In this document: one piece after another, positions 1 through 38,213 of the stretch
Position numbering within the stretch: position 1 is the first letter of the stretch
Layout of the letters: the number at the start of each line of letters is the position of its first letter
Assembly: GCA_030682495.1 (NCBI GenBank)
Contig: JAUXOC010000107.1
Coordinates: 1-38,213, forward strand
Direction: 5' to 3'
DNA: 38,213 nucleotides
DNA from: Alphaproteobacteria bacterium
Lineage (GTDB): Bacteria; Pseudomonadota; Alphaproteobacteria; Micavibrionales; UBA2020
Translations under genes and position numbers: made by a program
Notes under the pieces: model-generated
Databases searched by the model: none
Told to the model about the DNA's origin: nothing
The model's input: only the letters and a program-made list of their open reading frames with translations

Positions 1-460
1 GGTTGATATCGTTTTGAAATTCGTCCACCTCGGCGCAATAGGTGCCGGCGCAGACATAGATCATCGCCTGCAACTGTTCCATGGCGCGCGACAAATCGCC
101 TTCTTCCAGCCACAGGTTGCCCATATATTTATTCGCGCCCAGATGCCGCGGGTTGAAGCCGAGCGCAAGGCGGTAACTTTCGCGCGCCTTTTTGGCATCG
201 CCGAGCTTTTGAAAGGCATAGCCGCGATAGGTATAGGCATCTGCGTTTTGCGGATGGCGCTGCAAAACACCGCCCAGCACATCAATCGCCTGCGTGTATT
301 TTCCGGTCGCCAGATAATATTCGGCAGTGATCAGGCCGGAATCTTCGCGGAAGGGCACATCCTCCGCCTTTGCCACATCATCGGCGGCGTAAAGCGGCGC
401 GGCGGTCAAGACGGCGGGCGCGGCAAGCGCGAAAACAATCAGGGCAGCAAAAAGGCGCAT
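1..460 (-). CDS. TPR-repeat exported protein (3' end outside window)
   Basis: The reading frame starts at an ATG at 460 and is still open at base 1, so the C-terminus is missing; 153 residues are visible. The first 26 or so residues form a signal peptide (MRLF, a hydrophobic alanine-rich stretch, then an AxA-like site before ADDVAKAE), so the protein is probably periplasmic. Residues about 45-140 read as tandem tetratricopeptide repeats: helical pairs with the usual small and aromatic positions (AEYYLATGKYTQAIDVL, ADAYTYRGYAFQKLGDAKKA, LGANKYMGNLWLEEGDLSRA). TPR domains are protein-binding scaffolds and no catalytic motif is visible. It lies 39 nt downstream of the acylphosphatase gene on the same strand, with a weak GGAT ribosome site, and may be cotranscribed with it. 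The specific role is unknown. Confidence 0.82.
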   Translation of the reverse strand, partial: MRLFAALIVFALAAPAVLTAAPLYAADDVAKAEDVPFREDSGLITAEYYLATGKYTQAIDVLGGVLQRHPQNADAYTYRGYAFQKLGDAKKARESYRLALGFNPRHLGANKYMGNLWLEEGDLSRAMEQLQAMIYVCAGTYCAEVDEFQNDIN

Positions 461-499
461 GGCGGCGGATCCGTTCTTGTTTCTGTTCGGGCGTTTGGC

Positions 500-841
500 T
501 CAGGCATCGACAGAGGCTTCGATGCGGAAATCTTCGATCAGGCCGTCGTATTCTGCGGGCTCGGCATGCACCTTGTCAACTCGGGCCATCATCGGGCCGT
601 GGCGGCAGGCGCGGATCAAATCTTCGACCTGCCGCGGGTCGCCATAGAGCAGCGCCTCCACCGTGCCGTCGCTGCGGTTGCGCGCCCAGCCGCTCACGCC
701 GCGGTCCAGCGCCTCGCCCTGCAGCCAGCGTCGGTAATTGACGCCCTGTACGAAACCCTGCACCACCATACGCATCGCCAGTTTGGGAATGCCGGCGGGC
801 AGATCCGGCGGTGGCGGTTCGGGTATTTGTGTCGTGGACAT
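500..841 (-). CDS. acyP: acylphosphatase
   Basis: This 113-residue protein matches acylphosphatase (EC 3.6.1.7), a small cytosolic enzyme that hydrolyses the carboxyl-phosphate bond of acylphosphates. Visible family features are the phosphate-binding loop with its catalytic arginine (VQGFVQGVNYRRW, about residues 27-39; the usual form is GVGFR, here GVNYR) and the GWARNRSDGTVEA segment carrying the catalytic asparagine. Family members are usually about 90-100 residues; the extra length is an N-terminal proline-rich stretch. I chose the ATG at 841 because a GGGAGGA ribosome site lies just upstream; an in-frame TTG at 859 falls next to that site and is unlikely. The TPR gene follows on the same strand. 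Confidence 0.9.
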   Translation of the reverse strand: MSTTQIPEPPPPDLPAGIPKLAMRMVVQGFVQGVNYRRWLQGEALDRGVSGWARNRSDGTVEALLYGDPRQVEDLIRACRHGPMMARVDKVHAEPAEYDGLIEDFRIEASVDA

Positions 842-920
842 GGCACAATCCTCCCTCAAGAGAGAACGGACGAAAGCGGCTTGCCGTTCCCCGTTTAAAA
901 AACCTTTGTTTTACGGTCTT

Positions 921-2375
921 CTACTGTGCCGCCAAAATCAGGCAGTTGTCTTTCAATATCCGGCAGGCCTGCGTTGCCTGATCCCGGCTGAGTCCGGACA
1001 GCCGCGCGCGGTAGATAACGCCGCGGCTGGTCATGAGCGGGGCGATGATATACTGGCTATGCCCCGAAATCGTCTTTGGCAATTTGTCGCGCACACCGCG
1101 CAGCGCGGCCAGCCCCGCATCATGCGTTGAAAACGCGCCGACCTGCACCGACCAGACATCGGCGCCCAGCGTCTGGCGCACAGGCCCGCTGCCCGTGGCG
1201 GGGGCGATGTTGTGAATGATGCGCGGTCCTTTGGCGGCAAGGTCGCCCTTGATGAACAAACCATCGCTGCCGTTGCCGTCGCGGTCACCCTGCTGTACGC
1301 CGACCAGGCCGGTATTGGTGTCATCGTCATCATCGCTGCGCATTTCGGGGTTCATGGCGACTTTGGTGCCGGCCAGCGCGCGGTCAACGGCGGTCACTGC
1401 GGCAACCGTGCCGGGCTTGCGCGTGGGCAGGCGCACCGCAGCCATCTGCGTTTGTTCGGTGATGCGGCGCGCAACCTGCGGCGTACCAAGGCGCGCAAAG
1501 CCTGTATCCAGAAGTTCGGCCATATGTTCGTTGCGCGATGCTGCGGTGCGCCCGCCGAAAACGACGCCGATCAAACGGCGGCCATCGCGCACGGCGGAAG
1601 CGGCAAGATTGAATCCCGATGCGGCGATGTAGCCGGTCTTGATGCCGTCCATGCCTTCATAGCTTTCGAGCAGGCGGTTGTGGTTGCGATAGGTCGTGCC
1701 CGCATAGACGAAACGGTTGGTGCTGAAATAGCGGTATTCATTGGGGAAGTCGCGCATCAGCGCGCGCGACAGCACCGCCATGTCGCGCGCGGTGCTGATT
1801 TGCAGCGGGTCGTGCAGACCGTGCGGATTGACGAAATGGCTATTGCGCATGCCCAGCTGTTTCGCTTTCGCGGTCATCAGCCGTGCAAAACGGTGTTCGC
1901 TGCCCGCGATGCCTTCGGCGATCACAACCGAAATATCATTGGCCGAGCGGGTGACGAGGGAATAGATCGCATCTTCGACGCGGATCGTATCGCCCGGCTC
2001 CAGCCCGATTTTGGACGGCGGCTGCATGGCGGCGTGGCTGGAGACGCTGAGGCGCTGGGTTTTGCGCAGGCTGCCCTGCTGGATTGCTTCGAAGGTCAGA
2101 TAGAGCGTCATCATTTTTGTCAGAGACGCCGGGTGCAGGATTTTGTCGGGGTTGCGTTCGCTAATCACAACGCCGGTCGCCGCATCAATCACGATGGACG
2201 CGTATTTTTCGTTGGGCTGGTTTCTTTGCTGTTTTTTGCCGGCAGCCGCTGCATCGCCAACGGCAAGTGCGGTCAGCAACATCACGGCGCACAGCAGGCA
2301 CAAAAGCCGTTTCACACTCGCATATCCCGTTTTTGGCACAATAAACCCCTTGGCAAAATGCGATTTCCGGCGCAT
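921..2375 (-). CDS. D-alanyl-D-alanine carboxypeptidase (S11) with C-terminal SPOR domain
   Basis: This is a low-molecular-weight penicillin-binding protein that trims the terminal D-alanine from peptidoglycan stem peptides in the periplasm. The active-site triad is intact: SLTK at residues 84-87, SAN at 144-146 and KTG at 246-248. After a linker of about 130 residues the C-terminus (about 405-484, WSVQVGAF onwards) is a SPOR domain, a fold that binds denuded glycan strands and commonly targets proteins to the division septum. The ATG at 2375 has a strong GAGAGG ribosome site; the hydrophobic signal segment begins only at about residue 21 (KRLLCLLCAVMLL), so a GTG at 2315 is an alternative start. 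It lies 111 nt downstream of a paralogous carboxypeptidase on the same strand. Confidence 0.92.
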   Translation of the reverse strand: MRRKSHFAKGFIVPKTGYASVKRLLCLLCAVMLLTALAVGDAAAAGKKQQRNQPNEKYASIVIDAATGVVISERNPDKILHPASLTKMMTLYLTFEAIQQGSLRKTQRLSVSSHAAMQPPSKIGLEPGDTIRVEDAIYSLVTRSANDISVVIAEGIAGSEHRFARLMTAKAKQLGMRNSHFVNPHGLHDPLQISTARDMAVLSRALMRDFPNEYRYFSTNRFVYAGTTYRNHNRLLESYEGMDGIKTGYIAASGFNLAASAVRDGRRLIGVVFGGRTAASRNEHMAELLDTGFARLGTPQVARRITEQTQMAAVRLPTRKPGTVAAVTAVDRALAGTKVAMNPEMRSDDDDDTNTGLVGVQQGDRDGNGSDGLFIKGDLAAKGPRIIHNIAPATGSGPVRQTLGADVWSVQVGAFSTHDAGLAALRGVRDKLPKTISGHSQYIIAPLMTSRGVIYRARLSGLSRDQATQACRILKDNCLILAAQ

Positions 2376-2486
2376 TTGCCCCCTCTCAATATGGTATGCC
2401 GCTTTGGCGGGTTTGTCCAGACGGCCACAGGCAAAAAACGCCGGAATATCCGGATATTTCCGTGTGTTGCACAGTTTTGCGGGTGG

Positions 2487-3713
2487 TCAGATCTCGCGGC
2501 CGCGGGGAAAAGACGTCCGCTGTGCGTAAAGCGGCTGCTTTTCCGGCCCCGGCAGATCTTTTTCCGGCAAGGGCGCAGGGCCGAGCGTGGGGCGTATTGT
2601 ACTGCCTTCATGCGCACGGTGCAGGCTGAAGGAGGCGAGGGTATAACTTGCGCTCAGGCTGCCGGTTTGCCGGGCGGGCTGCGGCGCAAAAAAGCCGATA
2701 CCGTTCGTGACGGGTGCTTTCGCCTGTCCTTCGGATTGAAAGCCGGGTGCGGTTTCTTCCGGATCTTCGCTGTCATCGGGCGGCAGCGTATCGTTGGCCG
2801 GCAGCGGCGGTTTGGGCTGGCTGCCCAGCACGGCAAAGCCGTAATCCAGCAGCACAGTCATGTCGGCCTTGCGCTGCGTGGGGTTATCGGCGCCGAAAAC
2901 AACGGCGATAATGCGCTGGCCGTCACGCTCTGCCGATGCGGCAAGGTTAAAGCCGGATGTGCGGATATAGCCCGTTTTAAGGCCATCCACACCGTCATAG
3001 CTGCCGAGCAGATTGTTATAGTTGCGGTAATTGGTGCCGTTATAGCGGAAGGTGCGGGTGCTGAAGAAATGATAATATTCGGGGTATTCGGCAATCACTG
3101 CGGCAGAGAGTTTCGCCATGTCGGAAACGGTTGAATATTGCTGGGTATGCGGCAGGCCGTTCGGGTTCATGAAATGGCTGTCGTTCATGCCGATCTTCGT
3201 GGCGGCGGCGTTCATTTTATCGGCAAAGCCCTCGAGACTGCCGCCGATGGCTTCGGCCAGCACCACGGCGGCGTCATTGGCGGAATGCACCAGCATGCCT
3301 TTCAGCGCGTCTTCAACGGTGATTTTGCGGATGACCTGTTGGTTTTCGGTGCGTTTCTTGCCGGTTTTCTTGTCCGTGATGGTGACGGGGCGGATCATCG
3401 CCAGATTGGTGCGCTCCTGCGTGGCGGCACGGCGTGAGACTGTCAGCTCCTGATCGAGCGTCAGCGTACCGGCGCGCAGCGCCTCAAAGGTCAGATAGGC
3501 GGTCATGACTTTGGTGGTCGATGCGGGGCGCAACTGCTGGTCGCCATCGCGCGCGTAAAGTGTATTGCCGGTCTGGGCATCGATAACGATAGACGCATAA
3601 CGGTCAGCACGCGCCGGCTCCGGCGGTTTTTCCTGTGCCATGGCGGCGGGAATGGCCGCAGCCTGAAACGCCACACAAAGGGCGAAATGTTTGAATAAAG
3701 AAGCCTTTTTCAA
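2487..3713 (-). CDS. D-alanyl-D-alanine carboxypeptidase (S11, DacF-like)
   Basis: This is a second peptidase-S11 carboxypeptidase, 408 residues from the chosen start. The triad is complete: STTK at 65-68, SAN at 144-146, KTG at 246-248. An insertion rich in K and T (about residues 108-130) sits between the first two motifs. Instead of a SPOR domain the C-terminus is a low-complexity, proline- and acid-rich tail. I chose a TTG at 3713: it gives a clean signal peptide (MKKASLFKHF, hydrophobic core, AMAQ cleavage) and has GGAG nine bases upstream; the frame stays open further upstream to a TTG at 3791, but that extension is not signal-like. It is probably cotranscribed with the SPOR-bearing paralog downstream, suggesting a division of labour between general and septal trimming (inference). 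Confidence 0.9.
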   Translation of the reverse strand: MKKASLFKHFALCVAFQAAAIPAAMAQEKPPEPARADRYASIVIDAQTGNTLYARDGDQQLRPASTTKVMTAYLTFEALRAGTLTLDQELTVSRRAATQERTNLAMIRPVTITDKKTGKKRTENQQVIRKITVEDALKGMLVHSANDAAVVLAEAIGGSLEGFADKMNAAATKIGMNDSHFMNPNGLPHTQQYSTVSDMAKLSAAVIAEYPEYYHFFSTRTFRYNGTNYRNYNNLLGSYDGVDGLKTGYIRTSGFNLAASAERDGQRIIAVVFGADNPTQRKADMTVLLDYGFAVLGSQPKPPLPANDTLPPDDSEDPEETAPGFQSEGQAKAPVTNGIGFFAPQPARQTGSLSASYTLASFSLHRAHEGSTIRPTLGPAPLPEKDLPGPEKQPLYAQRTSFPRGREI

Positions 3714-3924
3714 AACGGGCGTCTCCGTTTCTGCTGTTTGTTGTGCAAAAGAAGGGGTTTGTCGCGGCGTGCATCGCACAGGCGAGAACAAGTTCCGCGC
3801 GTTTGTTGAAATTATGGCAACAAGAGATTCGTGTAAAGCACGAATTTGCCCCTAAGGCCTTTTTTTTGCAGGGTTATTTTGCGGTGCAGCATTGGAACCC
3901 TCAAGAACATGGAGGCCCTCGAGG

Positions 3925-3953
3925 ATGACAAACTGTGCAGACATGTCTATCTT
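3925..3953 (+). promoter_or_regulatory. candidate sigma-70 promoter for clpS-clpA
   Basis: ATGACA (3925-3930), a 17-base spacer and TATCTT (3948-3953) lie about 40 bases before the first clpS start. The -35 matches 5 of 6 consensus bases and the -10 4 of 6. The rest of the 278-base gap between the divergent carboxypeptidase and clpS holds a 7-bp hairpin at 3827-3845 and no obvious gene. The call rests on motif match and position only. Confidence 0.35.
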
Positions 3954-3991
3954 GTTAAAAGAGTGTTCGCGGGCAATCTGAGGTTATGTGA

Positions 3992-4402
3992 ATGACTGCG
4001 TATAAGGACATCAAGATGACAGCACCGTCCGACGTAAGCGTTTCGTCGGCTCCGCCCGACGTGACAGTTTCGTCTGCGCCGCCCGACGATGAGCGCGATG
4101 GTGCGCGGCCGGGCGTGGGGCTTTTGACGCGGACGCGGCTGAAGCCGAAGAAGCCCGCGATGTTCCGTGTGCTGCTGCTCAATGACGATTTCACGCCGAT
4201 GGATTTCGTTGTGCATGTGCTCGAGAAATTCTTTGCCAAAAACCGTCAGGAAGCGACCGAGATCATGCTGCACGTCCACCGCCGCGGCGTGGGCATCTGC
4301 GGCGTCTATACGCATGAGGTTGCGGAAACCAAGGTGAACCTTGTCATGGACTACGCGCGCAAAAACGAACACCCGCTGCAATGTACGATGGAAAAGGAAT
4401 AG
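3992..4402 (+). CDS. clpS: ATP-dependent Clp protease adaptor ClpS
   Basis: ClpS is the N-recognin adaptor that binds proteins with bulky hydrophobic N-termini and hands them to ClpA for degradation by ClpAP. The core starts at about residue 57 and shows the hallmark substrate-binding region ([23 protein letters not shown]) and the ClpA-contacting [20 protein letters not shown] stretch. The N-terminal extension is about 56 residues and holds two copies of a nine-residue repeat (residues 14-22 and 23-31). Two starts are credible: ATG at 3992 (GAGG upstream) and ATG at 4016 (AAGGA seven bases upstream). clpA follows 52 bases downstream, as in most proteobacteria, and the two are probably one operon. 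Confidence 0.95.
4031..4084 (+). repeat. two 27-bp in-frame tandem repeats in the clpS N-terminal extension
   Basis: Units 4031-4057 and 4058-4084 encode DVSVSSAPP and DVTVSSAPP. The copies differ at several, partly synonymous, positions, so the duplication is not brand new. It lies in the flexible N-terminal extension, not in the folded core. Confidence 0.85.
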
Positions 4403-4454
4403 CGCGCAGGGCGTGCTGGAAAAAGAATAATCAGGGTCGATAGGGGAAGATAAT

Positions 4455-6761
4455 ATGCTGTCACGAAATCTGGAACAAACGCTGCACCGCGCGCTGGCCT
4501 ATGCCAATGCGCGGCATCATGAATTCGCCACGCTGGAACATTTATTACTGGCGCTGACCGAAGATCAGGATGCGGTGGCTGTCATGCGCGCCTGCGGGGT
4601 GGATCTGGATTTGCTGCGGCAGGAATTATCGCATTACATCGATACCGAAATGCAAAATCTGGTGCATCCGGCGGCGGAGGAATCCAAGCCGACCTCCAGC
4701 TTCCAGCGGGTTTTGCAGCGTGCCGCCATTCATGTGCAGTCATCGGGGCGCGAAGAAGTCACCGGCGCCAACGTGCTGGTCGCGCTGTTTTCGGAGCGCG
4801 AGAGCAATGCCGTGTTTTTCCTGCAGGAACAGGAAATGACGCGGTTTGACGCGGTCAATTATATTTCACACGGTATCGCCAAAGTGGCCGGTCATAGCGA
4901 AGAGCGCGCCGTGCATGGCGCCGGCGAAGAGGCCGGCGAAGACGCACCGCTCAAAAAAGGCAAAGACGCGCTGGATGCCTATTGCGTCAACCTCAACGAC
5001 AAAGCCGCCAAGGGCAAGATCGACCCCTTGATCGGGCGTGAGAGCGAAGTCGAGCGCACCATTCAGGTGCTGTGCCGCCGCAGCAAGAACAACCCGCTTT
5101 ATGTGGGCGACCCCGGTGTGGGCAAAACGGCGATTGCCGAAGGCCTCGCCCGCCGCATCATCGAAGGCGACGTGCCGGATGTACTGAAAGGCGCGGTGAT
5201 CTACGCGCTCGATATGGGCGCGCTTTTGGCCGGTACACGCTACCGCGGCGATTTTGAAGAACGCATCAAGGCGGTTTTGACCGAGCTGCAATCGATTGAC
5301 GACGCGGTTTTGTTTATCGATGAAATCCATACCGTGATCGGCGCGGGCGCGACGTCGGGCGGGGCGATGGATGCGTCGAATTTGCTGAAGCCGTCTTTGT
5401 CAAACGGTACGCTGCGTTGCATCGGTTCGACAACCTATAAAGAATACCGCAACCATTTTGAAAAAGACCGCGCCCTTGTGCGCCGCTTCCAGAAAATCGA
5501 TGTGCTGGAGCCGTCGATTGAAGATGCGGTGAAAATCCTCAAGGGTCTCAAGCCCTATTACGAAGAACATCATAAAGTCACCTATGCCGAAGACGCCATC
5601 CGCGGTGCGGTCGAGCTATCGGCGCGCTATATCGGCGACCGCAAACTGCCCGACAAGGCGATTGATGTGATCGACGAAGCCGGCGCGGCGCAAATGCTGC
5701 TGCCCGAAGACAAACGCAAAAAAATTATCACGCTGAAAGATGTCGAAGCGACGGTATCGAAAATCGCGCGCATCCCGCCCAAGACGGTCACCAAAGACGA
5801 CCGCGAAGTGCTGGCGAATCTGGAGCGTGACCTGAAAACGCTCGTCTTCGGCCAAAATATGGCGATTGAAGCCCTCTCTGCCGCGATCAAACTGAGCCGC
5901 GCGGGTCTGCGCGACCCCGAAAAGCCGATTGGCTGCTATCTGTTTTCCGGCCCCACGGGCGTGGGTAAAACCGAAGTGTCCAAACAACTGGCAAAGACGC
6001 TGGGGCTGGAGCTTTTGCGTTTTGACATGTCCGAATATATGGAGCGTCACAGCATCGCGCGTCTGATCGGCGCGCCGCCCGGCTATGTCGGGTTTGACCA
6101 AGGTGGCATGCTGACCGACAAGGTTGACCAGCATCCGCATGCCGTGCTGCTGCTCGATGAAATCGAAAAAGCGCATCCGGATATTTATAATATTCTCTTG
6201 CAGGTCATGGACTACGGCAAGCTGACCGACAACAACGGCAAAACCATCGACTTCCGCAACGTCATTCTTATCATGACGACCAATGCCGGCGCGGCCGATA
6301 TGGCGAAGCACGGCATGGGTTTTGGCCGCGAGATGCGTATCGGTGATGACGAAGAAGCCATCAACCGTGCTTTCAGCCCTGAATTCAGAAACCGCCTCGA
6401 TGCGGTGATTTCCTTCGCCCCGCTGGCGCCGGAAACCATCGGCCGCGTGGTTGAAAAATTCATCATGCAACTGGAAGCCCAGCTGGGCGACCGCGGCGTG
6501 ACGATCACGCTCAGCGATAATGCACGGCAATGGCTGGGCAAAAAAGGCTATGACCCTGCTATGGGCGCGCGGCCGCTCGCCCGCGTTATTCAGGAATACG
6601 TCAAGAAACCGCTGGCCGAAGAGCTTTTGTTCGGCAAGCTGGTCAAAGGCGGCGCGGTCGAAATCGACGAAAAAGACGACAAGCTCGTCTTCGGCTACCC
6701 GCCCGCCAAAGGCGGCAAAGCGCCGAAAAAAGAAGAGCCGGAACATGAACATGCCCAGTAA
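4455..6761 (+). CDS. clpA: ATP-dependent Clp protease ATP-binding subunit ClpA
   Basis: ClpA is the hexameric AAA+ unfoldase that partners ClpP and accepts substrates from ClpS. At 768 residues it is of normal family length. In order: Clp N-domain (about 1-145, LSRNLEQTLHRA onwards), a short acidic linker, AAA+ module 1 with Walker A GDPGVGKT at 218-225 and Walker B LFIDEIH, AAA+ module 2 with Walker A GPTGVGKT at about 499-506 and Walker B LLLDEIEKAH, and a C-terminal D2-small domain. There is no long coiled-coil M-domain, which separates it from ClpB. The ClpP-docking loop has MGF at 621-623 where IGL/IGF is usual. The tail is lysine/glutamate-rich. The start has an AGGGGAA ribosome site. 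ClpP is not in the window. Confidence 0.97.
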   Translation: MLSRNLEQTLHRALAYANARHHEFATLEHLLLALTEDQDAVAVMRACGVDLDLLRQELSHYIDTEMQNLVHPAAEESKPTSSFQRVLQRAAIHVQSSGREEVTGANVLVALFSERESNAVFFLQEQEMTRFDAVNYISHGIAKVAGHSEERAVHGAGEEAGEDAPLKKGKDALDAYCVNLNDKAAKGKIDPLIGRESEVERTIQVLCRRSKNNPLYVGDPGVGKTAIAEGLARRIIEGDVPDVLKGAVIYALDMGALLAGTRYRGDFEERIKAVLTELQSIDDAVLFIDEIHTVIGAGATSGGAMDASNLLKPSLSNGTLRCIGSTTYKEYRNHFEKDRALVRRFQKIDVLEPSIEDAVKILKGLKPYYEEHHKVTYAEDAIRGAVELSARYIGDRKLPDKAIDVIDEAGAAQMLLPEDKRKKIITLKDVEATVSKIARIPPKTVTKDDREVLANLERDLKTLVFGQNMAIEALSAAIKLSRAGLRDPEKPIGCYLFSGPTGVGKTEVSKQLAKTLGLELLRFDMSEYMERHSIARLIGAPPGYVGFDQGGMLTDKVDQHPHAVLLLDEIEKAHPDIYNILLQVMDYGKLTDNNGKTIDFRNVILIMTTNAGAADMAKHGMGFGREMRIGDDEEAINRAFSPEFRNRLDAVISFAPLAPETIGRVVEKFIMQLEAQLGDRGVTITLSDNARQWLGKKGYDPAMGARPLARVIQEYVKKPLAEELLFGKLVKGGAVEIDEKDDKLVFGYPPAKGGKAPKKEEPEHEHAQ

Positions 6762-6776
6762 CGGATAAAAGAAACA

Positions 6777-7697
6777 ATGCCAGTCAGCGAACAGGGCCAT
6801 ATTCTGGTGGTCGAAAACAACGACATCACGCGTAAGCTGATTGTCGGTATTCTCAACAACAAAGGCTATGAAACCTACGAAGCCAAATCGGGCGACGAGG
6901 CGACGGCTTTTCTCGCCAAGCATTTGCAGCTTTTGGTGCTGGATGTAGAGAATGACAATATCGACAACATCGGCCTTTTGCACAAACTCAGGATGAGCTT
7001 TAGCCGCCTGCCGGTGATTGCCCTGACGGACGAGGAAGATCACGATGCCGTCAAGACGCGCATCGGCGTCGATCAGGTATCGGTCATGAAAAAACCTGTC
7101 ATGCCCGACAAGCTTTTGAAAAATATTCAGAGCTATCTGTTGCCCGGCATTGCCGAGAAGATCGTCACCGAAACCGTGCCTGCGTCAAAACCGCTCGCTC
7201 CCGATATGCGTGACCCGCAGGCCAAGGCCGACCGCGAGGCCTTTATGCGCCGTGCCATCGATCTTAGTCAGGAAAAGATGGATGCGAATTGCGGCGGACC
7301 TTTCGGCGCGGTGATCGTGCAGGGCGGCAAGATCATTGCCGAGGGCTGGAATCAGGTGACATCATCCAACGACCCGACGGCGCATGCCGAAATGGTCGCC
7401 ATCCGCGAAGCCTGCAAAGTGATCGGTGATTTCAGCCTGTCGGGCTGCGAGGTTTATACCAGTTGCGAGCCGTGCCCGATGTGTCTGGCCGCACTGTACT
7501 GGGCGCGCGTAGACCGCATTTATTTCGGCAATACACGCGAAGATGCAGCGCGCATCGGCTTTGACGATGATTTTATCTATAGCGAATTCAAAGTCACCGA
7601 AGACAAGCGCAGCCTGCCCAGCAAAATGTTTCTGCGCGACGAAGCCAAGATCGTCTTTGACAACTGGACAAAAAAATCCGACAAGACGCCGTATTGA
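6777..7697 (+). CDS. response-regulator receiver / guanine deaminase fusion protein
   Basis: One uninterrupted 306-residue frame carries two domains. Residues 6-122 resemble a CheY-like receiver: candidate phospho-acceptor D56 (LLVLDVEN), the switch threonine T84 and the KKP motif with K105/K106 are present, but the usual DD acid pair is E13-N14. Residues 150-306 match nucleoside/guanine deaminases of the GuaD type: GGPFGAVIV, SSNDPTAHAE with zinc ligand H203 and proton-shuttle E205, PCPMC with C233 and C236, and GFDDDFIY. Known GuaD enzymes are about 155 residues and convert guanine to xanthine and ammonia; this domain alone fits that length. The gene begins 15 bases after clpA and is probably in its operon. 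The regulatory coupling is inference; the substrate could also be another purine. No partner kinase is visible nearby. Confidence 0.85.
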   Translation: MPVSEQGHILVVENNDITRKLIVGILNNKGYETYEAKSGDEATAFLAKHLQLLVLDVENDNIDNIGLLHKLRMSFSRLPVIALTDEEDHDAVKTRIGVDQVSVMKKPVMPDKLLKNIQSYLLPGIAEKIVTETVPASKPLAPDMRDPQAKADREAFMRRAIDLSQEKMDANCGGPFGAVIVQGGKIIAEGWNQVTSSNDPTAHAEMVAIREACKVIGDFSLSGCEVYTSCEPCPMCLAALYWARVDRIYFGNTREDAARIGFDDDFIYSEFKVTEDKRSLPSKMFLRDEAKIVFDNWTKKSDKTPY

Positions 7698-7744
7698 TTT
7701 TTTGCCCGCCCGCTTTTTAAAAAGTTTTTTGGAGTATCCTGCCT

Positions 7745-8437
7745 ATGAAATACGAAATCACATCCGACGTTGCCTTCCCCCTGATCCGCTTTGAACTTCA
7801 GGAGGGGGAAAAGATCAAAGCCGAAAGCGGCGCCATGGTCGCCATGTCCGAAGGGATGGAGCTGACCGGCAAGATGGACGGCGGTTTCCTGCGCGGGGTT
7901 GCGCGAAAATTTTCGGGCGAAAGCTTTTTTATGCAGCAGATCGAAGCCGTACACGGCAACGGCTGGGCACTTTTGGCGGCGGCGACACCGGGCGGCATCG
8001 CCACGGTCGATGTCAGCGGCGGAAGCGAACTTCTGGTGCAAAAAGACGGCTATCTGGCGGCCACGCCCGATGTGCAGGTCTCGACCAAAATGCAAAGCCT
8101 CAGCAAAGGTCTTTTCAGCGGCGAAGGGTTTTTTGTCGTCAAGGTCTTTGGCGAGGGCACGGTCTTTCTGTCCACTTACGGGTCGATCTATTCCATTAAT
8201 ATCGCCGAGGGCGAGACGGTGCTGATCGACAACGGGCATCTGGTCGCCTGGGATGCCTCGATGAAATATGAAATCACCAAAGGCGCGAAAACCTGGTTTT
8301 CGTCGATGACCTCGGGCGAAGGCTTTGCCTGCCGTTTCCGCGGACCGGGGCGTGTGCTGATCCAGACGCGTAACCCGCAGCAGCTGGCCGGCTGGCTCTT
8401 CCCCTTCCTGCCGATTCCGAAAACTGCCGCGCGTTAA
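7745..8437 (+). CDS. AIM24 / TIGR00266 family protein
   Basis: This 230-residue protein matches the TIGR00266/AIM24 (formerly DUF124) family by its repeated beta-rich segments, for example GEKIKAESGAMVAMSEG near the N-terminus, GVARKFSGESFFMQ, LVQKDGYLAATPDVQV and GEGFFVVKVFGEGTVFLSTYGSI, and the late ARNPQQLA-like motif (here TRNPQQLAGW). Bacterial members are cytosolic beta-barrel-like proteins of unclear function; the yeast relative acts in mitochondrial inner-membrane organisation. No signal peptide or membrane segment is seen, although the C-terminus is hydrophobic. The start has GGAG about ten bases upstream. It lies 47 bases after the deaminase fusion and may share its transcript. Confidence 0.88.
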   Translation: MKYEITSDVAFPLIRFELQEGEKIKAESGAMVAMSEGMELTGKMDGGFLRGVARKFSGESFFMQQIEAVHGNGWALLAAATPGGIATVDVSGGSELLVQKDGYLAATPDVQVSTKMQSLSKGLFSGEGFFVVKVFGEGTVFLSTYGSIYSINIAEGETVLIDNGHLVAWDASMKYEITKGAKTWFSSMTSGEGFACRFRGPGRVLIQTRNPQQLAGWLFPFLPIPKTAAR

Positions 8438-8453
8438 TTTGTTAGCGCACGGC

Positions 8454-8490
8454 GCGGTTGTTTGACAAACCGCTATGCGGTTGTTTGACA
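8454..8490 (+). repeat. two direct repeats of GCGGTTGTTTGACA
   Basis: An exact 14-base repeat occurs at 8454-8467 and 8477-8490 (period 23). The first copy also forms an inverted repeat with the following AACCGC (GCGGTT 8454-8459, AACCGC 8468-8473). Each copy ends in TTGACA, a perfect -35 hexamer. The spacing of about two helical turns would suit a dimeric regulator binding one face of the DNA, but this is inference. Confidence 0.6.
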
Positions 8491-8512
8491 TAGCGACGGT
8501 TTTGGCAAGTAT

Positions 8513-8542
8513 TTGAAATGTTAACCATTTCTGCGCTAGGAT
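8513..8542 (+). promoter_or_regulatory. candidate promoter with CtrA half-site, upstream of 8604 gene
   Basis: TTGAAA (8513-8518), an 18-base spacer and TAGGAT (8537-8542) form a plausible sigma-70 promoter about 60 bases before the gene at 8604. The spacer contains TTAACCAT (8521-8528), the half-site reported for the alphaproteobacterial cell-cycle regulator CtrA, nested in the inverted repeat GAAATG-TTAAC-CATTTC. CtrA itself is not in the window. Confidence 0.35.
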
Positions 8543-8603
8543 AGGGACAGGCCGCTCTGGTCTTCGTCTTCCTTTTGTCTTTTTCGCCCGATGGGGGATT
8601 TTC

Positions 8604-9722
8604 ATGCGTTCTTCCTGCCTTTTGATGACCCGCGCCGCTGTGTTGTCTCTTTTTCTGCTCGCGCCAAATCTTGCCGCGGCGCAGACGCAACAGCCGCAGC
8701 GTGGTGCGCAAGTCGCGCAGGCCGCGCCCGGTACCGCAACGACCAGTGCTCTGCCGGAGCGGATCCAGCGCCCCATGCGCGCGGTCGATCCGGTGACGCT
8801 GCGGGCGGAAGGTCTGTCGATCCGTCTGTGGGGTATCCGCCCCGCAACCTCCGGCGATACGCCGCTGGAGCTGCGCGCGATGGAGTTGATGGATACGCTT
8901 ATTCAGGAAGGTCAGGTTAACTGCAAACTCGAAGGCGGTGTGATCCCCGAACTGATCGGCCGCTGCGTGGTGCAGAGCAATCAGGATCTGGCGCTGGAGC
9001 TGCTCGGCAATGGCTATGCCATCGTTGACCGCCGCCAGACCTACAATACGGTTTTTGCCACCAACTACGAAAAAGCGCAAGAACAGGCGCGCGCGATGAA
9101 AAAAGGCGTCTGGGCGCTGATCGACCGTCAGGCCGTGACCCTGCCCAAATGGCTGCAATCCGACGTGCTGGCGCCGCTGGTGATTTTTGGCGGCATGCTG
9201 CTGGGCTTTGGTTTCAACGCGCTGTTGATGCTGCGCTTTATGGGGCGCGTGTCGCAAAGCCAGACCAGCGAAAACCGCCAGAGCGAGCGCAAAGAAGCGC
9301 TTTTGCAATCGCGCGAACGCCAAGTACTGGTCACGACGCTGGAAGGCGAGCTGGCCGAGAACAAGAACAAGATCGAGGCCTTCCTCGTCATCTACGGCGA
9401 TCTGCTCAAAAGCCTCAGCGACCCGATGCAGCCGCCCAAATACCAGCAGGTCGGCGACATCGTGCAAAAACATCCCAGCTTCAGCAAAACGGTTTTCGAG
9501 GCGAATGTGAGCAAGCTCTCGCTGCTCGACATCAAACTGGCGGGGCATCTGTCCAAGCTTTATTCGGCCATGCCGAAAGAGCAGGAATATATCAACCTCG
9601 ACCAGAACGTGCCGCTTGATACCGCCATCAAACTGGTTGAAAAAGTGCTGCAGGATTCGCAAGACCTGCTCGCGCCGATCAATCAGGTGATCCACGAGCT
9701 GCAGGAAGCCGCAAAACAGTAA
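8604..9722 (+). CDS. membrane protein with degenerate thermonuclease-like domain and coiled coil
   Basis: The 372-residue protein has a signal peptide (about 1-26, cleavage after LAAAQ), a segment at about 60-172 resembling staphylococcal-nuclease-like domains, one transmembrane helix (about 178-203) and a cytoplasmic C-terminal half that begins as a charged coiled coil (about 205-265). In the nuclease-like part the fold landmarks remain (RLWGI, ELRAMELMDTLI, IGRCVV with R120, LLGNGYAI, KKGVWA), but the catalytic GIDAPE stretch is replaced by GIRPAT (77-82), so the acidic metal ligand and glutamate base appear lost. I therefore expect a binding or structural role rather than nuclease activity. 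The start has a GGGGGA ribosome site. A terminator follows at 9744. No named family is recognised for the whole protein. Confidence 0.8.
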   Translation: MRSSCLLMTRAAVLSLFLLAPNLAAAQTQQPQRGAQVAQAAPGTATTSALPERIQRPMRAVDPVTLRAEGLSIRLWGIRPATSGDTPLELRAMELMDTLIQEGQVNCKLEGGVIPELIGRCVVQSNQDLALELLGNGYAIVDRRQTYNTVFATNYEKAQEQARAMKKGVWALIDRQAVTLPKWLQSDVLAPLVIFGGMLLGFGFNALLMLRFMGRVSQSQTSENRQSERKEALLQSRERQVLVTTLEGELAENKNKIEAFLVIYGDLLKSLSDPMQPPKYQQVGDIVQKHPSFSKTVFEANVSKLSLLDIKLAGHLSKLYSAMPKEQEYINLDQNVPLDTAIKLVEKVLQDSQDLLAPINQVIHELQEAAKQ

Positions 9723-9743
9723 AACGCCGCCAGATAAAGCCGA

Positions 9744-9784
9744 CAAAAAAACGGGACAAGGTTTGAAACCTGTCCCGTTTTTTC
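9744..9784. terminator. bidirectional rho-independent terminator
   Basis: A long stem (ACGGGACA...GG, loop TTTGAAA, CC...TGTCCCGT, with one bulged A) is flanked by an A-tract on the left and a T-tract on the right. It lies between two convergent genes and can serve both. Confidence 0.85.
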
Positions 9785-9818
9785 GTCTGTGTGTATGCCG
9801 CGAAGAACGTTGCGGTGA

Positions 9819-10469
9819 TTAAGCGCGGATGCGCGGTGTACCGTCGGCATTGTCGCCGCCGCCTGTGGCGGGGGACTGCGCCTGCGTTTGTGCTGCCGTG
9901 CCGCCGCCCTGACGCGTGATAAATTCCATCAGGTCAACCAGATCGATGAAATGATCGGCCTGACGGCGCAATTCGTCGGCGACCATCGGCGGCTGTGTGC
10001 GTATGGTCGAGACGACCGTGATGCGCGCGCCTTTGCGCTGCACCGATTCCAGTAGACGGCGGAAATCGCCATCGCCCGAGAACAGCACGATATGATCGAC
10101 GTGGTCGGCCAGTTCGATCATGTCGATGGCCAGTTCGATGTCCATATTGCCTTTGATCTTGCGGCGGCCGGTATGGTCGGTGAATTCCTTGGCAGGTTTC
10201 GTGACCATGCTATAGCCGTTATAATCCAGCCAGTCGATCAGCGGGCGAATGGGGGAATATTCCTGATCTTCCACCAGCGCGGTGTAGTAAAACGCGCGGA
10301 CAAGGCGGCTCTGGCCGGAAATCCAGCTCAAAAGGCGCTTGTAGTCGATATCAAATTCAAGGCTTTTGGCGGCGGCGTAAAGATTCGCCCCATCGATAAA
10401 TACGGCGAGTTTCTCTTCGGGATAGAAGAAACTGGCGCCGGCAAATTCAGAATTTTTATTATTTTTCAA
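9819..10469 (-). CDS. NYN domain protein (LabA/DUF88 family)
   Basis: The core is a NYN-type PIN-like nuclease domain: LAVFIDGANLYAAAKSLEFD near the start with the first catalytic aspartate, KGNMDIELAIDMIELA in the middle and HIVLFSGDGDFRRLLESVQRKG towards the end, all typical of LabA-like proteins, which are thought to be metal-dependent RNases. The C-terminal tail (about 25 residues) is low-complexity Q/A/G. The frame stays open upstream to a GTG at 10610, but I chose the TTG at 10469: it has GAGG eight bases upstream, the family normally begins shortly before the VFIDGANLY motif, and a strong promoter at 10613-10642 would place transcription start below the GTG. Length from this start is 216 residues. 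The gene stands alone, convergent with its left neighbour. Confidence 0.85.
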   Translation of the reverse strand: MKNNKNSEFAGASFFYPEEKLAVFIDGANLYAAAKSLEFDIDYKRLLSWISGQSRLVRAFYYTALVEDQEYSPIRPLIDWLDYNGYSMVTKPAKEFTDHTGRRKIKGNMDIELAIDMIELADHVDHIVLFSGDGDFRRLLESVQRKGARITVVSTIRTQPPMVADELRRQADHFIDLVDLMEFITRQGGGTAAQTQAQSPATGGGDNADGTPRIRA

Positions 10470-10612
10470 GATGTTAACCTCGGCTTCTGTGAAACATGCC
10501 CCCAGCCCTTGATCGGAAGGGGCGTTTTTGTTATTTGTGTTCTTGGTGCTGATCTGTGTTTCGTAAATGATTTCGGCAAAACCCACGCCGGCCATTATCA
10601 GATCAGGCACTC

Positions 10613-10642
10613 TCTATAATCCGGGATATTTGACGATGTCAA
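10613..10642 (-). promoter_or_regulatory. strong sigma-70 promoter for the NYN gene
   Basis: On the minus strand, TTGACA (10642-10637), an 18-base spacer and TATAGA (10618-10613) form a near-consensus promoter. The -35 sits in a perfect inverted repeat, TTGAC-GAT-GTCAA (10630-10642), a possible operator. The implied leader to the TTG start is about 135 bases. Confidence 0.6.
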
Positions 10643-10731
10643 GTATTCTTATCAAAAATAAAAACATTCTTTATCGAAAACATGATTTAAGGCGCGCGGC
10701 GGCAAAAACAAGCCATAGGCATGAATTTTTG

Positions 10732-10760
10732 TTGCAAAGCAGGGGCGCGGGTTTTATAAA
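10732..10760 (+). promoter_or_regulatory. sigma-70 promoter for rpoZ
   Basis: TTGCAA (10732-10737), exactly 17 bases, then TATAAA (10755-10760), about 109 bases before the rpoZ start. Both hexamers are close to consensus and the spacing is ideal. Confidence 0.55.
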
Positions 10761-10868
10761 AAATGCCTGTCTCGCAGACTCGGGCGATAAATCCGATGTG
10801 CGAAACCCAGAGCTCTGGCGCGGCCAGCGCCTGCGTGACGATTTTGACATTGAAAAGGTGATCCCCCC

Positions 10869-11342
10869 ATGGCTCGTGTAACGGTCGAAGACTGCGTTCT
10901 GAAAGTACCCAACAGGTTCGAACTGGTGCTGCTCGCCTCCCAGCGCGCGCGTGAAATCGGCTCGGGCTCTCCGCTCGGTGTTGATCGCGACAACGATAAA
11001 AACCCCGTGGTGTCGCTACGCGAAATCGCCGATACCGACCTGTCGCTGGACGGTCTGCGTGACTCTCTGGTCAAAAACCACCAGAAAGTCATCGAAGTTG
11101 AAGACGAAGGCGAAGATATCATCGACGTCATGGAAGGCGAAAGCGACTGGGCACAAGTGGCCGGTCAGGCAGCCGAAGGCGAACTGGAAGGCGCGGGCAT
11201 GGGCGAAGACCTCGGCGATGACGCTGCCGAAGCCGACGATGCGGATGACGCCGATACCGCCGTAGAGGGCGAAGACGATCTGGTGCCGGTCGCAGGCGAA
11301 GATTTCGCCGCCGATGAAAGCTTCGACGACGACAAAATCTAA
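10869..11342 (+). CDS. rpoZ: DNA-directed RNA polymerase subunit omega
   Basis: Omega assists folding and assembly of the beta-prime subunit of RNA polymerase and, in proteobacteria, forms part of a (p)ppGpp site. The N-terminal 70 or so residues are the conserved fold: [30 protein letters not shown], then [11 protein letters not shown]. The E. coli protein is about 90 residues; here 157, because of a C-terminal extension from about residue 80 that is dominated by aspartate and glutamate. The ribosome site is AGGTGA, eight bases upstream. A rho-independent terminator follows, then rsh, a common pairing in proteobacteria. Confidence 0.96.
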
Positions 11343-11390
11343 CCCAGCCGGACACGGGCGGTTTTTACCCCCAAATCCCTTACAAATTCG

Positions 11391-11430
11391 AAAAAAGCCG
11401 CCTATACTTAAATGCTGGGCGGCTTTTTTT
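11391..11430 (+). terminator. rho-independent terminator between rpoZ and rsh
   Basis: A perfect 12-bp stem (AAAAAAGCCGCC, 11391-11402; GGCGGCTTTTTT, 11418-11429) with a 15-base loop and a T-tract. It lies 49 bases after rpoZ and 43 before rsh, so rsh is either transcribed by read-through or from its own promoter. Confidence 0.88.
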
Positions 11431-11472
11431 ATGCCGTTCAGATAATAAAAAAGAAACGGCTCAGGGTGGCGG

Positions 11473-13644
11473 ATGCTCCGGCAATACGAACTGATCGAAA
11501 TCATCAAGACTTATGATCCGGATATGAACGAGGATCTGGTCAACCGCGCCTATGTTTATGCCATGAAGGCGCATGGGGCGCAGACGCGCGCCTCGGGCGA
11601 TCCGTATTTTTCGCACCCGCTCGAAGTCGCGGGCATCCTGACCGAAATGAAGCTGGATACGGCGTCGATCTGCACTGCGCTTTTGCATGATACGGTCGAA
11701 GATACCGGCGCGACGCTGGAAGAAATCGAAAAGCTTTTCGGCAAGGAAATCTGCCGCCTTGTCGATGGCGTCACAAAACTGTCGAAAATCGAATTTCAGA
11801 GCGCGCAGGAAAAACAGGCAGAGAACTTCCGCAAGCTGGTGCTGGCGATGTCCGAAGACATTCGGGTGCTGCTCGTCAAGCTGGCCGATCGTCTGCACAA
11901 TATGCGCACGCTGCACCATATCCCCAAGCCGGAAAAGCGCCGCCGTATCGGCCTTGAAACGCTGGAGATCTATGCGCCGCTGGCCGAACGTATCGGCATT
12001 CATAAAATCAAAGAGGAGCTGGAGGATATTTCCTTCGAAGCCCTCAACCCCGAAGCGCGCGAGAGTATTTCCGCGCGTCTGAATTATCTGCGCGACGAAG
12101 GGGGCGACGTTGTTGTCTCCCGCATCATCACGGAGCTAGTTAGCAAACTGAAAGAAGCGGGGCTGGACGCCAACGTCTATGGCCGTGAAAAAACCAAATA
12201 TTCGATCTGGAAGAAGATGCAGCGCAAGAACATTTCGTTCGAGCAGCTGTCCGATATCATGGCGTTTCGCATCATGGTGCCCAGCGTTGCTGAATGCTAT
12301 CACGCGCTCGGCGTTATCCACGGGCTTTATCCGACTGTGCCGGGACGGTTCAAAGATTATATTTCGCTGCCCAAGCCCAACGGCTACCGCTCGCTCCATA
12401 CCACCGTCATCGGGCCGGAAAACCATCGTATCGAAGTGCAAATCCGCACGCCGGAAATGCACGAAGAGGCCGAGCTGGGCGTGGCTGCGCATTGGTCGTA
12501 TAAAAAAGGCGATGCCGCCAAAAATACCGAAGGCCGTCAATACCGCTGGCTGCGCGAGTTGATGGATATCGTGGAGCATGCGCAGCGCCCCGAGGAATTT
12601 CTCGAAAACACCAAGCTGGAGCTGTATCAGGATCAGGTTTTCTGCTTCACACCGAACGGTGACCTGATTAACCTGCCGCGCGGCGCAACGCCGGTCGACT
12701 TTGCCTATGCGCTGCACTCGGAACTCGGCGACAAGACGGTGGGGGCCAAGGTCAACGGACGCATCGTGCCGCTCAGCACAAAACTCGGCAACGGCGACCA
12801 GATCGAAATCACAACCTCCAAAAGCCAGACGCCCAGTCCCAACTGGGAACGTTTTGTCGTCACCGGCAAGGCCAAAGCGCGCATCCGCCGTTTTATCCGC
12901 CTGCAACAGCGCGAACAGTATATGAGCCTTGGCAAGGCGATGCTGCAAAAAGTGCTGAAGCAGGAAGGTTTTGAATTTAATGAACGCCATTTCAACCATG
13001 ACGTTTACCGCCATTTTAAAACCGAGAATATCGAAGACCTCTTGACCGGTATCGGCTCCGGCCATATCGCCAGCCGCGAGGTTTTCTATGCCATCCACCC
13101 TGAGCAGCGGCCCAAAGAAGCGCCGCCGTCACTGCAAAATTTCGTGTCCCCCGCGCCGGAAAAGAAAACGCATCAAAAAGGCAAATCCGCGCCGATGCCG
13201 ATCAAGGGGCTGATCCCCGGCATGGCGCTGCATTTCGCGCGCTGCTGTCACCCGCTGCCGGGCGACCGTATCGTTGGCATCGTCACGACCGGCAAGGGCG
13301 TGACCATCCACACGATTGACTGCGACACGCTGGAGAGCTTTGCCGACACGCCCGAACGCTGGCTGGATGTATCGTGGGAAGACGGTGAGGACAGCCCCGA
13401 AAGCCATGTCGGGCGTCTGCTGATTACCATCGCCAATACGCCGGGCGCGCTGGGCACATTGTCGACGGTTATCGGCAAAAATCAGGGCAATATCACAAAC
13501 CTGAAAATCATGAACCGCTCGCTTGATTTCTGGGACATGATGATTGACGTCTATGTGCGCGACAGCCGCCATCTCAGCGATATTATCGCGGCGCTGCGAT
13601 CGACGCCGGAAATCACCTCTGTCAACAGGGCGCGCAGCCGGTAG
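11473..13644 (+). CDS. rsh: bifunctional (p)ppGpp synthetase/hydrolase, RelA/SpoT family
   Basis: This 723-residue Rsh enzyme makes pppGpp/ppGpp from GTP/GDP and ATP and also degrades it. Domains in order: HD hydrolase (SHP at 47-49, HD at 72-73, ED at 76-77, D139 in KLADRLHNM), intact and so expected active; synthetase with RFKD at 292-295, the RxKD form found in bifunctional enzymes rather than the ExDD of monofunctional RelA, followed by PNGYRSLHT; TGS (about 390-450); helical and zinc-finger-like region with ARCCHPLPGD; and a C-terminal ACT domain (about 645-720, LLITIANTPGALG). The start has AGGGTGG upstream. The next gene begins six bases after the stop. It is probably the only long RSH of the organism (inference). 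Confidence 0.96.
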   Translation: MLRQYELIEIIKTYDPDMNEDLVNRAYVYAMKAHGAQTRASGDPYFSHPLEVAGILTEMKLDTASICTALLHDTVEDTGATLEEIEKLFGKEICRLVDGVTKLSKIEFQSAQEKQAENFRKLVLAMSEDIRVLLVKLADRLHNMRTLHHIPKPEKRRRIGLETLEIYAPLAERIGIHKIKEELEDISFEALNPEARESISARLNYLRDEGGDVVVSRIITELVSKLKEAGLDANVYGREKTKYSIWKKMQRKNISFEQLSDIMAFRIMVPSVAECYHALGVIHGLYPTVPGRFKDYISLPKPNGYRSLHTTVIGPENHRIEVQIRTPEMHEEAELGVAAHWSYKKGDAAKNTEGRQYRWLRELMDIVEHAQRPEEFLENTKLELYQDQVFCFTPNGDLINLPRGATPVDFAYALHSELGDKTVGAKVNGRIVPLSTKLGNGDQIEITTSKSQTPSPNWERFVVTGKAKARIRRFIRLQQREQYMSLGKAMLQKVLKQEGFEFNERHFNHDVYRHFKTENIEDLLTGIGSGHIASREVFYAIHPEQRPKEAPPSLQNFVSPAPEKKTHQKGKSAPMPIKGLIPGMALHFARCCHPLPGDRIVGIVTTGKGVTIHTIDCDTLESFADTPERWLDVSWEDGEDSPESHVGRLLITIANTPGALGTLSTVIGKNQGNITNLKIMNRSLDFWDMMIDVYVRDSRHLSDIIAALRSTPEITSVNRARSR

Positions 13645-13650
13645 GGCGAC

Positions 13651-14214
13651 ATGTTCAAAAGACGCAAACGGCGCAATTTTAACGAACGTCTCCGCGATAT
13701 TTTCTGGCCGAAAATGACCTGGCGGCGCATTCGCAGTTACTACGCGCACCGCATGGGACGCTTGCCGGGCACGCCGTATTTTATCGCCTGCGGTTTTGCA
13801 ACGGGCGCTGCAGTGTCCTTTACGCCTTTTCTCGGCTTTCACATCCTGCTCGGCGGGCTGGCGTGCTGGGTTTTGCGCGGCTCTTTTGTTGCGATGCTGA
13901 TCGGCACCGTCATCGGTAACCCGTGGACGTTTCCGCTGATCTGGCTTTTGATTTATTACACCGGCCACTGGATCATGGTAATCTGCCAGCTTGAAACCGG
14001 CCTTGCGACCGAGGGCATGCCGTCGGAGCTGAGCTTCCAGATGCTGCGCGACAACCCGATGGAGCTTTTGCTGCCCATGACGATCGGCAGCACGCCTTAT
14101 ATGTTTGTGGTGTGGTTCGCCAGTTTCTATGCCGTGCGCCGCGTGGTATCGGGTTATCGCGGCTTGCGCAGCGAACGCATCCGCGCGGCCTATCTGCGCC
14201 GGATCAAATCGTGA
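13651..14214 (+). CDS. DUF2062 domain inner-membrane protein
   Basis: The 187-residue protein has a basic N-terminus (MFKRRKRRNFNERL), then hydrophobic segments at about 44-70, 72-90, 92-112 and 150-167, matching the DUF2062 family, whose signatures here are GTPYFIACGFATGAAVSFTP and IGNPWTFPLIW. Members are polytopic membrane proteins of unknown function. The gene starts six bases after rsh and ends 13 bases before acpS, so it is almost certainly part of the same transcript. A DUF2062 gene in this position is common in alphaproteobacterial genomes as far as I recall. Confidence 0.88.
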   Translation: MFKRRKRRNFNERLRDIFWPKMTWRRIRSYYAHRMGRLPGTPYFIACGFATGAAVSFTPFLGFHILLGGLACWVLRGSFVAMLIGTVIGNPWTFPLIWLLIYYTGHWIMVICQLETGLATEGMPSELSFQMLRDNPMELLLPMTIGSTPYMFVVWFASFYAVRRVVSGYRGLRSERIRAAYLRRIKS

Positions 14215-14227
14215 AGGGGCATAGATC

Positions 14228-14650
14228 ATGATTATCGGCACCGGTACAGATATTGTCAGCATTGACCGCATCCGCGCCGTGCTGCTCGATCATGGCGAAC
14301 GGTTTATCGAACGCTGCTTTACCGAAGACGAGCGCGCCCATGTCGAGCGCAAGGCCGGCCCGAACAGTGATGTGGCTGTTGCGGGTTATGCCAAGCGCTG
14401 GGCCGCAAAAGAGGCCTGCGCCAAGGCGCTGGGCCTCGGCATTCGCGACCATATTCATCTCAAAGACATCGCGGTTATCAACGATTCTGCCGGAAAACCG
14501 TCGATTTTGCTGACGGGCGGGGCGAAAGAGCGTTTGACCCGCCTGACGCCAGAGGGTATGACGGTGGATATACATATCAGTCTCAGCGACGAGCCGCCCT
14601 TTGCTTTGGCCTTTGTGATTATCGCGGCAAAACAAGACATATCAGGATGA
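14228..14650 (+). CDS. acpS: holo-[acyl-carrier-protein] synthase
   Basis: AcpS transfers 4'-phosphopantetheine from coenzyme A to the active-site serine of acyl carrier protein (EC 2.7.8.7). The family signatures are clear: IGTGTDIVSIDRI with the magnesium-binding D8 at the N-terminus and RWAAKEACAKALG with E62. The 140-residue length is normal. The start codon follows an AAGGGG ribosome site. The stop overlaps the start of lepB (ATGA, 14647-14650), indicating translational coupling. Confidence 0.95.
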   Translation: MIIGTGTDIVSIDRIRAVLLDHGERFIERCFTEDERAHVERKAGPNSDVAVAGYAKRWAAKEACAKALGLGIRDHIHLKDIAVINDSAGKPSILLTGGAKERLTRLTPEGMTVDIHISLSDEPPFALAFVIIAAKQDISG

Positions 14651-15528
14651 ACCCCGTGACGACCGATCCCGACAAGATTTACACCGACATCGACGAAGCC
14701 GAAGAGAAGAAACGCGCCGGCAGTGATGCCGCAGGCAATGGCGAAGAGCGCGAGCGCAAAGACGATTTCGCCGAGCTGGGCAAAGCCATGTTGCTGGCGG
14801 CGGTGATTGCGATTGTGATCCGCGCGTTTTTGTTCGAGCCTTTCAATATCCCCTCCGCCTCCATGTATCCGGCGCTGAAAATCGGCGATTATCTTTTTGT
14901 CGAAAAATATTCCTATGGCTACAGCCGCTATTCCTTTCCGCTGGGCATCGCCAGCTTCAAGGGGCGTTACGGCAGCGGCCGCCCCGAAACCGGCGACATC
15001 GCGGTTTTCCGCCAGCCGAAACACCCCGACATCGATTACATCAAGCGCATCATCGGCCTGCCCGGCGATACGATCCAGATGATCGAGGGGCGGCTTTACC
15101 TCAACAGCGTCCTCGTGCCGCGCGAATATCTTGGCTCCGAAACCGTGGCCGACCCTGACGGCACGCGCGTCTATCAAAAATATCTCGAAACGCTGCCGAA
15201 TGGCGTGACGCATCATATCTATGAACTGTCCGACCACGACAACTACGACAATACGCCGGTCTATATCGTGCCCGAAGCGCATTATTTCGCCATGGGCGAC
15301 AACCGCGATGCCTCGATGGACAGCCGCGAGCAGATACAGGTCGGCTTCGTGCCCGAAGACAATCTTGTCGGCCGTGCGGGCTTTTTGTTCTTCTCGACCG
15401 AAAGCATCGGCGCGGCTTGCGTCAAAGACGGCGCGCTCGCCGCTGTGAAATCGGTCTTCTGCCAGATGATCGAACGTCCCAAAGCCGTGCGCTATAGCCG
15501 GATCTTCCGCAGCGTCCATGGCCTCTGA
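14647..15528 (+). CDS. lepB: signal peptidase I
   Basis: LepB cleaves signal peptides from exported proteins at the outer face of the inner membrane (EC 3.4.21.89). An N-terminal cytosolic stretch of about 45 acidic and basic residues precedes one membrane anchor (about 46-65). The catalytic serine is S72 in PSASMYP and the general-base lysine K133 in YIKRIIGLPGD; the late box GDNRDASMDSR is also present. Length (293) is typical for a single-anchor alphaproteobacterial enzyme. The start overlaps the acpS stop by four bases and the end overlaps rnc by 11 bases; the lepB-rnc-era order is conserved in proteobacteria. Confidence 0.96.
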   Translation: MNPVTTDPDKIYTDIDEAEEKKRAGSDAAGNGEERERKDDFAELGKAMLLAAVIAIVIRAFLFEPFNIPSASMYPALKIGDYLFVEKYSYGYSRYSFPLGIASFKGRYGSGRPETGDIAVFRQPKHPDIDYIKRIIGLPGDTIQMIEGRLYLNSVLVPREYLGSETVADPDGTRVYQKYLETLPNGVTHHIYELSDHDNYDNTPVYIVPEAHYFAMGDNRDASMDSREQIQVGFVPEDNLVGRAGFLFFSTESIGAACVKDGALAAVKSVFCQMIERPKAVRYSRIFRSVHGL

Positions 15529-16186
15529 TCTGGAACAAAAAATCGGGTATGTTTTTGCAGCCAAGGATCTGCTGCAAACCGCCCTGACCCATGCCAGCCT
15601 GCGCGGCGCGGCGCAAAATAACGAACGGCTTGAATTTCTCGGCGACCGCGTACTTGGCCTTGCGGTGGCCGCGCTGCTGTTTGAGCGTTTCAGTGAAGAC
15701 AACGAAGGCGCGCTTGCCAAACGTCATACGGCGCTGGTGCAGCAAGGCGCGCTCGCGGCGATCGCGCATGATATTGGCCTGCCGGATGCCGTGCGTCTGT
15801 CTGATTCAGAACGCGGCGCGGGCGGGGCGCGCAAAGACGCCATTCTGGCCGACGCGCTGGAGGCGGTCATCGCAGCTGTTTTTATTGACGGCGGTTTTGC
15901 CGCGGCGCAGGGCGTGGTTGAAACCCTTTTCGCCGCACAGCTGACAGATGATGCCGCCCCGCCGGAAGACCCCAAAACCAGCCTGCAGGAATGGGCGCAA
16001 AGCCGCAGCTTACCGCTGCCGGTCTATGAGGTGACCGGCCAGTCCGGCCCCGACCACGCGCCGCTGTTTCGCGTATCGGCCAAGGTCGAAGGCTTCGCCG
16101 CAGAAGAGGCGGAGGCGCCAAGCAAACGCGCCGCCGAAAAAATGGCCGCCGCGCACCTGCTTGAAAAAATCGGAGAGAAATCATGA
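15518..16186 (+). CDS. rnc: ribonuclease III
   Basis: RNase III cuts double-stranded RNA, including the rRNA precursor. Residues 1-150 are the endonuclease domain with the signature NERLEFLGDRVL (N35-E39-D43) and the second acidic cluster ADALEAVIAAVFIDGG; residues about 155-222 are the double-stranded-RNA-binding domain (DPKTSLQEWAQSRSLPLP at its start, SKRAAEKMAAAHLL at its end). Length 222 is normal. It begins inside the lepB 3' end and its stop overlaps the era start by four bases, so the three are translationally coupled. Confidence 0.96.
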   Translation: MASDLEQKIGYVFAAKDLLQTALTHASLRGAAQNNERLEFLGDRVLGLAVAALLFERFSEDNEGALAKRHTALVQQGALAAIAHDIGLPDAVRLSDSERGAGGARKDAILADALEAVIAAVFIDGGFAAAQGVVETLFAAQLTDDAAPPEDPKTSLQEWAQSRSLPLPVYEVTGQSGPDHAPLFRVSAKVEGFAAEEAEAPSKRAAEKMAAAHLLEKIGEKS

Positions 16187-17088
16187 CGGATAAAAAAACA
16201 CGCTGCGGCTTCGTCGGCATTATCGGCGCGCCCAATGCGGGCAAATCGACACTGGTCAACCAGCTGGTGGGGACAAAGGTTTCCATCGTCAGCCCCAAGG
16301 TGCAAACCACGCGCGTGCGTGTCATGGGCATTGTGAACCATGGCGAGGCGCAGATTGTTTTCGTCGATACACCCGGCATTTTCGCCCCCAAAAAACGGCT
16401 GGAAAAAGCCATGGTCGCCGCGGCATGGCAGGGCATGCAAGATGCCGAAGTAACTGTGCTGCTGGCCGATGCGTCCAAAGGCTACGTCAATGCGGATACC
16501 CGTGCCATTATCGACCGGCTGAAACAGCGGGACCGCAAAGTGGTTCTGGCGCTCAACAAAATCGACATGGTGAAAAAAGAAAAACTGCTGGAACTGGCCG
16601 CCGCGCTGAATGGCGAGGGAATTTTTACCGAGATTTACATGATCTCCGCCCTGACCGGAGACGGGGTGCAGCGTCTGATGAATGACATCGCCGCGCGCAT
16701 GCCCGAAGGCCCGTGGATGTTTGGCGAAGACCAGATTTCCGACATGCCGCTGCGCCTGCTGGCCGCCGAGATCACGCGCGAAAAAATCTTTTTGCAGCTG
16801 GGTGACGAGCTTCCCTATGCCTCCACCGTCGAAACCGAAAGCTGGGAAGAATTTGATAACGGCAGCGTCAAAGTCTCGCAGACCATCTACGTCATGCGCG
16901 ACACGCAAAAAGCCATCGTGCTGGGCAAAGGCGGCACGCGTATCAAAAAAATCGGCCAGGCCGCCCGCGAAGATCTCGAAGAAATGCTGGAGCGCCGCGT
17001 CCACTTGTCGATCTTCGTGAAGGTACGCGAAAAATGGACCGACGATCCCGCCCGCTACGCCGCCTGGGGGCTTGATTTTAATAGCTGA
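16183..17088 (+). CDS. era: GTPase Era
   Basis: Era is a GTPase that binds the 3' end of 16S rRNA and helps mature the 30S subunit. G motifs: G1 GAPNAGKS at 15-22, G3 DTPG, G4 NKID, G5 SAL. The C-terminal KH RNA-binding domain shows [19 protein letters not shown]. Length 301 is typical. The ATG overlaps the rnc stop. In many alphaproteobacteria recO comes next; here the next gene is an ankyrin protein with a separate promoter. Confidence 0.97.
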
Positions 17089-17098
17089 TTTAGGACAC

Positions 17099-17128
17099 TT
17101 GACAAAAACTTCCAACATTCTGTAAAAT
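17099..17128 (+). promoter_or_regulatory. near-consensus extended -10 promoter for the ankyrin gene
   Basis: TTGACA (17099-17104), an 18-base spacer ending in TG, and TAAAAT (17123-17128). A perfect -35, a 5-of-6 -10 and the extended TG make this one of the best promoter matches in the window. The gene start is about 28 bases downstream. Confidence 0.65.
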
Positions 17129-17156
17129 GACCTGTTTGTAAAACAAGGGCACAGGC

Positions 17157-17942
17157 ATGCTGCGCAAGATATTCAGCAAAATTTCCGGCAAAAGCGAGCG
17201 GCAGCTCGCCACCGAAGCTTTGCGTGCGGCGGCGATCAAGGGTGATCTTGCGCGTGCGCGCCGCGAAATCATCCGCGGTGCGGAGGTAGATGCGAAGGAC
17301 GTCAATGATTTGACGCCTCTCTATTTTGCGGTATCGCGCGGGTATACCGAAGTTGCGCGTCTGTTGCTGGATAAGGGCGCGGATGTCGACGCAGGCACAC
17401 CCGGCGGAGGGTCGGGTACGGCCTTGACGGTGGCGGCTTATTCCGGATATGCGGAATGCGTGAAGCTGCTGATGGATCGGGGGGCGCGGCACGACCTCAC
17501 CGACTACGACGGGCGTACACCGCTGCATGTCGCTGTCTATCAGGGGCATGACGATCTGGCACTGCATATTCTTTCGCGCGGCGTGGACGTGAATAGCGTC
17601 AGCCGCAGCGGCAATTCCCCGCTGCACGAAGCGATGAACCGCGACAATCAAGAACTATCCGCCGCGCTTATCCGTGCGGGCGCGGACTGGACGCTCAAAG
17701 ACCGCTGGGGTGCGCCCGCCGAAGACCGTGCTATCGCCAAGCAGTTGCATGATGTGACGGCAGCGATTAAATACGAGAAAGAACGCCCGCAGCGCGAAGC
17801 CGCTGCTGAAGCCGCCGCCGCGCTGCGCAAGGCGCAGGAATATGCCGCCGCCCTCGCCGCGGCCGATACCTTGCAAAACGATACCGCCCTGCCGCCACCG
17901 CTCAAGCTGCGCCGCCGTAGCGAGGGACCGGCATCCCCGTGA
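17157..17942 (+). CDS. ankyrin-repeat protein
   Basis: The 261-residue protein carries about four ankyrin repeats between residues 45 and 195 (DLTPLYFAVSRGYTEVARLL, TALTVAAYSGYAECVKLL, GRTPLHVAVYQGHDDLALHI, GNSPLHEAMNRDNQELSAAL). Ankyrin repeats bind proteins and have no catalytic role by themselves. The N-terminus is basic without a signal peptide, so the protein is probably cytosolic. The C-terminal part (about 200-240) is an alanine/glutamate-rich helix. It has its own strong promoter right after era, and its 3' end is followed by a palindrome without a T-tract. The role is unknown. Confidence 0.85.
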   Translation: MLRKIFSKISGKSERQLATEALRAAAIKGDLARARREIIRGAEVDAKDVNDLTPLYFAVSRGYTEVARLLLDKGADVDAGTPGGGSGTALTVAAYSGYAECVKLLMDRGARHDLTDYDGRTPLHVAVYQGHDDLALHILSRGVDVNSVSRSGNSPLHEAMNRDNQELSAALIRAGADWTLKDRWGAPAEDRAIAKQLHDVTAAIKYEKERPQREAAAEAAAALRKAQEYAAALAAADTLQNDTALPPPLKLRRRSEGPASP

Positions 17943-18018
17943 CGGACATTTTGTAAAATAGCCCTTTTAAAGGGCGAAAACTGCCAAAAATACCGCCCAA
18001 TCCGTGATTTTGTCGGCT

Positions 18019-18045
18019 TTGCAAGCCGCGAATCGGTGCTATATT
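18019..18045 (+). promoter_or_regulatory. candidate gcrA promoter containing a GANTC site
   Basis: TTGCAA (18019-18024), a 15-base spacer with a TGC extended -10, and TATATT (18040-18045). A GAATC (18030-18034), the CcrM methylation target, lies between the hexamers, and a second GANTC (GATTC, 18089-18093) overlaps the gcrA ribosome site. GcrA-regulated promoters characteristically carry GANTC in this position. Confidence 0.4.
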
Positions 18046-18099
18046 CTGTGTCTTCGCGGCGCATGCGCCCCTTTTTATGAAATGACAGGATTCCCTTGT

Positions 18100-18753
18100 A
18101 TGAGCTGGACAGACGAACGCATCGCGCTTCTTAAAAAGATGTGGAAAGAAGGCAAATCGGCCGCTGAAATCGCAAAGATGCTCGCCAAAGGCGTGACGCG
18201 TAACGCCGTTATTGGCAAGGCGCACCGCATGGGGCTGTCCGGCCGTCCGTCGCCGATTAAAAAACCTGCAACGGCCAAAAAAGAACCTGCCGCGAAGAAA
18301 GAGCGCGCCGCACCTGCCGCGCCCGCTGCACCACCCGCGCGCGGTAAAAAAGCCGCCAGCGTCACCCCGCCTGCGGCCAATGCCAAGACCAGCGCACAGC
18401 TGAACAAAGAAGTCGAAGAACTTAAAACCATCCAAAAAGATATCGTGCCCCCGGGCGGCGGCGTTGCGCTGATTGACCTGACGGAACGTATGTGCAAATG
18501 GCCGATCGGTGACCCGCGCGAGCCGGATTTCACCTTTTGCGGCCGCGGCATCCGTGTCGGCACGCCCTATTGCCCCGACCACGCCGCCATGGCTTATCAG
18601 ACGTCCAGCCGCAGCCGCGGTACGGCGCTGAATGCCGCCGCGCGTCAAAAAGCTGCCGCCGCTTCGGAAGCTGAAGAGGTGGATGATGTCGAGGTCGAAG
18701 TCGATACCGATGATGCGGTGGAGGACGATGAAGATGTGGCTGTTGTGGATTAA
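18100..18753 (+). CDS. gcrA: GcrA cell cycle regulator
   Basis: GcrA is an alphaproteobacterial transcription factor that binds RNA polymerase holoenzyme through sigma-70 and activates promoters with CcrM-methylated GANTC sites. The diagnostic N-terminus, SWTDERIALLKKMWKEGKSA followed by VTRNAVIGKAHRMGLSGR, is a helix-turn-helix-like DNA-binding domain. A lysine/alanine/proline linker (about 50-105) precedes the C-terminal sigma-interacting region (LTERMCKWPIGDPREPDFTFC, GTPYCPDHAAMAY) and a final acidic tail of about 30 residues. I start at the ATG at 18100 (AGGA nine bases upstream), not at an in-frame ATG further 5', because MSWTDERI is the family's N-terminus. Caulobacter GcrA is about 170 residues; this one is 217. 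Confidence 0.95.
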   Translation: MSWTDERIALLKKMWKEGKSAAEIAKMLAKGVTRNAVIGKAHRMGLSGRPSPIKKPATAKKEPAAKKERAAPAAPAAPPARGKKAASVTPPAANAKTSAQLNKEVEELKTIQKDIVPPGGGVALIDLTERMCKWPIGDPREPDFTFCGRGIRVGTPYCPDHAAMAYQTSSRSRGTALNAAARQKAAAASEAEEVDDVEVEVDTDDAVEDDEDVAVVD

Positions 18754-18767
18754 TCATCCACGGCCAT

Positions 18768-18801
18768 AAAAAAACGCCCCGCAATGACGGGGCGTTTTTT
18801 T
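18768..18801. terminator. bidirectional rho-independent terminator after gcrA
   Basis: A perfect stem AAAAAAACGCCCCG / CGGGGCGTTTTTTT with a six-base loop lies 14 bases after gcrA and 20 before the end of the convergent nfu gene, so it can serve both strands. Confidence 0.92.
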
Positions 18802-18821
18802 ATGTGGCGATCTGCTGCATA

Positions 18822-19394
18822 TCAGTTGATCGGGCGCACTTCGGTGACTTCGGGGATGAAGTGGCGCAAAAGGTTTTCAATGCCGGTCTTGAGCGTGGCT
18901 GTCGATGACGGGCAGCCCGCGCAGGCACCGCGCATTTGCAGGTAAACAACGCCATCTTCAAAAGACGAAAACACAATATCGCCGCCGTCTGCCGCCACGG
19001 CGGGGCGGATGCGAGTGTCCAGAAGTTCTTTGATCTGGCGCACGACGTCGTCATCGTCTTCATGTGCGGTCGAATGGGCGGCGTGATCGGCGTGATGCAG
19101 ATGCTCGTCATTCATGACCGGCTGGCCGGTTGTGAAATGCTCCATGATAACGCCAAGCAAAAGCGGCTTCAGCTGCGCCCAGGACGCGGCATCGGTTTTG
19201 GTGATGGTGACAAAATCGGTGCCGAGGAAAACACCCGCCACGCCGTCGATTTTAAACAAACGCGCGGCCAGCGGCGATGCGGCGGCGGCTTTTTCCGCTT
19301 CGGTAAATTCGGCGGTGCCGGCAACCATGACTTCGCAGCCGGGCAGGAATTTCAGCGACGCGGGGTTCGGCGTCTGTTCGGTCTGGATGAACAT
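18822..19394 (-). CDS. Nfu/NifU-type iron-sulfur cluster carrier
   Basis: The 190-residue protein has the two-domain layout of alphaproteobacterial and mitochondrial Nfu proteins: an N-terminal Nfu_N domain (about 1-90, MFIQTEQTPNPASLKFLPG) and a C-terminal NifU domain (about 115-190) with the cluster-binding cysteines C158 and C161 in GACAGCPSS. A His/Asp-rich linker (about 97-117) joins them. It delivers 4Fe-4S clusters to client enzymes. The ribosome site GGAAGA lies within the last codons of the upstream reductase gene and only three bases separate stop and start, so the pair is translationally linked. Confidence 0.93.
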   Translation of the reverse strand: MFIQTEQTPNPASLKFLPGCEVMVAGTAEFTEAEKAAAASPLAARLFKIDGVAGVFLGTDFVTITKTDAASWAQLKPLLLGVIMEHFTTGQPVMNDEHLHHADHAAHSTAHEDDDDVVRQIKELLDTRIRPAVAADGGDIVFSSFEDGVVYLQMRGACAGCPSSTATLKTGIENLLRHFIPEVTEVRPIN

Positions 19395-19397
19395 GGT

Positions 19398-20414
19398 TTA
19401 AGGTCTTCCTTTGCTGGTTGAGTAAGTAAAATGGAGCTCCTGCCCCGGAAAAACAAGGGGGTGGATGGCATGTGCGGCCTGTGCGGCCTCGGCAAAGCCG
19501 GTTAAAATCAGCTTTAATTTACGGGTATAGGTCGCAACGTCGCCTACGGCAAAAATGCGCGCGGCGGCGGTCTGGCAGGTGGCGGGGTCGACGGGGATGT
19601 GGAAATGCGCAATATCCATGCCCCATTCGGCAAGCGGCCCCAGCTGCGGCGTCAGGCCGAAAAAAGCCAAAAGCGCATCGGCTTCGATATGTCTGACCGT
19701 GCCATCCAGATCGGCGACGTCCACGCCTGACATCACACCCGCCGCACCTTGCAGCGCATGCAGCTGATAGGGAATAACCATTTCAATGCGGCTGTTCGCG
19801 GCGGTGGCGAGGGATTTGAGTTTATCGACACTGGCATCGGCGGCGCGGAATTTATCGCGGCGGTGCACGACGTAAATTTTTTCAGCGACATCGGCAAGCG
19901 AGAGGGCCCAGTCAACGGCGCTATCGCCGCCGCCGGCAATCACCACGCGCTTGCCCGCAAAATCGGCACGGCGTTTGACCATGTAGAACACGCTTTTGTT
20001 CTCGAAATCCTCAATGCCCTCCAGCGGCGGGCGGTTGGGGCCAAAAGCGCCTGCGCCCGCGGCGACGATCACGGCGGCGGCTTCGATCACGGTGCCCTTC
20101 GATGTGGTGATGCGCACACGGCCATCCGGCAGATGTTCCAGCTTCTCTGCCTGCTGGCCGAGGTGATAGACAGGGGCGAAGGGCGCGGCCTGCGCCTCCA
20201 GCTTGGCGATCAGCTCACCCGCCATAATGTCGGGGTGCGCGGGGATGTCGTAAATCGGCTTTTCAGGGTAGAGCGCGGTGCATTGCCCGCCGATTTCAAT
20301 CAGCGCGTCGATGACATGGCATTTCATGCCCAGCATGCCGCATTCAAAAATCGCGAAGAGCCCCACGGGGCCCGCGCCGATAATGATGACATCTGTTTTC
20401 TGTGTATTTTCCAT
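19398..20414 (-). CDS. ferredoxin/flavodoxin-NADP+ reductase (thioredoxin-reductase-like)
   Basis: This is a two-dinucleotide-fold flavoprotein of 338 residues. The FAD motif is GAGPVGLF (13-20) and the NADPH motif GGGDSAVDWAL (in the VVIAGGGDSAV stretch), with the late FAD contact AVGDVATY. It lacks the redox CxxC of thioredoxin reductases, and GGQCTALYPEKPIYDIP is characteristic of TrxR-like ferredoxin-NADP+ reductases (YumC type). It would shuttle electrons between NADPH and ferredoxin or flavodoxin, which fits its operon partner, the Fe-S carrier Nfu. I start at ATG 20414 (AGAGAAC upstream) rather than the longer open frame. It diverges from tsaE across about 48 bases. Confidence 0.9.
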   Translation of the reverse strand: MENTQKTDVIIIGAGPVGLFAIFECGMLGMKCHVIDALIEIGGQCTALYPEKPIYDIPAHPDIMAGELIAKLEAQAAPFAPVYHLGQQAEKLEHLPDGRVRITTSKGTVIEAAAVIVAAGAGAFGPNRPPLEGIEDFENKSVFYMVKRRADFAGKRVVIAGGGDSAVDWALSLADVAEKIYVVHRRDKFRAADASVDKLKSLATAANSRIEMVIPYQLHALQGAAGVMSGVDVADLDGTVRHIEADALLAFFGLTPQLGPLAEWGMDIAHFHIPVDPATCQTAAARIFAVGDVATYTRKLKLILTGFAEAAQAAHAIHPLVFPGQELHFTYSTSKGRP

Positions 20415-20462
20415 GTCGTTCTCTTTAAAATCAGGCCATGATGTACCACAGGAGCCCCCAAA

Positions 20463-20954
20463 ATGCCACCCGTGACGCAAAGGATTGAAAACGAAGCCGA
20501 ACTTGCGCCCTTCGCGGCGCGTCTGGCCGGGCTTTTGCGCGGCGGCGACGTGGTGGCGCTTTACGGCGGGCTGGGGGCGGGCAAGACGGCGCTCAGCCGC
20601 GCCCTGATCCGCCATCTGGCGCAAAATCCCGATGAAGAAGTACCCAGCCCGACCTTTACGCTGGTGCAGATGTATGACCTGCCCGATTTCACCCTCTGGC
20701 ATTTCGATCTTTACCGGCTGGAGCAGGAAGAGCGCGACATTCTGGAATTGGGCTGGGAAGAGGCGCGGCGCGGCGGTGTGGCGCTGGTCGAATGGCCGGA
20801 GAGACTGGGTGGCCTTTTGCCCCCTGATCGGCTAGAAATAAACATAGATTTCGACACTGAAAACGGTGCGGCCGAAGGCGCGCGCCAGATGACCCTGACC
20901 GGCCATGGCGCATGGCAAGCACGGCTGGCGGCGGGCGAATTTTTATCCCTGTGA
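20463..20954 (+). CDS. tsaE: tRNA threonylcarbamoyladenosine biosynthesis ATPase TsaE
   Basis: TsaE is the small ATPase of the t6A synthesis complex (with TsaB and TsaD), which modifies A37 of ANN-decoding tRNAs. The Walker A motif is GGLGAGKT (35-42), with the family's SPTFTLV switch, LWHFDLYRL and LELGWEEA following, and EWPERLGGLLP near the end. Length 163 is typical. The start has a CAGGAG ribosome site. It opens a plus-strand run that includes murU, addB and addA, a cluster order known from alphaproteobacteria. Confidence 0.95.
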   Translation: MPPVTQRIENEAELAPFAARLAGLLRGGDVVALYGGLGAGKTALSRALIRHLAQNPDEEVPSPTFTLVQMYDLPDFTLWHFDLYRLEQEERDILELGWEEARRGGVALVEWPERLGGLLPPDRLEINIDFDTENGAAEGARQMTLTGHGAWQARLAAGEFLSL

Positions 20955-20964
20955 AGGAAGACAG

Positions 20965-21732
20965 ATGACGGAGCGTCCTGCGATTACCAAGGCTTTTGTT
21001 CTGGCCGCCGGGCTTGGCGCGCGCATGCGCCCGCTGACGGACAATTGCCCGAAGCCGCTTTTGTATGTGGGCGGCCGCACGATGCTCGACCGCACGCTCG
21101 ATGCGCTCGTGGCGGCGGGGGTGACGGATGTTGTTGTGAATGTGCATTACCTCGGCGGTATGATCGAAGACCACCTTGCCGCGCGCAAGGATATCAAGAT
21201 CACGATCTCGCACGAAGACGTGCTGCTGGATACCGGCGGCGGCGTGCAAAAAATGATCGGCCATTTCGGGGACGAGCCGTTTTTTGTGCTCAATGCCGAT
21301 GTGGTCTGGACGGATGGGCCGGACAAGCCGACCCTCGGCCAGCTGGCCGAAAAATGGGACGGCGGAAAAATGGATGTGCTGCTGCTGCTGCATACCACCG
21401 AAGATCTGCCCGCCTATGCCGGACACGGCGATTATTACCTGCCCGCAGGCGCAGACAAGCCGGTCTTCGCAAAGTCCGACGATTACATCAAGGCGGGCAA
21501 GCCGGAGGCGAATTATATTTTCGCCGGCCCACGCATTGTGCATCCGCGCCTGTTTGACGGCGTCGAGGCAGGTGTTTTTTCCTTCCGCGATTTGTTTTTG
21601 GACGCGGAAGCAAAGGGGCGGCTCTATGCCCATGTGCATGACGGCGAATGGCATCATGTCGGTACGCCCGAAGCGCTTGAAAAAACCAACCAGATCATGG
21701 CTGCCGCCACCACCAAAAAACGCGCGCCCTGA
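20965..21732 (+). CDS. murU: nucleotidyltransferase, probable MurNAc-1-phosphate uridylyltransferase
   Basis: This is a sugar-phosphate nucleotidyltransferase of 255 residues, with the pyrophosphorylase signature LAAGLGARMRPLT (13-25), the lysine-containing CPKPLL, the LLDTGGG loop and the metal-binding NADV motif. MurU makes UDP-MurNAc from MurNAc-1-phosphate in a peptidoglycan recycling route that bypasses de novo synthesis. The MurU assignment rests on family type and on the tsaE-...-addB context. The usual neighbour amgK, the kinase that supplies the substrate, is absent between tsaE and this gene. Start at ATG 20965, with AAGGAAG upstream and ten bases after tsaE. Confidence 0.82.
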   Translation: MTERPAITKAFVLAAGLGARMRPLTDNCPKPLLYVGGRTMLDRTLDALVAAGVTDVVVNVHYLGGMIEDHLAARKDIKITISHEDVLLDTGGGVQKMIGHFGDEPFFVLNADVVWTDGPDKPTLGQLAEKWDGGKMDVLLLLHTTEDLPAYAGHGDYYLPAGADKPVFAKSDDYIKAGKPEANYIFAGPRIVHPRLFDGVEAGVFSFRDLFLDAEAKGRLYAHVHDGEWHHVGTPEALEKTNQIMAAATTKKRAP

Positions 21733-21740
21733 GCCCGCCC

Positions 21741-24700
21741 ATGACCGGCCTGCGCGACAAACCGAATGTGCTGAATATTCCCGCGGGGCAAAGCTTCGCC
21801 GACAGTCTTGCGCGCGGCCTGCTGGAGCGCGCGGCGGATGATCCGCTCGCGCTGGGCGATACGATTGTCCTGCTGCCAAGCCGCCGCGCCTGCCGTACCT
21901 TGCGCGATGCTTTTTTGCGTTTGTCAGGCGGGCAGGCGATTGTGCTGCCGCGTCTGATGCCGGTCGGCGATGTGGAGGCGGAAGAGGTCAGCTTGCTGCT
22001 CTCCGGCCTCGAAGATGCTGCCGCCACGCTGTCCGATATACCCGATGCGGTTTCAAAGATGGAGCGGCAAATCCTTCTTGCCCGCACATTGCTCAGCGCG
22101 GGCAAGGCACAAAGCTTCGATCAGGCGGTGTCGCTGGCGCAGGATCTCGGCCATTTTCTGGACGAAGTGCAGACCGAAAACCTGTCTTTCGACGGGCTCA
22201 AAAATCTGGTGCCCGAAGCCTTCGCGGGGCATTGGCAGCAGACACTGGAATTTTTGAAGATCCTTACCGACATCTGGCCGCAGGTGCTGCAAAGCCGCGG
22301 CGTGATCGATAGCGCGGCGCGGCGCAACCTGCTGCTCGCGGCGCAGGAATCCGTCTGGCACCGTGCGCCGCCCGCCTATCCGGTGATTGCGGCAGGGTCA
22401 ACCGGCACCGTGCCTGCCGCGCGCGCGCTTTTGGCGCTGGTCGCGCGTTTGCCGCAGGGCGCGCTGGTGCTGCCTGGCCTTGATACGCAAATGGATGCCG
22501 AAAGCTGGGATCTTATCGGCGAAGATCACCCGCAGTACAACATGAAAAAACTGCTGGCAGCCACAGGGGTAGAACGCGGCGATGTGGGGCTCTGGCCTTT
22601 GCGGCACGTCTCCGATGTCAACCACGCCCGTGTGCGGCTGCTGACCGAAGCGATGCGCCCCGCCGAAACGACAGAACGTTGGCGGCAGCTGACGCCGCAT
22701 GATATTCCCGCAACCGCGCTCGATGGCTTCACGCGCATTGATTGTGACACGCCGCAGGAAGAAGCTGACGTGATTGCGCTGATTTTGCGCGAAGCGCTTG
22801 AAACGCACGGTAAAACGGCGGCACTGATCACACCCGACCGCCGTCTTGCGCGCCGCGTCACGCTGTCCATGCGGCGCTGGGGCATTGATATTGACGATTC
22901 CGGCGGCCAGCCGCTGACCGAATTGCCCGTGGGCGCATGGTTGATGCTCTGCGCGGAGGCGGCGGAGCAGGGGCTCGCGCCAGTCACGCTCTTGTCGCTG
23001 CTCAAACATCCGGTCATGGCTGCAGCCATCCCTGCAGAAGATATGCGCGGCATGGTCTATCTGCTCGATCAAATGGTCTTGCGCGGCCCGCGCCCCAGTG
23101 CGGGTTTTGCGGGGCTCCGGCAGGCGATTGAAAAACTGGATAGCGAAAAGCAGCAGGATGCACGGCAAAGGCTGCTCGGCTGGGTCGAAAAAATCGAAAC
23201 GCTCGCCGCGCCTTTCGCTGCGCTGATGGAGACAGAAAGCGAAACGCCGTTCCGCCAGATGCTCGAAGCACATGTGAAGATGGCCGAAGATCTTGCCGCG
23301 ACAACCGAGACCCTGGGCGCAGCGCGTTTGTGGCTGGGCGAAGCGGGGGAGGGCGCAAGCCAGCTGTTGCAGCAGCTTTTGGCCGCCGCAGGCGACGTGC
23401 CGCCCGTGCCGCCATCGCATTACGTGCCTCTTTTGCGCATGCTCATGAAATCCGTCACGGTGCGCCCGCGCTATGGCATGCATCCGCGCCTGAGTATCCT
23501 CGGTCAGGTGGAAGCACGGCTTTACTGCGCCGATCTGGTCATTCTGGGCGGCATGAACGAAGGCACATGGCCGGCACTGCCCGCGCATGACCCGTGGATG
23601 TCGCGTCCGATGCGCCGCGATTTCGGCCTGCCGTCGCCGGAAAAAGCGCTCAGTCTGGCATCGCACGACTTTGTGCAGGCAGCCAGCGCGCCCGAAGTCG
23701 TTTTGACACGCGCGCAAAAAGTCGATGGCACGCCGACCGTCCCCGCGCGCTGGCTTTTGCGCATCGATGCCGTGCTTGAAGCCGTGGGGCTTGCGCTGCC
23801 GCAGGCGGCGGGTCTGCGTTACCGTCACTGGCGGCAGGACATGGATATGCCCGCCGAAATCAAAGCCGCCCCGCGCCCCGCGCCGACGCCGCCGCTGGCC
23901 GCCCGCCCGCGCAAATTGTCGGTCACGCGCATCGAAAGCTGGATGCGCGACCCTTACCAGATTTACGCGCAGTATGTGCTGAACCTCCGCGCGTTCGATC
24001 CCATCGATGCCGACCCGGGCGGGGCAGAGCGCGGCACGTTTATCCATGCGGCGCTGGAGCGGTTTATCAAAGCCTATCCCGATGCTCTGCCGCCGGATGC
24101 CGCCGAAAAATTGATTGCCTTTGGCCGCACAGCGCTCATCGAACAGCGTGTGCCGCAGGATGTGGAGGCGTTTTGGTGGCCGCGTTTTGAAAAAATCGCG
24201 CATCAATTCACGCAGCAGGAAGCCGACTGGCGGCAGGATGCCAAGCCCTATGCCACCGAAGTGATCGGCGCGTATGAATTCCAGACGGCGGCAGGGCCGT
24301 TTACGCTCAGCGGCACGGCCGACCGTATTGACCGCCTCAAAGACGGCAGCTATGCGATCATCGATTACAAATCCGGCGGCACACCCAGCAAGGGCGATGT
24401 GCGGCAAGGGTTGTCGCCGCAATTGCCGCTGGAGGCCCTGATGCTGCGCCACGGTGCTTTTACCGGCATGCCCGCGGGCGAAACGTCAGAGCTGGTCTAT
24501 TGGCGCGTGACCGGCAGCGGGCAAAAACCGGTCGAGCGCGTGACATTATCCGGCCGCGATATCAGTGTCGCCGATATGACCGATGCAGCGCAGGCAGGGC
24601 TTCTGGCGCTGGTCGAAAAATTTGACGATCCGGCGACGCCCTACCTCAGCCAGCCGCGCGCGGAGGCGAAACCGAAATTTTCCGACTATAACCATCTGGC

Positions 24701-24752
24701 GCGCGTGCGCGAATGGTCCATCGGCGGCGATGATGCGGAGGATGCGGCATGA
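21741..24752 (+). CDS. addB: double-strand break repair protein AddB
   Basis: AddB is the nuclease/scaffold subunit of the AddAB helicase-nuclease, the functional counterpart of RecBCD, which resects DNA double-strand breaks and loads recombinase. The 1003-residue protein begins in the alphaproteobacterial style (VLNIPAGQSFADSLARGLL). The helicase-like core is inactive-looking, as is usual for AddB. The C-terminal 250 residues hold a PDDEXK (RecB-type) nuclease domain: GTFIHAALERF, then the catalytic core DRIDRLKDGSYAIIDYKSGG. The gene starts eight bases after murU and its stop overlaps the addA start (ATGA). Confidence 0.95.
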   Translation: MTGLRDKPNVLNIPAGQSFADSLARGLLERAADDPLALGDTIVLLPSRRACRTLRDAFLRLSGGQAIVLPRLMPVGDVEAEEVSLLLSGLEDAAATLSDIPDAVSKMERQILLARTLLSAGKAQSFDQAVSLAQDLGHFLDEVQTENLSFDGLKNLVPEAFAGHWQQTLEFLKILTDIWPQVLQSRGVIDSAARRNLLLAAQESVWHRAPPAYPVIAAGSTGTVPAARALLALVARLPQGALVLPGLDTQMDAESWDLIGEDHPQYNMKKLLAATGVERGDVGLWPLRHVSDVNHARVRLLTEAMRPAETTERWRQLTPHDIPATALDGFTRIDCDTPQEEADVIALILREALETHGKTAALITPDRRLARRVTLSMRRWGIDIDDSGGQPLTELPVGAWLMLCAEAAEQGLAPVTLLSLLKHPVMAAAIPAEDMRGMVYLLDQMVLRGPRPSAGFAGLRQAIEKLDSEKQQDARQRLLGWVEKIETLAAPFAALMETESETPFRQMLEAHVKMAEDLAATTETLGAARLWLGEAGEGASQLLQQLLAAAGDVPPVPPSHYVPLLRMLMKSVTVRPRYGMHPRLSILGQVEARLYCADLVILGGMNEGTWPALPAHDPWMSRPMRRDFGLPSPEKALSLASHDFVQAASAPEVVLTRAQKVDGTPTVPARWLLRIDAVLEAVGLALPQAAGLRYRHWRQDMDMPAEIKAAPRPAPTPPLAARPRKLSVTRIESWMRDPYQIYAQYVLNLRAFDPIDADPGGAERGTFIHAALERFIKAYPDALPPDAAEKLIAFGRTALIEQRVPQDVEAFWWPRFEKIAHQFTQQEADWRQDAKPYATEVIGAYEFQTAAGPFTLSGTADRIDRLKDGSYAIIDYKSGGTPSKGDVRQGLSPQLPLEALMLRHGAFTGMPAGETSELVYWRVTGSGQKPVERVTLSGRDISVADMTDAAQAGLLALVEKFDDPATPYLSQPRAEAKPKFSDYNHLARVREWSIGGDDAEDAA

Positions 24753-27700
24753 GCAATGTGAACCAGCCTCATATCACCGCGCAAACCCTGCCCGTCAAAG
24801 ACGCAGGCGCAGATCAGGCCGCTGCGGCCAATCCGCTGCGCAGTGTCTGGGTGGGTGCTTCGGCAGGGACGGGCAAGACCAAGGTTTTGATCGACCGCGT
24901 TTTACGCCTGATGCTGCCGCGCGCGGGGCAAGGTGCGGAAAATAGAGTCGTCGCACAGAGTGCGGAAAGTAGATTAGTCGCACAGAGTGCGACGCGGCCA
25001 GAGCGGGTCTTGTGCCTGACCTTCACCAAGACAGCGGCGGCGGAAATGTCGAACCGTATCTACAAACGCCTTGCGCGCTGGGCGGTGGTGGACGATGCGA
25101 AACTGACCGCCGATCTGACCGGTCTTTTGGGCGCGGCGCCGGATGCCGAAACGCTGCGTGAAGCGCGCCGTCTTTTCGCCCGTGTCCTTGATACGCCGGG
25201 CGGTCTCAAGATCATGACCATCCACTCTTTCTGCCAGTCGGTGCTGAAACGTTTTCCGGTCGAAGCCGGTCTGCCGCCGCATTTCGAGCTGATGGACGAA
25301 CAAAGCGCGATTGAATATCTGCTCAGCTGCCAGCGCGGGATGATCGCCGCCGCGCGTGCCCATCCGGACAGTCCGGTTGCCGAGGCTTTTGCAACGTTGA
25401 CGCTTTATCTCAATCAAGAAGATATGTCGGGTTTGATGGCGCAGGTCATGGCCAAGCGCAGCCTTTTGGACGCCATCCTCAAAAAACACGGCGATGCGGG
25501 CGGCGGCGCGGCGGGGACGATTGCGGCAGTCTGTAAACATCTCGGCGTCACGCCCGAAACGCGCGAAGAAGATGTACTGGCGGGCGCGGGGCGTATCGAG
25601 GCAGAACAGGAAACAAAGCTGCGCCTTGTGCTGCGCGCCATGCTGGAGGGCGGCAAGACCGACAAGGAACGCGCGGGCGCGCTGCAAACATGGCTGGAAC
25701 AGCCCGCCAAACGTGGCGCGCTGATCGGCATTTACCGCCGCGCGTTTTTTAACCAGCAGGGCGAAATTTATGCGCGGCTGGTCACCAAACCTGTGCTGGA
25801 AGCCTGCCCCGACGCCATCGAGATCATGACGGCAGAGGCCGAACGCCTCGATGCGCTGAATGAAAAACTCAAAGCGGTGCGGCTGGCACGGCTCAATGCG
25901 GCGCTGCTGACGGTTTCCGCCGAAATGGTCGGACGTTACAGTGCGCATAAGGCCGCAACCGACCGGCTGGATTTTGACGATCTGATTATCCGCACCTCCG
26001 CGCTGCTGGATGCGCCGGGCATGGTCGGCTGGGTGCTGTTTAAACTGGACGAAGGTATCGATCATATTCTTGTCGATGAAGCGCAGGATACCAGCCCCGC
26101 GCAGTGGCGCGTGGTGCGTGCGCTGGCGGGCGAGTTTTTTGCAGGGGTCGGCAGCCGCGATGATGCCGTGCGTACGCTCTTTGTCGTGGGTGATGAAAAG
26201 CAGTCTATTTTCAGCTTTCAGGGCGCAGACCCTGCCGCTTTTGCGCAGATGCAGGAATTTTTCGGCCGCAAGGTCACGGCGGTGCAGGACGGCTGGGAAA
26301 TTTTTCTTGAATATTCTTTCCGCTCTACCCGCACGGTGCTGGAGGTTGTCGATGGTGTTTTCGCACCCTTGACCGCGCGGCGTGGCGTGGTGGCCGATAT
26401 CGCGCGCGAGGTCTTGCACCGTCCGTTCCGCGAAGGGCATGCAGGGCGCGTGGAGCTGTGGCCGCTGGTGCAGGCGCAAACGCGTGATGCGGGCGAAGCC
26501 TGGCGCATGCCGGTCGACATCGAAACCGGTGACAATGCCGCCAGCCGCCTGGCGCGCAAAATTGCCGAGACTGTGCGCGGCTGGCTGGAAAGCGGCGAGA
26601 TGCTGGAATCCAAAGGCCGCCCGATCCGCGCAGGCGATGTGATGATTTTGGTGCAATCGCGCGGCGCCTTGGTGGATCTGATGATGCGCGCGCTGAAAGA
26701 AGCCGACGTGCCCGTTGCGGGTATCGACCGCATCACCCTGACCGAAGAAATCAGCGTCATGGATTTGCTGGCCGTGGCCGGATTCGCGCTGCAGCCGCGC
26801 GATGATCTGACGCTGGCCACGGCTTTGAAATCACCGCTGATTGGCATGACCGAGGATGAACTTTTTGCCCTTTGCTATGGCCGTCCGCATGGCTTGTGGC
26901 AAAGCCTGCGCGATGCGCGGCCCGATATCGCGCTCTGGCTGCAAAAACGTATCGAGCGCAGCGGTTATGCGACGCCGTATGAATTTTTCGCCGAAATCAT
27001 GAACACGGCCTGCCCCGCCGATGCGCTGTCGGGACGGCGGGCGTTTTATGCGCGGCTGGGGCTTGATATTCAGGATGCGCTCGACGAGTTTCTCAACAGC
27101 TGTCTGCACTTCGAGCAATCGCATACCCCCGCGCTGCAGGGATTTTGTGACTGGTTCCTGCGCGGCGAAGCGCAGATCAAACGCGAACAGGAAGCGCATA
27201 AGGCCGATCAGGTGCGGATCATGACAGTGCATGCATCCAAAGGCCTTCAGGCACCTATCGTCTTTTTGCCCGATACGGTAAAAATTCTGCACGACCACAA
27301 TAAAGGCCGCGTGCGCCTGCTGTGGCCCGAAGAAAACGTGGATGGCCGCGCATCAAGCCTTGATGTGCCGCTGTGGTCGCCGCGGCAGGAATTCGATGCC
27401 GGTATCTACGACCGCGCCCGCGAAGCTGCGGCAGAAAAACAGATGGAAGAATACCGGCGTTTGCTCTATGTCGCCCTGACGCGCGCGGAAGACCGTTTAT
27501 ATATCGCGGGTTTCCGCGGCAAACATGCGCCCAAGGACGGCTGCTGGTATAACCTTGTCGCGGGAAGTTTTCCGTCGTCTGCGGATACGATACCTTTCAG
27601 CATGGAAGGCGCGCCGCTGACGGATGCAGAGGGAAATATCCTGTCTGCGCGCCGTCTGTCGCATCCGCAAACCGTGCCTGCCGAAAAAGCACCGCCCCTG

Positions 27701-28372
27701 ACCGCGGCGCAAGACGAAGACGCCGCGCGCCGCCCGCTACCCGATTGGGCGCGCGCCGTGCCGGAGGCCGAACCCGTGCCGCCCGTGCCGCTGGCGCCCT
27801 CCAAACCTGGCGAAGATGAACCGGCGGCCAAAAGCCCGCTCGGCACCGATGACAGCTGGCGTTTCCGCCGCGGGGTGATTGTGCATCAGCTGCTGGAAAT
27901 TTTACCGCAGTTGCCAAGCGCGCGGCGCGAAGACGCGCTGCTCAAATGGCTTGGCCGTCCGTCTTTGGGCATGACGGCAGCGGAGCAGAAAATTTTTGCC
28001 GCCGAGGTGATGGGCGTGCTGGCACATCCGGATTTTGCAGATATTTTTGCGCCAACGTCGCGCGCCGAAGTGCCTGTTGTGGGGTTAGCCGGTGCGGCGG
28101 GCACGGCAGTGCCGCAAAAAGTATTGTCAGGTCAGATCGACCGTCTCTGCGTCAGCGCGGCAGAAGTGCTGGTAGTGGATTTCAAAACCAACCGCCCGCC
28201 GCCCAAAGACGAATCGGGCGTGCCTGCCGTCTATCTGAAGCAAATGGCGGCCTACCGCGACATATTACGAAAAATATATCCGGATAAAACAGTGCGTACC
28301 GCGCTGCTCTGGACAGATGGGCCGGTTCTGATGCCGCTTTCGGATAAACTGCTTGACCCGCATGCCCCATAA
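24749..28372 (+). CDS. addA: double-strand break repair helicase AddA
   Basis: AddA is the UvrD-family helicase plus nuclease subunit of AddAB. Walker A is GASAGTGKT (37-45); motif Ia LTFTKTAAAEM, motif II VDEAQDTSP, motif III GDEKQSIFSFQGA, and motifs V/VI TVHASKGLQAP and LLYVALTRAEDRLYIAG are all present. The C-terminal PDDEXK nuclease domain includes the catalytic VVDFKTNRPP. Length (1207) is within the family range. Between Walker A and motif Ia there is an insertion of about 20 residues made of a duplicated nine-residue unit (63-80). The start is translationally coupled to addB. Confidence 0.96.
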   Translation: MSNVNQPHITAQTLPVKDAGADQAAAANPLRSVWVGASAGTGKTKVLIDRVLRLMLPRAGQGAENRVVAQSAESRLVAQSATRPERVLCLTFTKTAAAEMSNRIYKRLARWAVVDDAKLTADLTGLLGAAPDAETLREARRLFARVLDTPGGLKIMTIHSFCQSVLKRFPVEAGLPPHFELMDEQSAIEYLLSCQRGMIAAARAHPDSPVAEAFATLTLYLNQEDMSGLMAQVMAKRSLLDAILKKHGDAGGGAAGTIAAVCKHLGVTPETREEDVLAGAGRIEAEQETKLRLVLRAMLEGGKTDKERAGALQTWLEQPAKRGALIGIYRRAFFNQQGEIYARLVTKPVLEACPDAIEIMTAEAERLDALNEKLKAVRLARLNAALLTVSAEMVGRYSAHKAATDRLDFDDLIIRTSALLDAPGMVGWVLFKLDEGIDHILVDEAQDTSPAQWRVVRALAGEFFAGVGSRDDAVRTLFVVGDEKQSIFSFQGADPAAFAQMQEFFGRKVTAVQDGWEIFLEYSFRSTRTVLEVVDGVFAPLTARRGVVADIAREVLHRPFREGHAGRVELWPLVQAQTRDAGEAWRMPVDIETGDNAASRLARKIAETVRGWLESGEMLESKGRPIRAGDVMILVQSRGALVDLMMRALKEADVPVAGIDRITLTEEISVMDLLAVAGFALQPRDDLTLATALKSPLIGMTEDELFALCYGRPHGLWQSLRDARPDIALWLQKRIERSGYATPYEFFAEIMNTACPADALSGRRAFYARLGLDIQDALDEFLNSCLHFEQSHTPALQGFCDWFLRGEAQIKREQEAHKADQVRIMTVHASKGLQAPIVFLPDTVKILHDHNKGRVRLLWPEENVDGRASSLDVPLWSPRQEFDAGIYDRAREAAAEKQMEEYRRLLYVALTRAEDRLYIAGFRGKHAPKDGCWYNLVAGSFPSSADTIPFSMEGAPLTDAEGNILSARRLSHPQTVPAEKAPPLTAAQDEDAARRPLPDWARAVPEAEPVPPVPLAPSKPGEDEPAAKSPLGTDDSWRFRRGVIVHQLLEILPQLPSARREDALLKWLGRPSLGMTAAEQKIFAAEVMGVLAHPDFADIFAPTSRAEVPVVGLAGAAGTAVPQKVLSGQIDRLCVSAAEVLVVDFKTNRPPPKDESGVPAVYLKQMAAYRDILRKIYPDKTVRTALLWTDGPVLMPLSDKLLDPHAP
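24933..24986 (+). repeat. two 27-bp in-frame tandem repeats with palindromic edges in addA
   Basis: Units 24933-24959 and 24960-24986 encode nine residues each (about AENRVVAQS and AESRLVAQS, residues 63-80). Each unit begins with GTGCGG and ends with CGCACAGA, and TCGCAC-AGA-GTGCGA at the right edge is a perfect inverted repeat, so each unit can fold as a hairpin. Reading frame is kept. Confidence 0.85.
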
Positions 28373-28411
28373 GTTAGGGTAAACGCAGTCACCAGATAAC
28401 CGGATAAAAAC

Positions 28412-28795
28412 ATGTCCCGCGAAACGCCAAAATCACGCGTGCTCAAAGGCCGGCTCGAGATTTTTTCCGAGCAAGGCAGCGAAGGTTCGCATTGGTCGTT
28501 TTACGAGGACGGCAAGACCGGTTATGACGGCCTCCATGCCCTTGAAAAAGGCGATGTGCTGCGGATTTTTAACGATGCGGCGCGCACCGAGCTTTTGTGG
28601 CAGGGAGAGGTCGATTTCGACCACAACAGCGAAAAACAGCACCGTCCCCTGATTGGCGAGGTGCAATGGCTGGACAAGGTCGGCACGGTGCATGGTCTGC
28701 AAAAGGGTGTGGACAAAGACGTCTGGGCCGATATGTTTCTGGCGGAAAAGCCCGCCGTACTGGTGCCCAAACGTCCTGATAAATATGTGCGGTAA
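28412..28795 (+). CDS. conserved-looking protein of unknown function
   Basis: I do not recognise this 127-residue protein. It has no signal peptide, membrane segment or cysteine, and is rich in charged and aromatic residues (FSEQGSEGSHWSFYEDGK, LLWQGEVDFDH, GVDKDVWADMF), which suggests a small soluble, mostly beta fold. It sits in the addBA-trx run, 39 bases after addA and 41 before the first thioredoxin gene, in the same direction, so it is probably cotranscribed. Codon use is like that of its neighbours. A weak GGAT lies before the ATG. Position between addA and trx is the only hint to its role. Confidence 0.72.
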   Translation: MSRETPKSRVLKGRLEIFSEQGSEGSHWSFYEDGKTGYDGLHALEKGDVLRIFNDAARTELLWQGEVDFDHNSEKQHRPLIGEVQWLDKVGTVHGLQKGVDKDVWADMFLAEKPAVLVPKRPDKYVR

Positions 28796-28836
28796 TGCCG
28801 CTTTTCCCACGCCTAGCAGATAAGGAAACATAACAG

Positions 28837-29232
28837 ATGTCCGGTTTCGTGATCCCCGTGAACGAGTCCAATTTCGATCAGGAAGTGCTCAAATCCGATA
28901 AACTTGTGCTGATCGATTTTTATGCCGATTGGTGCGGCCCGTGCAAATCGCTCGCCCCGCGCCTTGAAAAATTCGCCGAAGACAACAAAGACAAGGTCAA
29001 AGTCGTCAAAATCAATGTCGATGAAAGCCCCAATCTGGCCGGTGCTTTTGGCGTGCGCTCCATTCCCACGCTGGTCACCATGCAAGGTCAGGCGGCCATT
29101 TATATGGTCACGGGCGCCGTGCCGACCGAAACGCTGGAAAAACTGGTCGAAGCGTCTTTACAAACGCCCAAAACGCCCGATATTAACAACGAAGGCAAAG
29201 GCCCTTCGGCACCCAAGCCGCCGAAGCCCTGA
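28837..29232 (+). CDS. thioredoxin-family protein (WCGPC)
   Basis: A cytoplasmic thioredoxin fold of 131 residues, with the active site WCGPC at 32-36, the buried aspartate in LIDFYADW and the cis-proline in RSIPTL (P77). The standard domain ends at about residue 108; a low-complexity K/P-rich tail (about 110-131) is extra. It has neither a signal peptide nor a membrane segment. A second thioredoxin follows 71 bases downstream. In this position (after addA) alphaproteobacteria usually have trxA; which of the two tandem copies is the main thioredoxin cannot be told from sequence. Confidence 0.92.
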   Translation: MSGFVIPVNESNFDQEVLKSDKLVLIDFYADWCGPCKSLAPRLEKFAEDNKDKVKVVKINVDESPNLAGAFGVRSIPTLVTMQGQAAIYMVTGAVPTETLEKLVEASLQTPKTPDINNEGKGPSAPKPPKP

Positions 29233-29303
29233 TACCGCCGCGCACTGCGCGTGCCGAGATATAGAAATATACAACAGAAACCGATCAAGAAAGGATAACC
29301 GCC

Positions 29304-29624
29304 ATGGGCGCACAGCAAGTCAGCGATGCAGATTTTGAACAGGAAGTTCTCAAGGCCGAGGGCCCCGTGCTGGTCGATTTCTGGGCCGAATGGTGCGGTC
29401 CTTGCCGCGCGCTCGGCCCCAGTGTCGACGCACTGGCCGCGGAAAAAGGCGACCAGTTGAAAGTCGTCAAAATCAATATCGACGAAAACCCGAATGCGCC
29501 GACGAAATACGGCGTGCGCTCCATCCCAACGCTTTTGATCTTCAAGGGCGGCGAAGTGGTGGCGCAGACGGTGGGGTCGATGGCGAAATCAGACCTCGTC
29601 AAATGGGTCGATGACACGATCTGA
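29304..29624 (+). CDS. trxA: thioredoxin
   Basis: A 106-residue classical thioredoxin: active site WCGPC (30-34), VLVDFWAEW before it and the cis-proline in RSIPTLLIF after it, with no extension at either end. It reduces protein disulfides in the cytosol with electrons from thioredoxin reductase. The length and lack of extras make it the best candidate for housekeeping TrxA. The ribosome site is AAAGGA eight to ten bases upstream. A terminator follows at 29645, closing the run that begins at tsaE. Confidence 0.94.
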   Translation: MGAQQVSDADFEQEVLKAEGPVLVDFWAEWCGPCRALGPSVDALAAEKGDQLKVVKINIDENPNAPTKYGVRSIPTLLIFKGGEVVAQTVGSMAKSDLVKWVDDTI

Positions 29625-29644
29625 TCGCTGTCGTAAAATTACAA

Positions 29645-29674
29645 AAAGCCCCCTGTTTTCAGGGGGATTTTTTG
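29645..29674 (+). terminator. rho-independent terminator after trxA
   Basis: Stem CCCCCTG (29649-29655), loop TTTT, CAGGGGG (29660-29666), then ATTTTTTG. It lies 20 bases after the trxA stop. Confidence 0.9.
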
Positions 29675-29773
29675 TTTGCGCCGCCACGTCCGCGGGTTTT
29701 TGTTTGACGCCGGTGCCGCGGCGCTGTCATCATAAAAGAAGCAGGGTACATAGAGGGGCAAAAGGGACGGCAG

Positions 29774-30223
29774 ATGACACAGATGCGGTATTTTAAAAGA
29801 TATTGTCCGTTGGCGGCCGTTTTATTGCTGATGGGCGCGCTGCTGTTCGCAGTGCCGCAGGCGCGCGATGCCGGCACGGTTGGCGAAATATCGCAACTGA
29901 CCACGATGGCGGAGGTTGAAGCTGCCATCAGCACGACCGCGCCCGTGTTGCTCCAGTTCGATGCCAAATGGTGCGGTTATTGCCGCGCGCTGCAGCCGCA
30001 TTTGCAAAAGCTGCGCGATAAAAACCTTAAATCCGAACTGCATATGTATCAAATCAACATCAGCACCGCACGGGAAGTCGCGGCCGAATTCGGCGTGCGG
30101 TCTTTGCCGACGATGTTTATCGTCTATAAAGGCAAAGTCGTCGGCTATAAACGTGGCGGTATCAGCGAACGAGAGCTTTTCGATTGGGTCGCGGGCGTGC
30201 AGGCGGACATCCGCAAGGGATAG
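29774..30223 (+). CDS. exported or membrane-anchored thioredoxin-like protein (WCGYC)
   Basis: A 149-residue protein with an N-terminal hydrophobic segment (about 11-28, PLAAVLLLMGALLFAV) that serves as a signal peptide or anchor, so the thioredoxin domain should face the periplasm. The active site is WCGYC (66-70), and the cis-proline is in RSLPTM. WCGYC instead of WCGPC suggests a different redox potential and is seen in periplasmic thiol-disulfide proteins. It is separated from the preceding trxA by a terminator and so has its own promoter. A terminator follows at 30243. Confidence 0.9.
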   Translation: MTQMRYFKRYCPLAAVLLLMGALLFAVPQARDAGTVGEISQLTTMAEVEAAISTTAPVLLQFDAKWCGYCRALQPHLQKLRDKNLKSELHMYQINISTAREVAAEFGVRSLPTMFIVYKGKVVGYKRGGISERELFDWVAGVQADIRKG

Positions 30224-30242
30224 AATATTTGCAGCTGTGCAC

Positions 30243-30276
30243 AAAAAAAGCCCCGCAATCAAGCGGGGCTTTTTTG
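30243..30276. terminator. bidirectional rho-independent terminator
   Basis: A perfect stem AAAAAAGCCCCGC / GCGGGGCTTTTTT with a six-base loop (AATCAA) lies between the convergent thioredoxin-like gene and infC and can act on both strands. Confidence 0.92.
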
Positions 30277-30292
30277 TTTTATCCGGCAATCA

Positions 30293-30835
30293 TCAGGCGC
30301 TTTTTGCGGCGCTCATAATCATGATGACGCTGTTGCCTTCGGCGCGGGCATCCATTTCAACCTTGCCGACGTCGGCGAGTTCTTCCTTGATGCGGCGGAT
30401 GATGGCGTAGCCGATTTCTTTGTGTTCCGCTTCGCGGCCGCGGAACTGCATGGTGAAGCGTACCTTGTCGCCGTCTTCGAAGAAACGGCGGGCGGAGCGC
30501 AGCTTGACCTGAATATCGTGCTCTTCGATATTCGGGCGCAGCTTCAGTTCTTTTGTCAGCACGATCTTCTGGTTCTTGCGCGCGGCGGCTTCTTTTTTCT
30601 GCTGTTCATAGCGGAACTTGCCGATGTCGCCGATCTTGCACACAGGCGGTTCGGCGTTCGGCGAAATTTCAATCAGATCAAGCCCGGATTCTTCGGCGGC
30701 CACAACGGCATCGCGGACGGACATCACGCCCATCATTTCGCCTTCGGCGTCGATGACGCGCACTTTGTCAGCGCGGATCTGGTTGTTGATGCGGGGGCCG
30801 TCCTGGTGGGGCGTCGGTTTATGAAAGCTAGCGAT
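30293..30835 (-). CDS. infC: translation initiation factor IF-3 (AUC start)
   Basis: IF-3 binds the 30S subunit, prevents premature 50S joining and proofreads the initiator tRNA-start codon pair. The full protein is 180 residues, exactly the E. coli length: N-domain with GPRINNQIRADKVRVID and DLIEISPNAEPPVCKIGDIGKF, C-domain with VKLRSARRFFEDGDKVRFTMQFRGRE. The only way to include the conserved GPRIN region is to start at an ATC at 30833-30835: an in-frame TAA lies four codons upstream, no ATG, GTG, TTG, CTG or ATT occurs in frame before the GTG at 30763, and GGAGAG sits five bases upstream of the ATC. Rare start codons on infC are known to allow autoregulation by IF-3. It follows thrS; rpmI and rplT do not follow. 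Confidence 0.93.
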   Translation of the reverse strand: MASFHKPTPHQDGPRINNQIRADKVRVIDAEGEMMGVMSVRDAVVAAEESGLDLIEISPNAEPPVCKIGDIGKFRYEQQKKEAAARKNQKIVLTKELKLRPNIEEHDIQVKLRSARRFFEDGDKVRFTMQFRGREAEHKEIGYAIIRRIKEELADVGKVEMDARAEGNSVIMIMSAAKSA

Positions 30836-30924
30836 GGGATCTCTCCATTAAGTTGTCAAAAAAATATCGTCACGTTGTATCTGTCCGCCGAGCGTCTGTG
30901 CAGCGCGGGGCTGCGTGCAGACTA

Positions 30925-32886
30925 TCAGGCGGGGGGCTGTGCGTCATCCGCGATTTTACGAATAGCCACGTCAAGTGCAAGTACTTCTTGGGCATCGCTG
31001 CCAAGGCGGCGGATGGCGACTTTTTGCTCTTCCGCCTCCCGCTTGCCCACGACCCAGATTTGCGGGGTCTTTTGCAGGCTATGTTCGCGGATTTTATAGT
31101 TAATTTTCTCGTTGCGGGTATCCAGCGTGGCACGGATGCCGGCTTTTTTGAGCCCTTCCACGACCTGTTTGGCATAATCATCCGCCTCCGAGGTGATCGT
31201 CGCCACCACGGCCTGTACCGGCGCGAGCCAGAGCGGGAACCTTCCGGCATGGTGTTCGATCAGGATACCGATAAACCGCTCCAGCGAGCCGAGAATGGCG
31301 CGGTGGAGCATGACAGGACGGTGACGCTGGCTGTCTTCGCCGATATAACTGGCGTCCAGACGTTCGGGCAAGTTGAAGTCGAGCTGCAGCGTGCCGCATT
31401 GCCATGTCCGGCCGATGGCATCGGTCAGGTGAAATTCGACTTTGGGGCCATAAAACGCCCCTTCGCCCGGCAGCTCTTCAAACGGCAGACCGGCGCCGGT
31501 CAGTGCGGCGCGCAGGGCAGCTTCGGCGCGGTCCCACACCTCATCGCTGCCGAGCCGTTCGTTCGCGCCCGGACGCAGGGCAAGCTTGACCGAGATTTTA
31601 TCAAAGCCAAGGTCGCGGTACACGCCGAGCTGCAGTTTGAAATAATCAAGCGCCTCTTGCTCGACCTGATCTTCGCGGCAGAAAATATGCGCATCGTCCT
31701 GCGTGAACTGGCGCACGCGCATAATGCCGTGCATCGCGCCGGAGGGTTCGTTGCGGTGGCAGCAGCCGAATTCCGCCATGCGGATCGGCAGGTCGCGGTA
31801 GGATTTGAGCCCCTGATTGAAAATCTGCACATGCGCGGGGCAGTTCATGGGTTTGATGCCCATTAATTTTTCACCATCGCCATGCGTGTCGCGCACTTTG
31901 AACATGTTATCGCCGTACATGTCCCAGTGGCCGGAGGCTTTGAACAGGCTGCTGTCAAACAGCTGCGGCGTCTTGACTTCCTGATACCCCGCCGCGCTGA
32001 TGCGGGCGCGGATGAAGTTTTCGAGCGCGCGCCAGATCGTATAGCCTTTGTCGTGCCAGAACACGCTGCCGACGGATTCTTCCTGCATATGGAACAAATC
32101 CATTTCACGTCCCAGCTTGCGGTGGTCGCGTTTTTCGGCTTCTTCCAGCATGGTCAGATAGGCGTCCAGTTCCTTCTGGTCGCGCCATGCCGTGCCGTAA
32201 ATGCGCTGTAATTGCGCATTATTGGAATCACCGCGCCAATAGGCGCCGGCCACTTTGGTCAGTTTGAAGGCCGCGCCGACATGTCCTGTCGAGGGCAGGT
32301 GCGGGCCGCGGCACAGGTCATACCATTTGCCTTGGCGGTAGATGCTGATGTCTTCGGTCACCGGCAGGTCGCGGATCAGCTCGGCCTTGTATTTTTCGCC
32401 GATGCCTTCGAAATGCGCCATCGCTTCGTCACGATTCCAGACTTCGCGTGTGAAGGCTTCGTTGCGCGCAATGATCTCGCGCATCTTGGCTTCGATCTTG
32501 GGGAAGTCTTCTGTTGTAAAAGGCTCGGCGCGGGCGAAGTCATAGTAAAACCCGTTATCAATGGCAGGGCCGATGGTAACCTGCGTGCCGGGGAACAGCT
32601 CCTGCACCGCCTCTGCCATCACATGCGAGGCATCGTGGCGGATCAATTCCAGCGCATCGTCCGACTTGCGGGTGACGATTTCGATCTTCGCGCTTTTGCC
32701 GATCGGGCGGGAAAGGTCGAACATCTCGCCATCCAGTTTGACCGCCAGCGCGGCCTTGGCCAGACCCGCGCCGATGGAGGCGGCCACGTCCGCGCCGGTC
32801 ACGGGCGCGGTGAAGGTCAGCACCTTCCCGTCGGGGAGGGTGAGCTGGATATCCTTCGGGCTTGCGTCCTGCGGTGCGGTTTTCAT
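30925..32886 (-). CDS. thrS: threonine-tRNA ligase
   Basis: ThrRS charges tRNA-Thr and edits mischarged Ser. The 653-residue protein has all parts: TGS domain (about 13-75), editing domain (about 80-240, with [12 protein letters not shown] and YDLCRGPHL), class II catalytic core (about 255-545) with motif 2 [11 protein letters not shown] and zinc ligands in MNCPAH, DDAHIF and the late [12 protein letters not shown] motif-3 region, and the anticodon-binding domain (about 550-650, [14 protein letters not shown] onwards). infC follows 89 bases downstream on the same strand, the conserved thrS-infC order. The gene diverges from the glycosyltransferase gene at 33081. Confidence 0.97.
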
Positions 32887-33080
32887 CTCAAGAATCCGTT
32901 GTTAAGGGGTTAGAAAACAAGAGTATAATCTCGGCCTGCGCGGCGCGGCTGTCAAGCGCTTTCCCCGCGATTTCACTGGAAATCCTTTGTTTTTCGGAGT
33001 AAAAGCAACGGGCAAGCCCAAAAGCGCGGGAGTTGACCATGGTTTTAATAACGGGCCAAAAAATGACAGGAATATCCGCA

Positions 33081-34334
33081 ATGATGAAAACATGGGATAG
33101 CGCGAGCCTGACCTTTCGCCGCTTTGTCGAGCAGAACCACGCCCCCGTGATCCTGCAAATCCTGCCTGCGCTGAATTCGGGCGGGGTCGAACAAGGCGTC
33201 ATCGACATCAACGCCGCCATTGTGCGCGCGGGCGGTAAATCTATCGTGGTGTCGTCCGGCGGGCTGCGGGTGCATGAAATTGCCAAGGCGGGCGGCACAC
33301 ATATCGAAATGCCGGTGGATAGCAAAAACCCGCTGGTCATGGCCGCCAACGTCGGCCGCCTGCGCAAATTGATACGCGAGATGAATGTCGATGTGGTGCA
33401 TGCCTGCAGCCGTGCACCGGCCTGGAGCGCGGGGCGCGCCGTCGCCGGAACCAACGCCCGCTATGTCACCAGCTGCCATGCCGCGCATACGCTTGGCGGT
33501 ATGTTCAAACGCGCTTATAACGCCTCCATCGCCAAGGGCGAGCGTGTGATTGCCGTCTCGCACTTCCTTGCCGATTATCTGGAGCAAAATTACAAAGTTG
33601 ACCCCAATACCCTGCGCGTTATTCACCGCGGGGTTGCGCTGGAAAAATTCCACCCCAATTCCGTCACGCCCGACCGGCTGATTAAGGTATCGCAGCAAAT
33701 GCGCATCCCCGAAGGCGCGGCGGTGGTGATGCTGCCCGCACGGATCAGCCGCATCAAAGGACATATGTTTTTGCTCGATGCCATCGCGGCACTGGGTAAA
33801 AAAGATTTGTTCTGCCTGTTCCTCGGCACCGATATCGGTAACGAGAACTACCGCAAGGAGCTGGAGGCTTATATCGACAGCAAAGGTCTTGCAGGCTCCT
33901 GCCGCATCATCACCAATTGCGACGATATGCCCGCGGCCTATATGATTTCAACGGTTGTTGTCTGTCCGACCTTGCAGCCCGAAGGTTTTGGCCGCGTGCC
34001 GGTCGAGGCGCAGGCCATGGGCCGCCCCGTGATTGCGACCGACCACGGCGGCACACGCGAAACCATCCTGCGTGACGAAACCGGCTGGCTGGTCACGCCG
34101 GGCGATGTCGATGCCCTGACGCGTTCGCTGCACGAGGCGATCAGCCTTGATGGCCGTGGCCGCGCGATTTTGGCCACGCGGGGCATGTCACATGTCGCGC
34201 AGCATTTCACCAATGAACAGATGTGCGAAGGCACGCTGGATGTTTATGCCGAGCTTTTGGGCGCAGGCGCGGTCAAGGCGCTGCCGTCGAACGATAGCTT
34301 TACAGCGTCCGAAGCGGATCGCGCTGCGGGATAA
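33081..34334 (+). CDS. glycosyltransferase family 4 protein
   Basis: A GT-B glycosyltransferase of 417 residues. The N-terminal domain opens with ILQILPALNSGGVEQGVIDI, the typical acceptor-side start of family 4; the C-terminal domain holds the nucleotide-sugar site, including LPARISRIKGH and the EX7E-like stretch PEGFGRVPVEAQAMGRPVIATDHGG. It probably adds a sugar to LPS core or another envelope glycan; donor and acceptor cannot be told. Start at ATG 33081, with AGGA nine bases upstream; the frame is open back to a TTG at 33033. The next gene, a heptosyltransferase-like GT9, starts seven bases after the stop. Confidence 0.9.
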   Translation: MMKTWDSASLTFRRFVEQNHAPVILQILPALNSGGVEQGVIDINAAIVRAGGKSIVVSSGGLRVHEIAKAGGTHIEMPVDSKNPLVMAANVGRLRKLIREMNVDVVHACSRAPAWSAGRAVAGTNARYVTSCHAAHTLGGMFKRAYNASIAKGERVIAVSHFLADYLEQNYKVDPNTLRVIHRGVALEKFHPNSVTPDRLIKVSQQMRIPEGAAVVMLPARISRIKGHMFLLDAIAALGKKDLFCLFLGTDIGNENYRKELEAYIDSKGLAGSCRIITNCDDMPAAYMISTVVVCPTLQPEGFGRVPVEAQAMGRPVIATDHGGTRETILRDETGWLVTPGDVDALTRSLHEAISLDGRGRAILATRGMSHVAQHFTNEQMCEGTLDVYAELLGAGAVKALPSNDSFTASEADRAAG

Positions 34335-34341
34335 GCGTCCT

Positions 34342-35313
34342 ATGACCGGTCCAGCCGCCCATCGCGAAAAAATTCTTGTCATCAAGCTGAGCGCGCTGGG
34401 CGATTTTCTGGTTGCGCTCGGCCCCATGGCCGCCATCCGCAAGCATCATCCTGATGCGCATATCACCATCATGACGACCAGACCTTTCGCCGATATGGCG
34501 CAGCGCAGCCGTTATGCCGACGCGGTCGAGGTTGTGACCCGCGCAAAGTTTTACCAGATCGGCGCCTGGCTGCGCATGGCGCGATTTCTGAACGGCGGAT
34601 TTGACCGCGTTTATGATCTGCAAACGAATGACCGCAGCGGCATCTATTTCCGCCTGATGCGGAAAAAGCCGGTCTGGTGCGGCACTGTGCGCGGCGCATC
34701 CGACAACTATGCCGCCGAAAATCCGGACTGGCGGCAGATGCATGCCTTTGACCGGCATAAAGCCATGCTGGCGCGCCACGGTATCGACGTTGCCTTGCCC
34801 GATGTGCGCTGGATGCAGACCGATGTGTCGCTGCTGACGCCCAAGGATGCCTATGTGATGTTGATCCCCGGCTGCGCGCCGCAGCACCCCTATAAACGCT
34901 GGCCGGCCGCAAAATTCGCCGCACTGGCGCTCAAGCTGCAGCATCAAGGCTACGCCGTCTGCCTGATCGGCACGGCGGCAGAGCAAGAGGCCATCGCCAA
35001 AATCAAAAAAGCGGCGCCGGAATGTCATGACCTGTCGGGCCGCACCTCGCTCTATGATATCGCCTCGCTGGCCGCAGGGGCGGCGGGCGCGGTGGGGAAT
35101 GATACAGGGCCATCACATCTGGTGGCACTGACAGGGTGCCCGCTGGTGGTGCTGTTTTCCGGCGTCACCGACCCGTCGCGCAGCGCCCCCATTGGCGCGG
35201 TGGTGACAGTGATACAATCCGAAGACATCGGCGATATTTCTACCGAAGACGTGATGAAGGCGCTGCGCCCGCGCGAAACAACCGGATCTGTACAAACCGG
35301 AGCCACCGCGTGA
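34342..35313 (+). CDS. glycosyltransferase family 9 (heptosyltransferase-like)
   Basis: A 323-residue GT-B protein of the ADP-heptose:LPS heptosyltransferase type. The N-terminus ILVIKLSALGDFLVALGPMAAIRKHHP and the C-terminal nucleotide-binding AVGNDTGPSHLVALTGCP are hallmarks of GT9. It would act at the cytoplasmic face of the inner membrane in LPS core assembly together with the preceding GT4. The ATG at 34342 follows the GT4 stop by seven bases; the upstream in-frame extension is a shadow of the GT4 gene. The stop overlaps the GTG start of the tusA-like gene. Confidence 0.92.
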   Translation: MTGPAAHREKILVIKLSALGDFLVALGPMAAIRKHHPDAHITIMTTRPFADMAQRSRYADAVEVVTRAKFYQIGAWLRMARFLNGGFDRVYDLQTNDRSGIYFRLMRKKPVWCGTVRGASDNYAAENPDWRQMHAFDRHKAMLARHGIDVALPDVRWMQTDVSLLTPKDAYVMLIPGCAPQHPYKRWPAAKFAALALKLQHQGYAVCLIGTAAEQEAIAKIKKAAPECHDLSGRTSLYDIASLAAGAAGAVGNDTGPSHLVALTGCPLVVLFSGVTDPSRSAPIGAVVTVIQSEDIGDISTEDVMKALRPRETTGSVQTGATA

Positions 35314-35576
35314 CGCGCCGTCACCGTCATTTTCTGGATGCCAGCGGGCTTGTCTGCCCGCTGCCCGTCTTGCGCGCGCGTAAAGTGTTGCAGGCGATGC
35401 CTGAAGGTGCGATGCTGTGCGTCACAGTGACAGATGCGAAATCGCCGCAGGATTTCGAAGCTTTCTGCAACGAAGCAGGCCATCGACTGGAGAGCGTCAC
35501 ACCTATGACGGACGTCATCGAAATCGTTATTTTACGCGGGCCGACCCCCGCCGAAGAAAAGGAAATTCCGTTATGA
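35310..35576 (+). CDS. TusA-family sulfurtransferase-like protein
   Basis: An 88-residue TusA/SirA/YeeD-like protein. The sulfur-carrying cysteine is C16 in the family's CPLP motif (LDASGLVCPLPVLRARKVL), with the predicted beta-alpha-beta fold afterwards (DFEAFCNEAGHRLESV). TusA proteins accept persulfide sulfur from a desulfurase and pass it on for tRNA thiolation or cofactor synthesis. I chose a GTG at 35310 overlapping the GT9 stop (GTGA), because it gives the normal family length and no ATG lies in the right place. It overlaps the next gene by four bases. Confidence 0.88.
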   Translation: MTRRHRHFLDASGLVCPLPVLRARKVLQAMPEGAMLCVTVTDAKSPQDFEAFCNEAGHRLESVTPMTDVIEIVILRGPTPAEEKEIPL

Positions 35577-35890
35577 TCGCTTTTCGTACAATGGGCGTTT
35601 TGCTTGCTGCCGTTGGGTTTGTCGCTTTTTTTAGCTATGCCTCGCCTGCCTTGGCGCAATCTGCCGGCCAAAAAATGCGCGCAGAGAACCTGAAGGCACA
35701 GCAGGGTGCCAAGCGTAGTTTTGAGCTGGACCTTAGCAAAATGTCGTCCAAACGGCCGCAGTCACAAAGAACCGCAGGCGCCGTACAGAAAGAATGGAAG
35801 AAAAACCACCGCGTGCGCAACGACCGCAGAACGCAGGGCAAAAGAAACATGACGCGCGATCAAAAAAACTATGGCGCGCTCAATCGCTGA
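35573..35890 (+). CDS. small basic secreted protein of unknown function
   Basis: A 105-residue protein that starts at an ATG overlapping the tusA-like stop (ATGA), with AAGGAA upstream. Residues 1-29 are a signal peptide (hydrophobic MGVLLAAVGFVAFF, cleavage after PALAQS). The mature part is very basic, full of K, R, Q and N (QKEWKKNHRVRNDRRTQGK), with no cysteine or recognised domain, and likely disordered; it may bind an anionic envelope polymer or nucleic acid (inference). It is the last gene of the GT4-GT9-tusA unit. A terminator follows at 35968. Confidence 0.72.
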   Translation: MIAFRTMGVLLAAVGFVAFFSYASPALAQSAGQKMRAENLKAQQGAKRSFELDLSKMSSKRPQSQRTAGAVQKEWKKNHRVRNDRRTQGKRNMTRDQKNYGALNR

Positions 35891-35967
35891 TATTTTTCTC
35901 CGTCGCTGATTTTTTTTCACAGATGAAAAACAAAAACGCTTGTTTTTAAAGAGCTTTTGACGCTTCC

Positions 35968-35999
35968 ATAACCCCGCGCGCTGCGCGGGGTTGTTTTTT
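35968..35999 (+). terminator. rho-independent terminator
   Basis: Stem AACCCCGCGC (35970-35979) / GCGCGGGGTT (35983-35992), then GTTTTTTG. It lies 79 bases after the small secreted protein gene. A TATAAT at 36025-36030 beyond it may be the -10 for the homospermidine synthase gene, but no good -35 matches it. Confidence 0.85.
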
Positions 36000-36118
36000 G
36001 TCGCCTGCGCCTTTAAACAAAAGATATAATAAAATATACGCATTTTTGTTTCCGCGCTTTTTGCGCCAAGCGGCTGCCTTGCTGCAATCCATGTTGATAG
36101 AGGAGAGACGCGCGTCAT

Positions 36119-37594
36119 ATGGCCGGCATAACAAGCCCTGATGAAAACCCGTCCGCCCCCGAAGGTCTGTATGCCCGTGCGCCGGGCGCGGTCGTGATGA
36201 TCGGCTTTGGCTCTATCGGCCGCGGGCTTTTGCCGTTGATGGCGCGGCATATCGGTTTCGATCCGGCGCGCTTTACCGTGATCGACCCCGACGGCAGCGG
36301 GCGCGCCCATGCGGAATCTTTTGGTGTCGGTTTTATGCAGCTGGCCATCACGCGCGATAATTACCGCGCGGTGCTGGAGCCGCTATTGACCGCCGGCGGC
36401 GGGCAGGGGCTCTGCGTCAATGTCTCGGTCGATGTGTCGTCGGTTGACGTCATGCGGCTTTGTCATGAACTGGACAGCCTTTATATCGATAGCTCGGTCG
36501 AGCCGTGGGAAGGATACTTCCACGACAAAAACATCGATATTTCCGCACGTACAAATTACGCCATGCGCGAAATGATGTTGACCGAAGGCCGCGCCCGCAA
36601 CCGCGGCGGCGCAACGGCCGTTTCTTCTTGCGGTGCCAATCCGGGCATGGTGTCGTGGCTGCTCAAAGAGGCGCTTGTCAACCTTGCCGCCGACCTTGGC
36701 ATAGAAACCGAGATACCCGAAACGCGGCGCGACTGGGCAAAGCTGATGCAACGCTGCGGCGTCAAGGGCATGCACATCGCCGAGCGCGATACACAGCGCA
36801 GCAGCACCCCAAAACCGATGAACGTGTTCGTCAATACATGGTCGGTCGAAGGCATGGTGGCCGAAGGTCTCGCCGCTGCCGAAATCGGCTGGGGCACGCA
36901 TGAACGCTGGCTGCCGCCCCATGCGCGGCGGCATAAAACGGGCTGCATGGCCGCGATTTATATGCTGCAAAGCGGCGGCGATACGCGCGTGCGCAGCTGG
37001 TGTCCGACGCCGGGGCCGCAGCGCGCCTTTCTGGTGCCGCATCATGAATCGATTGCGATTGCCGATTACTATACGCTCGGCACTGCGGCGCATCCGGAAT
37101 ACCGGCCAACGGTGCATTACGCCTATCGCCCGTCGAACGTGGCGGTGCTCTCGCTTGAAGAGATGTTCGAGCGCGGCGGCAAGCTGCCTAAAAAACAACA
37201 GGTGCTGGGCGAAGAAGATATCCTCGACGGTATGGACGAACTGGGGGTCTTGCTGTACGGCCATGCCAAGAACGCTTATTGGTACGGCTCGCAACTGAGC
37301 ATCGAAGAAACCCGCGCACTGGCGCCGCATCAGAACGCGACGGGGTTGCAGGTCAGCTCCGGCGTTTTGGCGGGAATCGTCTGGGCGCTCGAAAACCCCG
37401 AGGCGGGCGTTGTCGAAGCCGACGACATGGACTTCCGCCGCTGCCTCGAGATTCAGAAACCCTATTTGGGCAAGGTTGCGGGCTATTATACCGATTGGCA
37501 TCCGCTCAAAAACCGCGGCGGGCTTTTGCCCGAAAGCCTCGACCGCGATGACCCGTGGCAGTTCAAAAATGTGCTGGTGCGCCAACCGGCCTAG
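36119..37594 (+). CDS. hss: homospermidine synthase, copy 1
   Basis: Homospermidine synthase (EC 2.5.1.44) joins two putrescine molecules to make homospermidine with NAD+ as a catalytic cofactor, releasing ammonia; it is the main route to long polyamines in many alphaproteobacteria. At 491 residues it is of usual length. The NAD-binding motif is GFGSIGRG (29-36); the conserved VNVSVDVSS and VEPW (127-130) segments, SSCGANPGMVSWL and the long C-terminal catalytic region with AYWYGSQLSIEE, APHQNATGLQV and WALENPEAGVVE are all typical. The ATG has GAGGAGAG 11-12 bases upstream. A second copy follows 148 bases downstream. Confidence 0.95.
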   Translation: MAGITSPDENPSAPEGLYARAPGAVVMIGFGSIGRGLLPLMARHIGFDPARFTVIDPDGSGRAHAESFGVGFMQLAITRDNYRAVLEPLLTAGGGQGLCVNVSVDVSSVDVMRLCHELDSLYIDSSVEPWEGYFHDKNIDISARTNYAMREMMLTEGRARNRGGATAVSSCGANPGMVSWLLKEALVNLAADLGIETEIPETRRDWAKLMQRCGVKGMHIAERDTQRSSTPKPMNVFVNTWSVEGMVAEGLAAAEIGWGTHERWLPPHARRHKTGCMAAIYMLQSGGDTRVRSWCPTPGPQRAFLVPHHESIAIADYYTLGTAAHPEYRPTVHYAYRPSNVAVLSLEEMFERGGKLPKKQQVLGEEDILDGMDELGVLLYGHAKNAYWYGSQLSIEETRALAPHQNATGLQVSSGVLAGIVWALENPEAGVVEADDMDFRRCLEIQKPYLGKVAGYYTDWHPLKNRGGLLPESLDRDDPWQFKNVLVRQPA

Positions 37595-37652
37595 GTCTTT
37601 CAAAAATAAATCTTTTTTATTCAGTCCCTTAGCCTGCAGGTGATAAAAACAT

Positions 37653-37681
37653 TTGAAACCGCGGCCAAGATTAGGTAAACA
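37653..37681 (+). promoter_or_regulatory. candidate promoter for the second homospermidine synthase
   Basis: TTGAAA (37653-37658), exactly 17 bases, TAAACA (37676-37681), about 60 bases before the start. Together with the lack of a clear terminator after copy 1, it suggests copy 2 can be transcribed both from upstream and independently. Confidence 0.4.
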
Positions 37682-37742
37682 CAATCCCGCTTCTAAGAAT
37701 ATTCCCCACAATTCCCCCGACCATGGAGGTTCTGCATAAATC

Positions 37743-38213
37743 ATGACCGATCACGCACCTGTGTCTTCGACCCCGTATAAAACATACGCAAAAATTTCCG
37801 GTCCGATCGTGATGATCGGTTTTGGCTCCATCGGCCGCGGCACGCTGCCGCTGATCGAGCGGCACTTCGAATACGACAAGGAGCGTTTTGTGGTCATCGA
37901 TCCGCAGGACGACGACATCGCGCTGCTGACCGAGCGCGGCATCCGCTTTATCCAGACGCATGTCACCAAAGAAAACTACCGCGATTTGCTGCCGCCGCTG
38001 CTGACGGTAGGCGGCGGGCAAGGATTCTGTGTTAATCTTTCGGTCGATGTGTCATCGCTGGATATGATGAAGCTTTGCCGTGAACTCAAAACATTTTACA
38101 TTGATACGGTTGTCGAGCCGTGGCTCGGCTTTTACTTCGACGATACGCTGGATACATCTGCGCGCAGCAACTATGCCCTGCGCGAAGCGGTGCTGGCCGA
38201 GCGCCGCAATAAT
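37743..38213 (+). CDS. hss: homospermidine synthase, copy 2 (3' end outside window)
   Basis: A second homospermidine synthase gene, open to the window edge after 157 codons. It matches copy 1 along the visible part: GFGSIGRG at 26-33, GGGQGFCVNLSVDVSS, VEPWLGFYFDD and SARSNYALRE, with roughly half the residues identical by eye, so this is a diverged paralog, not a recent duplicate. GGAGG lies 13 bases before the ATG, a rather long spacing. Whether the C-terminal catalytic half is intact cannot be seen. Confidence 0.93.
   Translation, partial: MTDHAPVSSTPYKTYAKISGPIVMIGFGSIGRGTLPLIERHFEYDKERFVVIDPQDDDIALLTERGIRFIQTHVTKENYRDLLPPLLTVGGGQGFCVNLSVDVSSLDMMKLCRELKTFYIDTVVEPWLGFYFDDTLDTSARSNYALREAVLAERRNN

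What the first reader, a model, noticed from the sequence alone, without database searches (positions are those of the whole stretch)
30833..30844. infC must start at a non-canonical AUC codon
An in-frame TAA lies four codons before the ATC, a GGAGAG ribosome site lies five bases before it, and no standard start occurs until a GTG 72 bases downstream that would delete the conserved GPRIN region. IF-3 discriminates against rare start codons, and AUU on E. coli infC gives autoregulation; here AUC appears to play the same part. Automatic annotation would probably truncate the protein to the GTG.
Basis: partly seen in the sequence, partly recalled or inferred. Interest (0 to 1): 0.5.

Follow-up and report, generated by a model that had tools for sequence, protein, structure and literature searches.

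The report
AUC start codon on infC
The gene for translation initiation factor IF3 in this bacterium begins at AUC instead of a normal start codon, probably as part of a known self-limiting control; most relatives examined also start this gene at AUA, AUC or AUU, so the case is real but belongs to a known kind.

Summary
infC lies on the minus strand: ATC at 30835-30833, in-frame TAA at 30850-30848, GGAGAG ending 5 bases before the ATC. The first ATG/GTG/TTG is a GTG 72 bases downstream that would remove 24 residues and the first 10 IF3_N positions. The assembly has one IF3_N match.

Both same-genus genomes keep ATC; the 14 family loci read have ATC (10) or ATA (4). By a fixed rule, 224 alphaproteobacterial loci start at ATA 86, ATT 70, ATC 49, NTG 7, unresolved 12; 64 other Pseudomonadota at ATT 24, ATC 23, ATA 12, GTG 1, unresolved 4. 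A similar rule on 30 rplT loci picks ATG in 27. On an IF3 tree the start changed at least 48 times among ATA/ATC/ATT and 9 times between AUH (AUA, AUC, AUU) and NTG.

Best explanation: a non-AUG start that IF3 rejects, giving feedback on its own synthesis. This is known (AUU in E. coli, ATC in Streptomyces, AUA in S. aureus). Feedback in this organism is inferred. Annotation is mixed: some public records already use ATA or ATT, others NTG. New member of a known kind.

The parts
30293..30835 (-). infC coding sequence (IF3, 180 codons plus stop), read from the ATC
   Evidence: IF3_N and IF3_C, TIGR00168 equivalog 211.3 bits against a cut-off of 60; only IF3_N match in the assembly
30833..30835 (-). 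ATC start codon
   Evidence: sequence; ATC or ATA at the aligned place in the 14 family loci read, own included
30841..30846 (-). Shine-Dalgarno sequence GGAGAG
   Evidence: sequence; scored GGAG at aligned spacing 6
30848..30850 (-). in-frame TAA that closes the frame upstream
   Evidence: sequence
30761..30763 (-). GTG, first standard start codon in frame; judged not to be the start
   Evidence: loss of IF3_N positions 1-10
30836..30924 (-). thrS-infC intergenic leader; no fold beyond chance and no Rfam match
   Evidence: fold of 30924-30790, z -0.07; no Rfam match at gathering score in the window
30925..32886 (-). thrS, upstream gene on the same strand, ATG start; named from its sequence and position by recall, not by a family search
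   Evidence: open frame; start codon

Best explanation
infC is translated from AUC, with initiator fMet-tRNA, at a good ribosome-binding site. Because IF3 destabilises initiation complexes on codons other than NUG, a surplus of IF3 lowers its own synthesis and a shortage raises it. Selection appears to keep the codon in the set AUA/AUC/AUU and to disfavour AUG. Shown here: the anatomy, the absence of any standard start before the conserved domain, and the conservation of AUH with an interchangeable third base. Inferred from work on E. coli and others: the IF3 feedback itself.
For: Anatomy. Family: 10 ATC and 4 ATA among 14 distinct loci, no NTG; the 14 are those read of 16 family genomes with a match, 18 searched. 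Class: 205 of 224 AUH by rule; phylum outside the class: 59 of 64, or 55 of 64 when the start must lie 8-26 codons before the conserved N. With a stricter rule (run of 5 or more, same offsets) alpha gives 165 AUH, 4 NTG, 55 unassigned of 224. In 86 of 224 alpha loci and 35 of 64 others no ATG, GTG, TTG or CTG occurs between the in-frame stop (or 60 codons back) and 6 codons before the conserved N. rplT control: all 30 loci have an ATG at the start; the rule picks ATG in 27, nothing in 2, a wrong ATA in 1. Start codons do not follow isoleucine codon usage: ATA is 87 of 203 starts but 103 of 2171 internal Ile codons. At least 48 changes among ATA/ATC/ATT on the tree against 9 between AUH and NTG. 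Papers, passages seen: PMC5472188 (IF3 represses noncanonical starts; infC ATT in E. coli, ATC in Streptomyces), PMC13009471 (S. aureus infC AUA by Ribo-Ret), PMC5559785 (Xanthomonas ATT with upstream peptides).
Against: No expression, peptide or reporter data exist here for this organism. Eleven of 224 alpha loci (10 labelled by hand, 1 by rule) use or seem to use ATG, TTG or GTG, and 9 stay unassigned; the 11 include all 3 loci read of family f119, so the arrangement is not universal. In 16 of 224 alpha and 2 of 64 other loci an NTG codon also has Shine-Dalgarno support beside the AUH one, and in 5 loci (L011, L020, L095, L266, L281) an in-frame ATG lies 2 or 3 codons before the AUH codon, very close to the Shine-Dalgarno sequence. 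AUH conservation would also fit selection for a merely weak start without feedback. The 16S tail could not be checked: an exact pattern for it had no match in this assembly.
Confidence: 0.78

Rival explanations
1. The non-AUG codon simply sets a low, constant translation rate for IF3; there is no feedback by IF3 in this organism.
For: Conservation alone cannot separate a weak start from a feedback start. In S. aureus three other AUH-started genes gave about 10% of AUG expression in poor medium (PMC13009471 passage).
Against: The gene that keeps AUH so widely is the gene of the very factor that rejects such codons, and feedback is stated in the literature for E. coli (PMC5472188 passage; PMC5559785 passage).
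Confidence: 0.19
2. Translation starts at the GTG at 30763 and the protein is a shortened IF3.
For: It is the first standard start codon; a truncation of this sort is seen in the annotation of A. lipoferum 4B.
Against: It removes the first 10 IF3_N positions; the stretch before it, with GPRIN-like residues, is kept in relatives; the AUH and its Shine-Dalgarno sequence are conserved.
Confidence: 0.02
3. Sequencing or assembly error: the codon is really ATG.
For: The window is from a 109-contig assembly.
Against: Same ATC in the two other genomes of the genus and AUH in the 14 family loci read.
Confidence: 0.005

Closest known systems
E. coli infC AUU start and IF3 autocontrol
   Same: Same gene, non-NUG start behind a Shine-Dalgarno sequence, thrS upstream (E. 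coli infC read here on a plasmid-collection record)
   Different: AUC instead of AUU; rpmI follows infC in E. coli, whereas here the next clear open frames downstream lie on the other strand and rplT is on another contig; rpmI itself was not searched for; feedback not tested
Streptomyces infC ATC start (PMC5472188, passages)
   Same: Same gene and same codon
   Different: Different phylum; in two other Actinomycetota read here (L345, L349) the ATC lies 7 codons before the conserved N, in the window 16
S. aureus infC AUA start (PMC13009471, passages)
   Same: AUH start of infC, there shown by Ribo-Ret
   Different: Different codon and phylum; experimental there, sequence only here

Membership tests
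infC genes with a non-AUG (AUH) start | gene encodes IF3 | tested here: met
   TIGR00168 211.3 bits, cut-off 60
infC genes with a non-AUG (AUH) start | no in-frame standard start upstream of the IF3_N domain | tested here: met
infC genes with a non-AUG (AUH) start | Shine-Dalgarno sequence at proper spacing from the AUH codon | tested here: met
   GGAG, aligned spacing 6
infC genes with a non-AUG (AUH) start | AUH conserved in relatives | tested here: met
IF3 autogenous control (E. coli type) | IF3 represses its own translation through the start codon | not testable with these tools
   needs reporter fusions and altered IF3 levels
IF3 autogenous control (E. coli type) | initiation occurs at the AUH codon in the cell | not testable with these tools
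   needs N-terminal peptides or initiation profiling

The most novel reading that the evidence does not exclude
What is conserved is not AUU but the class 'AUH, rarely G'. In Alphaproteobacteria, and probably most bacteria that use Shine-Dalgarno sequences, infC drifts freely among AUA, AUC and AUU while AUG is disfavoured, so IF3 feedback would be an ancient bacterial circuit. Lineages with an ordinary ATG (family f119 here, the two Bacteroidota records) would be natural losses in which the circuit's worth could be measured.
Probability: 0.6. Interest if true: 0.42.

Novelty: new member of a known kind. Interest (0 to 1): 0.3.

Why it matters
It supports by comparison that a textbook E. coli control circuit probably acts across a whole class, shows which base is under selection, and warns that gene finders limited to ATG/GTG/TTG misplace the start of an essential gene. 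Lineages with ATG offer a direct test of what the feedback is worth.

Tried and rejected
Leader RNA control: no Rfam match at gathering score in the window, fold of the leader no better than shuffles (z -0.07), no terminator-like site and no promoter-like site on the minus strand in 30700-31100 (one promoter-like site on the plus strand). L20-type control is unlikely, since rplT lies on another contig. 16S tail: the exact pattern GGATCACCTCCTTT had no match in this assembly, uninformative. Out-of-frame ATG in the spacer as a decoy start: an ATG of any frame is present in 19 of 205 alpha and 3 of 59 other AUH loci (the 205 still include L055, later relabelled ATG), which I judge close to what chance would give for a spacer of that length (my estimate, not computed), and the window has none; not pursued. 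One search read the wrong frame, and the minus-strand loci were not turned; one search replaced it. One search failed (query not found) and was redone. Papers: searches, several of them capped listings (one search listed 20 of 449); no listed title or abstract start was a survey of infC starts in Alphaproteobacteria, but the library lacks most subscription journals, and an arXiv survey of genes with non-AUG starts (Gvozdjak and Samanta 2020, seen only as a reference) was not readable here. Passage searches in a Caulobacter and a Zymomonas genome-mapping paper found nothing on the infC start (PMC4117421; PMC7566282). PMC6097659 passages call the B. subtilis infC start ATT.

Full report
Observation. 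infC is read on the minus strand. The sequence is TAA TGG AGA GAT CCC ATC GCT AGC TTT ..., with TAA at 30850-30848, ATC at 30835-30833, GGAGAG at 30846-30841 and the first standard start a GTG at 30763-30761, 72 bases on. The open frame from the ATC gives 180 residues with IF3_N (profile 1-69) and IF3_C; from the GTG the IF3_N match begins at profile position 11, and the infC equivalog falls from 211.3 to 194.1 bits. The assembly (99.19% complete) has one IF3_N match, so this is most likely the working IF3 gene. The best solved IF3 chain (8jsg_A, which I take by recall to be E. coli) aligns from residue 14 of this protein onward.

Origin. The closest named relatives are metagenome-assembled Alphaproteobacteria, UBA8982 (filed as Rhodospirillaceae) and Micavibrio sp. 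UBA2020 (91 and 90% identity).

Relatives. Both other genomes of the genus have ATC, and the 14 distinct family loci read have ATC (10, own included) or ATA (4). I collected 302 infC loci: 238 alphaproteobacterial and 64 from other Pseudomonadota. Removing 14 duplicates left 224 and 64. A fixed rule (contiguous match of at least 4 to AAGGAGGTG at spacing 4-9, candidate codon ATG/GTG/TTG/CTG/ATA/ATC/ATT, at least 6 codons before the conserved N) gave, for the 224, ATA 86, ATT 70, ATC 49, TTG 4, ATG 3, none 12; for the 64, ATT 24, ATC 23, ATA 12, GTG 1, none 4. In 16 and 2 of these loci both an AUH and an NTG candidate had support, in 4 and 1 an NTG alone. Review of the exceptions showed the rule erring both ways: three loci called NTG are AUH by comparison with their neighbours (L103, L155, L162), and L055, called ATC far upstream, is ATG like its two family-mates, whose ATG lies beyond or outside the spacing limits of the rule. 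After hand labels for 13 loci and with starts limited to 8-26 codons before the conserved N, the alpha set reads ATA 87, ATT 69, ATC 48, ATG 7, TTG 3, GTG 1, unassigned 9, and the other set ATT 24, ATC 19, ATA 12, GTG 1, unassigned 8. In 86 of 224 and 35 of 64 loci there is no ATG, GTG, TTG or CTG codon at all before the conserved part, as in the window.

Controls. A similar rule (candidates allowed up to 1 codon before the anchor instead of 6) on rplT in 30 alphaproteobacterial loci finds ATG in 27, nothing in 2 and a wrong ATA in 1; all 30 have an ATG at the start. So the rule does not by itself make AUH starts. Third bases at the start do not follow isoleucine codon usage: ATA makes up 87 of 203 starts but 103 of 2171 internal Ile codons (chi-square 395; loci are related, so the p-value is not to be taken literally). 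On a FastTree tree of IF3 proteins that leaves out the N-terminal arm, with 271 of 288 loci labelled, the fewest changes are 48 among the three AUH codons and 9 between AUH and NTG; the tree is not rooted, so direction is not tested. Seven other long open frames of the window start with ATG (6) or TTG (1) by the mechanical longest frame.

Other phyla. From 76 plasmid-collection records with IF3 (several are chromosome-sized) I read 23, analysed with candidates allowed up to 2 codons before the conserved N. Nine are Pseudomonadota, all 9 AUH. Of the other 14, SD-backed AUH is seen in Acetoanaerobium, Anoxybacillus, Limosilactobacillus, Subdoligranulum, Tsukamurella, Nonomuraea and Fusobacterium (six of these seven at the edge of the spacing limits, 4 or 9), and weakly in Lachnospira and a Nostoc plasmid copy. 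The two Bacteroidota are annotated at ATG without a Shine-Dalgarno match, a Paenibacillus plasmid copy has GTG, Arthrobacter could not be aligned and Mesomycoplasma is unclear. Of 16 with an annotated start, 6 are annotated at AUH and 10 at NTG; in A. lipoferum 4B the annotation starts inside the domain.

Mechanism. [quoted passage not shown] coli) or ATC (Streptomyces) autoregulates (PMC5472188); S. aureus infC starts at AUA by Ribo-Ret (PMC13009471); Xanthomonas infC at ATT with upstream peptides (PMC5559785); B. subtilis AUU (PMC1805508); Listeria ATT (PMC13068326). The window fits the same circuit. Nothing that I tested in the leader suggests another control. Feedback in this organism is inferred, not shown.

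Verdict. Real, correctly read, and ordinary in kind: AUC on infC is already in print for Streptomyces. The modest addition here is that the sampled Alphaproteobacteria use AUA, AUC and AUU interchangeably and NTG rarely, with a few lineages at NTG.

Noticed in passing
L017, L022, L013, L023, L024, L027-L030 (family of the window): In 9 of the 14 family loci the spacer between Shine-Dalgarno sequence and AUH start holds an out-of-frame ATG that opens a tiny frame overlapping the infC start (ATG TAA in L017 and L022; 4 to 10 codons in the rest). Absent in the window; overall an ATG of any frame in 19 of 205 alpha loci.
   Followed up: partly
L040, L055, L074 (family code f119): All three loci read have, by eye, an ordinary ATG on infC with a different N-terminal arm, in genomes of 2.9 to 3.8 Mb; a possible loss of the AUH start, direction not tested.
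   Followed up: partly
L347 (Paenibacillus polymyxa pSC2, NC_014628.2) and L353 (Nostoc sp. HK-01 plasmid2): IF3 genes annotated on plasmids, presumably second copies (not checked); the Paenibacillus one starts at GTG.
   Followed up: no
hits H82 and H83 (Vibrio phage records MK672802.1, MK672805.1): Phage records that hold an annotated translation initiation factor matching IF3; could be flanking host DNA or a phage-borne copy.
   Followed up: no
L334 and L336 (Azospirillum plasmids): infC of Azospirillum is annotated on plasmid records (rpsU is beside it in L334); 15 of the 76 plasmid records with IF3 are Azospirillum.
   Followed up: no
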